64,000 bases of DNA, from NCBI GenBank assembly GCA_002841625.1, contig PHAG01000002.1, positions 372,001-436,000 of the forward strand, given 5' to 3'. Each line of letters begins with the position of its first letter. Position 1 is the stretch's first letter. Below the pieces are notes generated by a model that saw nothing but the letters and a program-made list of their open reading frames with translations, was not told the origin of the DNA and did not search any database. The position numbers were made by a program, and so were the translations under genes. Positions 1 to 64,000 of the stretch are shown in pieces. This DNA comes from Firmicutes bacterium HGW-Firmicutes-1 (GTDB lineage Bacteria; Bacillota; Clostridia; Lachnospirales; Vallitaleaceae).

Positions 1-165
1 ATTGTAATCTTATTGATTTATTTGTTTTTTATAGGAATATCGATATATTGTTTGGTTTTATTTGTTAAATTGGCAAGGAGAGGAATACTAGCACTTGATA
101 TTTATATTTTACAAAACAAACAAAAAGAATCTCAAGAAGAAAATAATAATAAACTGCGAGATTAA
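1..165 (+). CDS. C-terminal end of a membrane protein (partial)
   Basis: An open frame runs from the first base to a TAA at 163-165, giving the last 54 residues of a protein whose start lies outside the window. The visible part opens with a strongly hydrophobic stretch of about 25 residues (Ile, Leu, Phe, Tyr, Val), continues with a basic segment (KLARRG) and ends in a polar Gln/Glu/Asn-rich tail. That pattern fits a final membrane helix followed by a short cytoplasmic tail. No family can be named from so short a fragment. Confidence 0.55.
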   Translation: MVILLIYLFFIGISIYCLVLFVKLARRGILALDIYILQNKQKESQEENNNKLRD

Positions 166-324
166 AGAACATATTTTAGTGTGCTTTTATATAGAAAGTA
201 TGATTTTATTAATATCGGATTTTAAATCATAAATTTTATAAAGCCTAATTTATTTAAAGTAAGGGAGATAAGTCATAAGACGAACTAATAATGTCATTGA
301 GGCTATTAGAAAAGGGAAAAATAT

Positions 325-432
325 ATGAAGATTTAAAAGTTGTTTGCAATATTGATAGTATTAATAACTATAAGTGGATGTAGTGGTGGAGCTCTATCGG
401 AGTGTGAGATAGAAAAACTTGAAAGAATATAA
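325..432 (+). pseudogene. Lipoprotein gene remnant with early in-frame stop
   Basis: ATG at 325 is followed after two codons by TAA at 334-336. The same frame then continues as KLFAILIVLITISGCSGGA and stops at 430-432. MKI plus this stretch would be a typical lipoprotein signal peptide with an ISGC lipobox, so one nonsense change appears to have broken a lipoprotein start. The frame ends about ten codons after the lipobox, so the mature protein is missing too. A TTG at 340 could in theory restart translation, but no good ribosome-binding site precedes it. I infer gene decay. Confidence 0.45.
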
Positions 433-715
433 TAAAAAATTTGTGTGAAATTTAGTCAAATTATAAAATATAATTCGAGTATTGTGATAATCGGTTGGCG
501 ATTTTTGTTGATTGTATTATAAAAGATGATATAATTATTTTATGATATTATTAATGAGAGGAACTGTCATTATACGATGATATTAGGAGGTAAATGAGTG
601 TAAGTACAGTTATGGTGACAGTAAATAAGGGCCATGCAGATAAAATTATTTGAAGGAAAAGAACTTATGTTATGCATAAGAAAATGTTAGTAATAATTCT
701 AAAGAGGGAGAAAAG
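433..715 (+). other. Non-coding stretch with an SD-led 19-codon fragment
   Basis: No convincing gene is present. AGGAGG at 585-590 precedes ATG at 594 (only 3 bases away), which opens a 19-codon frame (MSVSTVMVTVNKGHADKII) ending in TGA at 651-653. The phrase VNKGHADKII resembles the N-terminal part of small antibiotic-biosynthesis-monooxygenase-like proteins, but nothing after the stop continues the family. It is best read as gene debris or a leader peptide. The rest is AT-rich with no recognisable site. Confidence 0.25.
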
Positions 716-722
716 ATGATTT

Positions 723-1712
723 ATGGGTAGAGCAGGTGGAGCAGGTGGTGGAGGTGGCCGCGCTGGCGGCGGTCATTCATTTGGTGGAGGGCGTTCTGGA
801 GGAGGAAGAAGTTCATTCAGTAGTGGAAGAAATAGTTCATCAAGCGGGTCAAGTGGAAGCCGTTTAGGGAGCTCAGTTGGACGTAAACTAAGGGGAAGCA
901 ATTCATCTGGTGGGTTTTTTGGTTCGACTAGGCGGTCAAGAGTAAATAATGTAAATGATAATAGTACATATGATAATCGAAGATTTTATAATAATGGTTG
1001 TGCAACAACAGGATGTGGATGTCTTTCAATAATATTTGCTATAATTATGGCAATATGTACATTAGGATTTGTTATGATTTTAACCTTTGTAAAAAGTGAA
1101 AATGTAACCACATCAACGATAGAAAGAGAACCATTACCAAAGGGTTCAGTGAATGAAACAGAATATTATACAGATAATTTGGGATGGATAGGTAACAAAA
1201 CAGAATTAGAAAAAGGAATGAAAAATTTTTATATAGCAACTGGAGTACAGCCTTATTTATATATTACTGATAATGTATACGGAGAACATATCACTGATGT
1301 TAATGAGTTAGCAGCGTTTGCAGAGTCATTATATCAAGAGTTGTTTACCGATGAGGCTCATATACTGTTAGTCTTTTATGAATATAATGGTGACTATGCT
1401 GATTATTATTTAAGTGGTTCTCAAGCAAAAACTGTTATTGACAGAGAAGCAGGTGATATATTATTAGACTATATTGATAAATATTATTATAATGATAATA
1501 TGACAGATGATGAGTTCTTTAGCACTGTTTTTGATAAAACGGCTTCAAGAATAATGACAGTAGAAAAATTACAATGGCCTATACTTTGGTCAATACTGGT
1601 TATATTAATTATTGTACTGGTCTTAATTATTTTCATAAAAATTCGTGCAACACAAAAAATTAAAAAAGCTGAACAAGATGCCAGGATATTAGAAACTCCA
1701 TTAGAACAATAG
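723..1712 (+). CDS. Gly/Ser-rich two-helix membrane protein, unknown function
   Basis: The 329-residue product has three parts. Residues 1-60 are low-complexity Gly/Ser/Arg (GGGGGRAGGGHSFGGG and so on). A short Cys-containing segment (CATTGCGC) leads into a membrane helix near residues 100-122. A soluble domain of about 160 residues precedes a second helix near 280-302 and a charged tail. The middle domain (LYITDNVYG, ILLVFYEYNGDYADYYLSGSQ) is reminiscent of TPM-type domains, but I cannot confirm this. AGAGGGAG at 703-710 is better spaced for an ATG at 716, which reads only MIYG-stop; the ATG at 723 overlaps that micro-frame. The gene stands alone and ends at a terminator. Confidence 0.7.
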   Translation: MGRAGGAGGGGGRAGGGHSFGGGRSGGGRSSFSSGRNSSSSGSSGSRLGSSVGRKLRGSNSSGGFFGSTRRSRVNNVNDNSTYDNRRFYNNGCATTGCGCLSIIFAIIMAICTLGFVMILTFVKSENVTTSTIEREPLPKGSVNETEYYTDNLGWIGNKTELEKGMKNFYIATGVQPYLYITDNVYGEHITDVNELAAFAESLYQELFTDEAHILLVFYEYNGDYADYYLSGSQAKTVIDREAGDILLDYIDKYYYNDNMTDDEFFSTVFDKTASRIMTVEKLQWPILWSILVILIIVLVLIIFIKIRATQKIKKAEQDARILETPLEQ

Positions 1713-1720
1713 CAGGAAAT

Positions 1721-1752
1721 AAAAGCCTGTAGATAATCTGCAGGCTTTTTAA
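1721..1752 (+). terminator. Rho-independent terminator
   Basis: AAAAGCCTGTAG and CTGCAGGCTTTT form a 12-bp stem with one G.T pair around a short loop, followed by a T-run. It lies 8 bases after the stop of the Gly/Ser-rich membrane protein gene. Confidence 0.85.
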
Positions 1753-1940
1753 GACATTTTTTTTGGTAGGGTTGTTTACAATTTTTCATTTAATAAATCT
1801 AATAAGTATTTTCTACTGAGTTTGGGGTATTAATGCTAATGCCTTTAACTAACAAGGTTTTTGGCTGGCAGCTTGTGTTGAGTAAAGTAAACAATAAGTT
1901 CATCACCTAATTGATATGAAATTGAATATGGAAAACAACA
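1753..1940. other. Intergenic stretch, no gene seen
   Basis: This AT-rich stretch between two hairpins holds no open frame with a ribosome-binding site. The word CTAACAAGG near 1847 resembles the outer box of the repeats found after 3.8 kb, but no matching right arm follows. Confidence 0.4.
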
Positions 1941-1980
1941 AAAGAGATGAAGTGCACACCGTGCAATTCATCTCTTTTTC
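1941..1980 (+). terminator. Strong hairpin with T-tract before the DUF6179-like gene
   Basis: AAAGAGATGAAGTGCAC pairs with GTGCAATTCATCTCTTT with one mismatch around a 3-base loop, and a T-rich tract follows. It lies about 100 bases upstream of the next gene, so it either terminates read-through or acts as an attenuator in that gene's leader. The A-rich left side would also allow termination on the - strand. Confidence 0.65.
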
Positions 1981-2079
1981 TACTTTTATTATACTACAAA
2001 TTCGGGTAAAATACTAGTCTTGAAATCCATAAGAATAAGTTGTAAAATTGGAATCCAATACAGGATTGGAGGTGGATGA

Positions 2080-2934
2080 ATGTATTTTGGGATAGCAGAA
2101 TTACTTCCGTTAATGAAAGACCTATCAGAAAAGTATACCAGTAAATCAAGCACATCTATTCCATATGAAACAGCACAACAGTTAATGGAGGCAATCCTTT
2201 ATTGTATTGCTGAGAATGAATGTTATAGTGAAAATTCTGAAAAGGGTCAAAACATAATAGCCAATCAAAATGCTACTGTTTCAGCGAGAGAGGCCTATGA
2301 TCGAGGGTATAAATTAGTTGTTCAGAAAATAGTAACTTCACAAAATCTCTATAATGAAATGATTGTAGGGTTTAATGATTTTAGTAATAGAGCATATTAT
2401 GATGCTGTAACCAAGCAAATACCTATGTTTTTTAGATGGTATGATGCAAGATTTTGTCCACAGAACAATATAGTTGAGTTTGATTATCCTTTATTGATCC
2501 AAATGCAGAAACATCAAGGAATAGATGCTATTTATGAATATGTAAAGTGTATAAAGTATGAACAACAGTTTATACAACAATTTCAAGAAAAATATGTAAA
2601 AGAAATTTTAGAGTTATCGTATGAAGGTTATGAGGAACTTTTCATAAACTTATGTAGTCCTTTATTAAAAAAGGTTCTTGGAAATATGTTACTTGACCTG
2701 CCATTACAGAAAACTAAGCTAGAAGTAGCAGACTATAAAAAAATGTCAATCATCGTGAAAGAAAATAGTGAAGACATACTATTAGAAAAATTGTATGAAC
2801 TGTTGAAATTATTAATAGATAATGTTTATCAGGGAAATATGGAAATGTTATATTATTTGCAAAATGGCATACCGGACATTGTAACAGAACTTGTAAATGG
2901 AGCTGAAAATAATTGTTTAGAGCATATTATTTAA
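2080..2934 (+). CDS. DUF6179-like protein
   Basis: This 284-residue soluble protein has GGAGGTG ideally placed before its ATG. An N-terminal LLPLMKDLSEKYT segment is followed by VPYETAQQ-like wording (IPYETAQQLMEAILYCI) that I associate from memory with DUF6179, a clostridial family of unknown function. The body is mostly charged, probably helical, with no membrane segment or catalytic motif. The next gene starts 12 bases after the stop, and the two families are usually found as neighbours, so they probably work together. No biochemical role is known to me. The DUF name comes from recall rather than a search. Confidence 0.65.
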   Translation: MYFGIAELLPLMKDLSEKYTSKSSTSIPYETAQQLMEAILYCIAENECYSENSEKGQNIIANQNATVSAREAYDRGYKLVVQKIVTSQNLYNEMIVGFNDFSNRAYYDAVTKQIPMFFRWYDARFCPQNNIVEFDYPLLIQMQKHQGIDAIYEYVKCIKYEQQFIQQFQEKYVKEILELSYEGYEELFINLCSPLLKKVLGNMLLDLPLQKTKLEVADYKKMSIIVKENSEDILLEKLYELLKLLIDNVYQGNMEMLYYLQNGIPDIVTELVNGAENNCLEHII

Positions 2935-2946
2935 GAAGGTGAGCAC

Positions 2947-3507
2947 ATGGATGAAATGTATGAGCTTATACAGTTGGGGCAACAGAAATATGAAATGCAG
3001 GGAATTATTGCTTGTAATGAAAAAACCAAGAAATTTGGTTTGGTTTTAACAGAGGAAGAAGTCAAGTCCTTGATGGTCTGTCGGAAAGATTCCTTAAAAG
3101 AGAATCAACGAATTGAGTTTGGCGAAGGTATTCTGGCAGATCTTATTTATGCGTTCTGCGATTCCCAGTACTTGAGCCAGGACAATTATGTAGATACATT
3201 AGCACAATTACAAGAAATCTTTTATTTATACAAAAATGAATCTCAGGACGAATTGACAGATGCTGAATTGATTGATTTTATGAGAAATCAATTTGAAGAA
3301 ATCTGCTTTGGAGATGTAGAATATTTGAGAGGAACTTGTCTTGAACGGTTTGCCAGAGCTATTCGCTCAGGCTATCAATGTCAGGCGCAGCGCAGATTAC
3401 GGGATGAGTACACCTTAAAGGATGTAGAAAATGAATATAATAAGTTGTCGGAAGAAACAAGATGGGACTATGAAGTGTATAAAATGAAACTGGAAGATAT
3501 GTATTGA
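2947..3507 (+). CDS. DUF6323-like protein
   Basis: This 186-residue protein is translated from AAGGTGAG just upstream of its ATG, 12 bases after the DUF6179-like gene, so the two form an operon. It contains IIACNEKTKKFGLVLTEEE near residues 19-37 and a conserved-looking YAFCDSQYLSQDNYVDTL segment near residues 72-89. Both match my recollection of DUF6323. It is acidic and soluble, with no signal peptide. Function is unknown; the pairing is the only functional clue. No clear terminator follows it. Confidence 0.65.
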   Translation: MDEMYELIQLGQQKYEMQGIIACNEKTKKFGLVLTEEEVKSLMVCRKDSLKENQRIEFGEGILADLIYAFCDSQYLSQDNYVDTLAQLQEIFYLYKNESQDELTDAELIDFMRNQFEEICFGDVEYLRGTCLERFARAIRSGYQCQAQRRLRDEYTLKDVENEYNKLSEETRWDYEVYKMKLEDMY

Positions 3508-3803
3508 TTAGGAGAAATCATTAAGCTAGCTTGGGTTAATGAAAAATAATTATTTGATTTATTGGAATTTCGATGAAATAATATATAATAAATAAAAGGA
3601 TTACCAATAAACAAAATATAAATATATAAAATCCAATGTAACTAAATCAATTTAAATTAACTCAGAAGGATTTTATTAATCTTCTAAAAAGTAAATTATG
3701 AGGTATAATTACAGTTAATACTAAGATTTACTCAATTGACAACTGCAATCAAAATAAGTATCCATGACTGAAATATGGTATAATTAGAGATATTTATGAT
3801 AAA
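3508..3803. other. AT-rich intergenic stretch left of the repeat array
   Basis: No gene is seen. A TATAAT-like hexamer at 3779-3784 could be a -10 element for a transcript running into the element at 3804, but no convincing -35 lies 16-18 bases upstream; the TTGACA near 3736 is too far away. The rest is A/T runs. Confidence 0.35.
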
Positions 3804-3840
3804 GGTGTCGGGAATGCAATAGTTAGGCGACACCCAAACC
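3804..3840 (+). repeat. Left-most attC-like right arm (site 0)
   Basis: GTCGGGAATGCAATAGTTAGGC resembles the right arm of the repeat at 9905 (GTCGGCAATATGCAAACGTTG). It ends in GTTAGGC at 3822-3828, a perfect fit to the integron core GTTRRRY. No left arm is visible upstream, so this is a half site, or an attI-like simple site. Bases 3822-3840 are the inverse of 5776-5794 at 17 of 19 positions, which marks 3822 as the left end of the first unit. A local 7-bp stem GGTGTCG/CGACACC (3804-3810, 3828-3834) is also present and is an alternative reading. Confidence 0.5.
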
Positions 3841-3847
3841 TAGTATT

Positions 3848-3931
3848 ATGAAAAGTGATAGGCATATGATGTCTGAAGAAAAGTTTATCCGCAGAGTATT
3901 TGAGAGTTTACTTATTTTACAGAAGGGATAA
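3848..3931 (+). other. 27-codon open frame after site 0, doubtful
   Basis: ATG at 3848 opens MKSDRHMMSEEKFIRRVFES and continues for seven more residues to a TAA that overlaps the 3' end of the DUF4386 gene on the other strand. There is no ribosome-binding site. It may be the truncated start of a former gene. I would not annotate it as coding. Confidence 0.15.
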
Positions 3932-4598
3932 CAGATGTATTGAATCCCTTCACAAAGAGCCATAATGGAAACACAAGTAATTCCCATAAACCTCCGGGGA
4001 TATACATCATCATTCCCGAACCACTAACAGTATCAATAATACCTAAAATATCTAATAGGGAGCTAGCTAACAATAATGCGTATCCAAACAGCCCCCAGGC
4101 TGACAACCACTTAGGAATGAGTTTTGACTGGTATAATAAATAACAAATCATTATGCTACCAAGACCAAGAATGCACATAGCTATCTGATAGGTAGAATAT
4201 CTCACGGCTATAGCTAAATTATGTATAGTTTCATAATAGGAAGTATCTGAAGCACCTGTAGTAATATATTTTTGACTTAGTTTTATGAGTAATAATGAGA
4301 TGACAGCTCCAACAATTAAGAAAACGCACTCGATAGTCCTGAAACTAACATAAGTAATTGCTATAGTTTGATTATACTTTTTAAAAATTGGGAAAAGCAT
4401 AATTGCAATTCCAACAATCCCAATAGACATGACTAATATAAGAAGTGCACCTATTTTTACTAGGATTTCATTTGGATAAACATTATTAAGAGGTCCTTGT
4501 AGTATAGGTGCTGCGACATTAGATTCTATAAGACCAGCAATCATCGTAATGATAAATAATACTCCTACAATTATTGCATTTTTTTTGTATGTATTCAT
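3912..4598 (-). CDS. DUF4386 family integral membrane protein
   Basis: The 228-residue product has about six hydrophobic helices and the DUF4386 pattern: an N-terminal GVLFIITMIAGLIES helix, a loop with APILQGPLNN, and a later FRTIECVFLIVGAVISLLLI helix. The family is of unknown function and common in Firmicutes. AAAGGAG precedes the ATG by a few bases. It lies 31 bases downstream of an AraC-type regulator on the same strand, so the two probably form a transcription unit and the regulator may control the membrane protein. Both run against the direction of all other genes in the repeat-bounded region. Confidence 0.8.
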   Translation of the reverse strand: MNTYKKNAIIVGVLFIITMIAGLIESNVAAPILQGPLNNVYPNEILVKIGALLILVMSIGIVGIAIMLFPIFKKYNQTIAITYVSFRTIECVFLIVGAVISLLLIKLSQKYITTGASDTSYYETIHNLAIAVRYSTYQIAMCILGLGSIMICYLLYQSKLIPKWLSAWGLFGYALLLASSLLDILGIIDTVSGSGMMMYIPGGLWELLVFPLWLFVKGFNTSVIPSVK

Positions 4599-4628
4599 TT
4601 TTTCTCCTTTACATATTCAATAATTTAT

Positions 4629-5528
4629 TTAATTTCTATACTCAGATGGTGATATCCCGGTGATATTCTTAAAAAGTTTTGAAAAATGCTGCGGGTATTC
4701 AAAGCCTAACGTATGCGCAATCCTGTTTACAGGTTCTTGTGTTCCTAAAAGCATAATTTTAGCTTTTTCAACCAAGTAAAAATGGATATGTTCTTGGACA
4801 CTTTTTCCTGTTTCTTTTTTCAGTAAATCACTCAAATAATTTGGAGAATAGCACATTTCCTGAGCACAATATCTGACACTAGGCAATCCCTGGGATTCTG
4901 GTTTGTCAGAGTCGAAATAGGAATTTATAAACGCTTCAAAACGAATAACCACATCCTTTTGAACATTTGTACGAGTGATAAATTGCCTTCCGTAAAATCG
5001 CTTACAGTAATTTAATAACAACTCTAGGTTTGATATAATCAGATCCTGGCTATGAACATCTAAATTCTGACTGTACTCATATTTTATTGCTTTAACTATC
5101 TCGGTGACCGTTTGCCTTTCCTGCTCTGATAGGTGAAGTGCTTCGTGAGAATCATAAGTGAAAAATGTATATTCATTTATCTTTTTGCCAAGAGCACTCT
5201 TGCTTATCAGGTCTGGATGAAAAATGAGAACCCAGCCATCCAGTTCAATATTTTCAGACATACTGAACGGCTCTATTGTTTGCCCCGGAGCTAAACACAT
5301 CAAGGTACCTTCCTGAAAGTCATAATTTTGTCGGCCATATTTAATTTTACATTCATGACCATTTTTTAGGCTGATACTGTATAAATTCATGGTGATTTTT
5401 TGGTCAATTACCGGTATCATTTTTACCTTAGATGGTTCAATGAGTGTTATCAATGGGTGTTTTAACTTTTCATTCCCAATCATCTCATTTATTTGAGAGA
5501 TAGATTCTATTCTCATTATTTTTGCCAT
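4629..5528 (-). CDS. AraC/XylS family transcriptional regulator
   Basis: The 299-residue protein has an N-terminal sensor region with cupin-like wording (GTLMCLAPGQTIEPF) and a C-terminal double helix-turn-helix. The C-terminal part holds VRYCAQEMCYSPNYLSDLLKKETG and then IAHTLGFEYPQHFSKLFKNITGISPSEYR, which matches the AraC signature. AAAGGAG sits correctly before the ATG. The effector is unknown. Its position directly upstream of the DUF4386 gene suggests a local target. The pair lies in the first repeat-bounded unit (3822-5794) in reverse orientation to the repeats. Confidence 0.85.
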   Translation of the reverse strand: MAKIMRIESISQINEMIGNEKLKHPLITLIEPSKVKMIPVIDQKITMNLYSISLKNGHECKIKYGRQNYDFQEGTLMCLAPGQTIEPFSMSENIELDGWVLIFHPDLISKSALGKKINEYTFFTYDSHEALHLSEQERQTVTEIVKAIKYEYSQNLDVHSQDLIISNLELLLNYCKRFYGRQFITRTNVQKDVVIRFEAFINSYFDSDKPESQGLPSVRYCAQEMCYSPNYLSDLLKKETGKSVQEHIHFYLVEKAKIMLLGTQEPVNRIAHTLGFEYPQHFSKLFKNITGISPSEYRN

Positions 5529-5775
5529 GGTTCAACTCCTTTAAAAACTTCTATAGCTATCTAGCGTGATAACAACAAGCCCATTTGTTAGTTTAGTTTT
5601 ACTTATTTATTAAATATTGTTGACTTAATTATACTGCATCAAAAATGATAAGTAAATTAACGCATTACTGAAAAACCAATACATTTTACTGATATAGATG
5701 TATGGAAACTGAACTGAAGGCTATTCAAGGGTATACTGTGAATCGTAGCGATATAGGGTAGTAATGGCAGTATCC
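5529..5775. other. Intergenic stretch upstream of site A
   Basis: This stretch holds the divergent upstream region of the AraC-type gene and then AT-rich sequence with no open frame carrying a ribosome-binding site. No clear promoter is visible to me beyond scattered AT-rich hexamers. Confidence 0.35.
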
Positions 5776-5890
5776 GGTTTGGGCATCGCCTAACAATATG
5801 TTGCCAACATTCATAGCCTTGAAGTTATGTAAATTTCAAGTGTTTGAGCTATGAACGTCGGCAACACGGTAACGTTATATGACATTGCGC
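5776..5890 (+). repeat. attC-like site A (full)
   Basis: The left outer box GCCTAAC (5788-5794, fits RYYYAAC) is followed by AATATG and the inner arm TTGCCAACATTCATAGC. An inner CTTGAA/TTCAAG stem caps the structure. The right inner arm GCTATGAACGTCGGCAA is followed by a spacer and GTTATAT (5874-5880) as the right outer box. The inner arms pair at 15 of 17 positions, and the two mismatches are A.C on this strand, which become T.G wobbles on the other. This is the architecture of an integron attC site of about 95 bp. Confidence 0.65.
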
Positions 5891-5980
5891 ACTAGAGTAA
5901 TAATGAGTTATATTAATTTAAACAAAACAACTTGCAATTATATTGTAAAGTTGTAAATTTCAAGTCATAGGGGGGGATTC

Positions 5981-6364
5981 ATGTTGTTTTATTATTTTTA
6001 TTTAACTTTTTATATTGGCACATTATCTTATATTATTGCCAGAAATATTTATTTATTTTATAAAGACAAATATAATCCATATGTTTTTAAAAAGGGAGAG
6101 AATGAGTTACCTTTTATTATTAAGTTTATATGTATTTTGGGTATGAATATTGGAGGATATTTTTTTGTAAATAGCGAGAAATCATTAGTTATCATACTAA
6201 ATATTTTCTTGTGGTATTCATTCTTTCTTGTTATGAGTACAGTAATATTAAATTACCTATCTTATAAGAAAAATAAAGACCAAAAGATAATTCTACATAC
6301 TGCAATAATGAGTGCAACAATTATTATTATTTCATTAATTATGTGGAGGTATGTTGGGAGGTAA
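5981..6364 (+). CDS. Small membrane protein, unknown
   Basis: The 127-residue product has about four hydrophobic helices (near residues 4-24, 46-60, 66-88 and 104-121) separated by short Lys-rich loops. A GGGGGG run shortly before the ATG can serve as a ribosome-binding site. It starts about 107 bases after the right box of site A and is followed 66 bases later by a lipoprotein gene on the same strand; the two share one repeat-bounded unit. No family is recognised. Strongly AT-biased codon use resembles neighbouring units. Confidence 0.6.
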   Translation: MLFYYFYLTFYIGTLSYIIARNIYLFYKDKYNPYVFKKGENELPFIIKFICILGMNIGGYFFVNSEKSLVIILNIFLWYSFFLVMSTVILNYLSYKKNKDQKIILHTAIMSATIIIISLIMWRYVGR

Positions 6365-6430
6365 AATAAGTTGGATTGTTCTTGTAGGTGACATATTCTA
6401 CTATATTATTTATTAATTGAAGGAGTTTTT

Positions 6431-6853
6431 ATGATGAAGAGGTTAATTATTTTAGCAATTTTGATATGTATATTTATCTCAGGATGTAAGAAAGATGTAA
6501 TGTCAGTAGAACCTTTGGATTTTCATGTAGCAATAGATATGGGAATAGAACAGTACACTCCATCAATGTCTTCCGTTCCTGGTTTGCCACTTTTGGTTAA
6601 TGTAAATTTATATAATAAAGAATTAGAATTAGAACTACATTTTAAATGTGAACAAGGCAATTTTTTGTTATGGAATGCAGACAGTAATATTGAACAATTA
6701 AATTCAGAATACATATGTGATTTTAATGATTTGAATTTATATTGGTCTCCGAGTGAATCAACTGATCATAGTTCAGATCAAAATATGCTTACAGTATCAA
6801 TAATTGAAAAAAATACAGGAGATATATTTGGAAAAGGCAATATAAGATTATAG
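6431..6853 (+). CDS. Putative lipoprotein, unknown
   Basis: GAAGGAG precedes ATGATG. The 140-residue product begins with a lipoprotein signal peptide (basic MMKRL, hydrophobic core, lipobox ISGC with Cys at residue 19). The mature part is acidic, with pairs of beta-strand-like segments (LPLLVNVNLYNKELELELHFKC) and no recognised domain. It would be anchored on the outer face of the membrane. It is the last gene before site B, about 120 bases downstream. It may act with the small membrane protein upstream; this is inferred only from co-location. Confidence 0.65.
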   Translation: MMKRLIILAILICIFISGCKKDVMSVEPLDFHVAIDMGIEQYTPSMSSVPGLPLLVNVNLYNKELELELHFKCEQGNFLLWNADSNIEQLNSEYICDFNDLNLYWSPSESTDHSSDQNMLTVSIIEKNTGDIFGKGNIRL

Positions 6854-6965
6854 AAGAAAACGGAGTTTATTATTATAAAGACAAAGAATATATAGTGATA
6901 CAGTGATTAATAAAAAAATAAGCAACAAATATATTGGGTTTATGTATTCTAAAGTTAATGTATAA

Positions 6966-7080
6966 CACATCACCTAACAGGTTATTGCCAACATTCATAA
7001 CCTTTAGAGTTGTTAAGCAAGAAGTTTGTGAGCTTTGAACGGCCGCAACAACGAGAACGTTAGCTGACATTGCACACTAG
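6966..7080 (+). repeat. attC-like site B (full)
   Basis: The left outer box is ACCTAAC (6972-6978), then AGGTTA and the inner arm TTGCCAACATTCATAACC. The right arm TTTGAACGGCCGCAAC is followed by a spacer ending AAC and by GTTAGCT (7059-7065). The left inner arm is identical to that of site A over TTGCCAACATTCATA. The sequence after the right box, GACATTGCACACTAG, repeats that after site A at all but one base. Confidence 0.65.
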
Positions 7081-7214
7081 TTTAAAAGTATTAATGTTAA
7101 TTTATCACAATAGAGGTATAATAATAAGAAAACACAAAGCAATATTATATTAAATGGTACTATTGTATGAAAATTCATAGCAATACATTAAAAGGTAAAG
7201 AAAGAAGGGTGTAT

Positions 7215-7634
7215 ATGAAGCTACTTGATAATATAGATAGTATTATGTTTGCTCCATGTGGTATGAATTGCATAGTTTGCTATAGGCACTTAAAACCGAA
7301 AAAATCTTGTAAAGGTTGTTTGTGTAGTGATGAAGATAAACCAGAACATTGTAGGAAATGCAATATTAAGGATTGTGTAAAAGTAAAAAGAATTACATAC
7401 TGTTTTGAATGTGGAGAGTTTCCTTGCAAACAGATAAAGAATCTTGAAAAAAGTTACATTAAGAGATATGGAATTAGCCTTGTAAAAAATAGCGAGACTG
7501 TACGAAGTGAGGGATTAGAATTTTTTATGTTAATGGAAAAAGAACTTTGGACGTGTAAGAAATGCAGCGGTATTATATCTTTACATGACTCAGAATGTAG
7601 TGAATGTCATTTGAAAATCCGTAGTTCAACATGA
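7215..7634 (+). CDS. DUF3795 family Cys-rich protein
   Basis: From the ATG at 7215, preceded by AGAAGGGTG, the product is 139 residues. It starts with FAPCGMNCIVC, followed by KSCKGCLC, HCRKCNIKDC and CFECGEFPC, the Cys pattern of DUF3795 (predicted zinc-binding, unknown role). A C-terminal second zinc-ribbon-like pair (CKKCSG, CSECH) is an extension. An in-frame ATG at 7167 lacks a ribosome-binding site, so I prefer 7215. It is the only gene between sites B and C and is followed by site C after about 100 bases. Confidence 0.75.
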   Translation: MKLLDNIDSIMFAPCGMNCIVCYRHLKPKKSCKGCLCSDEDKPEHCRKCNIKDCVKVKRITYCFECGEFPCKQIKNLEKSYIKRYGISLVKNSETVRSEGLEFFMLMEKELWTCKKCSGIISLHDSECSECHLKIRSST

Positions 7635-7733
7635 AAACAATCTTTGGATATAATTCTTATATAATCAAATATTATTATATTATATTAAGTAATATTAAGT
7701 TATTTGTGGTTGACTGGTAGTTATCGTGTGTAA

Positions 7734-7845
7734 TGCAACATCAGCTAACAAAATATTGCCTAAAATCATCAACATTAAGATTTGAGAATTGGTAAGTATG
7801 TGAGCTGATGAACATCGTTAACACGTAACGTTATATGACATCCCC
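7734..7845 (+). repeat. attC-like site C (full, diverged)
   Basis: The left outer box is AGCTAAC (7743-7749), then AAAATA and the inner arm TTGCCTAAAATCATCA. The right arm is GCTGATGAACATCGTTAAC with a spacer, then GTTATAT (7830-7836). The inner arms pair less well than in A or B except over TCATCA/TGATGA. Bases 7734-7749 are the inverse of 7059-7074 (the start of the same unit, at site B) at 14 of 16 positions. Confidence 0.6.
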
Positions 7846-8157
7846 CTCTAGAAAAAGAGAAAAAGAACATGTATTTCAATTATTGATGGGAAGAACTTTT
7901 AAGGCTATTAAAAAAACTATTGCGTTGCTTGAGAAGAAATAATGGCCTTATTTATAAGACCATCAATGAGGAATTTTAATTTATTGTAATACAACATGTC
8001 GATATTCCTAAACAATCGTAGATAGGACAGTATCGAATGGTGCCTTCAATAATCATAGAAACACCAATAACCATCAATGCCGAGCATAGAAGTCGCTATT
8101 AAGTTTAAAGTGGGGGAAATAGTGAACTAGATTTTCAAATAAAGTGTTTCCGTATGT
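7846..8157. other. Repeat-bounded unit with no recognisable gene
   Basis: The stretch between sites C and D has no open frame of useful length with a ribosome-binding site on either strand; the longest + frame near 7940 is about 15 codons. Such gene-less units are known among integron cassettes. It could encode a small RNA or be the remains of a gene. Confidence 0.4.
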
Positions 8158-8232
8158 AACGACATATAACAAAATTGCCAACATTCATCAGCCTTCAAGG
8201 CTGAAATTTATGGCTAATCCTTATGACAGATA
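8158..8232 (+). repeat. attC-like site D (left arm intact, right arm decayed)
   Basis: GACATATAAC (8161-8170) is followed by AAAA and TTGCCAACATTCATCAGCC, the same inner arm as in sites A, B and G. A perfect local hairpin TCAGCC-TTCAA-GGCTGA follows. The expected right arm (GTCGGCAA...GTT) is missing; CTTATGACA at 8220-8228 may be the decayed right outer box. The left box ATATAAC is the exact inverse of the right box at site C (GTTATAT). Confidence 0.5.
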
Positions 8233-8296
8233 ATGGCGTGTGATAAAATAAATTATTCATGATATTGATAATAGAAAAAGAGAGAGGTGTATCTAT

Positions 8297-8743
8297 TTGA
8301 AGTTAAGAAGTGCATTGATAGATGACTTGAAAAATATATATACTTTGATTTGTAAGCTTGAAGAATCAAATATTGATATCCAAGAATTTAGCCAAATCTA
8401 CTTAGATAACTTAGCTGATCAAAATGTACATTACATTGTTGCAGAAGATAAGGGTAAATTAATTGGATTTATAAGTCTACATATTCAAAAATTATTGCAT
8501 CATGTAGGTAAAATATCTGAGATACAAGAATTATTTGTTGTTGAGAGCTATCGCAGGCTTGGAATCGGGAATAAGCTATTAAATGAAGCAAAGCAAGTTT
8601 CATTGAAGAATGGATGTATTCAAATTGAAGTATGCTGTGATAGAAAACGGGCAATTAGCCATTTATTTTATTTGAGTCAAAGTATGAAGAAAACTCACTA
8701 TAAATTTACATGTGACTTGAAACTAAATCAATTAATTAAGTGA
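8297..8743 (+). CDS. GNAT family N-acetyltransferase
   Basis: GAGAGGTG precedes a TTG start. The 148-residue product has the GNAT fold order: an N-terminal RSALIDDLKNIYTLI helix region, HYIVAEDKGKLIGFISL beta strands, IQELFVVESYRRLGIGNKLLNEA with the acetyl-CoA-binding R-R-x-G-I-G-x-x-L loop near residues 86-95, and a final CCDRKRAISHLFYLSQSM segment. It transfers an acetyl group from acetyl-CoA to an unknown amine. The C-terminal Y-x-F-T-C-D-L ending is typical of small clostridial GNATs. It is the only gene of its unit and ends about 20 bases before site E. Confidence 0.85.
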   Translation: MKLRSALIDDLKNIYTLICKLEESNIDIQEFSQIYLDNLADQNVHYIVAEDKGKLIGFISLHIQKLLHHVGKISEIQELFVVESYRRLGIGNKLLNEAKQVSLKNGCIQIEVCCDRKRAISHLFYLSQSMKKTHYKFTCDLKLNQLIK

Positions 8744-8763
8744 TTGGCAGTTTTCGCATTACA

Positions 8764-8800
8764 TGTCACATAACAAGTTGTACAACATTGCTCACCACAA
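8764..8800 (+). repeat. attC-like site E with the hairpin deleted
   Basis: The left outer box ACATAAC (8768-8774) is followed by only two bases and then GTTGTAC (8777-8783), the same right box as in site G. The downstream sequence ACATTGCTCACCACAAAAAAC matches the downstream flank of sites A, B and G. The whole inner hairpin is therefore absent, as if deleted between the two boxes. Confidence 0.5.
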
Positions 8801-8861
8801 AAAACAAAACATCTGTTCTAAATTGAGAAGAAAGAATTATTTATATAATCTTGAAAGGAAG

Positions 8862-8949
8862 TGAACTATATCAGAAATAAGCGAAGTAAATACTCGATGC
8901 AATAATGACAGCATATGTACCGAGTAATGAGCTGTCGTTATTTATTGCA
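8862..8949 (+). promoter_or_regulatory. Possible leader peptide and attenuating hairpin for the methyltransferase
   Basis: GTG at 8862, right after GAAAGGA, opens a 14-residue frame (MNYIRNKRSKYSMQ) ending in TAA at 8904-8906. The end of this frame lies in the left arm of a hairpin: TGCAATAA...TGACAGC (8898-8912) against GCTGTCGTTATTTATTGCA (8931-8949). A second small pairing, TACTCG/CGAGTA (8891-8896, 8921-8926), overlaps it. Such leader-in-hairpin arrangements precede inducible resistance genes. The ribosome-binding site spacing is short, so this is a hypothesis. Confidence 0.3.
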
Positions 8950-8991
8950 CCTATCTATTTTAAAAATATTTAAAAGAAAAGGAGCAATATT

Positions 8992-9750
8992 ATGAACGAA
9001 AAACAGTTAAGAGAACAATGGCTACAAGATGAAAAGATAAGTTTTCAAGGATGGGATTTTTCATATCTGAATAAAAGATGGAAGCACGAAAAAATACCAT
9101 GGGATTACGGAAAAATTGTGCATCGATATTTGAAAAACGATATGCAATTATTGGATATGGGAACTGGTGGTGGTGAATTTTTGCTATCTTTACATCATCC
9201 ATATGATAAAACTTCAGTTACTGAAGCATGGCAACCTAATGTAGATTTATGTGTAAAGAAATTGAAACCACTTGGGATATCTGTCAGACAGATATTTAAT
9301 GATTTCTGTATTCCATATGATGATAATAATTTTGACTTTGTAATTAATCGGCATGAAGCTTACGATTTGGATGAGGTAAAGAGAATACTAAAGACTAATG
9401 GATTATTTATTTCTCAACAAGTGGGTGGATATAATAATAGACCTCTATCTGAAAGATTAATACCTAATTTTACGCCGTTGTATCCTGATTTTGATTTGAA
9501 AAATGAAGCTATTAAGTGGGAAAAAGCAGGATTCGAAGTTATTTACAAGGATGAATGCTTTTCAAAACTATTCTTTTATGATGTTGGAGCAATTGTATAT
9601 TTTGCGAAGGTAATAGAATGGGAATTCCCTAACTTTTCAGTAGAGACCAATTTTCAGCAATTGATAGAATTACAAAAGCTATTGGAAGTGAATGGCTACA
9701 TAGAAAGTATTGAACATCGTTTTATCATTGTTTTGAGAAATATTCAATAA
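8992..9750 (+). CDS. Class I SAM-dependent methyltransferase
   Basis: AAAGGAG precedes the ATG. The 252-residue product carries motif I (LLDMGTGGGEF, residues 53-63) and a motif-II-like acidic position (VTEAWQPN). Later, NFDFVINRHEAYDLDEVKRILKTNG and GLFISQQVGGYN represent the post-motif strands of a Rossmann methyltransferase. The N-terminal W-D-F-S-Y-L segment is typical of a small Firmicutes subfamily of unknown substrate. It would methylate a small molecule or RNA using S-adenosylmethionine. It is the sole gene of its unit, and a repeat half-site (site F) begins immediately after its stop codon. Confidence 0.85.
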   Translation: MNEKQLREQWLQDEKISFQGWDFSYLNKRWKHEKIPWDYGKIVHRYLKNDMQLLDMGTGGGEFLLSLHHPYDKTSVTEAWQPNVDLCVKKLKPLGISVRQIFNDFCIPYDDNNFDFVINRHEAYDLDEVKRILKTNGLFISQQVGGYNNRPLSERLIPNFTPLYPDFDLKNEAIKWEKAGFEVIYKDECFSKLFFYDVGAIVYFAKVIEWEFPNFSVETNFQQLIELQKLLEVNGYIESIEHRFIIVLRNIQ

Positions 9751-9751
9751 G

Positions 9752-9788
9752 ATGGACGCCGGCAATAACGAAATCGTTTTGCGACGAA
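9752..9788 (+). repeat. attC-like right half-site F
   Basis: GGACGCCGGCAATAACGAAATCGTTTTGCGAC matches the right arm of site G (GAACGTCGGCAATATGCAAACGTTG) in layout: inner arm GCCGGCAA, spacer, then GTTTTGC (9776-9782). No left arm exists, because the methyltransferase stop codon directly precedes it. The left half was probably lost when the gene's 3' end was joined to it. Confidence 0.45.
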
Positions 9789-9904
9789 CTTTACTGGTTT
9801 ATTGTTTATCAAAATTTAGCATATGCAAGTTTGTTGATGCAGAATCAATTAGGATAAACTATTAAATAAATATATGTATATTAAGTAGTCTTTAATAAGG
9901 GATA
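9789..9904. other. Short gene-less unit between sites F and G
   Basis: About 120 bases with no open frame carrying a ribosome-binding site. It is bounded by the right box of F and the left box of G, whose sequences GTTTT and AAAAC are mutually inverse. Confidence 0.35.
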
Positions 9905-10020
9905 TGCTATGAAAACAATACATTGCCAACATTCATCAGTTTTGGTGATAATTAAATAAAGGAAAATTGAGCTGATTGAACGTCGGCAATATGCAAACGT
10001 TGTACCATATTACACACTAC
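9905..10020 (+). repeat. attC-like site G (full)
   Basis: The left box TGAAAAC (9910-9916) is followed by AATACA and TTGCCAACATTCATCAG. The right arm CTGATTGAACGTCGGCAA is followed by a spacer and GTTGTAC (9999-10005). The inner arms pair perfectly except for one bulged base and the same two A.C positions seen in site A. The flank CATATTACACACTAC resembles those of sites A, B and E. Confidence 0.65.
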
Positions 10021-10081
10021 AAAAAACATCAATTTGTTTATAATTGCGATTTATTAATTTGTTTTGAATGGAGGTGTACTT

Positions 10082-10498
10082 ATGGATATATTGAAACAAC
10101 CGTTATTTAAATACATAGACTGTATAGAATTTTATGTTCCAAATATACAACAGGGAATTGAATATTATTGTAATAGTCTTGGATTGAGAGTTATATGGAA
10201 ATCTGATACAGCTGCTGGTCTTGGGATGAGCGAAGGAATAACAGAAATTCTCATCCAAAATGAACGTAATTTTCAATCAGTTGATATTAAAGTAGATTTG
10301 GTAACGGATGCAGTAAAAGCGATAGAAAAGGCGGGAGGTCAGATTGTATATGGGCCTTTTGATATAAAAATTGGAAAATGTGCAGTTGTAAAAGACCCTT
10401 GGAACAATCAGTATGTGATTTTAGATACTACAAAAGGCACGTATATTACTGACAATGAGGGAAATATTATTGGACAAAATGAACCTTCTAATGAATAA
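10082..10498 (+). CDS. VOC (glyoxalase/bleomycin resistance) family protein
   Basis: GGAGGTG at the right spacing selects the ATG at 10082 over an upstream in-frame ATG at 10064. The 138-residue product contains IEFYVPNIQQGIEYYCNSLGLRVIW, the first beta-alpha-beta module of the vicinal-oxygen-chelate fold, and VVKDPWNNQYVILDTTKG, the closing module with its D-P-x-x-N motif. Such proteins bind a metal and act as lyases, dioxygenases or antibiotic-binding proteins; the substrate is unknown. It is the sole gene between sites G and H. Confidence 0.85.
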   Translation: MDILKQPLFKYIDCIEFYVPNIQQGIEYYCNSLGLRVIWKSDTAAGLGMSEGITEILIQNERNFQSVDIKVDLVTDAVKAIEKAGGQIVYGPFDIKIGKCAVVKDPWNNQYVILDTTKGTYITDNEGNIIGQNEPSNE

Positions 10499-10544
10499 TA
10501 ATTAGTAATGCGATAAGTTCACAAGTTCCTATGTGTCGCAGTAT

Positions 10545-10590
10545 TTGTCAGCGCTAAATAAACTTTATTAAAAGCGAGCGTTAGACGACA
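10545..10590 (+). repeat. attC-like right end (site H), diverged
   Basis: An inner hairpin (CGCT-AATAA-act-TTATT-AGCG with internal A bulges) is followed by GTTAGAC (10580-10586), a perfect GTTRRRY box, and GACATAATTC, similar to the flanks of other sites. No RYYYAAC box matching the start of its own unit was found upstream. It is the right-most recognisable site, and no further site is seen before the XerS-like gene. Confidence 0.4.
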
Positions 10591-10663
10591 TAATTCATAA
10601 GTAAATAATAACCAAGTGGTTGGAATTTGGAAAAAAAATCGAAAGAGGTTTGAAAGGTGGAAA

Positions 10664-11239
10664 ATGAGTTGCAAAACAAGAAACAAAAATAAAATATTGA
10701 TAGCAGCGGTAAGTATTGAATTTTTAATAGTAGTATTCTTATTGATAGGACGGCAATCAGATGATTTCGTACCGTCTCCAATTTTGTTATATTCAATTGA
10801 AACTCAACTTAATGAGAGTGGAAGTAGTAGCCAATTATTGAATTACGATGTGGGGAATGTAGGATTAACCAACTTACTTACATATGAAGAATGGATGAAT
10901 AGTGGGGGACATCAAGGATGGAGATTAGAACCCCTTTTTTTAGTGAAGGTTGTCACTTCAAACTTAGTTCCAGAAAATATATCACAGCAAGAACATCTGA
11001 TGGATGGTGGAGATAACTGGAAAGAGTCAGGCAATGCTACAACGAATATAGATGGAGTAATCATTAAATTAATTAGCCCAACGGATAATTCACTAGAAAA
11101 TCCTTCGAATGCTACAAAACTGCAGTATAGGATGATTGTACCCCATTTAGGATCTTATGATATAATGGTTGAACAACCGCAAAAATCGGCAATTTTCATT
11201 GTTACTAGGATTGTTTTTAATCCCAATTCGTTTAACTAG
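10664..11239 (+). CDS. Membrane-anchored or secreted protein, unknown
   Basis: From the ATG at 10664, behind GAAAGGTGG, the product is 191 residues. It has a basic N-terminus (MSCKTRNKNK), a hydrophobic helix near residues 11-28 and an extracytoplasmic part of about 160 residues without Cys. A GTG at 10616 in the same frame lacks a ribosome-binding site. The outer part alternates beta-like segments (LLYSIETQLNESGS, YRMIVPHLGSYDIMV) and Asn/Ser-rich linkers. No family is recognised. It lies 80 bases after site H in the orientation of a cassette gene, but no site closes it on the right. Confidence 0.6.
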   Translation: MSCKTRNKNKILIAAVSIEFLIVVFLLIGRQSDDFVPSPILLYSIETQLNESGSSSQLLNYDVGNVGLTNLLTYEEWMNSGGHQGWRLEPLFLVKVVTSNLVPENISQQEHLMDGGDNWKESGNATTNIDGVIIKLISPTDNSLENPSNATKLQYRMIVPHLGSYDIMVEQPQKSAIFIVTRIVFNPNSFN

Positions 11240-11335
11240 TAAGTATGGGATTAATTTATGGATATAGCTAATTTCCATTGAATTGTAGCAATCAAAGAAA
11301 CGATTATATAAGCTCTTAGAAAAGGAGAAATTAAA

Positions 11336-11926
11336 GTGAATGACAGTCAACGTACCGAAAATTTCAACATAATCAGAGCACAACTCGAAAGCCAAGGTTA
11401 CCATGCAGAGAAATGCACAATTTCAATTTTAAAGGCAAATATTATGGCTTTTGTTACGGCAGGTCCTGTGGCAGCGCTGTGTTGCGTGGTATTTTTTCTT
11501 GCAAAACAGAGTGGGGAAGTTAAATTCTCAATATTGGGATCACTTCTTCTTTACGCTATTATGGTTGCAAGTGTTTTTGTGCATGAATTTCTACATGGTC
11601 TAACTTGGAATTTCTACTGTAAAAACGGATGGAAAAGCATTCATCTTGGAGTTATGTGGAAAAAACTAACTCCGTATTGTTGCTGCATGGAATCACTCAG
11701 TGTTAGGCAGTACATACTTGGAGGTCTTATGCCTTTCCTAGTACTTGGGCTTGGAATGTTTGTAGTCTCTTTAATAACAAACAGCATATTTTGGCTCGTT
11801 TTGAGCGTTTTTAATATTATCGCTGCTGGCGGAGACACAACAATTGCACTTATGCTCCTGAAGCATAAAAATGCTTTTATCATCGATCATCCGACGGAAT
11901 GTGGCTTTTGGGCTTTCAGCAAATAA
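11336..11926 (+). CDS. DUF3267 family putative zinc metalloprotease
   Basis: AAAGGAG precedes a GTG start. The 196-residue membrane protein has hydrophobic helices near residues 34-56, 66-82, 121-150 and 155-172. The motif HEFLH, a zinc-binding HExxH, lies at residues 83-87 at the end of the second helix, and a later G-G-D-T-T-I-A segment near residue 167 may supply the third metal ligand. This layout fits DUF3267, a predicted intramembrane metalloprotease family. Substrate and role are unknown. It is monocistronic as far as can be seen. Confidence 0.8.
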   Translation: MNDSQRTENFNIIRAQLESQGYHAEKCTISILKANIMAFVTAGPVAALCCVVFFLAKQSGEVKFSILGSLLLYAIMVASVFVHEFLHGLTWNFYCKNGWKSIHLGVMWKKLTPYCCCMESLSVRQYILGGLMPFLVLGLGMFVVSLITNSIFWLVLSVFNIIAAGGDTTIALMLLKHKNAFIIDHPTECGFWAFSK

Positions 11927-12015
11927 AGGGTGATAGTTTAGTCATAAAAGAATATTTTATCAATATCGATAAGTTCGAACTAAATTTTTGAAATAGACAT
12001 GGAGAGGCGTGGAGT

Positions 12016-12231
12016 ATGAAATTAAATAGTAAAAAGATATTTTTTTTGGTAACCATAATGACTTTTTCAGTTACTACAATTGGGTTTGCTATACTATCAA
12101 TTGCAAATAAGGACAACTGGTTGTTTCGCATTGGAACACAAGTAAGTTTGATAGTATCATTGCTAATGAACGGTTTACAGACTTTGACAATACAGAAGAA
12201 AGAGGGAATTGCTTTTTTTCTTATATGTTGA
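12016..12231 (+). CDS. Small two-helix membrane protein
   Basis: The 71-residue product follows a GGAG about 5 bases before its ATG. It has a Lys-rich start, one hydrophobic helix (residues 8-29), a short N-K-D-N-W loop and a second hydrophobic stretch (residues 38-54), then a polar segment and a hydrophobic end. Similar short proteins of unknown function are frequent in Firmicutes. Its end may be truncated, since the last residues (AFFLIC) look like the beginning of another helix. Confidence 0.5.
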   Translation: MKLNSKKIFFLVTIMTFSVTTIGFAILSIANKDNWLFRIGTQVSLIVSLLMNGLQTLTIQKKEGIAFFLIC

Positions 12232-12390
12232 AATTTAAACTAATCAATATAAGGAAAATTAGATTGATATATAATTTTCATATAGTTGATTGATTTAATT
12301 TAACATATTATGTAGAATAAAATTATCAGAAGATAGTACTTAGATTTTTTACAAAGTGTTTCAAATTTTACAATCATTACAAAAAACCTA

Positions 12391-12419
12391 TTGCTACCTA
12401 AAAAGAGTAGTGATATAAT
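12391..12419 (+). promoter_or_regulatory. Sigma-A-type promoter for the XerS-like gene
   Basis: TTGCTA at 12391-12396 and TATAAT at 12414-12419 are 17 bases apart. The predicted transcript has a leader of about 130 bases. Confidence 0.55.
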
Positions 12420-12429
12420 ATACATACAA

Positions 12430-12459
12430 CTATTCGCAAAACTCAACTTTAACGAATAG
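12430..12459 (+). promoter_or_regulatory. Hairpin in the XerS-like gene leader
   Basis: CTATTCG and CGAATAG form a perfect 7-bp stem around a 16-base loop just after the predicted transcription start. AACC/GGTT-type pairing follows near 12475-12491. It matches no riboswitch class I can recall. It might slow or regulate translation of the recombinase. Confidence 0.35.
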
Positions 12460-12554
12460 ATTGGGGTGATTTTAACCTAAAACAGGGGTTTCTCATCGTT
12501 ACTACTCACAAAGGATATTATTTATTTGTGATAACTTTCAGGAGGTTAAATTAT

Positions 12555-13622
12555 ATGATTAATAATAAAAGCTATCATGAGCAAGAAAAAATAAAAAACT
12601 CAATTCATTTACGTGAATTAATGTATTCTTTACCTTCCTTTACACTCGAATTCTTCCGAGGTATTGAACAAACCACTTCGTCTAAAACTCGTATTGCATA
12701 TGCTTACGATTTAAGGGTCTTTTTCGAGTTCTTGGGACAATATCATAAGGAAATTAAAAAAGTGGCTATTTCTGACCTTAAAGTTGACTGTTTGGATCAA
12801 ATACTACCAGATGATATTGAAATGTATCTTGAATATCTAAATTACTACATTAAAGAAAATGATAAACATACTCAAATTGAACATATTAATACTGAACGTG
12901 GAAAAGCTAGAAAATTAGCTTCTTTAAGAACTTTTTATAACTATTTCTTCAAAAAACAAAAAATTAAAACGAATCCAGCGTTATTAGTTGAGCTACCTAA
13001 AATACATGATAAACATATTGTGAGATTAGAAATTGATGAAATTGCTAAGTTATTAGATGAAGTTGAATCAGGTGAAAAACTAACTGTTTCTCAAAAAAGA
13101 TTTCATGCATATACAAAGGATAGAGATTTAGCACTCCTAACGCTTCTATTAGGTACAGGAATTCGTGTAAGTGAATGTGTGGGTTTAAATATTCCAGATA
13201 TTGATTTTGACGTTAATGGTATTAAAATTGTAAGAAAAGGTGGCAACGAGGTAATTGTGTATTTTGGGCAAGAGGTTAAAGATGCTCTTCTTGGTTACCT
13301 GGAATATAGGAAAAAGATGGTTACACCACCAATGCATGAGGATGCTTTATTTCTATCAATTCAAAATAAAAGATTAGCAGTTAGATCAGTTCAAAATTTA
13401 GTTAAGAAATATGCTCTACTAATCACTAAACTTAAGAATATTTCACCACATAAATTAAGGAGTACATATGGAACGAATTTATATCGTGAAACCGGTGATA
13501 TTTACTTAGTTGCTGATGTTCTAGGTCATAAAGATGTAAATACGACTAAAAAGCATTATGCACAAATTGAAGATGAACGTCGACGTATGGCTGCAAAGGC
13601 AGTTAAATTAAGACAAGATTAG
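12555..13622 (+). CDS. Tyrosine recombinase, XerS-like
   Basis: AGGAGG at 12540-12545 selects the ATG at 12555; a GTG frame start at 12528 has no such site. The 355-residue protein has an N-terminal core-binding domain (SKTRIAYAYDLRVFFEFL) and a catalytic domain with Arg204 (GTGIRVSE), His299 and Arg302 (SPHKLRSTYG), His325 (LGHKD) and the nucleophile Tyr335 (KHYAQI). All catalytic residues are present. Length and the N-terminal style fit the XerS/clostridial chromosome-dimer recombinase type next to lexA. The extra segment that defines integron integrases, between the Arg and His motifs, is absent. It probably resolves chromosome dimers, though it lies near the repeat array. Confidence 0.85.
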   Translation: MINNKSYHEQEKIKNSIHLRELMYSLPSFTLEFFRGIEQTTSSKTRIAYAYDLRVFFEFLGQYHKEIKKVAISDLKVDCLDQILPDDIEMYLEYLNYYIKENDKHTQIEHINTERGKARKLASLRTFYNYFFKKQKIKTNPALLVELPKIHDKHIVRLEIDEIAKLLDEVESGEKLTVSQKRFHAYTKDRDLALLTLLLGTGIRVSECVGLNIPDIDFDVNGIKIVRKGGNEVIVYFGQEVKDALLGYLEYRKKMVTPPMHEDALFLSIQNKRLAVRSVQNLVKKYALLITKLKNISPHKLRSTYGTNLYRETGDIYLVADVLGHKDVNTTKKHYAQIEDERRRMAAKAVKLRQD

Positions 13623-13627
13623 GGTTT

Positions 13628-13921
13628 TCATTCAACAATTGGTAGTGTTAATTTCTCTCCAGCATAAATAGTAGTTTCTTGAATTGAATTAATCATAATT
13701 ACCTCATCAATGTATTCGTCTAAATTATAATAATTATCATTCATATATTGATTAGCAATGTCCCATAATGTATCATTGATGTTAATTGTAACTGTAATAT
13801 AACTTTTAGTTGGTATATTACTAGCGCCAATAACTGTATTATTTATAAAGTTTAATAATAATATTGATACTAAAATGATACTAATAAAAAATATTCCACC
13901 CTTTGACTTCTTTTGTTTCAT
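13628..13921 (-). CDS. yneA: YneA-like SOS cell-division inhibitor with LysM domain
   Basis: This 97-residue protein has a basic start (MKQKKSK), one membrane helix near residues 9-27 and a C-terminal LysM domain. The LysM part has ITVNINDTLWDIANQYM at the start and INSIQETTIYAGEKLTLP at the end. Size, single helix plus LysM, and divergent position next to lexA match YneA, which delays division during the SOS response in Bacillus and relatives. Its promoter holds LexA-like boxes. An ATG follows GGAGTGATTCC. The name rests on context and architecture rather than strong sequence identity. Confidence 0.75.
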   Translation of the reverse strand: MKQKKSKGGIFFISIILVSILLLNFINNTVIGASNIPTKSYITVTININDTLWDIANQYMNDNYYNLDEYIDEVIMINSIQETTIYAGEKLTLPIVE

Positions 13922-13970
13922 GCGGAATCACTCCTTTATTGAATAAAATCATCGATAAATCGTCATCAAT

Positions 13971-13984
13971 CGAATGTTCGTTCG
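13971..13984. promoter_or_regulatory. LexA-like box 1
   Basis: CGAATGTTCGTTCG fits the Gram-positive LexA operator (GAAC-N4-GTTC) with one change. It lies downstream of the yneA-like promoter's -10 hexamer, inside that gene's leader. Confidence 0.6.
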
Positions 13985-13993
13985 TCTATTTAC

Positions 13994-14022
13994 ATTATAT
14001 ACGAATGAACGTTCTGTGTCAA
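13994..14022 (-). promoter_or_regulatory. Consensus promoter of the yneA-like gene with LexA-like box 2
   Basis: On the - strand TTGACA (14017-14022) and TATAAT (13994-13999) are 17 bases apart, a perfect sigma-A promoter. The spacer holds AGAACGTTCATTCG (14002-14015), a LexA-like box, so LexA binding would block polymerase directly. Confidence 0.75.
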
Positions 14023-14041
14023 CATGTTTTTCGCAAAAACG

Positions 14042-14081
14042 AGAACATTCGTTTGATGTTTTGCATTTTCTATGTTATAAT
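14042..14081 (+). promoter_or_regulatory. lexA promoter with LexA-like box 3
   Basis: TTGATG (14053-14058) and TATAAT (14076-14081) have 17-base spacing. A LexA-like box, GAACATTCGTTT (14043-14054), overlaps the -35 hexamer, consistent with autorepression of lexA. Confidence 0.7.
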
Positions 14082-14145
14082 ACTCAAGAACATACATTCT
14101 TTAGATGTAATATTTTCCAAAATTATATAATTAGGGGTGATTACT

Positions 14146-14760
14146 TTGGCTAGTGATTTGAGCAATAAGCAGCTCATAATTCTGAATTTTCTAAAACAAG
14201 AAACAATGAGTAAAGGCTATCCACCATCAGTTAGAGAAATTTGTGAAGCCGTTGGTTTGAAGTCTACTTCTACGGTACATGGTCATCTTGAACGTCTTGA
14301 GAAAAAAGGATTAATTCGTAGAGACCCTACTAAACCAAGAGCAATTGAAATTGTAGACGATGATTTTCAATTAGCACGTAGAGAAATGGTTAACGTGCCT
14401 ATTCTAGGTAAGGTTGCTGCTGGTTCACCAATCTTAGCTCAAGAGAATATTGAAGATTACTTCCCTATTCCAGTAAATTATGCGCCAAATACAAATGCAT
14501 TTATGTTAAGAGTTAAGGGTGATAGTATGATTAATGTTGGAATATATGAAAATGATTTGATCCTTATTCAACAACAACAAACAGCTAGAAATGGAGATAT
14601 TGTTGTAGCATTGATTGAAGATTCTGCTACAGTTAAGACTTTTTTTAAAGAGTCTAATCATATTAGACTTCAACCAGAAAACGACAATATGGAACCAATT
14701 ATTGTGAATGAGGTTTCTATATTAGGTAAGGTTGTTGGGTTATATCGAACTTTATCTTAG
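14146..14760 (+). CDS. lexA: SOS repressor LexA
   Basis: LexA represses DNA-damage genes and cleaves itself when RecA filaments form. The 204-residue product has an N-terminal winged helix ([31 protein letters not shown]), the cleavage site Ala92-Gly93 (KVAAGSP) and the catalytic dyad Ser127 (GDSM) and Lys164 (ATVKTF). These are 37 residues apart, as in E. coli. I chose the TTG at 14146 because AGGGGTGA is correctly spaced for it; a GTG at 14137 overlaps that sequence. Three LexA-like boxes lie upstream, and the yneA-like gene is divergent. Confidence 0.92.
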
Positions 14761-14772
14761 TAGTAAAAAAAT

Positions 14773-14810
14773 AAAAGATAGCTAGGGTTAAATCACCTAC
14801 TATCTTTTTT
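14773..14810 (+). terminator. lexA terminator
   Basis: AAAAGATAG...TAGG and CCTA...CTATCTTTT form a near-perfect stem with one bulged C, followed by a T-run. The A-run on the left may let it also serve rsfS from the other strand. Confidence 0.8.
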
Positions 14811-14858
14811 AGTATATAACTTTATAAATGTAACAATCGATTAGTTTACATAATAGTA

Positions 14859-15230
14859 TTATTGACTACCATCTTTGCTTGGAGCAAAACTTATTTGTTT
14901 TCCATCAGACCAAATACGTTCTAAATCATAAAACATTCTATCATCCTTACTAAAAATATGAATAATAACATCATTGTAATCTAGTAATATCCAACTTGCA
15001 GAATTATACCCTTCAACATGTTTAGGCACAAAACCTTCTTTGTCTAACTGTTCTTCTGTATTATCGATTAAAGCTTTTACGTGGTTAGGGTTGTTACCGT
15101 GTGCTATGATGAAATAATCTGCCATAACAGTTACATCTCTTATATCCAATACCTTAATATCAACCGCTTGTTTATCATCTAGTGCTTTATAAATAATTTC
15201 AACCATCTTTAATGCATCATCTTTTGACAT
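14859..15230 (-). CDS. rsfS: Ribosomal silencing factor RsfS
   Basis: This 123-residue protein belongs to the RsfS/Iojap family, which binds ribosomal protein L14 and blocks subunit joining in starved cells. Family wording includes DDKQAVDIKVLDIRD, MADYFIIAHGNNPNHVKALIDNTEEQL and WILLDYNDVIIHIFSKDDRMFYDLERIWSDG. It lies 20 bases downstream of nadD-yqeK on the same strand, the usual Firmicutes order, and ends a - strand operon beginning near obgE. Confidence 0.93.
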   Translation of the reverse strand: MSKDDALKMVEIIYKALDDKQAVDIKVLDIRDVTVMADYFIIAHGNNPNHVKALIDNTEEQLDKEGFVPKHVEGYNSASWILLDYNDVIIHIFSKDDRMFYDLERIWSDGKQISFAPSKDGSQ

Positions 15231-15250
15231 AGATTTAATTTCCTTTCAAT

Positions 15251-16438
15251 TTACTTTTTGAGTTTGTTATAGAACAAAAATGTTTCTAATGTTCTAGGAT
15301 CTATTGTACTTTTTTTATTATCTAAATATTCTAATGTATCTTTTAAGATTTCTAATAGTGCATCGTCGAGCGATTTATTAGCCAAATTTCTAATGCAGTT
15401 AATTCGAGGTAATGGCATTCGATTGGGTTCAATATAATCAGCGATATAAATGATTTTATCTAATTCTGTCATATTAGGTTTCCCAGTAGTATGACATTCA
15501 ATTGCACGGAGTATTTCTTCATCAATAACACCATACACTTCTTTTGCAATAACTGGACCTAATTTTGCATGTAATAAATCCGGACTGTCTATCTCAGCTT
15601 GAGTTGTTAAAATTAAATGCTTTTTTGTAAGCTCATCTTGCTTTTTACGGCTAATTCCTTTTGCACAATCATGAAGCAACCCTGCAATAAAGGCCTTTTC
15701 AACATCAACACCATGTTGCAACGCTAATTTTACGGCAACTTCTACTACAGATAAGGAGTGTAAATATTTCTTTTCAGACAAGCTTATTTTTAGCTTTTTT
15801 TTTGCATCGTCTATCGACATATTTATAAAATTTGAAATTCTATAAAGATTATTCGTTATAATGTATTGCTCAACTGAAGTCGGAACCATATCACCAATTG
15901 AAAAACCATTGCTCATTAGTTGCCTTATTCTAGATGATGATATATCCATTTTGGGCATATTTATTGTTGAAATATTGACTTGATGATTGTCCTTTAAGTT
16001 AGCAATTTGCTCATCTGTTTTATGCTCAAATCCTGGTCTATTGATGACTAGAAAATTAGCAATTTTAAAAAGTTCCGCTGGTTTATACCAGTTAGTCAAA
16101 TTCATCAAAGAATCTGCACCTATAATTAAGGTATATTTATTTTCAGGATTCTCTTTGATCAATGCCTTAAGAGTTTCTACTGTGTACGAATTACCACTAC
16201 GACTAATTTCAATATCAGAAATAGAAAAATAATCATACTCTTTTATAGCCAGCATGCACATATTCCATCTATGAATTTTATCTACTATACAGCGATCATT
16301 TGCTTTATGTGGAGGCTCTCCAGTTGGAATAAATAACACTTCATCATAGTTTCCAGTAGCATATACATATTTGGCCATTGATAGATGTGCTAGGTGTATA
16401 GGATTAAAGGTACCACCTAATATTGCAATATTCTTCAT
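15251..16438 (-). CDS. nadD: NadD-YqeK fusion: nicotinate-nucleotide adenylyltransferase plus HD hydrolase
   Basis: One uninterrupted 395-residue frame joins two proteins usually encoded by separate adjacent genes. Residues 1 to about 200 are NadD (GGTFNPIHLAHLSMA nucleotide-binding motif; ISSSRIRQL near 165), which adenylates nicotinate mononucleotide in NAD synthesis. Residues 207 to 395 are YqeK, an HD-domain protein with LLHDCAKG near 255 and later ECHTTG and IADYIEPNR; relatives hydrolyse Ap4A. The join is at NLYRISNFINMSIDDAKKKL. Met207 has no visible ribosome-binding site, so a separate YqeK product is not evident. rsfS follows, as expected. Confidence 0.9.
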   Translation of the reverse strand: MKNIAILGGTFNPIHLAHLSMAKYVYATGNYDEVLFIPTGEPPHKANDRCIVDKIHRWNMCMLAIKEYDYFSISDIEISRSGNSYTVETLKALIKENPENKYTLIIGADSLMNLTNWYKPAELFKIANFLVINRPGFEHKTDEQIANLKDNHQVNISTINMPKMDISSSRIRQLMSNGFSIGDMVPTSVEQYIITNNLYRISNFINMSIDDAKKKLKISLSEKKYLHSLSVVEVAVKLALQHGVDVEKAFIAGLLHDCAKGISRKKQDELTKKHLILTTQAEIDSPDLLHAKLGPVIAKEVYGVIDEEILRAIECHTTGKPNMTELDKIIYIADYIEPNRMPLPRINCIRNLANKSLDDALLEILKDTLEYLDNKKSTIDPRTLETFLFYNKLKK

Positions 16439-16515
16439 TTAACCATCCTTTCCATTTGTTGAAAGGGTTTTTATTATTAGTAATTAGAAAAACGGCAGAT
16501 AAGTAAAGTTTGAAC

Positions 16516-16827
16516 TTATTTCAATCGTTTTTTTTCTAGAGGTAATTCAATCGTTTTATTGTCTTTTGATGGTCTGTATAAAACAATTTTTCGCCCTATT
16601 TGCTGTACAACATCTGAACGGGTTCTTTCTGCAAGAATATATGAGATTTCTTTCGGATCTTCTATGCAGTTTTTTAGAACATTGATCTTGATTAATTCTC
16701 TTGCCTCAAGAGCATCAGAAATACCTTCTGTTACTTCAGGGCTAAGTCCTGCTTTTCCAATTTGATAAATTGGTTCTATTAAATTAGCTAAGCCACGTAA
16801 ATAAGCCCTTTGTTTACTTGTTATCAT
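16516..16827 (-). CDS. yhbY: YhbY family RNA-binding (CRM domain) protein
   Basis: The start at 16827 is preceded by AGGAGAAACCT; an upstream in-frame start overlaps obgE and is less likely. The 103-residue protein begins MITSKQRAYLRGLANLIEPI, followed by YQIGKAGLSPEVTEGISDALEARELIKI. The latter contains the G-K-x-G-L loop of the CRM fold, which binds ribosomal RNA during large-subunit assembly. It starts 10 bases after obgE, another assembly factor. Confidence 0.92.
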   Translation of the reverse strand: MITSKQRAYLRGLANLIEPIYQIGKAGLSPEVTEGISDALEARELIKINVLKNCIEDPKEISYILAERTRSDVVQQIGRKIVLYRPSKDNKTIELPLEKKRLK

Positions 16828-16837
16828 AGGTTTCTCC

Positions 16838-18124
<1,287 letters not shown>

Positions 18125-18283
18125 TCACACTTTCCTTATTTAAACTGATACGCAATCATTTAACGTATCGGGATTGGTAAAATACTTTCTTGCGATATAC
18201 AACCTAAGACATATGGCTACTAACTTTCATTTACATGATTTCATTTTATTTGGTGAAGGCCATGTCATGAAAGTTTCTTAGTG

Positions 18284-18322
18284 AATAAAAAAGTTTCAAA
18301 TGATAGACATTTGAAACTTTTA
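18284..18322 (-). terminator. rplU-prp-rpmA operon terminator
   Basis: AAAGTTTCAAATG and CATTTGAAACTTT (18290-18302, 18308-18320) form a perfect 13-bp stem around 5 bases. On the - strand it is followed by T6. It lies about 70 bases after the rpmA stop. Confidence 0.85.
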
Positions 18323-18389
18323 TCTTCTAATACAATCATTTCCATAATTTAATTATTAATTCATATAATTATGATTATTTCAGTTGAAA

Positions 18390-18674
18390 TTACTCAGCCT
18401 TAGGATGAACAGAAACTTGCTTTTTATCTCTGCCTTTTCTTTCAAACTTAACAACTCCATCAACTAATGCAAAAAGAGTATCGTCTCCACCTCTACCTAC
18501 ATTCGTTCCTGGATGAATTTTAGTTCCACGTTGTCTATATAAAATATTTCCAGCTAAAACAAATTGTCCGTCTGCTCTTTTGGCACCTAATCTCTTAGAT
18601 TCTGAGTCTCTACCGTTTCTAGTAGAACCTACTCCTTTTTTATGAGCAAACAATTGAAGGTTCATTCTTAACAT
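18390..18674 (-). CDS. rpmA: 50S ribosomal protein L27
   Basis: L27 is a large-subunit protein near the peptidyl-transferase centre. The 94-residue product has the Firmicutes N-terminal extension MLRMNLQLF before [15 protein letters not shown]. The extension must be cut after Phe9 by the Prp protease, whose gene lies 3 bases upstream. Family wording continues with [28 protein letters not shown]. It is the last gene of the rplU-prp-rpmA operon. Confidence 0.97.
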
Positions 18675-18677
18675 GGT

Positions 18678-19001
18678 TTACACCTCCTCGTTCGTTATAT
18701 CTATATTATTGCAGTACTGTAGTTTTATTTCTTGTATACCTAAATTAAAAGCATTTAATAAGAGCTTACTTTCATCACTAATATTTGAAATGAGTTGAAA
18801 ATGTAAAAAACCATCATCTTCTCTCACGGTACAATCAAATACATCCTTGGTAAAAGCTTCTATTGAATTGACGGTATTGATAGCTAACACAGATACAGAA
18901 GCACAAACAATGTCCTTTCCATAATCGCCATAGTTAGCATGACCTGACATTTCAAATCCTATTAATTGATCTTTTTTTAATAATAAAGTCACCTTTATCA
19001 T
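18678..19001 (-). CDS. prp: Ribosomal-processing cysteine protease Prp
   Basis: This 107-residue protein (YsxB/DUF464 family) removes the N-terminal extension of L27. The catalytic His21 (MSGHANYGDYG) and Cys33 (DIVCASVS) are present at the family spacing. It sits between rplU and rpmA, with gaps of 2 and 3 bases, the conserved Firmicutes arrangement; the extended L27 substrate downstream confirms the role. Confidence 0.95.
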   Translation of the reverse strand: MIKVTLLLKKDQLIGFEMSGHANYGDYGKDIVCASVSVLAINTVNSIEAFTKDVFDCTVREDDGFLHFQLISNISDESKLLLNAFNLGIQEIKLQYCNNIDITNEEV

Positions 19002-19003
19002 AA

Positions 19004-19315
19004 TTATGCATTAATCTTTTCGATTGTAACTTCTGTAAATGGTTGTCTATGACCTTGTTTCTTGTGGTAAGTAGTTTTTGGTTTGTATTTGTAAATAACA
19101 ATCTTTCTACCTTTACCAACTCTAGCTACTTTACCAGTAACTGTAGCATTAGCAAGTAATGGGCTTCCTACTTTCAAACCATTTTCATTAGATATCATTA
19201 AGACTTGATCAAAAGTTACTGCTTCGCCATCTTCTAGGCCTAACTTCTCAACTCTAACAACATCTCCTTCAGAAACTTTGTATTGTTTTCCACCTGTTAT
19301 AATAATTGCGTACAT
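19004..19315 (-). CDS. rplU: 50S ribosomal protein L21
   Basis: This 103-residue product has the complete L21 sequence pattern: [18 protein letters not shown] at the start, then [26 protein letters not shown], and [23 protein letters not shown] at the end. It is the first gene of the rplU-prp-rpmA operon, with a GGAGGTG ribosome-binding site and a structured leader upstream. Confidence 0.97.
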
Positions 19316-19399
19316 ATGGGCACCTCCTCATTTTAAGACTCGCCGAAGCTTGGTGGCTTATTAGCACTTAAACCTATTCGCGCGGTTATACCGTCTTTT
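19316..19399 (-). promoter_or_regulatory. L21 leader (structured 5' UTR of rplU)
   Basis: Between the predicted promoter and the rplU start, the - strand reads GGTATAACCGCGCGAATAGG, then hairpin-forming GACTCGCCGAAGCTTGGTGGC regions and finally GAGGAGGTG. Position, length and the GGTATAACCGCG wording fit the ribosomal-protein L21 leader family, thought to mediate autoregulation. Identification is from memory. Confidence 0.6.
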
Positions 19400-19428
19400 A
19401 GAGTACCATAATTGTTTATATATGTCAA
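19400..19428 (-). promoter_or_regulatory. rplU operon promoter
   Basis: On the - strand TTGACA (19423-19428) is followed after 17 bases by TACTCT (19400-19405). The -35 is consensus and the -10 is weak. Confidence 0.5.
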
Positions 19429-19533
19429 GGGAAACAATAGTTTATTTGTTATTTTAGAATATTGTGATTGTTATGTCATAATATATCTATGTAGTAGATT
19501 GATATAAGCAAATTACCATTCTGCAAGATTTGC

Positions 19534-20370
19534 TTAAGCGAATTTTTCAATGCTCAATATAACAGCAGCTCCAAATAGGAACGCCAACAAAGATGTTATG
19601 ATTAACATTCCATCATATGGGATGTTGTAAGGTATCAGTACAATGGCAGATGCTATAATAAGACCCAATATAAAACTAACAGTACCTCTACGATGGTTAG
19701 CTAAAAAATAACTAGTTAATTTGGCGCTTATAAGTATGCCTAGAATAATACCTATTCCTATAAAAAAAAGTGGTGTAATAATAATCCAATCAAAGGTCAA
19801 AACATTAGCTATATAAGATTTGAACAGATAGTACTCACCAATAATAAGCAAAAGCATCGAACCACTGACACCTGGTAAAAGCATAGTACCTCCAGCAATG
19901 ATTCCGATGAATACTAATTTCATTAAAAGTAAAAGTGAAATTTGCGGAAAAACTTCTACTTGTAGAGCTTGATCTCCTGGATTAAAGTATGTCATTGCAA
20001 ATACAATTAAAATTCCCAATAGAATTTGAATCCAGGATACTCGGTATCCCTTTAACTCAGTCTTGACCACAGAAGGTATGCTCAACACAATAAGACCAAT
20101 AAACCAATACAAGGTATGTATGGGGTAATTTGCAAATAACCAATCTATCACTTTAGCAAAAGCAACTAAACCAATAGCTACACCAATTAAAACCTGAAAA
20201 ATAAAAAAAATATCATTTTTTCGTTGTGGATTATTTAGTTTAAAAATCCTAGATAAACTTTCAATAATTTTATCAAACAGGCCTAAAATAACCATTATTG
20301 TTCCACCACTGACACCGGGAATAATATTTGCAATGCCTACTGCCATTCCACCAATTATATTTTTAATCAT
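19534..20370 (-). CDS. DUF368 (PopT-type) polyprenyl-phosphate transporter
   Basis: The 278-residue membrane protein has about eight helices and two copies of the DUF368 signature: GIANIIPGVSGGTIMVILG near residues 12-30 and GGTMLLPGVSGSMLLLIIG near residues 160-178. DUF368 proteins have been reported as undecaprenyl-phosphate flippases that recycle the wall-lipid carrier to the cytoplasmic face. It is monocistronic, with the rplU operon downstream on the same strand. The call at family level is firm; the substrate is taken from family knowledge. Confidence 0.85.
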   Translation of the reverse strand: MIKNIIGGMAVGIANIIPGVSGGTIMVILGLFDKIIESLSRIFKLNNPQRKNDIFFIFQVLIGVAIGLVAFAKVIDWLFANYPIHTLYWFIGLIVLSIPSVVKTELKGYRVSWIQILLGILIVFAMTYFNPGDQALQVEVFPQISLLLLMKLVFIGIIAGGTMLLPGVSGSMLLLIIGEYYLFKSYIANVLTFDWIIITPLFFIGIGIILGILISAKLTSYFLANHRRGTVSFILGLIIASAIVLIPYNIPYDGMLIITSLLAFLFGAAVILSIEKFA

Positions 20371-20610
20371 ATATATTTCCTCTTTTATTGTAATTAAGTA
20401 TTTCTAACTCTATTCCTGTTATATTTAAAATATATCAAAAAAAAATTAGTTTTTTGCTTTTTCCATGTTATCATATCCCTTCTATAATTGCAATTCCTAA
20501 TCTGAATGCAAATAAATATTATAATAAGCTTACTGATTTGTAAAATTAATTATTCATGACGAATAATACGAGGTTAATTAACTAATAATAACAATTGAGG
20601 AGGTGATTTC
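20371..20610. other. Intergenic stretch upstream of the Asn-rich gene
   Basis: AT-rich with no open frame. It ends in a very strong ribosome-binding site, AGGAGGTGA (20598-20606). A weak promoter-like TTGTAA...AATAATAC arrangement near 20537-20572 is possible. Confidence 0.35.
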
Positions 20611-20754
20611 ATGGAAGATAATAAAAGCGGTTCAAGAGATAACAATAATAATAACAACAATTCTTTAAACAACAATAAGAACGTGAATAACAAAAACAAC
20701 AACAATAAAAACAATAAAAACAACAACGATAACAATAGAAACAATAATAATTAA
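20611..20754 (+). CDS. Asparagine-rich 47-residue protein
   Basis: A near-perfect ribosome-binding site (AGGAGGTGA) ends 4 bases before ATG. The product starts MEDNKSGSRD and then consists almost only of Asn with scattered Lys, Ser, Asp, Arg, Leu and Val; about two thirds of all residues are Asn. Codons alternate AAT and AAC, so it is not a simple trinucleotide repeat expansion. It is followed by a strong + strand terminator about 70 bases later, giving a complete small gene unit. No family is recognised. It is too short for most annotation tools to call. Confidence 0.55.
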   Translation: MEDNKSGSRDNNNNNNNSLNNNKNVNNKNNNNKNNKNNNDNNRNNNN

Positions 20755-20826
20755 TATTATAAAGTTAGCTAATCATGATATTATGTTTGATTCTTTAGAT
20801 ATTAAAATAATTTACAGCAAAAATGA

Positions 20827-20876
20827 AATGAGCAGTTTATCAACGTTAAATGATGATAAACTGCTCATTTTTTTTA
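20827..20876 (+). terminator. Strong terminator after the Asn-rich gene
   Basis: AATGAGCAGTTTATCA (20827-20842) and TGATAAACTGCTCATT (20854-20869) form a perfect 16-bp stem followed by a T-run. Confidence 0.9.
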
Positions 20877-20981
20877 TTCAACTATTTTTAGCTTTGAATC
20901 TTTTTTGACTACTTAATCACACCCGTTGATTTAAAATCAATGCTAATCAGTAGTATTGCTAAGTGGTAGCAACTGTTGGTT

Positions 20982-22226
20982 TTACTTCCTTTCACCCAAA
21001 GAAGCACGCAAATCATGTCCTGTTGGCTTTTGAAAAACGCGAAGGCCAAAATGAGGTATGATAGCTAATATATGATCAAAAATATCTGATTGGATTCTTT
21101 CATATGCTTCCCATTCAATTTCATTCGTGAATGCATATACTTCTAAAGGTATACCATGTTCTACCGGTGGTAACAGCCTTACCATTTGAACCATGTTGCT
21201 ATGTAGCTTAGCATGGTTATAGAGATAATTTTGTAGATAGATTCTAAATACACCTATATTTGTAAGATGTCTACCATTTATGATCGTAGATGTATCAATG
21301 TCATGTTCTAAATTATAAATTTCAACCTCGATTTCTTGTTTTTGAATATATTCAGTTAAATAATGGATTTTCTTAAATTCTTTCAATAACTCCTCGGTAC
21401 AAAACGTTATACTGGTAATATCAATAAAGATAGAGCGTTTGATTCTTCTACCCCCTGATTGAGTCATACCACGCCAATTTTTAAAGGAATCGGAAACAAG
21501 TACATAGGTTGGAATTGTTGTAATGGTTTTATCAAAATTCTCAACCTTAACGGTATTAAGGGATATATCAATAACATCTCCATCAGCACCATATTTAGGC
21601 ATTTCTATCCAGTCACCTATCCGAATCATATCGTTAGATGATAGTTGAATTCCTGCAACAAGTCCAAGCAAAGAATCTTTAAATATGAGGATCAAAACTG
21701 CTGATAAGGCACCAATACCGCTGAGTATTAGTACTGGATTTCTTCCCGTGATCATAGCAATGATAACGATACCCGCAATAATGTAAACAAAGATCTTAAC
21801 AACCTGTAAGTACCCCTTAATTGGCTTATGTTTTGAAGTTTCATAGGTTCGATAGATATCATCTATCGAATTTAATAACGCATCAACAGACAAAGCCCCC
21901 GTTATTATGATATAAATCGTTGCTAAATTCTGTATTGTAATTGCTATTTGAGTTGAGAATACGTGTGCATAAGAATAAACGACAAGAGCTGGTACAATAC
22001 GAGAGAGCTTTTTAAAGACTCCACTTCTAATAATCGCATCATCCCACTTGAACATATTATGCATCATTACGCGTGAAAGAAATTTTAAAACGATTTTATT
22101 TGTAATAAGACTCGCTATAATACAAGAGAGAATAATGCATAAAATTGTTACTGCTATAGCAAGATAGCCAGATACAGCCGCGTCTACACCGTATGCGATA
22201 ATCCATTTAGTAATTTCTTGAATCAT
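20982..22226 (-). CDS. MscS family mechanosensitive channel (YbdG-like)
   Basis: The 414-residue protein has an N-terminal set of about five helices. The MscS pore region is at GIGALSAVLILIFKDSLLGLVAGIQL (about 175-200), followed by the beta domain NDMIRIGDWIEMPKYGADGDVIDISLNTVKVENFDKTITTIPTYVLVSDSFKNW. This last wording and the length fit the YbdG subgroup, which opens on osmotic down-shock. AGGAGGTATCCT precedes the ATG. It lies downstream of RNase G on the same strand with a 35-base gap. Confidence 0.88.
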   Translation of the reverse strand: MIQEITKWIIAYGVDAAVSGYLAIAVTILCIILSCIIASLITNKIVLKFLSRVMMHNMFKWDDAIIRSGVFKKLSRIVPALVVYSYAHVFSTQIAITIQNLATIYIIITGALSVDALLNSIDDIYRTYETSKHKPIKGYLQVVKIFVYIIAGIVIIAMITGRNPVLILSGIGALSAVLILIFKDSLLGLVAGIQLSSNDMIRIGDWIEMPKYGADGDVIDISLNTVKVENFDKTITTIPTYVLVSDSFKNWRGMTQSGGRRIKRSIFIDITSITFCTEELLKEFKKIHYLTEYIQKQEIEVEIYNLEHDIDTSTIINGRHLTNIGVFRIYLQNYLYNHAKLHSNMVQMVRLLPPVEHGIPLEVYAFTNEIEWEAYERIQSDIFDHILAIIPHFGLRVFQKPTGHDLRASLGERK

Positions 22227-22261
22227 AGGATACCTCCTTTAAATCTTAATCTCATGATTTC

Positions 22262-23473
22262 CTATAATGATGGAAATTTAAGATTTTTAAATTTATCATA
22301 TATATTTTTATCTACCTTTTTTCTAGTGACTTCAACTAAACCTAGCGGAGTCATATCAACTAAGGTAGTTTTTATACGATCCTCTAAAAATAATGATTCC
22401 AGCAAAGTAAGTAGCTGGGTTTTATGCTCTTCATCCTGCATATCAATAAAGTCAATAATAATAATTCCAGAGAGGTTTCGAAGTCTGATTTGTCTAGAAA
22501 TTTCCTTAGCTGATTCTAAGTTAATTGCAAATACTGTCTCTTCAAAATTCTTTTTGCCAACGGATTTCGAGGTGTTTACATCTATAACAATCAAAGCCTC
22601 CGTAGGCTGAATAAATAAGTTGGCTCCAGAATTAAGCCAAACCTTTTCTTGAAGGGCTTTCTCAATTTTCGAATGAAAGCCCAAAAGCTGATATAGATTA
22701 CAACTAGCGTCGGTACGAAGCTCAAAACGTTCAGAAATATTGTTGTAATAGTCATCATTAAAATAGTCTTTGGCACTATTATATATAGCTTCATCATCAA
22801 ATAAATATACATCTACATTGTTCTTATATAGATCTCTTATTAGTCTAATGTAATTTTCAGGTTCCTTATAAACACATTGATAGCTTTTTCTGAATTTTCC
22901 AACCTCAAGAAGTCTATTGAAGATAGCAATAAGCATATCACGTTCTTTAATAAGGTCCTCTTCAGCAACATCAACAGCATTCGTACGAATAATAAACCCA
23001 TAGTCATCATTGATCGCATTGCTATAAATTTCTTTTAGTCGGTAGCGTTCTTGAACTTTTTTAACTTTAGAGGAAATTCCAACAAAATTTTTCTTGTAAG
23101 TTAATACTGAATATCTTCCTGTTAGATTTATCATACTAGTGGCAGTTGCAGCCTTTGACATATAATAATCTTTGGTTATTTGTATTAACAATTCATCTCC
23201 AACTTTAGGAGAATCTAAGGTTGGTTTATTGTTTGTATAAATAAAGTGTTGTCCTTCCTCTATTTGAAGAAAAACATCCTTTTCTAATCCAATATTAACA
23301 AAGGTAGCATTTATTCCTTTCACTACATTAGAGACCTTACCTATGTATATATTCCCTATGATTGAGTGATCATTGATTTGTTCAGGATGAAGTTCAATCA
23401 TTTGATCTTTTTGATCTAATAAAGCACAATATACAATGTTATTTTCTAACGTGGTAATAAATCGATTGCCCAT
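22262..23473 (-). CDS. rng: Ribonuclease E/G family protein
   Basis: The 403-residue protein has an S1-type RNA-binding segment near residues 36-120 (IGNIYIGKVSNVVKGINATFVNIG) and the RNase E/G catalytic core. Metal-binding aspartates are seen in VIDVNTSKSV and IIIDFIDM. The sequence stops soon after LGLVEVTRKKV and so lacks the Cys-pair zinc link and the C-terminal dimer domain of E. coli RNase G. It cuts single-stranded RNA in rRNA and mRNA maturation. It follows the TIGR03960/TIGR03936 pair, a standard clostridial neighbourhood, and lies two genes downstream of those in the - strand series. Confidence 0.88.
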   Translation of the reverse strand: MGNRFITTLENNIVYCALLDQKDQMIELHPEQINDHSIIGNIYIGKVSNVVKGINATFVNIGLEKDVFLQIEEGQHFIYTNNKPTLDSPKVGDELLIQITKDYYMSKAATATSMINLTGRYSVLTYKKNFVGISSKVKKVQERYRLKEIYSNAINDDYGFIIRTNAVDVAEEDLIKERDMLIAIFNRLLEVGKFRKSYQCVYKEPENYIRLIRDLYKNNVDVYLFDDEAIYNSAKDYFNDDYYNNISERFELRTDASCNLYQLLGFHSKIEKALQEKVWLNSGANLFIQPTEALIVIDVNTSKSVGKKNFEETVFAINLESAKEISRQIRLRNLSGIIIIDFIDMQDEEHKTQLLTLLESLFLEDRIKTTLVDMTPLGLVEVTRKKVDKNIYDKFKNLKFPSL

Positions 23474-23538
23474 AAACTCACATCCATTTCTAAGTTGTTA
23501 TATGTTTTGTTCGCATTCAAGTGAAGCTTCGTTGCATG

Positions 23539-24219
23539 TTAAAAAACAGGCTCTACAGGGACAGACAATGGTATAAACGCACTATCACTATGATATAGTT
23601 CTTCACGATGAACCTTATAGTTAAAAGGGTCATAAGAAGCACCAATAAACTCCGATAAAGAACTAAATACTGCATCGGGCTTGACATTAAGAGTACTACC
23701 AGTAGCTAAGGTCATAATAATTTTGTTATCATTGATTACTATGTTATAAATACCCGGTTTAATATCAAAATCGTTGATTTTACCCTTTTTGTTCTTCTTT
23801 TTGATAACAATGCTGTCTTGAAGCGCAAAGTTAGCAATATTTTCCTCTGTTAACACACATTCTTCCTGCAGTACACTATACTTTGCTGCAGAAACAGATG
23901 CCATTGCAGATGGCTCATGATCATCTATAACAATAGCTGCTTCAATTTTTAATCCATTTGGACAACAGGCATTCACATGATCAATAATCATTTGTGTGTC
24001 CATATTTTGAACTAACTTCATATCTAAGTACTCGCCACTGCTGGTAACTCCAACAGCTAATGGTGCCGCAATAGAAAATATTTGATGAGGGTTAAAACCT
24101 TCTGAGTATGCTATTGGTAACTCTGCTTGTCTGAATATTTTTTGAAAAGTACGCATCAAGTCAAGATGCCCAATGAATTTTAATGTCCCAGTTTTAGAAA
24201 ATTTCAATCTAACTTTCAT
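23539..24219 (-). CDS. TIGR03936 radical-SAM-linked protein (DUF2344)
   Basis: The ATG at 24219 follows GGAGGAGG and is preferred to an upstream frame start. The 226-residue protein begins MKVRLKFSKTGTLKFIGHLDLMRTFQKIFRQAELPIAYSEGFNP, the hallmark of the TIGR03936/DUF2344 family. It overlaps the end of the TIGR03960 radical SAM gene by 11 bases, indicating translational coupling. The family always accompanies that radical SAM protein; its biochemical role, possibly RNA or ribosome modification, is not established to my knowledge. Confidence 0.9.
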   Translation of the reverse strand: MKVRLKFSKTGTLKFIGHLDLMRTFQKIFRQAELPIAYSEGFNPHQIFSIAAPLAVGVTSSGEYLDMKLVQNMDTQMIIDHVNACCPNGLKIEAAIVIDDHEPSAMASVSAAKYSVLQEECVLTEENIANFALQDSIVIKKKNKKGKINDFDIKPGIYNIVINDNKIIMTLATGSTLNVKPDAVFSSLSEFIGASYDPFNYKVHREELYHSDSAFIPLSVPVEPVF

Positions 24220-26059
24220 AACAAATACCTCCTCCAAATACCTGTGCACCACAAGTTGAACAAGATAGCGAGCAATTTGGGGTTGTACTTCCTTGGAGTG
24301 CTTTATTATATTCGTCTAATAAAAATTCTTTAGAAACACCAATATCAATAAAATCCCATGGGAGTACTTCATCTAGCGAACGTTCTCTTGATGCATAAAA
24401 GCTAGGATCAATTTCACATTTTTCAAAGGCTTGTTCCCAAACAGAATATTTAAAATGCTCAGACCAAGCATCATATTTAGCGCCTAGTTTATAAGCTTCA
24501 TAAATAACCTTACCTACTCGGCGGTCTCCTCTTGCCATAACACCCTCTAATACACTTGTCTTAGCATCATGAGAATTAAATTTAATATGTTTTTTGTTAA
24601 TCGTTCTATTCAAAAGAGTCTGCTTTTCCTTAAATTGTTCCATCGTATCTTGGGCTACCCATTGGAAAGGAGTAAAAGGTTTTGGTACAAAGAAGGAAGT
24701 GCTTGTAACAATTTCAACTCTAGTACGTCGTAGCTCTTTAGGAAGCTCATAATATTTTTCAACAATCTTATGAGAAAGATGCGCAATTGCTTCAACATCT
24801 TCTAATTCTTCTGTGGGCAAGCCCAACATAAAGTATAATTTTACTCTTGTCCATCCGCTCTCAAAGGCTTCTTTTGAGCCCTTTAAGATGTCTTCCTCGG
24901 AAATTCCCTTATTAATGACATCTCTAAGTCTTTGAGAACCAGCCTCAGGAGCAAAGGTTAAACTGCTTTTTCTCACATCTTGAACCTTACTCATAAGTTC
25001 TAGTGAAAATGCATCAATCCTTAGGGATGGCAGAGATAGATTTACATGTTGATCATGGCTTATATTATCAATGATGTGCTCAGAAAGCTCATGAAGCGGC
25101 TTATAATCACTTGAGCTTAAGGATACTAAGGATATTTCCTCATGACCAGTAGCTTTTATTAAATTAACCGCTTGCTCCTTTAGCTTGTCCACATCCTTTT
25201 CTCTAACAGGTCTATATACAATACCGGCTTGACAGAATCTACATCCTCTCATACAGCCTCTAAAGAGCTCTAAAACAACTCGATCATGAACTACCTGCAT
25301 ATAAGGCACGATTGGCTTAGTTGGATAGGAGGAGTTCGTTAAATCCAGTACTAAATTCTTCTTGATTTTTTCTTTTGCGTTCGGGTGTGTTGAGAGAAAG
25401 GATTGAATTGTACCATCTTCCTTGTAAGAAACCTCATAAAATTTAGGAACATAAATACCCTCTATTTTTGCTACAGCTTCTAAATAATCAGCTCTACTCT
25501 TTCCAGCTGCTTTCATACTACTATATAAATCCAAAACATCATTAAAATGCACTTCACCTTCTCCGATATAAAAGAAGTCAATAAAATCAGCCAAAGGCTC
25601 GGGATTGTAAGTACAAGGTCCACCAGCACATATGATTGGATCATCCTCTCCTCGTTCTGCAGAATAAATGGGAATGTGAGCAAGATCTAAAATACTTAAT
25701 ATATTTGTATATGCCATTTCATATTGGACAGTAAAGCCTAAAAAATCAAATTTCTTAAGTTCATCTTGTGATTCTAAAGCAAAAAGTGGAAGGTTCTTTT
25801 CTCTCATAATTTTATCTAAATCAATCCATGGAGAAAAAACCCTTTCACAAAAAGTGTCTTCTCTTTTATTTAAAAAGTCATATAAAATAGATAAGCCTAA
25901 ATGACTCATACCTATTTCATATACGTCTGGAAAACAGAATGCAAATCTAATATCTACGGAGTTAATATCTTTATAAATACAATTTATTTCATTACCAATA
26001 TATCTTGCAGGCTTATCTACGCTTAACAAGATTTCATCACTTAGTCTTAGTTCATTCAT
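24209..26059 (-). CDS. TIGR03960 family radical SAM protein
   Basis: This 616-residue protein has an N-terminal B12-binding-like region and a radical SAM core with the CxxxCxxC cluster motif in RGCMRGCRFCQAG near residue 265. Other family segments are SLSSSDYKPL, LPSLRIDAFSLELM and TFAPEAGSQRLRDVINKG. A C-terminal Cys motif (CSLSCSTCG) may bind another cluster. It likely uses S-adenosylmethionine radical chemistry on an unknown substrate together with the overlapping TIGR03936 protein. Both sit upstream of RNase G. Confidence 0.92.
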   Translation of the reverse strand: MNELRLSDEILLSVDKPARYIGNEINCIYKDINSVDIRFAFCFPDVYEIGMSHLGLSILYDFLNKREDTFCERVFSPWIDLDKIMREKNLPLFALESQDELKKFDFLGFTVQYEMAYTNILSILDLAHIPIYSAERGEDDPIICAGGPCTYNPEPLADFIDFFYIGEGEVHFNDVLDLYSSMKAAGKSRADYLEAVAKIEGIYVPKFYEVSYKEDGTIQSFLSTHPNAKEKIKKNLVLDLTNSSYPTKPIVPYMQVVHDRVVLELFRGCMRGCRFCQAGIVYRPVREKDVDKLKEQAVNLIKATGHEEISLVSLSSSDYKPLHELSEHIIDNISHDQHVNLSLPSLRIDAFSLELMSKVQDVRKSSLTFAPEAGSQRLRDVINKGISEEDILKGSKEAFESGWTRVKLYFMLGLPTEELEDVEAIAHLSHKIVEKYYELPKELRRTRVEIVTSTSFFVPKPFTPFQWVAQDTMEQFKEKQTLLNRTINKKHIKFNSHDAKTSVLEGVMARGDRRVGKVIYEAYKLGAKYDAWSEHFKYSVWEQAFEKCEIDPSFYASRERSLDEVLPWDFIDIGVSKEFLLDEYNKALQGSTTPNCSLSCSTCGAQVFGGGICYES

Positions 26060-26135
26060 TATAGTTTCTCCTTAGTAGCAGTATCTCTATTACATCATAA
26101 TATATTTATCTGGATATAACAAGGCTATTTGCGAA

Positions 26136-26549
26136 TCATTGAGTGCCATTCGATTCCTCATTTGATAAATCCCTATCAATATTCTCTTGATTAACAATTG
26201 GTATTTCTTCAATTGTTTTAGGTTCTAAGTTTTCGCTATTGTCAATTGTGTTATCCTGAACTTCTTCTTTTTGAAGAGTATTTTGCATAGTATCTTCAGT
26301 TTGTTTTGGGTTTTCCCTAAAGAAGAATACCTTTTCTTTTAAGGCATTTAAGTCTTCATTATAATACACAACATGATAGATACTGTCAACATTAAAATTG
26401 CCAATGGATAAGTCGTACTTTTTCATTAGTAATATAACAAGTAAAAGACCTAGAGCTACAAAAAGTTTTGTATTGAATTTATTTGGAATGTCTGAAGATC
26501 TTGGCCTTATAGATTTCTTGCTTTTCCTCTTACCATGCATGCTATTCAT
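26136..26549 (-). CDS. Single-helix membrane protein, unknown
   Basis: The 137-residue product has a very basic N-terminus (GKRKSKKSIRPRSS), one membrane helix near residues 28-42, a short folded-looking part (IYHVVYYNEDLNALKEKVFFF) and a long acidic Glu/Asn/Thr-rich tail. The positive-inside rule puts the tail outside the cell. It lies between asnB and the TIGR03960 gene on the same strand, 21 bases after asnB. I do not recognise the family; the architecture resembles the N-terminal part of membrane-tethered sporulation or wall proteins. Confidence 0.6.
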   Translation of the reverse strand: MNSMHGKRKSKKSIRPRSSDIPNKFNTKLFVALGLLLVILLMKKYDLSIGNFNVDSIYHVVYYNEDLNALKEKVFFFRENPKQTEDTMQNTLQKEEVQDNTIDNSENLEPKTIEEIPIVNQENIDRDLSNEESNGTQ

Positions 26550-26570
26550 AATATCACCCCTTTTACTTTT

Positions 26571-28418
26571 TTAGATTCCTTCAATATCAACACTATACAT
26601 CTCTAAAAAATAATTTAATTGAATCAAGTAAGCAACAAATTGAGGACCCTTCATAAGTTGGCCAAACCATGGTGTTTGAAATGAATTCAAATCATCCTTA
26701 AGGAGATTATTCACCTTATTAATGTTAATTAGACCTTTTATTGGTGCATACGGATTATCAAGTATTGATTTTAGCAATTGACCTAAAATCGTATTGTATT
26801 TTGGGTGATAGGTTTTAGGATAAGGTGATTTCTTTCTGTTAATTACTTCACTTGGTAAATGCTCTTTTAATGCAGATCTGAGCAAACCCTTTTCTATGTT
26901 ATTCATGTATTTTAAAGACCAAGGAATGTTATATGTATACTCAATAATACGATGGTCTGCATAAGGTACTCTTACCTCAAGACCATTGTACATGCTCATG
27001 CGATCTTTCCTTGTAAGGAGTGTAACCATAAACCATTTATAGTTTAAATATGTCAATCTTCTAATTCCCCTATCATAAGGATCCTCATGATCTAAGTATT
27101 CTATTTCTTGGATAGTCTTTTTGTATTCACTATAGGCAAAATCTTCAAGATTAAGATGAGAGAGTCCCTCTGATAAAAAAGATTTTCTTACATCCATATG
27201 TTTATTCCAAGGAAATCCATCATAATGAATATCAGTAAAATTTCTATACCAAGGATACCCTCCGAAAATTTCATCTGCGCATTCGCCAGATAAAGCTACG
27301 GTATGATTCTTTTTAACTCGATTGCAAAAAAGCAGTAAAGAAGAATCTATATCAGCCATGCCAGGATAATCATTTGCTCTAGTTGCATCCCATAATGCTT
27401 CAGCAAGTTCATCAATTCCTATTTCAATTCTATTGTGATTTGAATTTATGTATTTACTCACTCTATTTACCCATACGTTGTCATTACTTGGCTGATAGGC
27501 ATCACCTGCAAAGTACAGATCATTTTCTTCATAATCTATAGAATAGGTGGTTAAAAGCTCCCCTTTTTGCGAACTTAAATACTTAGCTGCGATAGAAGAA
27601 ATAGCGCTAGAATCTAATCCACCTGATAAAAATGTGCAAATAGGCACATCTGAAATCAATTGGCTCTTAATTGCATCTTCAACTAAAAATGCTACTCGTT
27701 CAATTGTTGAACTCTTATTTTCGTTATGTTCACCCGTAATTGGCCTCCAGTATTCTTTTTTAACGAATTTTTTTTCGGTTAGATAAATAAATTCTGCTGG
27801 TTTGACTTCATAAATGCCTTTAAATAAACCGCTGCCGTTTATTCTGCTTGGACCTAAGCTAAAGAGCTCTAGTAAACTTGTTTCATTAAAAATTGGCTCA
27901 ACAAATCGATGCTCAAGCAATGCTTTTATTTCAGAAGCAAAAATGAAGTAACCATTTACTTGAGTATAAAAAAGTGGCTTAACACCTACTCTATCTCTTG
28001 CTAAAAACAATGTTTTTGTACGATTTTCCCATATTGCAAAGGCAAAAATACCATTTAAATATTGAAGGCTATCTTCTCCCCACTCAACGTATGCCTTTAG
28101 AACTACTTCCGTATCACAATGGGAATCAAAAAAATATCCTTTTTGTATTAATTGCTTTCTAACTTCATCAGTATTGTAAAGTTCTCCATTATACACAAGA
28201 GTATATTCATAAATTTCTTTTTTGAATGTCATTGGCTGTATTCCACCAGTAGGATCAATAACGATCAATCGTCTATGACCCAATAGAACTCTTTCATTAT
28301 AATAATAACCAAATGCATCGGGACCTCTATGTATCAATGCATCCGTCATAGGGTGAATCGTTTCAATTTCCTGCATTAAATTTTCATGATAATTAATAAT
28401 TCCGGTTATACCACACAT
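26571..28418 (-). CDS. asnB: Glutamine-hydrolysing asparagine synthetase
   Basis: AsnB makes asparagine from aspartate, glutamine and ATP. The 615-residue protein starts MCGITGI, so Cys2 becomes the N-terminal nucleophile of the glutaminase domain, which holds HRGPDAFGYY and DTEVVLKAYVEWG. The synthetase domain has the ATP-pyrophosphatase loop SGGLDSSAI near residue 265 and GECADEIFGGYPWY near 380. Length and domains are complete. It is divergent from tyrS across a region with two strong hairpins. The following small membrane protein gene is 21 bases downstream. Confidence 0.95.
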   Translation of the reverse strand: MCGITGIINYHENLMQEIETIHPMTDALIHRGPDAFGYYYNERVLLGHRRLIVIDPTGGIQPMTFKKEIYEYTLVYNGELYNTDEVRKQLIQKGYFFDSHCDTEVVLKAYVEWGEDSLQYLNGIFAFAIWENRTKTLFLARDRVGVKPLFYTQVNGYFIFASEIKALLEHRFVEPIFNETSLLELFSLGPSRINGSGLFKGIYEVKPAEFIYLTEKKFVKKEYWRPITGEHNENKSSTIERVAFLVEDAIKSQLISDVPICTFLSGGLDSSAISSIAAKYLSSQKGELLTTYSIDYEENDLYFAGDAYQPSNDNVWVNRVSKYINSNHNRIEIGIDELAEALWDATRANDYPGMADIDSSLLLFCNRVKKNHTVALSGECADEIFGGYPWYRNFTDIHYDGFPWNKHMDVRKSFLSEGLSHLNLEDFAYSEYKKTIQEIEYLDHEDPYDRGIRRLTYLNYKWFMVTLLTRKDRMSMYNGLEVRVPYADHRIIEYTYNIPWSLKYMNNIEKGLLRSALKEHLPSEVINRKKSPYPKTYHPKYNTILGQLLKSILDNPYAPIKGLININKVNNLLKDDLNSFQTPWFGQLMKGPQFVAYLIQLNYFLEMYSVDIEGI

Positions 28419-28454
28419 TAAATACCCTCCAATTTGTCGATTATTAGCTAAATT

Positions 28455-28520
28455 TGCGCAACAGTAGGAGTTTAGCCCCTACTGTTGCGGGAAGATTGCA
28501 CGCCACTAAATAGTGGTGTG
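28455..28520. other. Two tandem stem-loops between asnB and tyrS
   Basis: CGCAACAGTAGG pairs perfectly with CCTACTGTTGCG (28455-28466, 28476-28487). TGCACGCCACT pairs with AGTGGTGTGCA with one wobble (28495-28505, 28510-28520). Neither is followed by a T-run on either strand. They would be in the leader of asnB, or of a transcript toward tyrS. Their GC content is well above that of the surroundings. Confidence 0.6.
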
Positions 28521-28746
28521 CACCTTCCATTTAATTAATTATATGCGAAGAAAATGTCATTTATACTTGATGAATTGAGCCAAGTATGCTAGGATATTTA
28601 TTAAATCTAACGAACGAATAAACCACATAAAGTGGGATTACAAGCAATACTTGCGTTAGACATATAGTAGTTTACCTATGATTGGGTTTTGAGCTCGTAA
28701 CAAATGGGTCACGAGTATTCTTTTATAAGCAATAGGAGGTATATAG
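28521..28746. other. tyrS upstream region
   Basis: The rest of the divergent region holds only a weak CTCGT/ACGAG pairing before AGGAGGT. I looked for the T-box signature (GGGTGGNACCGCG and a following terminator) and did not find it. Confidence 0.4.
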
Positions 28747-29976
28747 ATGAAAAGTGCATACGACATTTTGTTGGAACGTGGTTTCATTGAACAAACAACA
28801 CATGAAGAAGAAATTATAGATTTATTTAAGAAGGAAAAGGTTACTTTTTATATTGGCTTTGATCCTACTGCTGATAGCTTAACTGTAGGCCATTTTTTAA
28901 CAGTAATGGCCATGGCTCATTTACAACAAGCTGGTCATAGACCAATCGTATTAATTGGTGGCGGCACAACAATGGTTGGTGATCCTACTGGTAAATCAGA
29001 CATGCGTAAGATGATGACAAAAGAAATTATAGAAAATAATGCTGAAAGATTTAAGGAACAGCTTTCAAAGTTTATTGATTTTACGGATGATCGTGCTATT
29101 ATGGTCAATAATGCAGATTGGCTACTTAATTTAAATTATGTAGAATTTATTCGAGAAATTGGAGTGCATTTTTCAGTAAATAGAATGTTAACAGCTGATT
29201 GCTACAAAACAAGATATGAAAAAGGCTTAACCTTCCTTGAATTCAACTACATGCTTATGCAATCCTATGACTTTTTAGAATTAAATAGAAGGTTTGATTG
29301 TACAATGCAATTAGGCGGAAATGACCAATGGTCAAATATCCTAGGTGGTGTTGAATTAATACGTAGAAAAGAAAGCAAGCCTGCTTTTGGTATGACCTTT
29401 AAGCTATTGACTACAGGTGATGGTAAGAAAATGGGTAAAACTGAAAAAGGTGCTGTCTGGCTAGATCCAGTAAAGACTTCACCCTATGAGTTTTATCAAT
29501 ATTGGAGAAATACAGAGGATGTTAAGGTAGCTGAATGTTTAGGACTGCTTACGTTCCTTCCTATGGAAGAGGTTCGAAAATTAAGTGCTCTTGAGGGCGC
29601 TGAAATTAACAAAGCCAAAGAAGTATTGGCCTTTGAAATCACAAAAAACATTCATGGTGAAGAAGAAGCATTGAAGGCGATGGACGCTGCCAAAGCTTTG
29701 TTTAATGGTGCGGCTTCTGGAGGTTCAATTCCTACTACCCACATGAAATTAGATCAATTTAAAGATGGCATAGATATACTTACTCTATTACAAGAGACAG
29801 GACTTATCCCTACTCGATCAGAAGGAAGACGCTTGGTTGAACAAGGTGGTATTAGAATAAATGACATTCAAGTTTCGGATATAAATAGGCTGATAATCCT
29901 TAATGATTTTGATGATAAGAAGGAATTAATGATAAAAAAAGGCAAGAAAAGCTTCCATAGAGTTGTTATTTCCTAA
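28747..29976 (+). CDS. tyrS: Tyrosyl-tRNA synthetase
   Basis: TyrRS charges tRNA-Tyr. The 409-residue class I enzyme has the HIGH-type motif in [14 protein letters not shown] near residues 39-52, the tyrosine-site segment [21 protein letters not shown], and the KMSKS-type loop KKMGKTEKG near 225. The C-terminal S4 RNA-binding domain runs from about 340 ([20 protein letters not shown]). AGGAGGTATATAG precedes the ATG. No T-box is seen upstream, so regulation may differ from that of many Firmicutes tyrS genes. A terminator follows after a duplicated segment. Confidence 0.96.
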
Positions 29977-29996
29977 ATTGGAAGAAAAATATTCGC

Positions 29997-30223
29997 AAGC
30001 AAGAAAATCGGCTACGCAGTGTTAAATAACATTGTTATTTATACACAGAGTTAAAATTCTCGTTACCTTCCTGCCGCTTTTCCAATTGCATATGCAAAAC
30101 TTTCCTAGTAAGCAAGAAAATCGGCTGCGCCGAGTTAAATAACATTGTTATTTATACGCCGAGTTAAAATTCTCGTTACCTTCCTGCCGCTTTTCCAATT
30201 GCATATACAAAACTTTCCTAGTA
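29997..30223 (+). repeat. 113-bp tandem duplication downstream of tyrS
   Basis: Two head-to-tail copies begin AAGCAAGAAAATCGGCT at 29997 and at 30110 and end CTTTCCTAGT. They differ at only a few positions, and several differences are paired: ACGCAG/ACACAG in copy 1 against GCGCCG/ACGCCG in copy 2 on either side of a constant AAATAACATTGTTATTT palindrome. This suggests that a folded structure is maintained. No open frame is present. Confidence 0.8.
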
Positions 30224-30225
30224 AG

Positions 30226-30262
30226 AAAAAAAGAATGACTAAGTCAAGTCATTCTTTTTTTC
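30226..30262 (+). terminator. tyrS terminator
   Basis: AAAAAGAATGACT and AGTCATTCTTTTT form a perfect stem around AAGTCA and run into a T-tract. Confidence 0.9.
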
Positions 30263-30360
30263 TTTTCAATATAATTTAAGTACCATAACCATCAACTTGT
30301 ACAAAAAAAAAGAAACCTCATTTCAAATACACAAGGTTTTTATGAGTGCTTATTAATTTG

Positions 30361-30591
30361 TTAATTGATCATCACTACGATGGCCAAGCCTGCATTTAGA
30401 ACAATCAGTAAAAGAAAAAACCCAAATAGATTTCTTGAATTGATTGGCAATAATCTATTGCCAAATTGCTCATCTAAAAAAATATCTTCTTCACCTAAGT
30501 CTATGGATTCAAAACTGTTACCTTTGTTTTTCAATGAATCCAAGTTATCATGCAGATACTTAACTGCATTCTCATTCTTATGTGTACTCAT
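30361..30591 (-). CDS. Small tail-anchored membrane protein, unknown
   Basis: The 76-residue product is polar and acidic for its first 50 residues (SFESIDLGEEDIFLDEQFGN) and ends in one hydrophobic helix (LFGFFLLLIVLNAGLAIVVMI). This suggests a C-terminal membrane anchor with the body in the cytoplasm. GGGGGAT before the ATG can act as a ribosome-binding site. It stands alone between tyrS and a response regulator. No family is recognised. Confidence 0.55.
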   Translation of the reverse strand: MSTHKNENAVKYLHDNLDSLKNKGNSFESIDLGEEDIFLDEQFGNRLLPINSRNLFGFFLLLIVLNAGLAIVVMIN

Positions 30592-30819
30592 CTTAGATCC
30601 CCCGATCTCCGATTAAATAATCGTAAAAGCTCGATTAATATAGGTACAATCTGTATAAAAGTTTTGTTACGATTCTTTCTCTATCTCTAGTTATTATATT
30701 ACAACATGTCTATAGGTTTTACAACAATAATTTAATAAAATATTAACCAATAATTCATACAATATTCATGCTTTTTCCACAAGTGATTAAGAAACTTTTA
30801 GGAAGTTTATATATAAAAT

Positions 30820-31521
30820 TTATGGTCTTGCATCAAAACGATAACCAACACCAAAAACAGTCAAAATATAAAGTGGATTTTTGGGATCATCTTCAATCTT
30901 TTGACGCAAATTTTTTATATGCGTATCAACCGTTCTGTCAAAGCCATCGAAGTCATCACCCAAGGCGATGCTGATTAATTCATCTCGTGTAAAGGTTTTT
31001 TCTGAAAATTTGATGAGTGTTAGTAATATATTGTATTCGTTAGGAGTAAGCTTAATTACCTGACTATTTTTTTGAACCTCTCGTTTTAAAACATTGATCA
31101 CTAAATCATTATGATTAAACGAGATCACGTTAGAAAGAAATTCCCTATCGGCTGTACATCGCCTTAGAACTGCACCTATTCTTGCCATTAACTGCTTAGG
31201 ACTAAAAGGTTTTGTTATGTAATCATCTGCTCCAAGGTCTAAACCGTTTAAGATATCTTCCTCAGAAACCTTTGCAGTAAGCATAATAATTGGTACCCTA
31301 GAGATGTTTCTAAGCTTATGGCACACATCTTCTCCACTTATATCAGGAAGCATTAAATCTAATACAACTAAGGAAGGCAATTCCTTAGTGAAAATTTCTA
31401 AAGCATCCTTCCCATTATAGGCTTTAAAAACGGTATATCCATTATGTATAAGGTAAGATTCTATTACACTTACAATTTTAACTTCATCATCTACGATTAA
31501 AATACTCTTTTCCAAACCCAT
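30820..31521 (-). CDS. OmpR/PhoB family response regulator
   Basis: The 233-residue protein has a receiver domain (ILIVDDE at the start, phospho-acceptor Asp55 in LVVLDLMLPD, Lys in DYITKPF near 104). A C-terminal winged helix follows (KLTPNEYNILLTLIKFSEKTFTRDELIS and RTVDTHIKNLRQKIEDDPKNP). It would activate or repress genes on phosphorylation. No histidine kinase gene is adjacent, so it is an orphan here. The closest neighbours are small membrane proteins, which gives no clue to its signal. Confidence 0.9.
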   Translation of the reverse strand: MGLEKSILIVDDEVKIVSVIESYLIHNGYTVFKAYNGKDALEIFTKELPSLVVLDLMLPDISGEDVCHKLRNISRVPIIMLTAKVSEEDILNGLDLGADDYITKPFSPKQLMARIGAVLRRCTADREFLSNVISFNHNDLVINVLKREVQKNSQVIKLTPNEYNILLTLIKFSEKTFTRDELISIALGDDFDGFDRTVDTHIKNLRQKIEDDPKNPLYILTVFGVGYRFDARP

Positions 31522-31628
31522 ACTGTCACCCCCCCTAAAATATTCCGGTTATTCTTAGCATAACAATTAGTTATGTAGATATGATGAAGAGTTAGTATAT
31601 TTTATCATATCTATAGTTAAAAATTCAA

Positions 31629-31994
31629 TTATTCCTCTAGTTTATCCCATTCACTTAATATAGCTTCAACTTCTACCGTTGAAATAGTTTGACTTTTTGA
31701 TTTAATGGCACCTTTTAGACGTGCCAATCCCCCTTCAAATTGATAAATTCTAGTTCCTTCAACTGAAAATTGAATGCGAAATCGTATTTTATCCCATGCG
31801 TCTTCTAATTTTCTCATATTTTCAGATGCTACATCCCATTTTTCTTGTACTACATTATCTCTTATTGCTAAAATATATGCAACTACATCTTCATCAGGAT
31901 TTAATGGTTTCTTGACGATTCCACCAGTGGTCATAATTATGATAAAAATGATTAATGTAACAATGGGTAGTATTAATTTCAAAGTTCTTACCAT
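31629..31994 (-). CDS. DUF4363 family protein
   Basis: AAAGGAG is 11 bases before the ATG at 31994; upstream in-frame starts lie inside DUF421. The 121-residue product has one N-terminal helix (LILPIVTLIIFIIIMTTGG) and an outer helical domain with KWDVASENMRKLEDAWDKIRFRIQF, the pattern of DUF4363. The family is found next to DUF421 in Clostridia, as here with a gap of 16 bases. Function is unknown; it may help the DUF421 protein in spores or the cell envelope. Confidence 0.8.
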   Translation of the reverse strand: MVRTLKLILPIVTLIIFIIIMTTGGIVKKPLNPDEDVVAYILAIRDNVVQEKWDVASENMRKLEDAWDKIRFRIQFSVEGTRIYQFEGGLARLKGAIKSKSQTISTVEVEAILSEWDKLEE

Positions 31995-32010
31995 TACAAT
32001 CAAAACTCCT

Positions 32011-32706
32011 TTATTTATTAAGATAATCTTTATATAGGTCAATAAATAGCTCTCCACTCGTATTAATAGTTGCTAAATGGATCTCTTTTGAATGATTGAT
32101 CTTTCTCTTAGCTAGTTCATCCTTAAGCCATCTTTTATCCAAACCAATTTTCTTTAAATTTTCTTCAATGATCATCCCATATATAATAATCTCGGTAGAT
32201 ACTCCAACATAAGGAGTGCTAATACCTAAATCTTGCGCAGTAACTGTTTCATATTGAGACTTTTTTAGCACCGTTAATTTACCGTTCGTTTCAAGAACAG
32301 CAAATTCTACTTGACTAATATCAAAAACATTATTAGACCTTAATTGCTCCAACAAATCTGAAAGGCTGTATCTTAATGATTTCATTTTTTTGTCCATCAG
32401 TTTACCATTAACGATTATTAGCTCTGGTTGCCCATTGATATACTCTGACACCAGTGGAAACCTTACTACTATGTGTTGAAGTAAGAACACTAAGAAAGAC
32501 CATATAAATAATCCCATCCAATGTGACCATGCAGAGCTTGTAAGGTCTGTAGTTAAAGTTGCAGCTATAGAACCGATTGTAATACCAAGTATATATTCAA
32601 ATAAAGTAAGTTGACTAATTTGTTGCTTACCTAATAATTTAGTAAAGATTAATAAAGTAAAAAACCCAATGACACCTCTGACAATAACCACGAGTCCTTC
32701 GTCCAT
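32011..32706 (-). CDS. DUF421 (YetF-type) membrane protein
   Basis: The 231-residue product has three N-terminal helices (residues 5-22, 38-56, 62-80) and a C-terminal cytoplasmic domain with NGQPELIIVNGKLMDKKMKSLRYSLSDLLEQLRSNNVFDISQVEFAVLETNGKL. This sequence is diagnostic of DUF421. Relatives occur in spore and envelope contexts in Firmicutes, with unknown activity. TAGGTGG precedes the ATG. DUF4363 follows on the same strand. Confidence 0.9.
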   Translation of the reverse strand: MDEGLVVIVRGVIGFFTLLIFTKLLGKQQISQLTLFEYILGITIGSIAATLTTDLTSSAWSHWMGLFIWSFLVFLLQHIVVRFPLVSEYINGQPELIIVNGKLMDKKMKSLRYSLSDLLEQLRSNNVFDISQVEFAVLETNGKLTVLKKSQYETVTAQDLGISTPYVGVSTEIIIYGMIIEENLKKIGLDKRWLKDELAKRKINHSKEIHLATINTSGELFIDLYKDYLNK

Positions 32707-32863
32707 ACAACCACCTATTCATTTCATATTTTGAAGTTAGTTTGTAACAAAAGATGTTTTTTTATGCGAATTTTGCAAAAGCTAATTAGATGAAGACTAA
32801 GTCAAAGCTTAATTATTTTTAACATTTTAAATGAATGAATAAAAAGGAAAGGCCTGCATTTTA

Positions 32864-32893
32864 TTGACAACTACGCTTCTAATATGTTATGTT
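32864..32893 (+). promoter_or_regulatory. Possible speA promoter
   Basis: TTGACA (32864-32869) and TATGTT (32888-32893) are 18 bases apart, about 90 bases upstream of the speA start. Confidence 0.45.
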
Positions 32894-32983
32894 TTGTTGT
32901 AGTAGATTTGTATTCTTGATAAATCTATAAAAGATTCAACAAAGTGAATGAAGAAATATCTTTTCTAAGAAAGGAATGAAAAC

Positions 32984-34903
32984 ATGAACAAAACAGAAAT
33001 TTTAGGTAGATGGACTAGAGATAAGTCCGAAGAACTTTATGGAATAAAAAACTGGGGTGCAGATTATTTCTCTATCTCAGATAAGGGTGAGGTACTTGTT
33101 AACCCATATAAAGACAATCCTTCTGCAGCAGTTAGTATTGTGGATATTATATCTGGTGTACGTGAGAGAGGTCTGGATATGCCTGTATTATTGCGTTTTG
33201 AGAACCTACTTGACTCACAGATTTCATATCTGAACAACTCCTTTAATGAAGCAATTAAAAAACTTAATTATAAAGGCGAATATCGTGGTGTATATCCAAT
33301 AAAGGTAAATCAACAACAACAAGTTATAAAAGAAGTAACAAGGTTTGGACAAAGATATCACCATGGTCTTGAAGTTGGTAGTAAGGCTGAATTAGTGGCT
33401 GCTCTTTCTTTAATGAAAGATAAAGAAGCTTGTCTTATTTGCAATGGTTATAAAGATGAAGAATTTATCGATCTAGGTTTATATGCTGTTAAAATGGGAT
33501 TTAAATGTTTTTTTGTAATAGAAATGCCTGGGGAATTAGATATCATCTTACAACGCTCCGAAGCATTAGATGTTAAACCGAATATTGGAATTAGGATAAA
33601 ACTTTCAGCAAAAGCTGGTGGTCACTGGACTGAATCTGGTGGGGACAGAAGTATTTTTGGCTTAAATATGTCTCAAGTCATTGAAATAGTTGATATTCTA
33701 AAAGAAAAGAAAATGTTAGATTGCCTTAAATTGCTGCATTATCATCTTGGCTCCCAAATACCCAATATTCGCGACATTCGTTCTGCTGTTCTTGAGTCTG
33801 CTCGTGTATACGCCGAATTGGTTAAGGAAGGAGCGCCAATGGGATATCTTGATCTTGGGGGTGGCCTAGCGATTGATTATGATGGTTCTAATACAAATTA
33901 TACGAACAGTAGAAATTATTCAGTTGAAGAATATTGTATGGATATTGTAGAAGCCGTCATGACAATAATGGATACTGCCAATGTTCCCCACCCTGTAATT
34001 ATTACAGAATCAGGACGAGCTCTGGTTGCATATTATTCAGTTTTATTATTTAATGTATTAGATGTCGCAAAATTTGAAGAACATAAACTGCCAGATGAAT
34101 TGAAGGAAGATACTCCAGAACAAATCAGAAATCTATATGATGTTAGCCAAAATCTAAATTTAAAAAATATCCAGGAATGCTATAATGATGCTCTTTACTA
34201 TAGAGATGAAATAAGGGATATGTTTAAACATGGAAGAATCAGCTTACGCGAACGTTCTTTTTCTGAAAAGATTTTTTGGAATATTATTAATCAAGTAGCA
34301 AAAGAAAAAAATAAGCTAAAATTTGCACCAGTAGAACTAGACGATATTGAATGTGCGATTGCTGATATTTATTATTGTAATTTCTCATTATTTCAATCGA
34401 TTCCTGATAGTTGGGCAATTGATCAGTTATTCCCTATTATGCCGGTACATCGTTTGCTTGAGTTACCTAAACGAAATGCTATCATAGCTGACATCACTTG
34501 TGACTGTGACGGTAAAATAGATCACTTTATTGATCTTCACGATGTTCGAAACACTTTGCCATTACATGAATTGAAAAATAATGACAATTATTATCTAGGC
34601 GTGTTTTTAGTTGGTGCCTATCAAGAAACATTGGGAGACCTTCATAATCTTTTTGGAGATACTAATGTTGTTAGTATTAGAATTAACCCTGATGGTAACT
34701 ATGACTTAGTAAATGAAATTCATGGAGATAGTGTTGCTGATGTACTTTCTTATGTTGAATTTGATCCAAAAGAAATGCATACAAATTTCCGTGAAACAGC
34801 TGAAGAAGCTATTCGCGAAGGGTTGATCACTGCTAGAGATAGACGCGATATTATGTCTTCTTTTGACAATGGTTTACGTGGTTACACTTATTACGAAAGC
34901 TAA
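32984..34903 (+). CDS. speA: Biosynthetic arginine decarboxylase
   Basis: SpeA converts arginine to agmatine with pyridoxal phosphate. The 639-residue protein has the SpeA layout: W-x-x-x-Y-G-I-x-x-W-G near the N-terminus, the PLP lysine in GVYPIKVNQQQ near residue 107, LVCN-like ACLICNGYKD, LKLLHYHLGSQ and YLDLGGGLAIDYDGS in the barrel. A C-terminal ADITCDCDGKIDHF contributes the second active-site half. It heads a + strand cluster with carboxyspermidine dehydrogenase and NspC. No agmatine-to-putrescine gene lies in the window. Confidence 0.95.
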   Translation: MNKTEILGRWTRDKSEELYGIKNWGADYFSISDKGEVLVNPYKDNPSAAVSIVDIISGVRERGLDMPVLLRFENLLDSQISYLNNSFNEAIKKLNYKGEYRGVYPIKVNQQQQVIKEVTRFGQRYHHGLEVGSKAELVAALSLMKDKEACLICNGYKDEEFIDLGLYAVKMGFKCFFVIEMPGELDIILQRSEALDVKPNIGIRIKLSAKAGGHWTESGGDRSIFGLNMSQVIEIVDILKEKKMLDCLKLLHYHLGSQIPNIRDIRSAVLESARVYAELVKEGAPMGYLDLGGGLAIDYDGSNTNYTNSRNYSVEEYCMDIVEAVMTIMDTANVPHPVIITESGRALVAYYSVLLFNVLDVAKFEEHKLPDELKEDTPEQIRNLYDVSQNLNLKNIQECYNDALYYRDEIRDMFKHGRISLRERSFSEKIFWNIINQVAKEKNKLKFAPVELDDIECAIADIYYCNFSLFQSIPDSWAIDQLFPIMPVHRLLELPKRNAIIADITCDCDGKIDHFIDLHDVRNTLPLHELKNNDNYYLGVFLVGAYQETLGDLHNLFGDTNVVSIRINPDGNYDLVNEIHGDSVADVLSYVEFDPKEMHTNFRETAEEAIREGLITARDRRDIMSSFDNGLRGYTYYES

Positions 34904-35010
34904 ATTTAAGCTAACAAAAGAAATGTTGTACTCAAGAAAATAGATTGATTATAAAAGAAATTAGTTGTATAATGTAAAAGCATTTTTTTAAATTAAAGGA
35001 GGTCGAAAAA

Positions 35011-36210
35011 TTGGGAAAAGCTCTTATTATTGGTGCTGGTGGCGTATCAAATGTGGTAGTACACAAATGCTGTCAAAACCCAGATGTTTTTGAAGAAATA
35101 TGTATTGCAAGCAGAACAAAATCAAAATGTGATGCTATGAAAGAAAAGCTAAAAGGTGGCAAAACAAAAATACAAACTGCACAAGTGGATGCAGACAACA
35201 CGGATGAACTGATTGGCTTAATAAATGATTTTAAACCTGATGTGGTTATTAACGTTGCCCTACCTTACCAAGACTTAACGATTATGGATGCATGTCTAGC
35301 AACTGGTGTTCATTATGTTGACACTGCCAATTATGAGCCCCTTGATACGCCAAAGTTTGAATATAAATGGCAATGGGCTTATAAAGAAAAATTCGAAAAA
35401 GCTGGCCTTACTGCTCTACTTGGAAGCGGCTTCGATCCTGGAGTTACGGGTGTTTTTAGTGCGTATGCGCAAAAACACTATTTTGATGAAATTCATACAA
35501 TCGATATCTTGGATGCAAATGCGGGTGATCATGGTTATCCTTTTGCTACTAATTTTAATCCAGAAATAAATATCCGTGAAATTACAGCTAAGGGAAGATA
35601 TTTTGAAAATGGAAATTGGGTTGAAACTCCCCCACTTTCAATAAAAAAAGAATATGATTTCCCTCAAATTGGACCTAAAAATATTTATTTATTATATCAT
35701 GAAGAGCTAGAATCTCTTGCAGTTAATATAAAAGGGATTGATAAAATTAGATTTTGGATGACCTTTTCAGATAATTACTTGAATCACTTAACGGTACTCC
35801 AAAATGTTGGTATGACTTCAATTAAACCTATTTTATATGATGGAAAAGAAATCCAGCCTATCCACTTCCTACAAGCTGTACTGCCTGATCCAGCATCATT
35901 AGGTCCACGTACAAAAGGAAAAACAAATATTGGGTGCATTTTCCAAGGAACAAAAGATGGACAACCAAAAACTTATTATGTATATAATGTTTGTGTTCAT
36001 GAAGAAGCTTATGCAGAAGTAGGATCACAAGCAATTTCCTACACGACAGGTGTGCCTGCAATGATTGGTGCAATGCTGATTCTAAAAGGAATTTGGAATA
36101 AGCCAGGTGTTCATAATATTGAAGAATTTGATCCAGATCCTTTTATGGATGCGCTAAATAAACACGGTCTTCCTTGGATAGAAGATTTTTCTCCTACTTT
36201 ATTAGATTAA
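35011..36210 (+). CDS. Carboxyspermidine (carboxynorspermidine) dehydrogenase
   Basis: AGGAGGTC precedes a TTG start, so translation begins MGKALIIGAGGVSNVVVHKC with a Rossmann NADPH-binding loop. The 399-residue protein is a saccharopine-dehydrogenase-like enzyme. With NspC directly downstream, the expected reaction is reductive condensation of aspartate semialdehyde with putrescine (or diaminopropane) to the carboxy-polyamine. Family segments include VINVALPYQDLTIMDACLATGVHYVDTANYE and GSGFDPGVTGVFSAYAQ. The 12-base gap to nspC indicates an operon. Confidence 0.93.
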   Translation: MGKALIIGAGGVSNVVVHKCCQNPDVFEEICIASRTKSKCDAMKEKLKGGKTKIQTAQVDADNTDELIGLINDFKPDVVINVALPYQDLTIMDACLATGVHYVDTANYEPLDTPKFEYKWQWAYKEKFEKAGLTALLGSGFDPGVTGVFSAYAQKHYFDEIHTIDILDANAGDHGYPFATNFNPEINIREITAKGRYFENGNWVETPPLSIKKEYDFPQIGPKNIYLLYHEELESLAVNIKGIDKIRFWMTFSDNYLNHLTVLQNVGMTSIKPILYDGKEIQPIHFLQAVLPDPASLGPRTKGKTNIGCIFQGTKDGQPKTYYVYNVCVHEEAYAEVGSQAISYTTGVPAMIGAMLILKGIWNKPGVHNIEEFDPDPFMDALNKHGLPWIEDFSPTLLD

Positions 36211-36222
36211 GGAGCTAAATAA

Positions 36223-37359
36223 ATGATTAAAAATTATAACAGTGTGCCTTCGCCTTGTTATGTTGTTGATAGAGACTTATTAAACAGAAACCTTGAAGTT
36301 CTTGATTATGTTCAGAAAAAAACGGATTGTAATATCCTGCTAGCTTTAAAAGGATTCTCGATGTTTTCTTTATTTCCACAAATTGGTCAAGTACTGGTTG
36401 GAATCACATCAAGCTCTCTTTTTGAAGCGAGATTGGGATATGAAGAAATGAGTAAAGAAGTTCATATCTATGCTCCTGCTTACCAAGAAAAAGAATTTGA
36501 TGAAATCATGACATATTGTGATCATATTGTATTTAATTCCTTTCCTCAATATCAAAGATTCAAGGAAAAAGTGAAAAGCAATAAGAGCAAAAAAATTGAA
36601 TGTGGAATTAGAGTCAACCCACAATATTCAGAAATAAAAACAGCTATTTATGATCCATGTTTTGAAAATTCCAGACTTGGGGTAACGCTTGACCAATTTA
36701 AAGAAGACGAGCTAGATGGTATAGATGGTATTCACTTTCATACAATGTGTGAGCAAAATTCAGACACCTTAGAACGAACAATAAAAGTAGTTGAGGAGAA
36801 ATTTGGCAAGTACTTTCATCAGATGAAATGGATTAATTTTGGTGGTGGACACCATATTACTCGGAGTGATTATGAGCTTGATACTTTAATAAATACAATC
36901 AACTATATTAAAAACAAATATAATGTCCAAGTTTACTTAGAGCCAGGTGAAGCCATAGCTTTAAATACCGGCTTCTTAGTCACTAGTGTACTAGATATTG
37001 TTTCAAATGGAATGGACATTGCAATATTAGATACTTCTGCTGCTTGTCATATGCCAGATGTCATAGAGATGCCTTATAGACCGGAAATTATCGGTGCTAA
37101 AGTACCTGGCATAAATCAATACACCTATAGACTTGGTGGTATGACTTGTTTAGCTGGTGATGTTATTGGAGATTATTCGTTTGAAGAACCATTGAAAATT
37201 GGTGATAAAATCATATTTTGTGATATGGCACATTATACAATGGTTAAGAACAATACATTTAATGGCGTTAACCTTCCGTCAATAGCAATTTCAGATACTA
37301 ATGGTGTACAGGTTATTCGTGAATTTGGATTCGAAGATTATCGAAACAGATTATCGTAG
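36223..37359 (+). CDS. nspC: Carboxynorspermidine/carboxyspermidine decarboxylase
   Basis: NspC removes the carboxyl group to yield spermidine or norspermidine. The 378-residue PLP enzyme of the alanine-racemase fold has the PLP lysine in NILLALKGFSMFS near residue 43. It also has GIRVNPQYSEIKTAIYDPC, GIHFHTMCEQNSDTLERT, WINFGGGHHIT, YLEPGEAIALNTG and CLAGDVIGDYSF, all typical of NspC. It ends at a bidirectional terminator shared with pepD. Confidence 0.95.
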   Translation: MIKNYNSVPSPCYVVDRDLLNRNLEVLDYVQKKTDCNILLALKGFSMFSLFPQIGQVLVGITSSSLFEARLGYEEMSKEVHIYAPAYQEKEFDEIMTYCDHIVFNSFPQYQRFKEKVKSNKSKKIECGIRVNPQYSEIKTAIYDPCFENSRLGVTLDQFKEDELDGIDGIHFHTMCEQNSDTLERTIKVVEEKFGKYFHQMKWINFGGGHHITRSDYELDTLINTINYIKNKYNVQVYLEPGEAIALNTGFLVTSVLDIVSNGMDIAILDTSAACHMPDVIEMPYRPEIIGAKVPGINQYTYRLGGMTCLAGDVIGDYSFEEPLKIGDKIIFCDMAHYTMVKNNTFNGVNLPSIAISDTNGVQVIREFGFEDYRNRLS

Positions 37360-37394
37360 TATAGGCTATATCAAAAAGAAATAAGCCATAAAGC

Positions 37395-37432
37395 AAAAAA
37401 TGCCAGTAACATATTCGTTACTGGCATTTTTT
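37395..37432. terminator. Bidirectional terminator between nspC and pepD
   Basis: AAAAAATGCCAGTAAC and GTTACTGGCATTTTTT are perfect inverse copies around a 6-base loop, with T-runs on both strands. It serves the convergent nspC (+) and pepD (-) genes. Confidence 0.93.
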
Positions 37433-37436
37433 ATAT

Positions 37437-38909
37437 TTATTTTATAGCCTTTAATATTTCTAATAGATATTGCCAAGTTCTTTGAGTTGAAGAAATAGAA
37501 ATTCTCTCGTCGGGAGAATGCACATCGTATGTGTTTGGTCCTATTGATATTGCTTCCAAGTGAGGCATTTTTTCTAGGAAAACCCCTGCTTCAAGACCTG
37601 CATGAATCCCTTTAATCAGGGGTTTGCTGCCATGCATTTTTTCGTAAGTATTCACGCATATTTCTAAGAACTTAGAGTTACTTTTAATTGGCCATTCAGG
37701 GTAATCTTTGCTCGCGGTGCATGTAGCACCAACGTTTTTTGCAAAAAGCTTAAGTAGCTGTACCATGCGATATTTTTTGCTTCTTACTGAGCTTCTTGAA
37801 GCAAATTCAAAGCATAATTTATTGCTGTCAATGTACAATCTTCCTAAGTTAATTGAGCTTTCAACCAATCCTTCTATTTCGGTGCTCATTGATTGAACAC
37901 CATTTGGTAGAGCTCTAAGTAAGAAAATAATGTTCTCAAGAGTTTTGTTGTTTATGGCTTGACTCACTTTCTCTTCTTCTTTTTCCTCTAACAAATCAAT
38001 CATAAAAACAATTTCTGGGTCACTACCCTTGTATTCATTCTTAAGATCACATATAATTTTAGACATCGTTTCATGAAACAATTCCATTTGGTCTTTACGA
38101 ACATTTAACGTAACAAACCCTTCCCTAGGAATAACATTGTCCTTTAAGCCACCAAATAAATGACATAAATTCAAATCGATAGCTTCATTTAACTGACTAA
38201 GTACAATTCCTAAGAGTACAATCGCATTTGCTCTATTTTTGTGGATTTCCATTCCGGAGTGTCCACCCTTTAAGCCTTTAATCGTAATCTGTACAATATT
38301 ATATTCAACATCATCTAATTCAACAAATTCAAGAGGTAATTCAATTAAAGCTCTTAGACCGCCTGCACAGCTTACGATTACTTCACCCTCTTCTTCAGTA
38401 TCTAAATTGATAAAATACTGCCCCTTTAATCCTGAAGTATCCATTTCTAAAGCACCTGTTAAGCCCACTTCTTCATCTGTTGTGATGAGAATTTCAAGTG
38501 CTGGATGAGGAATATCATCAGCATCAAGCAAAGCCAATGCATATGCAACTGCAATACCGTTATCTGCACCAAGTGTTGTTCCATCTGCAAACAAATCATC
38601 ACCATCAACGATAAGTCGAAGTGGATCCTTGCAAAAGTCATGGATGGTTCCCTCGTTTTTTTCACATACCATATCCATATGCCCTTGTAAAATAACTACT
38701 GGCGCATTTTCATAACCTGGAGTTGCAGGTTTTTTAATGATGATATTTAAGTATTTGTCTTGTTCAATAAACAAATTTCTTTCTTCAGCAAAGTGTTTTA
38801 AGTAATCACTTACTTCTTTTTCGTTCCCCGATTCTCTTGGGATATTACTGATTTGGGTAAAGAAATAAAAAACTTTATCTTTTTGCAATGATTCTAAAGT
38901 ATACTCCAT
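37437..38909 (-). CDS. pepD: Aminoacyl-histidine dipeptidase (PepD, M20C)
   Basis: AGAGGTGA is correctly spaced for the ATG at 38909; a GTG at 38918 overlaps it. The 490-residue zinc peptidase has VILQGHMDMVCEKN (first metal His/Asp), TTLGADNGIAVAYALALL (bridging Asp), TDEEVGLTGALEMD (catalytic Glu pair) and GIHAGLEAGVF and SIGPNTYDVHSPDERISI at the end. It cleaves Xaa-His and other dipeptides in the cytoplasm. It is monocistronic and convergent with the polyamine cluster. Confidence 0.94.
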   Translation of the reverse strand: MEYTLESLQKDKVFYFFTQISNIPRESGNEKEVSDYLKHFAEERNLFIEQDKYLNIIIKKPATPGYENAPVVILQGHMDMVCEKNEGTIHDFCKDPLRLIVDGDDLFADGTTLGADNGIAVAYALALLDADDIPHPALEILITTDEEVGLTGALEMDTSGLKGQYFINLDTEEEGEVIVSCAGGLRALIELPLEFVELDDVEYNIVQITIKGLKGGHSGMEIHKNRANAIVLLGIVLSQLNEAIDLNLCHLFGGLKDNVIPREGFVTLNVRKDQMELFHETMSKIICDLKNEYKGSDPEIVFMIDLLEEKEEEKVSQAINNKTLENIIFLLRALPNGVQSMSTEIEGLVESSINLGRLYIDSNKLCFEFASRSSVRSKKYRMVQLLKLFAKNVGATCTASKDYPEWPIKSNSKFLEICVNTYEKMHGSKPLIKGIHAGLEAGVFLEKMPHLEAISIGPNTYDVHSPDERISISSTQRTWQYLLEILKAIK

Positions 38910-39028
38910 TGATTTCACCTCTATTGTTCTTATTCATTGTATGTTTAGTTATCGTGTCAGAGTTCATGGTTAACGCATCCATACAGTATATGCAGTTCTC
39001 GAAAGATCAACTACATACTTTTAACACA

Positions 39029-40387
39029 TTAATTTCTAAAACTGTGAATGGGAGCTGGAATTCGTCCAGTTCTATTAATAAAAGCACTACAATCAAAATT
39101 ATTTACTTTCATGATAGGTGCATGGCCAAGAAGTCCACCAAACTGTGCTATGTCTCCGACATCTTTACCAATAACAGGTATAATTCGAACTGCGGTAGTC
39201 TTGTGGTTTATCATACCAATAGCCATTTCATCTGCAATGATTCCTGAAATTGTTGCTGCGCTTGTTTTCCCTGGAATTGCGATCATATCTAATCCAACAG
39301 AGCAAACACAAGTCATAGCTTCAAGCTTCTCTAAGGTCAACGCACCAGCCATAACGGCATTTATCATCCCTTGATCCTCACTTACTGGAATGAAAGCACC
39401 ACTTAAGCCACCTACATATGAAGATGCCATTACTCCTCCCTTTTTCACTTGATCATTAAGAAGTGCTAATGCAGCTGTTGTACCTGGGGCCCCGACATAT
39501 TCCAGACCCATTTCACATAAAATATCTGCAATACTGTCACCAATTGCTGGAGTTGGTGCTAGAGATAAATCTATAATTCCAAATGGAACCCCTAATCTTT
39601 TAGAGGCTTCCTGTGCAACTAATTGACCTACTCTTGTTATTTTAAATGCTGTTTTCTTAATTGTTTCACATAACACTTCAAAATCAACGTCTCTGCAGCC
39701 CTCTAAAGCTTTTTTAACAACACCTGGACCACTTACACCCACATTAATTACAACATCGTATTCGCTAACACCATGAAAGGCTCCAGCCATAAAAGGGTTG
39801 TCATCAGGCGCATTACAAAAAACAACGAATTTAGCACAACCTATGGAATCTTTATCTTTTGTAAGTTCAGCAGTCTCTTTAATAATTTGTCCAATTAATC
39901 TAACAGCATCCATATTAATTCCTGTTTTTGAAGAAGCTACATTAACTGAGCTACAAACATGATCAGTAATAGAGAGTGCCTCAGGAATTGAACGAATTAA
40001 GCGCTCTTCACTTGGTGTCATCCCTTTATTAACTAAGGCTGAAAAACCTCCAATAAAATTTACACCAACTTCTTTAGCTGCTTTGTCTAATGCTTGAGCT
40101 ACAGATACATAATTATTAGAACGAGTTGCAGCTGCTGCAAGTCCTATGGGGGTTACAGAAATCCTTTTATTGACAATGGGAATTCCATATTCCTTAGAAA
40201 TATCTTCACCTATTCTCACAAGGTTTTCAGCTTTCTTGGTGATTTTATCGTAAATATTTCTATTGAATTTATCCATACTAGATGAAGCACAATCAAGTAG
40301 GTTAATACCCATTGTAATTGTTCTAACATCTAGATTTTCTTTTAATATCATATTATTGGTTTCATTAACTTCAAATAATTTAATCAT
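39029..40387 (-). CDS. PFL family protein (DUF711)
   Basis: AAAGGGCTTGAAA precedes the ATG at 40387, giving 452 residues, the usual length of this family. Wording such as [64 protein letters not shown] and [35 protein letters not shown] is diagnostic. The structure is related to pyruvate formate-lyase, but the glycyl-radical site is absent and the activity is unknown. It follows an ACT-domain gene by about 28 bases; this pairing is conserved, so the ACT protein may sense an amino acid for it. Confidence 0.93.
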
Positions 40388-40415
40388 TTTCAAGCCCTTT
40401 CTTTGTGTTTCAAGA

Positions 40416-40688
40416 TTAGATTCTGTGCATTTTAATAAAGATATCTTCAAGTTGAAGAAGTACTACTACTCCAATTTCCTGACCAAGAACATCTAATTCA
40501 TCAACAATATCTCCAAATTGCATGGTGGCTTTATCTAAATCAACGAGCATCATCATATTGAAATAATCTTGAACGATAGTTTGATTTATATCCAAAATAT
40601 TAATTCGATGATTGGCTAAATATGTACATACTCTTGCTATTATTCCTACCGTATCTTTTCCAACTACAGTAATGATTCCTTTTTTCAT
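40416..40688 (-). CDS. ACT domain protein (UPF0237)
   Basis: The 90-residue protein is one ACT domain: [49 protein letters not shown]. It has the G-x-x-A/D ligand-loop pattern, then [19 protein letters not shown] at the end, as in UPF0237. It probably binds an amino acid and regulates the adjacent PFL-family protein. Confidence 0.93.
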
Positions 40689-40709
40689 TTATGCTTCCTC
40701 CAAAAAATT

Positions 40710-41504
40710 TTAAATAACAATAAGATCTGAGTTTTGATTACGTTTGGCAACTAAAACAGAAATAGTTGGTGAATAAACTGCCTCACGTTCATAGAGTTCA
40801 AGTTTAACTGATTCAAAAGCAATATCAGGATAATTATTTTCTTGACTTAAGTGTCCAAGAATAACATGTGTTAAATCTTTGTGAATTAACTCTGATATGA
40901 GCTTACCAGACATTTCATTAGATAAATGACCAAAGTCACTTAATATTCTTTGCTTTAAGAAATAAGGATATTTCCCAACTTCCAGCATTTTAATATCGTG
41001 ATTGGCTTCTATAAATAAGACATTAGAATGCATAAGCTTTTCTTTTATGTAATCATTATAGCATCCTAAATCAGTTGCGACACTAATTTTCTTATTATTT
41101 TTTGTAAAAGTATAACAGACCGGATCAACAGCATCATGAGATGTTTTGAACGGATAAATATCAATATCATTGATTTGAAAGCCAACATCTGGAATAATTT
41201 CCACATGTAAAGAAGGATCAATTTTGCCCAAGACACTATTCGTTTGAAGCTCATTCCAAGTAGTTTGGGTAGCAAATATAGGTATTGAAAACCTTCTTGC
41301 CATAATACCCAAGCTTTTTATATGATCGGCATGTTCATGTGTAATGAGAATGCCATTCAAATCCTTAGGTGAAATATTGATGAAAGATAAACCTTCTGCA
41401 ATTTTTTTGCCGCTTATTCCGACATCTATTAAAATATGAGTGTTATCATCTCCAATATAGATACAATTGCCACTACTACTACTTGCTAGGCTACATATGT
41501 GCAT
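40710..41504 (-). CDS. MBL-fold hydrolase (YycJ/WalJ-like)
   Basis: The 264-residue protein starts MHICSLASSSSGNCIYIGDDNTHILIDVG and carries the zinc-binding THEHADHIKSLG motif (HxHxDH) near residue 56. It also has FKTSHDA near 119, SVATDLG near 136, and ILGHLSQENNYPDIA near 214. This is the YycJ/WalJ type of exonuclease-like metallo-beta-lactamase-fold protein, implicated in coordinating replication and cell-wall signalling in Bacillus. In this window walRK genes are not adjacent. Confidence 0.88.
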   Translation of the reverse strand: MHICSLASSSSGNCIYIGDDNTHILIDVGISGKKIAEGLSFINISPKDLNGILITHEHADHIKSLGIMARRFSIPIFATQTTWNELQTNSVLGKIDPSLHVEIIPDVGFQINDIDIYPFKTSHDAVDPVCYTFTKNNKKISVATDLGCYNDYIKEKLMHSNVLFIEANHDIKMLEVGKYPYFLKQRILSDFGHLSNEMSGKLISELIHKDLTHVILGHLSQENNYPDIAFESVKLELYEREAVYSPTISVLVAKRNQNSDLIVI

Positions 41505-41539
41505 ACTAAAGCCACCTTTGTTTATTTTATTTAGTTGTT

Positions 41540-43207
41540 TTATTCGTTTAGGTTTATGTCATCAACGGTTATCTTACCGCGACCATGATCTTTAGAATAA
41601 TACATTGCATTATCTGCTCTATTGAGTAAATCTTCTGCACTGGTGCCAAAGTCAGGATAAGCTGTAACTCCAATGCTAATGTTTATATAAACCAGTCTAT
41701 CTCTATTATAATATAAAGGTTCTTTTTTTAATTCATTATGCATATTTTTCATGATTTCAACAGAGTCGCGAAGGCCAATGTTTGGAAGAACAATTACAAA
41801 TTCCTCACCACCATACCTACCAGCAAAACCACCATGTAAAAGAGCATATTTTTGTGCAATTCTTGATACCATTTTGATTGCTTCATCACCAAATAAATGT
41901 CCATACGTGTCATTCACATTTTTGAATTTATCAATATCGAACATTGTGACTGACATCGTACCCTTTTCTTTAATCTTATTGAATAAATCAACAAGCATTT
42001 TTTGAAAATGTCGCCTGTTATATAATCCTGATAATCCATCCTTAGTTGCCATTTCTTCCATTCTAGTATATAAACTAGCGTTGTTTACTGCAATATTAAT
42101 TTGGGTTGCAATGCTTTGGAAGAACTGTAGGTTCGTTTCTCCAAAAAAACCAGTTGAGGCATGCTCAGAAATTAACAATCCATAAATACTATTATTTCTA
42201 ATTAATGGAATGATTATTAGAGAACCTACTGGCCTATCTTGAATAAAAGGATAATCAGAGGTATTAACATAGCTATCAATATGTGAATTTTTTTCGGAAA
42301 AGTATTTTGCAAGGTTTCCTTCGGATAGAGCATTTTTCAACTGCTGTTCTATGTCTACATTATAATTTGTTTTGGTTTTAAAATAATATTTATCCTGCTC
42401 TACATTATGAATGATTAAAGAACAGGTATCTACACCAATAGCTCCAATAATGGAATCTGTTACCAAATCCATCAATTGATCTAATTCTAGTGTAGAACCA
42501 ATATACCTTAATAATTCATTTTGAATATACATTTCAGATGTAATTCTATTTAAAGTTTTGTTTGTTTGTTCCATATCCATTTTTTGTTTTTCCATTTGTT
42601 GATATGCAATTTTAACTTCATTTTGCGTTGATAATAGTTCTTGATTAGAATGTTGACTTGATTCCCATAGTTTAATTCCATCCGCTATTTTTTCGCGCAT
42701 TTCATCACCATTCAAGTCAATTATTTTATATATTCCAAATAAAAGAGCTGAAAATTGAATTAGAAAAAGAAGTTGAATCCAGTTGAGATCCTTAGCAAAC
42801 CACAATACAAAAGAACAAATTATCATCGGCACAAAGGTAAAGAAAAACATCCTATTTCGTTTTGTTATATCCTCTTGGAATAACGTTAAAATCAATTCGA
42901 TGCAAATCATAATATAACAAAGTGATGCTGTAACTAAAATAAAGATGTTTTCATTATAAAATAAAATCCCTAATGAGAACAAATTAATATATTTTAAGGT
43001 GATAAATATATTTATACGATCGAAATATTTAAAATGGTATAAAACGATTGTTAGAAGAAACACAAAGAAAATCATGCTAATTCCCAAAATAAGCAATTGA
43101 TCCTCTTTCATTTCATTGAAAAACAGAACCATATATGCAAATAGGATACACAAAGTACCTGAATAGATTCCTATATACTTTTTTTCATATTGAAGTATCC
43201 TTCCCAT
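41540..43207 (-). CDS. Membrane GAF-GGDEF diguanylate cyclase
   Basis: The 555-residue protein has about six N-terminal membrane helices (residues 12-160), a linker coiled coil (about 170-225, rich in Gln/Glu/Lys), a GAF domain (about 235-375, with DTCSLIIHN and IIPLIRNNSIYGLLISEH) and a C-terminal GGDEF domain. The signature is GGEEF in GRYGGEEFVIVLPN, with KDGLSGLYNRRHF at the domain start. It should make cyclic di-GMP. No inhibitory RxxD site is obvious five residues before GGEEF. It lies between an MBL gene and an FtsA-like gene on the same strand. Confidence 0.9.
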   Translation of the reverse strand: MGRILQYEKKYIGIYSGTLCILFAYMVLFFNEMKEDQLLILGISMIFFVFLLTIVLYHFKYFDRINIFITLKYINLFSLGILFYNENIFILVTASLCYIMICIELILTLFQEDITKRNRMFFFTFVPMIICSFVLWFAKDLNWIQLLFLIQFSALLFGIYKIIDLNGDEMREKIADGIKLWESSQHSNQELLSTQNEVKIAYQQMEKQKMDMEQTNKTLNRITSEMYIQNELLRYIGSTLELDQLMDLVTDSIIGAIGVDTCSLIIHNVEQDKYYFKTKTNYNVDIEQQLKNALSEGNLAKYFSEKNSHIDSYVNTSDYPFIQDRPVGSLIIIPLIRNNSIYGLLISEHASTGFFGETNLQFFQSIATQINIAVNNASLYTRMEEMATKDGLSGLYNRRHFQKMLVDLFNKIKEKGTMSVTMFDIDKFKNVNDTYGHLFGDEAIKMVSRIAQKYALLHGGFAGRYGGEEFVIVLPNIGLRDSVEIMKNMHNELKKEPLYYNRDRLVYINISIGVTAYPDFGTSAEDLLNRADNAMYYSKDHGRGKITVDDINLNE

Positions 43208-43232
43208 TGGTAAACTCTCCTGATATTCATAT

Positions 43233-45251
43233 TTAAATATTACTCCAGTATATTTTTAAAACATCACCATCTTTTATTGGTGACATATAAGTAACCTTTT
43301 CATCATTGATCTCACAAATAACAACGCCTTGAGGTTGACTTAAATCAAAGGGGAAATGATCAAATACATCTACAAAAATATACTCTCTCTTTGTACTGAG
43401 ACTGATAACATGTCCATTCACAATAACATGAATGGTTTGAATAAGTTTGTCAAAATCTTTTGTTACTACCTGCTCATCTACTGTTGTAGTTGGCTGATCA
43501 AAAAGTATGATATCATTGTCATTCACTTTGGCTTCAACATCTTGCTTTTCATTATTTAGTATGATATCTTGACCCGTATATCTGATTTCAAAATGATTGA
43601 ATATTTCTTTAATTGTAGGATGAATCGTTTCAATTCGATCATTATTATGTAGATCGTAGTTTATTGTTGCTAGCTTATCATTAAGCATAAGTTTCGGCTT
43701 ATATTTATAACTAGTACCATTTATTTGAATATGTATTGGATCATTTTTTTCGGACAATTGATGCGTTGAAATTTCGGCATCCTTTCCTTTTTTTGCGGAA
43801 ATAATTACAATATAATCATTCATTTCTACCCTATCATTTAGACTTGCAGGTTGATGATTAATCAATATTTTTGAGGGTTCCCCTACCTCACCTTTAACAC
43901 GTTTTTCAATTCCATTAAATATAAAGGTAAGATCATTTCCCCTTCTAGCAATAAGATGCTTTGGGTTGAATCCTTTAAATGCAGCAATGTCCATAATAGT
44001 TAAGTTATTCGTATTAAAAACCTTGATTGGTTCATCGTTCAAATACACTTGCATAAATTCTCGTTTGTTGCTATCTAGTCCACTAAAGCAAATTCCTATT
44101 GGTGTGACAAGGTCAGGGCTTTTCTTACGACCCGATTCAAAATTGATATTGTTTAATACTGTTTTTCCTCTAAGTGCCACTCTATCATTAGATAACTCTA
44201 ATTGTTTCGCTAGCATATCTGTAAATTTACTTAACTGCCCCCCACCACCAACAAGGAAAACTGCATTTGTGGAATATCCATTGTTAAGTTCTTTGATTTT
44301 ATTGCCAATTTTCTCCGCTAAGTTTTCAGCAGTAGCTTTGATTTTAACATTAACCTCTTCAGGGCTTATTGAATGTTGAAGACCCATAATATCCTTATAA
44401 GTAATTTTTTTAGTCTTACTTGAGGCTTTTATTTTAATTTCTTCTGCAGTGTTAAAGTCTACTAAATATTCATGAATGATTGTTTCAGTCACTTCATCTC
44501 CTGCAAGCGGAATCATTCCATATGCTATAATACTTCCATCCTTTGTAATAGCTATATCAGAGGTTCCAGCACCAATATCAACTAATGCAATATTCAATAA
44601 ACGATATTCTTTAGGAATTGCGATGTTGATTGCAGCAATTGGTTCTAGTGTTAAACTATAAACTTCTAAATCAGCGTGATGTACAACCTCATGTAAGCTC
44701 TCTACAACTTCTTTAGGCAAAAAGGTTGCAAGTACATCCGCTCCAATCGTTTTACCCTTATGTCCTTGCAGTTTGCTAATTTCATAATTATTCAAGTAAT
44801 ACTTTGATACTGTATAACCAACACAATGATAACCGAGTTCATGACCATTTAGGGCAACGTTTACCTCTTGATGTGCTTTTTCAATACCTAATAATTCAAG
44901 TGCAAATATACGATCATCATTGATGTTCGTATTAAGATCTATCGTCTGTTCTACATGGACTGTAGTCGTTTTTAAAACACGACCAGCTGCAGCAATACAG
45001 ACCTTTTTAAGAGTAAAGCCCAGTTTGTTTTCTAACTCAAGCTTTACCTTTTTAATGGATTCTGTGACTTTTTCAATATCATATATTTGCCCATCAATCA
45101 TAGCACGTGTGTCGTGCTCAAGAAAGGAATCAGCGATTACGTTGAAGCCACCAGCAGTTGGATAGCCAACAATACCAATAATGCTTCTTGTACCGATATC
45201 TAATCCGAATATATAGTTTTCTTGAATAAATTGTTTGCCTTGTGACATCAT
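43233..45251 (-). CDS. Large FtsA-like actin-family protein
   Basis: The first 400 of 672 residues match FtsA/actin ATPases: FGLDIGTRSIIGIVG (phosphate 1), CIAAAGRVLKTTTVHVEQ (SHS2-like insertion), ALVDIGAGTSDIAIT (phosphate 2) and AVFLVGGGGQLSKF (adenosine). Residues about 400-672 form a long C-terminal extension of repeated beta-grasp-like segments (LNDEPIKVFNTNNLTIMDI, DVEAKVNDNDIILFDQ, INDEKVTYMSPIKDGDVLKIYW). Canonical FtsA is about 420 residues and ends in an amphipathic helix; none is seen here. It is probably a second, clostridial FtsA-type protein at the membrane or division site. Confidence 0.8.
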   Translation of the reverse strand: MMSQGKQFIQENYIFGLDIGTRSIIGIVGYPTAGGFNVIADSFLEHDTRAMIDGQIYDIEKVTESIKKVKLELENKLGFTLKKVCIAAAGRVLKTTTVHVEQTIDLNTNINDDRIFALELLGIEKAHQEVNVALNGHELGYHCVGYTVSKYYLNNYEISKLQGHKGKTIGADVLATFLPKEVVESLHEVVHHADLEVYSLTLEPIAAINIAIPKEYRLLNIALVDIGAGTSDIAITKDGSIIAYGMIPLAGDEVTETIIHEYLVDFNTAEEIKIKASSKTKKITYKDIMGLQHSISPEEVNVKIKATAENLAEKIGNKIKELNNGYSTNAVFLVGGGGQLSKFTDMLAKQLELSNDRVALRGKTVLNNINFESGRKKSPDLVTPIGICFSGLDSNKREFMQVYLNDEPIKVFNTNNLTIMDIAAFKGFNPKHLIARRGNDLTFIFNGIEKRVKGEVGEPSKILINHQPASLNDRVEMNDYIVIISAKKGKDAEISTHQLSEKNDPIHIQINGTSYKYKPKLMLNDKLATINYDLHNNDRIETIHPTIKEIFNHFEIRYTGQDIILNNEKQDVEAKVNDNDIILFDQPTTTVDEQVVTKDFDKLIQTIHVIVNGHVISLSTKREYIFVDVFDHFPFDLSQPQGVVICEINDEKVTYMSPIKDGDVLKIYWSNI

Positions 45252-45374
45252 AAATCTCCATGAAGCTTATTATAAAGTGTCAATAGTCCTAGGATTTGAT
45301 GCTAACCTATGTTTAACATCATATCACAAATACAGACAATTGAGTAGTTTTTTCGACCAATAGAGTTATCAAAA

Positions 45375-46982
45375 TTATTTTTGTCTATTGATATATAGGT
45401 TCTCAATACCACGAAAAGCATGATCGGTAATTGGCTTTAATTCACCATTCACATCCTTGTTTGTTAATATGATTGAATTCATGAAATACAAGGAAAAATA
45501 AGGTAGCTCCTGTACATATAAATTACTAAACTTTTGAAAGTTGGAATATAACATCGCATCATCAGATGAATTGAAAACATCACTTAAAGCTTGATCCATT
45601 AATGGATTGTTGTACCGAATAAAATTAGAACCACCTGCGATTTGAGTTGAGTGAAACATATCTGTATAATCTGGAACAACTGAAAGTTTCCATCCAGTAA
45701 GTACAAGATCAAAGTCACCTGCTAAAAGTTTGGCGTTGAAGGTAACTTTATCTACAGCTACAATTTCTACTTTCAATCCAATTTCTTTCAAGTATTCCTC
45801 TAACATTGTTGCCACTTTATTTCTGGATACATTTTCCTTGTTAACGAGTAGTCTTAAGCTTGGTATATCATAGTATCCATCTTTATCAGAGTCTTTAAGA
45901 TCTATTCCGTTTAATAATTTTTTAGAATTGTCGACATCATATTTATAAGTGATCTGATTATCTGTTGGGCTTAACCAACTATCAGGATGAATCGGACTGT
46001 CAGTAATAGCCACCTGAGATAAAAATTGTTTCTCCGCAACCTCCTCCCTATTGATACTGTTAGCAATTGCTTGCCTAACTACAGCGTTGCTTAACCACTG
46101 ATTCGTAAAATTAAATCCTAAAAATTCAAAATAATTTGTTGTATAAGAAAGAGTTTTTTGATTGCTTGCGTCAGAATGCTCAAACCAATCAAATTTCGAA
46201 GGGAAAAGCATATCTACAAGTTTTTGTTCAAACGCATTCGCTTCAACCTCAGCATCTCGAGTAATGATTGCTTCAATACTTTCAATATAAACATCATCCT
46301 TATGTTGTTCTGCTGCTTTCAGTTTTACGCTCTGCATTGATGTGAATTCTGTTATAACATAAAGGCCACTACCAATTGGTTTGAAAGGATCATATCCACC
46401 ACTAGTGCTGTCTTTCATTGACACGATTGGAAAGTTTAAATAGTAGGTTGAGAACGCATAAGGCTGTTTAAAATAAATTTTAAGCGTTTGGTTATCTATA
46501 ACAGCTGTACGTTGTATGTTATCCACGCAGCTTTTATAGACTACTGTTTCTGGAGCATTTTTTAGCACTTCAATAGAATACTCAACATCATAAGCAGTTA
46601 ATGGTTCAGAATTACTAAAGGTACGATTTTTCTTTAGAGTCAATGAAATAGATGAATTGTCAGGAGCAATAGCATATGACTCAACAAGATGTGGAATAGG
46701 CTTATACTCTGCATCAATTATAAACAAAGGTTCAAAAACTACCTTTAATAATTGATCCACACTTTGCTCTTCATTTAACAAGGGATTTAAAGTAATTGGG
46801 TTTCTTATTGAAACCCTTAGTGTTTCACCAAAAGTAGGTACGATAGGTGTTTCTTTCGTATCAACAGGTGGATTTTCATCTGGATCCAGTGTTTTTGGAT
46901 CATTTCCATTATTGCACGAGGTTATAAAAATCGCACATATTAATATTAGAAGGATTGCGCCTAAATGACTAATTTTTTTCAT
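45375..46982 (-). CDS. Peptide ABC transporter substrate-binding lipoprotein
   Basis: The 535-residue protein starts with a lipoprotein signal (MKKISHLGAILLILICAIF, lipobox ITSC with Cys23), then a Pro/Asp/Thr linker. An SBP family 5 domain follows (TLNPLLNEEQSVDQLLKVVFEPLF, YDVEYSIEVLKNA, LGFNFTNQWLSNAVVRQAIANSINREEVAEKQF). It binds oligopeptides or other solutes at the outer membrane face. No permease or ATPase gene is adjacent; it overlaps coaE by 14 bases and so is translated from the polA-coaE transcript. Confidence 0.88.
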   Translation of the reverse strand: MKKISHLGAILLILICAIFITSCNNGNDPKTLDPDENPPVDTKETPIVPTFGETLRVSIRNPITLNPLLNEEQSVDQLLKVVFEPLFIIDAEYKPIPHLVESYAIAPDNSSISLTLKKNRTFSNSEPLTAYDVEYSIEVLKNAPETVVYKSCVDNIQRTAVIDNQTLKIYFKQPYAFSTYYLNFPIVSMKDSTSGGYDPFKPIGSGLYVITEFTSMQSVKLKAAEQHKDDVYIESIEAIITRDAEVEANAFEQKLVDMLFPSKFDWFEHSDASNQKTLSYTTNYFEFLGFNFTNQWLSNAVVRQAIANSINREEVAEKQFLSQVAITDSPIHPDSWLSPTDNQITYKYDVDNSKKLLNGIDLKDSDKDGYYDIPSLRLLVNKENVSRNKVATMLEEYLKEIGLKVEIVAVDKVTFNAKLLAGDFDLVLTGWKLSVVPDYTDMFHSTQIAGGSNFIRYNNPLMDQALSDVFNSSDDAMLYSNFQKFSNLYVQELPYFSLYFMNSIILTNKDVNGELKPITDHAFRGIENLYINRQK

Positions 46983-47586
46983 GTTTTGCCTCCAAAGCTT
47001 TCATTATTTCTATTTTTACTTGTTGAAAAGTAGCTTCAATTTCTAATGAATTATCGATTATAACATCTGCATAGCTTTGTAACTCTTCTTCACTTTGTTG
47101 ATTTGAAATAATGTTTTCGATTTTTTCCCTAGAAAGATTTCTACTATTCATAAGTCTTTGCATTCTTACTTCTTTTGAACAGGTTATTAACCAAATGACA
47201 TCAACTAGTTTGGTCCACATGGCTTCAACCATGATGGCAGCCTCAAGTATGATGAAATCATATTGATTGATATTATTATTAATTTCTAAAATTTGCTTAA
47301 CAATTTCATCATAAATTAGAGGATGTGTTATATTATTTAATTTGTTTAATAAGATAGTATCCTTAAATACAATATCCCCAAGTATTTTCCTATTAATATT
47401 TCCATTTTCGTCTAATATTGATTTACCAAATAATTCAATTATTTGATGATATGCCTTAGTATCTTTAGCCATGACTTCATGCCCCACTTGATCGGCACGA
47501 ATGACATAAGCGTTATAATTACTTCCTAGAAATGCAGCAATCTGTGACTTCCCAGTACCAACACCACCAATTATTCCAATAACCAT
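46969..47586 (-). CDS. coaE: Dephospho-CoA kinase
   Basis: GAGGTGG is well placed for the ATG at 47586. The 205-residue kinase performs the last step of coenzyme A synthesis. It has the P-loop IGIIGGVGTGKS at residues 3-14, VIRADQVGHEVM, ITHPLIYDEIVKQI, and DFIILEAAIMVEAMWTKLVDVIWLITC. It starts 13 bases after polA, the standard Firmicutes order, and its end overlaps the next gene. Confidence 0.94.
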   Translation of the reverse strand: MVIGIIGGVGTGKSQIAAFLGSNYNAYVIRADQVGHEVMAKDTKAYHQIIELFGKSILDENGNINRKILGDIVFKDTILLNKLNNITHPLIYDEIVKQILEINNNINQYDFIILEAAIMVEAMWTKLVDVIWLITCSKEVRMQRLMNSRNLSREKIENIISNQQSEEELQSYADVIIDNSLEIEATFQQVKIEIMKALEAKHEKN

Positions 47587-47599
47587 TCTAACGCCACCT

Positions 47600-50251
47600 C
47601 TATTTTGCTTCATACCAATTATTACCTATATGTGCATCAACCGTCAAAGGAACTTTTAAGATTACCGCCTTTTCCATTTCGGAAATCAATATTTCTTTTA
47701 CTTGTTCGGCTTCATCTACAGGGCTTTCAATAAGCAATTCATCATGTACTTGTAAAATAAGTCTTGATTTAAGCCCTTTTTTCATAAGACTATTATATAC
47801 ATTAATCATAGCAATTTTTATAATATCCGCAGCACTTCCTTGAATTGGTGTATTCATTGCAATTCTTTCTCCGAAGGAACGTTGCATAAAGTTGCTCGAT
47901 GAAAGTTCAGGAATTGTTCTCAGTCTATTAAACATCGTTTTTACATATCCTGTTTTTTTAGCATCTTCAACTGTTTGATCTAAGAACGATTTTACACTAG
48001 GATACTTGGCAAAATATTGTTCAATATAATCAGCGGCTTCCTTTCTAGATATATTTAAATCTTCGCTAAGTCCAAAAGCACTTATACCGTAAACAATGCC
48101 AAAATTAACAGCTTTTGCGTTTCTTCGTTGTAAATCTGTAACCTCTTCAAAAGGCACATAAAAAACCTGTGAAGCCGTCATAGTATGAATATCTAAATTG
48201 CGATTAAAGGCTTCAATAAACGATTCATCCTTTGATAAATGGGCCAGTAATCTTAATTCTATTTGAGAATAATCTGCATCAATAAATACACAACCCTCTT
48301 CTGGTATGAAAACCTTTCTAATAGCCCTACCAATTTCTAATTTAATAGGGATGTTTTGAAGATTAGGCTCTGTACTACTAATTCTACCTGTAGAAGTAAC
48401 CTTTTGATTAAAAGTGGAATGAATTCTTCCATCCTCTTTGATATATTCAAATAGTCCATCTGCATAGGTTGATTTCAGTTTTGTCAATTGCCTATATGCC
48501 AATACCTCTCTAATAATCGGATGTTTATTTTGAAGTTTTTCTAGTACGTCTGCAGCAGTTGAATAGCTCGTTTTTGTTTTTTTATTTGAAGGCAATTGAA
48601 GTTTTTCAAATAATATAACACCTAATTGCTTCGGGGAATTAATATTAAAGCTTTCTCCTGCCATTTCATAAATATTTTTTTCCAACTCAACAATTTGACT
48701 ATATAAATTATTGCCATATTCTTTTAAACCCTTAGAATCTACCTTAACGCCAATTGTTTCCATACTTTTCAGTACATATAGAAGTGGCAATTCAATATTA
48801 AAGTATAAATCTAGCATATTTTCTTCTTTAAGCTTATCAAAGAGCTTGATATAGCTGTTGAACAATATATTCGTACTTTGAACCGAATAATCGATTAGCG
48901 CTTCCCTAGGAAGCTCAGATAGAGGTATTTTAGACTTCCCTTTTCCAACAAGCTCATCTAAGGAAACCATAACAACATCTAATATATCCTTAGCGATATC
49001 ATCTATATGATATGTTTCTTTCACTGGATTCATTAAATAAGATACCAAAGCCAAATCATAAATTGAACGATTAGAAGTTGCTAATTGTATTTCTAATAAA
49101 TGTAGCTGTTCATTTAAGCTATGGGTAATTTTAATGATATTTTCATCTAATAAAATGTGAATCAATGCTTCACAGATGAATTCTTTTTTTATGATTGTTG
49201 AATCACAGTAATAGTGATGATCTCCATCGGAAGTAAAAGATAAATACAACCTATCACAATCATATACTAAGTAGTATGCAAGTTTTTTTGATAAATATAA
49301 CTGTTCCTTTAATTTATCAAAATGATTGATTTCAGAAATGCTATAATTTATCACTTGTTTTTTAGGTGCGTCAAACTGAAACCTGTCAAGGAAAGACTTA
49401 AATTCTAATCTCTTAAAGGTATTGTAAACAGCTTCACTGTATAGGTTATTCAGCTTACATTCATCAAATACAATATTGGTAGCACAATCCGTACATATTG
49501 TTGCTAGTTCTTTACTTAACAAAGCAATGTCGATGTGTTCTGATAACTTTGATGCAATTTTAGATGGTAAACTTTCTAGGTTTTTATAAGCATTTTCAAT
49601 GCAATGATAATCTTCTATGATCTTGATAGCAGTTTTTTCTCCAATACCAGGAATACCTGGAATATTATCAGAGCTATCTCCCATAAGTCCTTTAATATCT
49701 ATAAACTCTTTTGGAGTAACATGATAAAGTTCTTTAACATCATTTGCATAATAGTGTTCAGTAGTAGTAGATCCATTTTTGGTTTTGGGAATACTAATCT
49801 TAATAGATTCTGTGGCAAGCTGTAACATATCCCTATCTCCGGATAATATCGTTACAGGCCTTCCTTCTCTTTCGCTTTGGAAAGCTAATGTACCAATGAT
49901 GTCATCTGCTTCATAACCTTCAATTTCACTTATTGTTATGTTCATTTCTCCTAAGACCTGCTTGATGAGAGGCATTTGTTCTCTTAATTCATCAGGCATG
50001 CTTTTTCTATTTCCTTTATAGGCCTTATATTTCACATGTCTAAAGGTTGGTGCTTTTAAATCAAAAGCAACAACAACATGTGTCGCTACTTCTTCATCGA
50101 TTGTTTTAAATAAAATATTCAAAAAGCCATAAACTGCATTTGTATGGAGTCCTTCTGCATTCGTAAGCTCTCTTATTCCATAAAATGCTCTATTCATAAT
50201 ACTATTACCATCTATTAACAAAACTTTTTCATTCATTTCTTGATTCCCCAT
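47600..50251 (-). CDS. polA: DNA polymerase I
   Basis: The 883-residue protein has an N-terminal 5'-3' exonuclease (VLLIDGNSIMNRAFYGI, EGYEADDIIGTLA, GDRDMLQL). The middle region from about 300 to 470 lacks the D-x-E and other acidic motifs of an active 3'-5' proofreading site. The C-terminal polymerase has TGRISSTEPNLQNIPI, DADYSQIELRLLAHLS, RRNAKAVNFGIVYGIS and LQVHDELL. It fills gaps and replaces primers. The start at 50251 is chosen, but the ATG at 50236 behind GGGGAA is also possible. Confidence 0.95.
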   Translation of the reverse strand: MGNQEMNEKVLLIDGNSIMNRAFYGIRELTNAEGLHTNAVYGFLNILFKTIDEEVATHVVVAFDLKAPTFRHVKYKAYKGNRKSMPDELREQMPLIKQVLGEMNITISEIEGYEADDIIGTLAFQSEREGRPVTILSGDRDMLQLATESIKISIPKTKNGSTTTEHYYANDVKELYHVTPKEFIDIKGLMGDSSDNIPGIPGIGEKTAIKIIEDYHCIENAYKNLESLPSKIASKLSEHIDIALLSKELATICTDCATNIVFDECKLNNLYSEAVYNTFKRLEFKSFLDRFQFDAPKKQVINYSISEINHFDKLKEQLYLSKKLAYYLVYDCDRLYLSFTSDGDHHYYCDSTIIKKEFICEALIHILLDENIIKITHSLNEQLHLLEIQLATSNRSIYDLALVSYLMNPVKETYHIDDIAKDILDVVMVSLDELVGKGKSKIPLSELPREALIDYSVQSTNILFNSYIKLFDKLKEENMLDLYFNIELPLLYVLKSMETIGVKVDSKGLKEYGNNLYSQIVELEKNIYEMAGESFNINSPKQLGVILFEKLQLPSNKKTKTSYSTAADVLEKLQNKHPIIREVLAYRQLTKLKSTYADGLFEYIKEDGRIHSTFNQKVTSTGRISSTEPNLQNIPIKLEIGRAIRKVFIPEEGCVFIDADYSQIELRLLAHLSKDESFIEAFNRNLDIHTMTASQVFYVPFEEVTDLQRRNAKAVNFGIVYGISAFGLSEDLNISRKEAADYIEQYFAKYPSVKSFLDQTVEDAKKTGYVKTMFNRLRTIPELSSSNFMQRSFGERIAMNTPIQGSAADIIKIAMINVYNSLMKKGLKSRLILQVHDELLIESPVDEAEQVKEILISEMEKAVILKVPLTVDAHIGNNWYEAK

Positions 50252-50308
50252 GCTCTCTTTTCTTTATCTTTCGATTTAATTCTATCTTTTTTATTATAGC
50301 AATAAACA

Positions 50309-50342
50309 AAGAGTTTCTGCAACAATAATTGCAGAAACTCTT
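50309..50342 (-). terminator. Terminator of the ECF sigma/anti-sigma operon
   Basis: AAGAGTTTCTGCAA and TTGCAGAAACTCTT are perfect inverse 14-base arms around 6 bases; on the - strand a T-rich tract follows. It lies just after the anti-sigma gene and before polA. Confidence 0.85.
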
Positions 50343-50353
50343 AATAAATATAC

Positions 50354-51265
50354 CTAATTTCGACCTTTTACACTCAACTTAATACCAATAGGAATAATAA
50401 TCATAAGAAGTAATGCTAAACCAAACCATTTTAATGCTTTAGGGAAAGTATCCGATTGATCATTGTCTTCATTAGATATTGTATCCTTTCCTGTTTCATT
50501 TAATAATTCCATTTCCTGGCTGTCACTCTGATCTACTGCTTTCTTATTATCAGGAGCCATTTTACTAGCAATTGGTGGACTTGCAATGCCATAGTTATTA
50601 TCAATAATTTCATCTGCAGTTGGTTCTGCACTTAAAATCAAAGCATTTTGTTCAGTCTTTGTATCCGTTACGCTACTATCGCTTGTACCGCCATCTATAG
50701 TTTTGGAATCTGTTTCTGTACTTTCATTCATCACATTTGATTCTATTAAAACACCATCTTCTTTGAATTCTTCGGTTGTATTGGGACTACTCGTAAAATC
50801 CTCTCTTTGAGCTTCTCTAGGAGCAGCTTCATTTTCATTCGTGTCATATAATATACTGTTCGTAGTTTCATTCTCAGCAATATCCTCTGCAACACTCTTT
50901 TCTTTTATTGCTTCATCTTGTTTCGTCATATTCTCAAGCATATTCGTACTCATAATTCCAAAAACTACGAAAAACAAAAGTGCAGCAGCAACGATGGAGC
51001 TTCCATATACTCTTTTGTAAAAAGGTTTTTTTCTTGAATCGTCTGCTTGATTATGAATTCTAATCATTAAATCACTATGAAAACTTTCTGGAAGATCAAC
51101 TTCTTCTATCTGATGTGTCATATGAACAATAGATTCTATCACTTTGTATTCTTCCAAACATGCCGGGCAACTATCTAAATGTTCTCTTAACATGTTTTCT
51201 TCCTGCGTAGTACATTGATCATCTATATATGCTGAAAGCAAATTTTGAACTTCTATACAATTCAT
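50354..51265 (-). CDS. Zinc-finger (zf-HC2) anti-sigma factor
   Basis: AGGAGG is 7 bases before the ATG at 51265. The 303-residue protein has an N-terminal anti-sigma zinc motif His29-Cys33-Cys36 (HLDSCPAC). A membrane helix near residues 83-103 precedes a long Glu/Thr/Asn/Ser-rich outer region and a second helix near 280-297 (FGLALLLMIIIPIGI) before a basic end. It should hold the sigma factor encoded upstream at the membrane until a signal leads to release. The low-complexity outer region (100-275) has no recognised sensor domain. Confidence 0.85.
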   Translation of the reverse strand: MNCIEVQNLLSAYIDDQCTTQEENMLREHLDSCPACLEEYKVIESIVHMTHQIEEVDLPESFHSDLMIRIHNQADDSRKKPFYKRVYGSSIVAAALLFFVVFGIMSTNMLENMTKQDEAIKEKSVAEDIAENETTNSILYDTNENEAAPREAQREDFTSSPNTTEEFKEDGVLIESNVMNESTETDSKTIDGGTSDSSVTDTKTEQNALILSAEPTADEIIDNNYGIASPPIASKMAPDNKKAVDQSDSQEMELLNETGKDTISNEDNDQSDTFPKALKWFGLALLLMIIIPIGIKLSVKGRN

Positions 51266-51326
51266 CACACTGCCTCCTTTCATTTTTATTTTGTTTGGCT
51301 TATACTTTAATTCTTTGACGAAAAAA

Positions 51327-51914
51327 CTATGTCTTATGTTCCCTCTGTTCTAATATAATATCCTTCAGCGCTATCCGAGCTCTTGAAAGTCTTGACTTAA
51401 CCGTTCCAATCGAGCAATGAAGTATCTCCGATATCTCATCATAGCTATATCCCCTAATATCTCTAAGGATTATAATAATCTTATGATCTTCTTTAAGAAC
51501 ATCTATTGCCTTCCTAACCTGAGTTACTTCTTCAAGTTGAAGAACCTGCTGTTCTGGTGTCAAAGAAGGATCTCTAAGTTGTCTATCAATCGTATTTGTT
51601 TCGCTCTCTATAGGGTCATCTAAAGAATACGCCTGTTTGTTTTGCCTTTTCTTTTTCCTATACTCATCTATGCATGTGTTCGTTGCAATTCTATGTAACC
51701 AAGTGCTAAAGGAAGAATCAAATTTGAAGGTATGAATATTATTATACAACTTAATAAATACTTCTTGCGCTGAGTCATAAGCATCATGCTCATTACCAAA
51801 CATATGAAAGGCTATATTATAAATCTTTTTTTCATACATTAAAACGATCTTCTCAAAAGCGTCCCTATCGCCACTGATAGCTTTCTTAATCAACGCATTT
51901 TCAATATCATTCAT
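51327..51914 (-). CDS. ECF (RpoE-type) sigma factor
   Basis: GGAGGATGATTTG leads to the ATG at 51914. The 195-residue protein has sigma region 2 (FEKIVLMYEKKIYNIAFHMFGNEHDAYDSAQEVFIKLY, then FSTWLHRIATNTCIDEYRKKKRQ) and region 4 (ALDVLKEDHKIIIILRDIRGYSYDEISEILHCSIGTVKSRLSRAR-type wording). It directs RNA polymerase to stress or envelope promoters. The anti-sigma factor gene follows after about 60 bases in the same operon. Confidence 0.92.
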   Translation of the reverse strand: MNDIENALIKKAISGDRDAFEKIVLMYEKKIYNIAFHMFGNEHDAYDSAQEVFIKLYNNIHTFKFDSSFSTWLHRIATNTCIDEYRKKKRQNKQAYSLDDPIESETNTIDRQLRDPSLTPEQQVLQLEEVTQVRKAIDVLKEDHKIIIILRDIRGYSYDEISEILHCSIGTVKSRLSRARIALKDIILEQREHKT

Positions 51915-51952
51915 CAAATCATCCTCCCTTCAAAAAATTTGTCTTAAAAATA

Positions 51953-51981
51953 TTGCATTTCTTTATTTTATGTGATAATAT
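51953..51981 (+). promoter_or_regulatory. tRNA-Leu promoter
   Basis: TTGCAT (51953-51958) and TAATAT (51976-51981) are 17 bases apart, about 35 bases before the tRNA 5' end. Confidence 0.65.
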
Positions 51982-52015
51982 ATACAACGTCAAGTACATT
52001 CTAGAAACTCAACTT

Positions 52016-52098
52016 GCCCGTGTGTCGGAATTGGCAGACGAACTTGACTCAAAATCAAGCGCCCTCAAGGCGTGCCCGTTCGAGTCGGGCCACGGGCA
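52016..52098 (+). tRNA. tRNA-Leu (anticodon CAA)
   Basis: The acceptor stem GCCCGTG/CACGGGC is perfect. The anticodon arm CTTGA-CTCAAAA-TCAAG presents CAA, which reads UUG leucine codons. A class II variable arm (CGCCCTCAAGGCG) and a T-arm CCCG-TTCGAGT-CGGG follow. The discriminator base is A, and CCA is not encoded. Confidence 0.95.
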
Positions 52099-52116
52099 TT
52101 TAAGACAAAGCGAAAA

Positions 52117-52222
52117 AGCAATAAAATATTTACAAAAAGTATACATCCCTTCTCTAAAAATATTCACTTAAAATTAAGTAATATAAAATGAGAATGAATG
52201 TATTTTTTTGTATTTTATTGCT
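52117..52222. repeat. Long-range inverted repeat after tRNA-Leu
   Basis: AGCAATAAAATA (52117-52128) and TATTTTATTGCT (52211-52222) are exact inverse 12-mers about 80 bases apart. Nothing else is recognised between them. It could be chance in AT-rich DNA or the remains of an inserted element beside a tRNA gene. Confidence 0.35.
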
Positions 52223-52268
52223 AATCTGTAGTTTTTCTCTTAAATCTTAAAATTTCTCAGCAAATCAA

Positions 52269-52721
52269 TTATAAATATTTTTTATTTCCCCACATATTAT
52301 CTTTCTTCAATTCAACATAGTCGTTATAAGCAATTTCTAATATTTGCTTTTCATTTTGAAATTTCAACATATGATAAGCTTCGTGATATTTGTAATATCC
52401 TGCATCCACAAAATATTCTTCCTTTTGAGGTTTAGAATAATAAGTATTAGACTTCATAAGATACCAATGTACATCTTTAATAATCGTTTCATTAGAAACA
52501 ATAAATGAATATTGACTTTTGCCTATATACTTAATTATACTAGCAGAAACACCAGCTTCTTCACTTACTTCTCTATATGCGGTATCTTTATAATCCTCTG
52601 CTTTTTCTACTGTTCCTTTAGGTAGGACCCAACCTTCATATTTTTGTTTGTAATTTTTGTATAATAGTAAAATCTTCCCTTTATGAATTACCACCCCGCC
52701 GCAACTAACCGCTCTTATCAT
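52269..52721 (-). CDS. NUDIX hydrolase
   Basis: The 150-residue protein begins MIRAVSCGGVVIHKGKILLLYKN and carries a complete Nudix box at residues 36-58 (G-T-V-E-K-A-E, then REVSEEAGV). It hydrolyses a nucleoside diphosphate linked to another group; the lack of extra domains and the similarity in layout to diadenosine polyphosphate hydrolases are suggestive only. It stands alone, with a GGAGG-containing leader. Confidence 0.9.
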   Translation of the reverse strand: MIRAVSCGGVVIHKGKILLLYKNYKQKYEGWVLPKGTVEKAEDYKDTAYREVSEEAGVSASIIKYIGKSQYSFIVSNETIIKDVHWYLMKSNTYYSKPQKEEYFVDAGYYKYHEAYHMLKFQNEKQILEIAYNDYVELKKDNMWGNKKYL

Positions 52722-52846
52722 AGTATGCCTCCTAAACCAATTTGGGTGTTAATTTTTCTACCCTGCTTGTACACTTATAAAAAGTATACAATTATTAAAA
52801 GCATTTATCAACAAAATAATCAAATTTGAATTTATATTCCTGATGC

Positions 52847-54337
52847 TTATTGCAAATAAATGTCAAATAGCTTTTTAGCCATAGGAACAGCTAAATCACT
52901 ACTACCACCTGAATTTTCAACAAGAATTGCAATAACAATCTGGGGATTTTCAGCTGGAGCAAAGCCAACAAACCACCCATGTGCATCCCCAGACGGATTT
53001 TCTGCCGAACCGGTTTTTCCTGCAATTTGATAATCATCAGAAGCACATTGTTTTGCAGTTCCACTCTTGACGACCTCTATCATATTATCGGTAATGATTC
53101 TAGTGAGTGATGCATCTAATAAAGTACCATGAACATTTGGCAGATAATTTTCCTCTACTTTACCCTTATTGTTTTCAATGTGGTCAATTAAATAGGGCTT
53201 CATAAGAATTCCACCATTTGCAATAGTCGAAACAATAAGTGCATTGTGCAATGGTGTGATTAATGTTTCTCCCTGGCCTATTACAGTTTCTGCCTTTTGA
53301 GCAGAATTATTCTTACTAGTAAGTTTAAAGCTGCTTTGTTCAAAAGGTAGTGGATACGGTAATGGTTTATTGAATAACAGCTGTTCTGTAAGCTTATTGA
53401 GCTCATCAATATCTAAGCCTTCACCTATAGTTGCAAAGGCCGTGTTACAAGAGACTGCAAAAGCTTCTATTAAAGACTCCTCACCATGTGCAATTCCATT
53501 ATAGCAATGAATTACTTTTCCATCAAAATCATCTTTTCCTTCACAATTATATTTGAAATTATTTGAGGGGTTTTCTTTAAGGAATTCAATAGCTGTTAAC
53601 ACTTTAAAAGTGGATCCTGGTGGATACAATCCTTGAGTTGCACGATTAAGTAACGGTGAATTAGCTTCATCTTGTAATAAGTAATCCCAATTTAATACTA
53701 GCTCATTGGGATCGTAATCTGGTTTTGAGACCAAACATAAAATCTTTCCAGTGGAAGGCTCAATGGCTACTACCGCGCCCTTGTTATTCCCAAGCAATTC
53801 ATAAGCTTTTAATTGCAAATCTTTATCTAAGGTCGCAACTATATTGTTACCGAAACTTTTTTTGTCTGTTAATTCGAATATAATCTGATCGTAAATTGAC
53901 ATATTAGACTGTAATAAATCTAGATCAGCCAAAGCCTCAATACCCGTTTTACCTTGATGACTATAGCCTACTATATGAGCAAAAGCATTTTTATAAGGGT
54001 AAACTCTATGTTCTTCACCATTATAGTCAACCGTTTCAGCAAGTACGTCACCGTTTCGATCAAAAATTTTTCCCCTAATGATATTCTGCTCTAAAATTGC
54101 AAGTCTAGGATTATAAGTATTAATGACAAGATTATCACTAGAAAAAACAACAAAATATGCTAGATTAAAAATAAGCATAGCAAATATCACTAAATAAACA
54201 TATTTTATTTTGCTAAGTGCTTTCGTATTATTTTGAGAATTATCATTTTGTTGTTGTTTTACGTTTTCTATTTGCTTCTCTTGTATTAATTTCTTTATCT
54301 TCTTCATCTTCTTCATCCTCATCTCTAATATTTCCAT
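52847..54337 (-). CDS. Class B penicillin-binding protein (transpeptidase)
   Basis: The product, at most 496 residues, has a basic N-terminus, one membrane helix near 48-68 and a short pedestal with LAILEQNIIRGKIFDRNGDVLAETV. The transpeptidase has SxxK in YPPGSTFKVLT (about 245), SxN in AVSCNTAFA (about 297) and KTG in IAGKTGSAENPSG (about 440). It cross-links peptidoglycan with the FtsW/RodA protein encoded directly upstream. The large PBP dimerisation domain is short. Its 5' end overlaps that gene by up to 95 bases; the exact start among several Met codons is uncertain. Confidence 0.9.
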   Translation of the reverse strand: MEILEMRMKKMKKIKKLIQEKQIENVKQQQNDNSQNNTKALSKIKYVYLVIFAMLIFNLAYFVVFSSDNLVINTYNPRLAILEQNIIRGKIFDRNGDVLAETVDYNGEEHRVYPYKNAFAHIVGYSHQGKTGIEALADLDLLQSNMSIYDQIIFELTDKKSFGNNIVATLDKDLQLKAYELLGNNKGAVVAIEPSTGKILCLVSKPDYDPNELVLNWDYLLQDEANSPLLNRATQGLYPPGSTFKVLTAIEFLKENPSNNFKYNCEGKDDFDGKVIHCYNGIAHGEESLIEAFAVSCNTAFATIGEGLDIDELNKLTEQLLFNKPLPYPLPFEQSSFKLTSKNNSAQKAETVIGQGETLITPLHNALIVSTIANGGILMKPYLIDHIENNKGKVEENYLPNVHGTLLDASLTRIITDNMIEVVKSGTAKQCASDDYQIAGKTGSAENPSGDAHGWFVGFAPAENPQIVIAILVENSGGSSDLAVPMAKKLFDIYLQ

Positions 54338-55625
54338 TTAAATATACTCCTTGTAAAATGCCTAGCATAATACAGGAAGCTATCAAGGATGTTCCACCAT
54401 AGCTTATAAAAGGAAGTGTAACTCCAGTGCTTGGGATAAATTTGGTGACTCCACCTATGATTAAAATTTGCTGAAAAGCTAAAATAATACTAATTCCTGC
54501 AGAAACTAAAAACGAAAAATGATCCTTTACTTCAATGGACATACGGATCGCAGTTAAGAAAAAAATCATAATTGTAGCGATTAAAAGTATTGAAAATAGA
54601 TTTCCGAATTCTTCACTGATTGCAGAAAAAATAAAATCTGTCATAACAACGGGTATTTTATTTGGTAAGCCCTTTGTGAGCCCTGCGCCCAACCATCCAC
54701 CTGCTCCAATCGCAAATAAAGATTGTGTTATTTGATATCCTTTATTATCAATATCTATCCAAGGATTTGCCCAAGCTTCAACTCTTACTCTAACATGAGC
54801 AAAAAATTTATAACCTATAAACGCAGCAACTGATCCAGCTGCTAAGCCCCCTAAGAAAAATACCGGTTGATTTGTTTCGATATAAACAAGTGTTATGTAT
54901 AGTATTGAAAAGATTAGCGCTGTTCCTAAGTCTTTTTGGAATACTAAAAAAAGCACTAGCCCTGCAGTAAAAAAAGCAGAAATTAGCAACTTATTACGAT
55001 TAAAGTTTTTTCTGAAAAAAGATGCAATAAATAAGACATAAAATATTTTCACGAATTCTGAAGGTTGAAAACTAAAGGTTCCAATTGTCATCCAATTTTT
55101 AGAACCATTGATTGTATCATTCACCAGCAATAACAATCCAATACTTAAGACCAAGTAAACCCATTCAAGCTTAGCTAAAAAAGTCATTTTATGAAATATT
55201 TTAGGTATTATTAACGCAACCACGTAACCTAGTAAAGCCATTCTAAATTGTCTCACACCATATCCAAAATCTAATCGCGTCAATATAATAAAGCTAATTT
55301 GTATGAAATACAAAGAAATATTCCAAAGTAACAAATTGGTACCATAATGAAGCTTTGAAATAATTCCCCATATAACCATAAAAAACAGTACTTGCTCAAT
55401 ATATAAAATAGTTAAATCTAACGTATTTTCCTTCGTTAAAACAATAATGATAAAGCCAACTAAATGTGATAATAAAATTGTCACTCTTTGAGCATTAAAA
55501 TAAAAGTCTTTGTTATTATCATCATTACTGTACAAAGCCTTATTCAATTTAATGGAACTATAAAAAAAATAAAAACCGCATAAAAGAAAAAAATATCTCG
55601 TTATATCAATAAAGATAGCTACCAT
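54243..55625 (-). CDS. FtsW/RodA/SpoVE family peptidoglycan polymerase
   Basis: The 460-residue protein has about ten membrane helices and SEDS motifs: NDTINGSKNWMTIGTFSFQPSEFVKI near residue 165-192, DLGTALIFSILY, KGYQITQSLFAIGAGGWLGAGLTKG, DFIFSAISEEFG and GVTLPFISYGGTSLIASCIMLGIL near 405-425. SEDS proteins polymerise lipid II with a partner class B PBP, here encoded next. A charged cytoplasmic tail (DEDEEDEEDKE and a basic end) is encoded in the segment shared with the PBP gene. I cannot tell FtsW from RodA or SpoVE. Confidence 0.92.
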   Translation of the reverse strand: MVAIFIDITRYFFLLCGFYFFYSSIKLNKALYSNDDNNKDFYFNAQRVTILLSHLVGFIIIVLTKENTLDLTILYIEQVLFFMVIWGIISKLHYGTNLLLWNISLYFIQISFIILTRLDFGYGVRQFRMALLGYVVALIIPKIFHKMTFLAKLEWVYLVLSIGLLLLVNDTINGSKNWMTIGTFSFQPSEFVKIFYVLFIASFFRKNFNRNKLLISAFFTAGLVLFLVFQKDLGTALIFSILYITLVYIETNQPVFFLGGLAAGSVAAFIGYKFFAHVRVRVEAWANPWIDIDNKGYQITQSLFAIGAGGWLGAGLTKGLPNKIPVVMTDFIFSAISEEFGNLFSILLIATIMIFFLTAIRMSIEVKDHFSFLVSAGISIILAFQQILIIGGVTKFIPSTGVTLPFISYGGTSLIASCIMLGILQGVYLNGNIRDEDEEDEEDKEINTREANRKRKTTTK

Positions 55626-55632
55626 ACTACAC

Positions 55633-58020
55633 CTACTTTACGCCTCGAGTTAAGTGCCCACGAGTATAATTTTTTAAAGCATTGATTTTATCATAATCTT
55701 CAGTACTCATATTTTGGTTATTTAAGATTCCTATAGAATAATTCATTATTTCTCTTATATCCGATGGACTTTCATCTAAAAATTCAAGACGAAGATGTCC
55801 TATACCAATCGCCTTTAAGTCTTTATATTTATCTATTAACACTACTGGAAGTGAATTATATATCGTATTAAGACACATTTTACAATCCTTAAACACTTTA
55901 AAGATTATGTTTTTTCTATCCTTTAATTCATAAACGATATCTTCATTATTACAAGGCTTATTCATCGTTTTATTTAAGCATTGTGCAGTTACCATTAATG
56001 GTATGTAACCATAAATAACGATTTCTAATTCATTGTTACCTAGTAAAGATATTTCTTTCAGATTTAGCTCAGGGGAAATACAAAATCGTTTAATGGAGTG
56101 TTGATTCCAAAACTCAAAGGCAGCGTTGTTAAAAATATTTGCACTATAATCAAGTAATATTTCTCCGATGCCTTTCACCAACTCATAGGAATCAAGTGTT
56201 CTAATCATCATGCCTTGTATTGGTAATTTCTTAATTAAGTTCAGGGAATCCTTTATTTGCTTTGAATTTTCTTTTCGAATAATTTTAGGTAAAGCGATGT
56301 AAACTTTGATTGCCAATTCGTTACATTCTTCACTTATTTTTTTTATTTCATTTATTGAAAATTGACTTAGTTCTAAGTATAGATTGCTGACTGCATAACC
56401 TTTCACTATTTGATATTGTGCCATACTCCTAATTAAAACATTTATATTTACAGTATTTATAGGATTAACATTTTTTTTAGTGTTATACTTTGCTATCGTT
56501 GCTACACGTTTTGTAGATTGTAATATTTCGTTAATTAATATCTCGATGGCTTCTCTCCTTAATGCATTTAGCTCTTTAATGGAAAGGAAGATATTTTCAT
56601 CAATCGTCAAATTAAGCTCGTTCATATAAATAGGATCGTTACCTGTTTTATTAAGTTGTGCAGCAATTTTATCTGCGCTCATTACGCTAGTGATTGCTTG
56701 TTCTACAATAACTCCCCATACTTTTGCAATGTGTTGTTTATAACTCATTGTCAATTGACACGGCTCCCCCACCTTCGCAGTAAACATCACTTTTACAGGT
56801 ATCTTCTTATCTTTTTCTAATAATTCCTCTTGAATTCTCTTAGCAAGATGAACATCTGTTAGCTTATAAACAGGTGCACCTTGCCTAATGCCTTGCACAT
56901 CAACATTTAAAGTATAAGGAGATGTCAAAATATTTTCCTTAGCAATAAAACTATAATTATCTGCATTTGATGTGGTAATTTCCAAACAATCACCTTGATT
57001 TACCTTATCCTCTAAGGATAAAGTGAAACTTTTATTATTCATAATTTTATCCACTTTACCAATTTTAATTCCTTGATGATTCGGTCTCGTGATACTGATC
57101 ATGTCAATTCCATTTTTATTGAGAAAATAACCGCTTGAAAATCCACCTCTATTAAAAATTTGATGTACATCTAAAATATCTTGTTGATCAACATGATACT
57201 TTTCAGGATTAGATAAGAATGAATCTATATATTTTCGATAAATAGACGTTATTAAGGCAACATAATTAGCATTTTTCATTCTGCCTTCAATTTTAAAGGA
57301 TCCAATTCCACTTTTAATTAATTGAGGAATAATTTCGAGTGTTTGAATATCTTTAGGGCTTAATAAAAACTTATTATTGGGAGTGTTTTGCAATTTACCA
57401 CCATTATATAACTCATAAGGAAGCCTACATGGCTGAGCACAAGTTCCTCTATTACCACTTCTTCCTCCAATAAGGCTACTAAAGAGGCATTGACCCGAGT
57501 AACTATAGCACAATGCACCGTGAATAAAACATTCAATTTCAATCTTTGAATTATTTATAATATAATTAATTTCTTGCAATGAAAGTTCTCGGCTAAGTAC
57601 AACTCGTTCAAATCCGAGATTTTCTAAGAAAATAGCACCCTCTAAGCTATGAATGGTCATTTGAGTACTACCATGAAGCGCTAATCGTGGAAAATACCGA
57701 TGAACTGTTTGATATACACCAATATCTTGAATAATGAGTGCATCAATACCTTCTTGGTATAAAAAGTTTACTTGTTCTAAAAAGGTTTGCATTTCATTTT
57801 CTTTGATTAAGGTGTTTGCTGTATAGTATACCTTCACACCATGCAAGTGAGCAAAATCTATAGCTTTCGGTAGAGTATCATTTGTAAAATTTTCCGCATT
57901 GGCTCTAGCACCAAATTTTTCTCCGCCTAAATATACAGCATCACATCCCGCATGTATAGCCGCTGTTAATGCTTGATAAGAACCTGCAGGTGACAATAAT
58001 TCAGGCTTGTTATAATTCAT
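55633..58020 (-). CDS. Peptidase U32 family protein with DUF3656 (RlhA/YrrO-like)
   Basis: The 795-residue protein has an N-terminal U32 domain (PELLSPAGSYQALTAAIHAGCDAVYLGGEKFGAR) and the Cys cluster region ECFIHGALCYSYSGQCLFSSLIGGRSGNRGTCAQPCR. The DUF3656 insertion spans about 380-500 and a C-terminal part has its own Cys set (MNKPCNNED, CKMCLNTIY). RlhA-type members take part in hydroxylation of 23S rRNA C2501 and likely carry an iron-sulphur cluster; protease activity is doubtful for this type. It lies upstream of ftsW by 7 bases. Confidence 0.9.
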   Translation of the reverse strand: MNYNKPELLSPAGSYQALTAAIHAGCDAVYLGGEKFGARANAENFTNDTLPKAIDFAHLHGVKVYYTANTLIKENEMQTFLEQVNFLYQEGIDALIIQDIGVYQTVHRYFPRLALHGSTQMTIHSLEGAIFLENLGFERVVLSRELSLQEINYIINNSKIEIECFIHGALCYSYSGQCLFSSLIGGRSGNRGTCAQPCRLPYELYNGGKLQNTPNNKFLLSPKDIQTLEIIPQLIKSGIGSFKIEGRMKNANYVALITSIYRKYIDSFLSNPEKYHVDQQDILDVHQIFNRGGFSSGYFLNKNGIDMISITRPNHQGIKIGKVDKIMNNKSFTLSLEDKVNQGDCLEITTSNADNYSFIAKENILTSPYTLNVDVQGIRQGAPVYKLTDVHLAKRIQEELLEKDKKIPVKVMFTAKVGEPCQLTMSYKQHIAKVWGVIVEQAITSVMSADKIAAQLNKTGNDPIYMNELNLTIDENIFLSIKELNALRREAIEILINEILQSTKRVATIAKYNTKKNVNPINTVNINVLIRSMAQYQIVKGYAVSNLYLELSQFSINEIKKISEECNELAIKVYIALPKIIRKENSKQIKDSLNLIKKLPIQGMMIRTLDSYELVKGIGEILLDYSANIFNNAAFEFWNQHSIKRFCISPELNLKEISLLGNNELEIVIYGYIPLMVTAQCLNKTMNKPCNNEDIVYELKDRKNIIFKVFKDCKMCLNTIYNSLPVVLIDKYKDLKAIGIGHLRLEFLDESPSDIREIMNYSIGILNNQNMSTEDYDKINALKNYTRGHLTRGVK

Positions 58021-58080
58021 TCTACATAATCTCCTTGTATAAATAAAACCTCATTTAATATCTTTCACGATAAACACAAA

Positions 58081-58109
58081 GCTATTCATAAACTGAGTTT
58101 ATGAATAGC
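58081..58109 (-). terminator. Terminator hairpin after zapA
   Basis: GCTATTCATAAAC and GTTTATGAATAGC form a perfect 13-bp stem with a 3-base loop. On the - strand a T-rich tract (TTTGTGTTTATC) follows. Confidence 0.65.
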
Positions 58110-58129
58110 CCTAATTGATAAAGTGTTCA

Positions 58130-58561
58130 TTAATCTGCTTTTTCATGATCAAATATTTCAATATACTCATCTAATTCTGCTTTATAACTATCTATTTCAG
58201 TTTTTAATGCCTCAATTCTTTGGTTGAATTTTGATTTTTCACCATCAAGCTCTTCTAATTTAACTTGAAGACTAATAACATCTTGCTCTAAGTTGGTTAT
58301 CGTATCATCTTTTGCTTTTATTATTTTTTCTAATTCTTCGATCTTAACTTTTGCTTTAAAAAAATCATCTGCAATATTAATATCTAATAAAATCGACATT
58401 AGTCGAGTGTTTAATTTCTTTGCATTGTCAGATTTTCGTATTTCTTCAAGCTTATTGTTGATATACAGTGCTACTCTTTGAATATACTCTTCGCTCTCTG
58501 TTCCTGCTAAAGTATAAACATTACCTCCAATAAGAACTGTCGTGTCATTTTTATGTGACAT
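58130..58561 (-). CDS. zapA: Cell division protein ZapA
   Basis: The ATG at 58561 lies behind GGGGGCTTGGCAGA. The 143-residue product begins MSHKNDTTVLIGGNVYTLAGTESEEYIQRVALYINNKLEEIRKS, the ZapA head domain. A long coiled coil (residues 65-140: IEELEKIIKAKDD, LEQDVISLQVKLEEL, IEALKTEIDSYKAELDEYIEIF) follows. ZapA bundles FtsZ filaments. It is longer than Bacillus ZapA because of the coiled coil. The U32 gene follows downstream. Confidence 0.92.
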   Translation of the reverse strand: MSHKNDTTVLIGGNVYTLAGTESEEYIQRVALYINNKLEEIRKSDNAKKLNTRLMSILLDINIADDFFKAKVKIEELEKIIKAKDDTITNLEQDVISLQVKLEELDGEKSKFNQRIEALKTEIDSYKAELDEYIEIFDHEKAD

Positions 58562-58639
58562 TCTGCCAAGCCCCCTTTGATTCCATATAATAAACATTAT
58601 AACATATTACTTTGTCCTTTGAAAACACTTTTTGACCTA

Positions 58640-59149
58640 CTATAAAATCATTACAGCATTTACCGCCTTATCTGGCATAAAATTCGTATTCCAATAAAGA
58701 ATACACGAGGAGGATGTGCTTTTTACATTTGATATATCAGTAGTATGTTCATATTTAATTGCATGTTCTCTTTTTAGCTCTATCAAACTCATCTTAGCAA
58801 GTTTAGATATTTCATCTTCTTCGCCATATATGTAAAAAATATTGATTCCTTTTTGTAATTGATTCTCAATTACTCTTATTATGCCATTTCTTGTTTTACT
58901 AATAATATGATAGCTATCAACAATTAATTGATACTGACGTTTCGCTTTTTCGTGCTGGCCTAAAGTTGTTAGGAAATATTTTGTCTTCTTTGACTGGCTT
59001 TGTTCAATGATGATATATCCTAATTGGATCATATTAGAAATCAAACCATTGATGGTCCCTAAGGATAGATCCATGGCTTTTGCTAATTGTCTTTGACTTA
59101 TTTGCTCATTTTCATTAATGTTCGTCAGTAACTGAAGCTCTTTATTCAT
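58640..59149 (-). CDS. Winged-helix transcriptional regulator
   Basis: AGGTGGGTGCT precedes the ATG at 59149. The 169-residue protein has an N-terminal winged helix of MarR type (NENEQISQRQLAKAMDLSLGTINGLISNMIQLGYIIIEQS, then KTKYFLTTLGQHEKA). A C-terminal region of about 90 residues (VIENQLQKGINIFYIYGEEDEISKLAKMSL and SSSCILYWNT) may bind a ligand. The same architecture occurs in regulators of cell-surface polysaccharide loci. It has no obvious local target; ruvB is upstream and zapA downstream. Confidence 0.75.
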   Translation of the reverse strand: MNKELQLLTNINENEQISQRQLAKAMDLSLGTINGLISNMIQLGYIIIEQSQSKKTKYFLTTLGQHEKAKRQYQLIVDSYHIISKTRNGIIRVIENQLQKGINIFYIYGEEDEISKLAKMSLIELKREHAIKYEHTTDISNVKSTSSSCILYWNTNFMPDKAVNAVMIL

Positions 59150-59241
59150 AGCACCCACCTTTATCTATATAACCTCTTATCATGTTCGCAAAATGAACAT
59201 ACTTAAAATTTACATAATTCTTAAGAAAAAGTCAATACCTT

Positions 59242-60273
59242 TTAAACAGAATTTATATCTAATTGTCCTTCGTGGCTTTCAAAATAGGTTATTCCTAAAT
59301 GCTTATAGCAATATGGAGTAACAATACGCCCTCTTGGTGTTCTATTGATAAGTCCTAATTGTAATAAATAAGGTTCATAAACATCTTCAACTGTATCTAC
59401 CTCTTCGCAAATTGTTGCGGCTAAGGTGTCTAAGCCAACAGGACCTCCATTGTATTTTTCAATCATGGTTAAAAGCATTTTTCTATCATTTTTATCAAGT
59501 CCTAAAGTATCAACCTCTAATAAATTTAGTGCACTATTTGCAACATCTTTGGTAATAATACCATCAAACTTTACCTGCGCAAAATCCCTTACTCTTTTTA
59601 GTAATCGATTTGCAAGCCTTGGTGTGCCTCTTGATCGTCTAGATATTTCATTGGCTCCGTCTACATCTATTTTAACACCAAGTACCTCTGAAGAACGGAT
59701 TATGATTTCTTTTAGCTCCTCAGGAGTGTAAAATTCCAATCTATGAATTACTCCAAATCTGTCTCTTAAGGGTGCTGACAAAAGACCAATTCTGGTAGTA
59801 GCACCTACTAATGTAAATTTAGGTAGGTCTAATCGTATGGATTTAGCAGAGGGGCCTTTTCCAATCAGTATATCTATAGAATAATCCTCCATTGCAGGAT
59901 ACATAACCTCCTCAACTTGACGGTTTAGTCTATGTATTTCATCAATGAAAAGAAGATCTCCTTCTTGTAAATTGTTTAGGATTGCTGCCATTTCCCCAGG
60001 CTTTTCTATAGCTGGTCCTGATGTAACCTTTACATTCACGCCCATCTCATTGGCCACAATATTAGCTAAAGTAGTTTTTCCAAGCCCTGGCGGTCCATAT
60101 AAAAGCACATGATCTAGAGATTCTTTACGCATTTTGGCAGCATCTATAAATACCTTGATATTGTCTTTGGCCTTAGTTTGTCCAATATAATCCTTCAGAA
60201 GCTTTGGTCTTAAAGACGTCTCTATACATATATCCTCAGGTATAAACTCTGTAGTGATGGTTCTCTTATTCAT
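59242..60273 (-). CDS. ruvB: Holliday junction helicase RuvB
   Basis: AAGGAGACATTATAT selects the ATG at 60273. The 343-residue AAA+ motor has Walker A ([18 protein letters not shown]), Walker B (LFIDEIHRL), sensor 1 ([20 protein letters not shown]) and the C-terminal winged helix ([10 protein letters not shown] and INRTPRGR). It drives branch migration of Holliday junctions with RuvA, encoded 24 bases upstream. Confidence 0.96.
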
Positions 60274-60297
60274 ATATAATGTCTCCTTCGCCAATTC

Positions 60298-60906
60298 TTA
60301 TAAACGAGCCAATTGCTTTAAAGCATGTTTTAAAATGTCTTCAACCTGATCAGCTCCACTAAGTCCTTTCGTAGCCTTCACTGCTTCAGTATTTGAATAC
60401 CCTAAAGAGATGAGCGCAGCAATCGCCTCATGTAAACTATCATTGCTATCAAAGCTCGATGAATATGCTTGTGCTTCTTTACTAATTGTATCTCCATAAT
60501 CTTTTAGCTTAAGCTTATCTTTTAGATCAATAATTAGTCTTTGAGCAGTCTTCTTACCAATACCTGGCGCCTTAGAAATTGCAATATCATCACCGGTTAC
60601 TACAGCAAAACGCAATGCATCAGGTGTAAGTGCTGATAGAATTGCAAGTGCACCTTTTGGTCCTATACCATTCACTGTTAAGAGTAACTTAAATACATTA
60701 AGGTCATCATTGGTTAAAAACCCATATAGAAGCATAGCATCTTCTCTTACGTATAAATAAGTATAAACCTTAACCTCATCACCTATAGGGGGTAATTGAG
60801 AGATTATGGATAGTGGTATCTTTACTTCGTAGCCCATATTATTGAAATCGATGACGATTCTATCTTCACCCACCGTGTCTAACGTTCCTTTTATGTAAGC
60901 AATCAT
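60298..60906 (-). CDS. ruvA: Holliday junction helicase subunit RuvA
   Basis: The 202-residue protein starts MIAYIKGTLDTVGEDRIVIDFNNMGYEV (OB fold), has two helix-hairpin-helix motifs (FKLLLTVNGIGPKGALAIL and ISKAPGIGKKTAQRLIIDLKDK) and a C-terminal domain III (EAIAALISLGYSNTEAVKA) that contacts RuvB. It forms an operon with ruvB. No ruvC is present in the window, as is usual in Firmicutes, which use RecU or other resolvases. Confidence 0.96.
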   Translation of the reverse strand: MIAYIKGTLDTVGEDRIVIDFNNMGYEVKIPLSIISQLPPIGDEVKVYTYLYVREDAMLLYGFLTNDDLNVFKLLLTVNGIGPKGALAILSALTPDALRFAVVTGDDIAISKAPGIGKKTAQRLIIDLKDKLKLKDYGDTISKEAQAYSSSFDSNDSLHEAIAALISLGYSNTEAVKATKGLSGADQVEDILKHALKQLARL

Positions 60907-61047
60907 ATTCGTTTGCTCCTTTGTTATTGACTATGAATGCATTCATTTTAGTCAAATTGTATTTATCTGTTTTCTCATTAAGAACATTTGTTCTGCAATA
61001 CAATAATTATACTGAAAAAAGTCAATATATACAAGTAAAGATTTTTA

Positions 61048-61602
61048 TCAATAATATATATTTTTATCTGTAATAATCAAATCCATGGGTACATCATAAG
61101 AATGTGTTGGAATTTCATCAACTATTTGACTTTCATACGCCAATGCAATTGATTTATGATATTGATTATTTTGTAAATAACGATCATAAAAACCAGCACC
61201 ATAACCTAAACGATTTTTCGAACGATCAAAAGCGATTCCTGGAACGATAAAGATTGAACATTGGTTAGGTTTTGCTTCTTCTATTATATTTCTTGGCTCT
61301 AATAAATCAAATTTCCCGAGAACTAGTTCCTCTAAAGAACAAATATAATAAAATTTCATGATTCCCTTGTGAAATGTTTTAGGAACTGCAATTCTTTTGC
61401 CTTCTGCCAATGCTTTTTCAATCATTCCTAAAGTATCAACTTCGTTTTTGATTCCTACATATGAAAAAAGTTCATCACTATTTTTATATAGGTCAGTTTG
61501 AATAAATTTAGACATAATTTGATAACTTAAGGTAGATACTGTCTTAAGTGAAAGTTGATTTCTTTGAAATAAGCATTTTTTCCTCAATAAGTTTTTATCC
61601 AT
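61048..61602 (-). CDS. 5-formyltetrahydrofolate cyclo-ligase
   Basis: The 184-residue enzyme converts 5-formyl-THF to 5,10-methenyl-THF with ATP. It has LRKKCLFQRNQLS at the start, RIAVPKTF in the substrate region and the ATP-binding FIVPGIAFDRSKNRLGYGAGFYDRYLQ near residues 120-146. The DUF896 gene lies 30 bases upstream on the same strand. Confidence 0.92.
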   Translation of the reverse strand: MDKNLLRKKCLFQRNQLSLKTVSTLSYQIMSKFIQTDLYKNSDELFSYVGIKNEVDTLGMIEKALAEGKRIAVPKTFHKGIMKFYYICSLEELVLGKFDLLEPRNIIEEAKPNQCSIFIVPGIAFDRSKNRLGYGAGFYDRYLQNNQYHKSIALAYESQIVDEIPTHSYDVPMDLIITDKNIYY

Positions 61603-61632
61603 ATCGTATAAACCTTTTAAAATGAATTTTAT

Positions 61633-61836
61633 TTATTTTTTTCTTTTTAGTGGTTTCACATTTCCATCAAGATCTTGAACTTTGATTGTACCTAAGGTAC
61701 CTCTGAAATTTTTCGAAACCAATGCAACATATTCCTTTCGGAGTTGTGCCTGTTCTAATACTTCTGCTTCTGTTAAGCCTGTTTCTTTTTGTTTTTTATA
61801 AAGTGCATTAATACGATCTAATTTATTTTGTTCCAT
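61633..61836 (-). CDS. DUF896 (YnzC-like) protein
   Basis: The 67-residue protein reads EQNKLDRINALYKKQKETG, then LTEAEVLEQAQLRKEYVALV, FRGTL and a basic end (KPLKRKK), the DUF896 pattern. Relatives in Bacillus (YnzC, SOS-linked operon) are small helical-hairpin proteins of unclear role. GGAGG lies before the ATG. It precedes the cyclo-ligase gene. Confidence 0.93.
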   Translation of the reverse strand: MEQNKLDRINALYKKQKETGLTEAEVLEQAQLRKEYVALVSKNFRGTLGTIKVQDLDGNVKPLKRKK

Positions 61837-61974
61837 TTCGAGACCTCCAAATAAAAATACGAATTATATTTTATTACCATGGTTTTCATAAGTGAAAATG
61901 AATTTTTTACAGATATAATTGAGATAATAATAGCATTAAGTAAAACTAAAAATCAATGAAATCAGGTGATTAAT

Positions 61975-62937
61975 TTGAAGTCTATGCGTAATTTAGTCCT
62001 TATTATAGCTGTAATGTTATTGTGTTCATGTACCAAAATAGGTTCTGAAGAAAAATCAAGTAAAGAAAGTAGTGAAACAGTTTTGCTTGCAGCTAAGATC
62101 GATTTGTTTAATTCAACAGAAAAGCTAATAGAAAAAATTTATACAAAAAAGTACATTGAACTATATGACTCGTTAAAAGAAATATATGAATTATCTAATA
62201 AAGCAAATTTAGTATCTGAAAAGACGGATGCCTCTGCAAATAAATATATTCAAAATTTAAATCAACTATCTGAAGATATTTACAATGAAGCCAACAAACA
62301 AAAAAGCGATGAGATATACTACGCATATGAAAAGTCTCAACTCACGATCATATCAAGCGTAGCATCTGGTGGTGATAAGAAACAAGAGAGCTCAGGCGGT
62401 GAGTCATCCGGTGGTGGATCAAAAGAAGGCTCTGGCGGTGGTGATACCTCCGGCTCTTCAAGTGGTGGAGAATCTTCAGGAGGTGGTGGCGAGGAAAAAC
62501 AAGAGCAACCACAAATTGTTATTCCTCAAGAAGAAGCTCTGAAAAAATATCCCGAAATAATTTTTACGGAACAAGACAAAAAAATTCTAGATTTAACAGT
62601 GGATTTATTAGGCTATATTTCAAAAGTTAGTTTAGAATCAGACAAAGAGAACCCTACGACAATTTCAAATAGGGAAAAGTATTTATTGTATAAAATCACT
62701 ACATTATCTAAACTAAATGAATATCGCGAAGCAAGTGATTTGGTATCTGAAGCTCAAAACAATTGGGACGCTCTATATATTAAGGTACAAGAAGAGAACA
62801 AACAGGATGCAGCTACAATAAATGCACTCTTGAAAAATATAAAAACATCTGTAGATAAAAAAAATCCAGTTGCTATAGAGCTTCAGACAAAAATAGCAAT
62901 CAAACTTTTAGAAAACCTATCAACTAAAAGCAAGTAA
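61975..62937 (+). CDS. Gly/Ser-rich lipoprotein, unknown
   Basis: AGGTGAT is placed before a TTG at 61975; an ATG at 61984 and a GTG at 61966 are alternatives. The product of about 320 residues has a signal peptide with the Cys-containing end LLCSC, a helical charged domain (about 30-120), a low-complexity Gly/Ser/Glu linker (about 130-175, with repeats of SSGGGS and GGGD type) and a second helical domain to the end. It should sit outside the membrane as a lipoprotein with two helical modules on a flexible tether. No family is recognised. It is convergent with proB, 2 bases apart. Confidence 0.7.
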   Translation: MKSMRNLVLIIAVMLLCSCTKIGSEEKSSKESSETVLLAAKIDLFNSTEKLIEKIYTKKYIELYDSLKEIYELSNKANLVSEKTDASANKYIQNLNQLSEDIYNEANKQKSDEIYYAYEKSQLTIISSVASGGDKKQESSGGESSGGGSKEGSGGGDTSGSSSGGESSGGGGEEKQEQPQIVIPQEEALKKYPEIIFTEQDKKILDLTVDLLGYISKVSLESDKENPTTISNREKYLLYKITTLSKLNEYREASDLVSEAQNNWDALYIKVQEENKQDAATINALLKNIKTSVDKKNPVAIELQTKIAIKLLENLSTKSK

Positions 62938-62939
62938 TC

Positions 62940-63734
62940 TTAGGAATAAAAAATAGTTCCAATAGGTTCTTGTCTCATGATTTTATAAATAACATGATCG
63001 GTTTCAGAATTGGCTATAATCGTATCAATGCCAAATTCATTCGCAAGTTTAGCCGCCTGAATTTTAGTAGTCATACCACCTGTACCTACTTTGCTCAGGG
63101 CTCCCGAAGCCATGCTTTCTATATCTTCATTAATTTTATGTACTTCATAAATAAGCTTTGCTTCTGGGTTAGTTCGTGGATCACTATCAAATAAACCATC
63201 AATATCAGATAAGATGATCAATAGGTCTGCTCCTATTAGACATGCTACAATCGCAGATAGGTTATCATTATCTCCAAATTCAATTTCTTCAGTAGAGACT
63301 GTGTCATTTTCATTTACGATTGGGATAGCGCCTAATTCTAACAAAGCCTGAAAGGTGTTAATTGTATTATTCTTTCTACCTTCATGCTCCAGTAAATCTT
63401 TGGTAATTAAAATCTGACCTACCGTTTTATTGTATTCTCTAAATAATTTTTGGTATATCATCATTAGAGAAGCTTGTCCTACTGCTGCTACAGCTTGTTT
63501 ATCAGATAAACTTTCAGGTCTTTTTTTCATATTTAAAGCGCTAATTCCGACTGCAATAGCGCCTGAAGATACGAGTACTACTTCTTTACCGGAATTTTTC
63601 AGATCAGCAATTTGTCTAACAAATAATTCCATCTTAGAAATGCTAATGTGACCCGTCTCCTTGTGTGTCAATGAAGATGATCCGATTTTTATCACTATTC
63701 GTTTTTTAACTTCTAATTTATTTCTAGCATCCAT
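62940..63734 (-). CDS. proB: Glutamate 5-kinase
   Basis: GAGGTAAAGTT precedes the ATG at 63734. The 264-residue kinase makes glutamyl 5-phosphate, the first step of proline synthesis. It has VIKIGSSSLT near 16, VLVSSGAIAVG near 52, PIVNENDTVS near 142, FGDNDNLSAIVA near 157 and the ATP-site segment GTGGMTTKIQAA near 212. It lacks the C-terminal PUA domain of E. coli ProB, as do many Firmicutes forms. proA is not in the window. Confidence 0.95.
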   Translation of the reverse strand: MDARNKLEVKKRIVIKIGSSSLTHKETGHISISKMELFVRQIADLKNSGKEVVLVSSGAIAVGISALNMKKRPESLSDKQAVAAVGQASLMMIYQKLFREYNKTVGQILITKDLLEHEGRKNNTINTFQALLELGAIPIVNENDTVSTEEIEFGDNDNLSAIVACLIGADLLIILSDIDGLFDSDPRTNPEAKLIYEVHKINEDIESMASGALSKVGTGGMTTKIQAAKLANEFGIDTIIANSETDHVIYKIMRQEPIGTIFYS

Positions 63735-63829
63735 AACTTTACCTCGCAAAATATTTTGTTATTCATCAATTATCTAATCTATTTTACACTAAAGTAGTTG
63801 TGTTATCAAGAGAATAGTAATGATACGGT

Positions 63830-64000
63830 TTATCCTTTAGACGCAAGCTGTTCTGCAATTTTAATTCCGTCCATAGCTGCTGACATAATGCCACCAGCAT
63901 AACCTGCACCTTCTCCACAAGGATATAAGCCTTTAATGCTACTTTCGAATTGTTCATTTCGCAGAATTCTTACTGGTGATGAGGATCTTGTTTCAACGCC
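63830..64000 (-). CDS. FAD-dependent dehydrogenase, C-terminal fragment (partial)
   Basis: The last 56 residues of a gene that continues past the window end. The fragment contains VETRSSSPVRILR, then GLYPCGEGAGYAGGIMSAAMDG and the final IKIAEQLASKG. This is the C-terminal FAD-binding end of the uncharacterised COG2509-type FAD-dependent dehydrogenases. The reaction is unknown. Confidence 0.85.
   Translation of the reverse strand, partial: GVETRSSSPVRILRNEQFESSIKGLYPCGEGAGYAGGIMSAAMDGIKIAEQLASKG

Follow-up and report, generated by a model that had tools for sequence, protein, structure and literature searches.

The stretch of DNA considered here (the window, 64,000 nucleotides from Firmicutes bacterium HGW-Firmicutes-1, contig PHAG01000002.1, positions 372,001 to 436,000 of the forward strand) raises the question of why a unit built around a gene for a DUF3795 protein should begin and end with sequences that match each other in inverse orientation, and of what kind of element such a unit could be. 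The unit sits within a series of imperfect repeats that extends from about 5788 to 10600. Each repeat is made up of a box that ends in AAC, a left stem arm that is conserved (TTGCCAACATTCAT), a loop that varies, a right stem arm (ATGAACGTCGGCAA) and a box that begins with GTT, and integron attC sites have this same layout (R'', L'', L', R'). Four of the sites (A, B, C and G) are full, whereas D, E, F and H are worn. The features of the cluster are the following:

5788..5880, + strand: attC-like site A (R'' GCCTAAC, R' GTTATAT), from folding and profile search
5981..6853, + strand: genes of cassette A-B, two ORFs without a family match
6972..7065, + strand: attC-like site B, from profile search
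7059..7077, + strand: left end arm of the DUF3795 cassette (R' box plus outer arm), GTTAGCTGACATTGCACAC
7060..7830, + strand: DUF3795 cassette, from its presumed G^TT crossover to the next one, as given by the site positions
7167..7634, + strand: cassette gene for a DUF3795 protein of 155 aa (Pfam PF12675, 6.4e-8)
7731..7749, + strand: right end arm of the DUF3795 cassette (outer arm plus R'' box), ending in CAGCTAAC
7743..7836, + strand: attC-like site C, from profile search
8164..8245, + strand: decayed site D, with R'' and L'' kept and the right half worn (weak match of 16.7 bits, and by eye)
8297..8743, + strand: cassette gene for a GNAT acetyltransferase (Pfam PF00583)
8767..8795, + strand: remnant of site E, with R'' and R' two bases apart and the stem lost (by eye)
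8992..9750, + strand: cassette gene for a methyltransferase (Pfam PF08241)
9754..9794, + strand: remnant of site F, with only L' and R' GTTTTGCGAC (weak match, 14.3 bits)
9911..10005, + strand: attC-like site G (53.5 bits)
10064..10498, + strand: cassette gene for a glyoxalase-type protein (Pfam PF00903)
10571..10595, + strand: remnant of site H, R' GTTAGACGAC (by eye only)

The G^TT crossover of the DUF3795 cassette is inferred by analogy with integron attC sites, and the two ORFs of cassette A-B were read by eye as a membrane protein and a lipoprotein. Site D shows a gapped match to the end of site E, and the R' side of the latter is 83% like 9999-10028. A strict scan for RYYYAAC/GTTRRRY with short spacers found none of the sites of the window, and the profile search was used instead.

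The agreement of 14 of 16 bases between 7059-7074 (GTTAGCTGACATTGCA) and the inverse of 7734-7749 (GTTAGCTGATGTTGCA), described in an earlier note on this DNA, was reproduced, together with the CA/TG difference at offsets 9-10, which recurs at the same offset in the A-B unit; the total agreement of the A-B ends is only 8 of 16. When G.T pairs of the bottom strand are allowed, the ends of the DUF3795 cassette match at 17 of 19 positions. As a background, one of the 47,201 GTT...AAC pairs located 150-3500 apart in window positions 13001-64000 reaches 14/16. For the weaker pairs C-D, D-E and F-G, proposed to follow the same rule, the matches described are present. The C-D pair has GTTATATG common to both ends (11/16 overall), and the D-E pair, with a 2-base gap, agrees in 13 of 19 columns compared to 11 for the best ungapped placing tried, which is weak evidence, as the best placing was chosen among many. 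The F-G pair has GTTTT common to both ends and agrees at 8 of 16 positions. The A-B and F-G pairs are at chance level and provide no evidence when taken alone, since the mean between-cassette score is 9.05/16.

Further sites were found in the genome, a 3.95-Mb assembly of 33 contigs. Iterated nhmmer at E 0.05 over the stretches searched (C2:1-60,000, C2:360,001-392,000, C3:1-40,000, C19:1-20,000, C25 and C33) detected 74 attC-like places that read in the array direction, of which 58 scored more than 50 bits, with 45 in C2:1-45,420, 13 in C25, 5 in C33 and 11 in C2:368,000-382,000, the latter group being the cluster of the window. A covariance model built from 47 sites also produced 74 matches over the whole genome at E 1e-4, a coincidence of numbers; some of these matches are the opposite strand of one site and one is on C4. 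Neighbouring sites enclose 66 cassettes (median 726 bp), of which 60 contain an ORF of at least 60 aa, in the array direction in 59 of the 60, and among 58 cassette ORFs scanned nine matched the main GNAT family and two matched methyltransferases. No DNA match that would indicate a phage origin of the array start (C2:1-4000) was found in the phage collection. Two adjacent site regions of the array (G000:C2:15937-16142 and 16726-16940) are 94% identical, likely as the result of a recent duplication.

The permutation test suggested in the earlier note, comparing complementarity within and between units, was run on 58 consecutive pairs with readable ends, taking GTT as position 0 and leaving out pairs at least 3500 bp apart, cut by contig ends, with N or without GTT/AAC. 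Own ends matched at 5.22 of 6 core positions (3-8) versus 4.08 in shuffled pairs, and at 5.50 of 8 outer-arm positions (11-18) versus 2.68, and in neither case did any of 5000 shuffles reach the observed value. No match was found past position 18 (positions 19-23, 1.09/5 in own pairs vs. 1.15 in shuffled ones). At least 14/16 was reached by 30 of 58 own-cassette pairs, the other 28 being below it, compared to 29 of 3306 pairs between cassettes; when G.T pairs of the bottom strand are counted as matches, 18 or 19 of 19 were matched in 31 of 58 own pairs and in 64 of 3306 between-cassette pairs. The two boxes within one site (56 sites) agreed at 4.21/6 and 2.95/8, barely over shuffled values, so a cassette start is matched to its own end and not to the site that hosts it. 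The rule that links each left box to the right box of the previous site therefore holds across 58 consecutive pairs of the array. Complementarity within units no better than that between units, which would have refuted it, did not occur in this set, as own-cassette matches exceed both the shuffled and the between-cassette values; the rule is right and general.

In the linear array, the matched ends of a cassette are one gene apart, whereas in an excised circle they would flank the stem, and the two boxes would be expected, by inference, to meet in one folded attC-like site of the circular cassette. With only sequence evidence at hand, it is considered highly probable that the DUF3795 unit is a gene cassette of an integron-like system run by a tyrosine recombinase that lacks the patch of integron integrases, referred to here as patchless.

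The match between own ends carries a fixed mark. At the 11th base (position 10) of the 58 pairs, the start has A in 54 and the inverse of the end has G in 52, which makes an A.C mismatch on the top strand and, on the bottom strand only, a T.G wobble. The same A/G combination was found in 92 of 95 well-matched cassettes (at least 5/6 at positions 3-8 and at least 2/3 at 11-13). These came from eleven sets that cover ten genomes, among them Fusibacter, a Peptococcaceae genome, Arundinibacter, a Bacteroidia genome and Flavobacterium saccharophilum. Ten stretches outside the genome, in which sites were picked by hairpin alone without using the end match, showed the same match profile, with the dip at position 10 in all ten. 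The profile ends at about position 18 in G005, G007, G002 and G741 and at about 13-14 in three Bacteroidota stretches, and is uneven in Fusibacter. The outer-arm excess was clear in seven of the ten stretches (G005 twice, G007, G002, G741, Fusibacter and L146, from Bacteroidia; no more than 10 of 2000 shuffles) and was weak or lacking in L117, L154 and L095 (662, 165 and 323 of 2000 shuffles, with 8, 7 and 3 pairs).

Some outer-arm sequences are reused, as GAATCAAT in 5 of 58 cassettes, and such limited recurrence would fit an outer-arm match that is a mere by-product of cassette making, through fold-back copying of one end, without a role in recombination. This possibility cannot be disregarded, but it is rather unlikely, because copying of this kind would leave neither the same A/G mismatch in 92 of 95 cassettes nor a sharp edge past position 18. 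Given that the units end in inverted repeats of up to 19 bp, different from one unit to the next, each could also be regarded as a small transposon, with the inter-unit stretch as its target only. However, that stretch is itself conserved and folded, the units are in one orientation, the mismatch at the 11th base is fixed and the array is headed by a recombinase with an attI-like site (see below), which leaves hardly any room for a transposon. A cassette of an integron-like system remains the preferred reading of the unit.

The sites themselves have a well-paired stem. Along the 19-pair L stem of 47 sites, 95.5% of positions are paired on the bottom strand; a G.U pair occurs at one place in 46 of the 47 sites and at another in 32, and over the whole site structure 91.8% of cells are paired on the bottom strand versus 28-53% in slid controls. 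No consistently bulged stem position was found in these 47 sites (columns 28-46 and 84-102), and a one-sided gap in the stem is present in four of them. When the window sites were folded alone, the bottom strand had the lower energy in five of eight, and in two of the four full ones; the strand preference of the sites appears to rest on G.T wobbles and is not clear by folding energy. In classical attC sites, the strand is marked by extrahelical bases, according to the accessible parts of two papers (PMC8946536, PMC4792948), and the inference is that wobble pairs seem to replace them in the present sites. Stems located between genes and facing one direction might instead act in RNA, as terminators or regulatory leaders, but the strand on which the wobbles pair is the bottom one and not the sense strand of the genes, pairing that spans an entire cassette is ill-suited to an RNA stem and no Rfam family was found over the array at gathering score, so that an RNA role is very hard to sustain. 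The sole Rfam match in the window at gathering scores was a ribosomal protein L21 leader (19326-19397, minus strand). The proposal of folded cassette sites acted on by a recombinase leads to the enzyme itself.

The IntI cut-off was passed by no gene of this genome. The best IntI-like gene, at C3:215-1258 on the minus strand, encodes a protein that scored 201.9 bits against TIGR02249 (cut-off 265), and 235.3 bits against NF040815 (cut-off 220), so that it is over the cut-off of the XerA/Xer family annotated as 'site-specific tyrosine recombinase/integron integrase'. Its nearest solved structures were IntI4 (2a3v) and an archaeal XerC-like protein (4a8e), tied at E 9.2e-37. The IntI patch (I2) is missing, with IntI4 residues 186-245 (60) lying opposite 18 residues, and by reading it is also missing from the last 120 residues of 78 homologs. 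For the Fusibacter homolog, a predicted structure (mean pLDDT 83.0, pTM 0.61) gave 2a3v as first structural match (E 3.4e-15). A tree of 40 rows made with a quick method separated the patchless proteins plus five IntI from three Xer rows (E. coli XerC and XerD, and the XerD-like protein of this genome) with an SH-aLRT of 100. The tree draws IntI inside the patchless rows, but this nesting is not claimed, because a patchless clade remains compatible with the data and is not rejected (AU p 0.379). A XerC-like gene at 12528 of the window was discarded as the array recombinase: it scored only 59.8 bits against TIGR02249 and its best match was XerS, followed by XerC. Plasmids of Acinetobacter and one uncultured bacterium (H11-H30) carry a recombinase, named TnpF in one record, that shares about 50% identity with the patchless integrase across 239 residues.

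Part of the patchless family has an N-terminus that resembles the HARP domain (PF07443): 12 of 36 proteins matched it at E <= 0.1, as did 10 of 18 N-terminal pieces, with a best value of 2.3e-5. The N-terminal piece of L113 scored 23.5 bits, under the Pfam cut-off of 25, and a PDB search matched 4o66 (SMARCAL1 HARP, E 0.0054). With whole proteins at E <= 1, only two of seven matched HARP, those of Fusibacter and one Altarchaeum (L113, L110), and the recombinase of the window genome gave no HARP match in that whole-protein search. HARP domains bind DNA by structure.

The linkage between recombinase and array was followed through the contig ends. Read in the sense of the gene, C3 runs from the recombinase through an attI-like palindrome to the contig end, 99 nt into the first cassette, and the overlaps C3/C33 and C33/C25 are of exactly 99 nt each. 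The first base of C33 is the G of the GTT next to attI and its last bases are the GTTA of a site, and neither C25 nor C33 was found to overlap the start of C2. These assembly branch points at GTT(A) suggest that cassettes had more than one neighbour in the culture or were present in more than one copy, although the support is only indirect. In G005, a genome in one contig, the gene is followed by a perfect palindrome, GTTAGGCGATATAATAAC and successive cassettes in the same direction. The same order of recombinase, palindrome and array was read by eye in G723, in which the hairpin finder showed nothing and an array with short stems was found on reading. In G741, sites occur from about 3.5 kb past the gene onward, and no attI palindrome was detected by the palindrome test.

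A palindrome 5-8 nt before GTT[AG] and at most 350 nt past the recombinase was found in 31 of 92 loci, this genome and G005 included, versus 9 of 920 shuffles, and was absent by this test from the other 61; in at least one of the 31, G723, the scored palindrome differs from the one taken as its attI. The palindrome plus GTT is a candidate attI, as judged from sequence alone. A specific motif, TTTACGA...TCGTAAA, was only weakly enriched, and the general palindrome test was used instead. Of the named loci (the best 80 of 550), 42 lie within 2 kb of a contig end on the 3' (array) side and 8 do so on the 5' side, an excess that is expected if repeats follow the gene. In the 57 loci with at least 500 nt downstream, the hairpin finder counted 133 downstream sites in the gene sense and 66 on the opposite strand, compared to 39 in shuffled sequence and 28 in upstream stretches, which were of equal length at most, where available. 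No clear array past the recombinase was detected by the hairpin finder in G682, the four G734 loci, G560, G380 and G518, several of these loci being complete or long.

Several single loci showed further particularities. The contig of L102 (JACUUY010000159.1) breaks off precisely at the GTTA of the attI-like palindrome, as though the cassettes next to it varied within the sampled population. In L009/L011 joined (contig C3, 18045-19024 and 19052-20031), a 983-column stretch is present in tandem with 67% identity. The second cassette of G005 (L170 15060-15480) reads against the array and, by eye, looks like a HicA/HicB toxin-antitoxin pair.

The window cluster has worn sites without an adjoining recombinase of the patchless family, as would be expected of an ordinary CALIN, in which classical attC cassettes are left after loss of IntI and the patchless recombinase would be a bystander; CALINs are reportedly commoner than integrons with intI, from what is available of PMC9668308. 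This explanation is improbable, given that the genome contains no IntI over the cut-off, that recombinase, attI-like palindrome and array occur together in G005 and, by reading, in G723, that recombinase and array are present in G741 and joined through contig overlaps in this genome, and that the stems lack a consistently bulged base and the 19-position ends carry a fixed wobble. A system run by the patchless recombinase is thus retained as the explanation for the cluster.

A recombinase relative at E 1e-30 was found in 16 of 22 genomes of the family and at E 1e-45 in 23 of 391 genomes of the class, this genome being counted in both, and sites at E 1e-4 were detected in 11 of 22 genomes of the family. 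Canonical IntI over the cut-off was found in 2 of 398 genomes of the phylum. One genome of the phylum has two canonical IntI with the patch about 87 kb apart (G331:C1:953606-954436 and 1041228-1042172), without sites downstream by the hairpin finder, a negative result of little weight since classical integron arrays lie on the other side of intI.

The named relatives considered, the best 80 of 550, belong to many phyla and to archaea. Over these 80 loci, the chained 19-position rule gave 24 pairs in the gene sense, compared to 6 on the opposite strand and about 1.3 after shuffling. The 24 pairs lie downstream of the recombinase in nine loci, three from Nitrospirae and one each from Nitrospinae, Peptococcaceae, Altarchaeum, Fusibacter, Atribacteria and Flavobacterium; for Atribacteria and Flavobacterium, a shuffled copy once also gave two chained pairs. 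The Nitrospirae, Nitrospinae, Altarchaeum and Atribacteria loci have two to three pairs each and 0 to 2 hairpin sites, so that the archaeal and Nitrospirota cases are weaker than those of Bacillota and Bacteroidota. A stricter 10-nt chain test gave only a small excess at a chain length of 3 (down+ 12, down- 9, shuffled 3.6 of 37). Relatives followed by arrays are found in Bacillota and Bacteroidota, the signs from Nitrospirota and archaea being weaker.

As in classical integrons, the array has one orientation, an R''-L''-L'-R' layout, AAC/GTT borders and bottom-strand pairing, and is headed by a recombinase with an attI-like site, IntI4 being among the nearest solved structures. In contrast to them, the recombinase is patchless (18 residues vs. 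60 in IntI4), has a HARP-like N-terminus in part of the family and is encoded by a gene that reads toward the array, the stem lacks a consistently bulged base, and the own ends of the cassettes match over 19 positions, with a fixed wobble. The comparison with classical cassettes has a narrow basis, namely two cassettes of R388 read by eye, the ends of which match over 7 and 12 bases, neither with the A/G combination. The reversed integrases of Spirochaetes are IntIs by the patch definition, in contrast to the recombinase described here, which has no patch. The arrangement of integrase gene and cassettes in the same direction is nevertheless shared with Spirochaete integrons of the Treponema type, and typical Spirochaetota IntIs are generally in reverse orientation, as stated in the section consulted of PMC9668308.

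With respect to XerC and XerD, the patchless and IntI rows split off in the tree as described above. The CTX phage system is not known to include a cassette array. Integration of this phage by XerCD is similar in that a patch-free tyrosine recombinase acts on a folded strand, and the phage itself is described, in the part of PMC4792948 available, as encoding no recombinase.

The array with its single orientation, the stem of the bottom strand, the own-end match, the A/G combination, the order of recombinase, palindrome and cassettes and the kinship with IntI can be read from the DNA and protein sequences themselves, whereas the following steps are proposed. A cassette would begin at G^TT and close with an attC-like hairpin site. 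The patchless tyrosine recombinase, with a HARP-like N-terminus in about one third of the relatives tested, would insert cassettes at attI, made up of the palindrome, about 6 nt and GTT, directly past its own 3' end. The own ends of a cassette are inferred to pair only in the excised circle, and for this reason the bottom strand of the circle would fold into an outer arm of 19 bp, an unpaired spacer and an inner stem of 18-19 bp. The recombinase is then inferred to cut the folded bottom strand at G^TT, with the T.G pair of the outer arm and the G.T pairs of the L stem presumably marking strand and side as a substitute for the extrahelical bases found in classical attC sites. The system works like an integron, recombination itself being inferred, yet it is outside IntI integrons as defined, as neither the patch nor consistently extrahelical bases were found. 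With recombination inferred and none observed, the best reading is a patchless integron class that is sister or ancestor to IntI integrons.

A broader proposal, for which belief and doubt are about evenly balanced, is that this class is widespread, from Bacillota and Bacteroidota to archaea, with sites read through wobble marks, a private outer arm and perhaps the HARP-like domain, that IntI arose from within or beside the family and that some CALINs are served by such enzymes. An origin of IntI from within or beside the patchless family would make folded cassette sites older than the patch.

Integron surveys rely on the IntI-specific domain and attC models, as far as the method given in PMC9668308 indicates, and the large IntegronFinder 2.0 survey found a single complete integron in Firmicutes, according to the portion of PMC9024848 consulted; in the present case, a patchless relative is at the head of arrays with dozens of cassettes. 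No patchless integron or HARP-like integron integrase was found described among the open-access titles and abstracts listed, subscription papers and preprints being outside this scope, and the patchless integron class with cassette-private outer arms is put forward as new, its recombination being inferred. The private outer arm could separate a circular cassette from an integrated site and so give a direction to capture. Escudero et al. 2016 (PMC4792948), in the part available, raised a chicken-and-egg paradox of whether I2 was selected before attC or attC before I2, and a patch-free enzyme with folded cassette sites makes the question of their order directly testable. As it appears to be run by a recombinase devoid of the part thought to define integron integrases, this system may show the origin of gene-capturing integrons.
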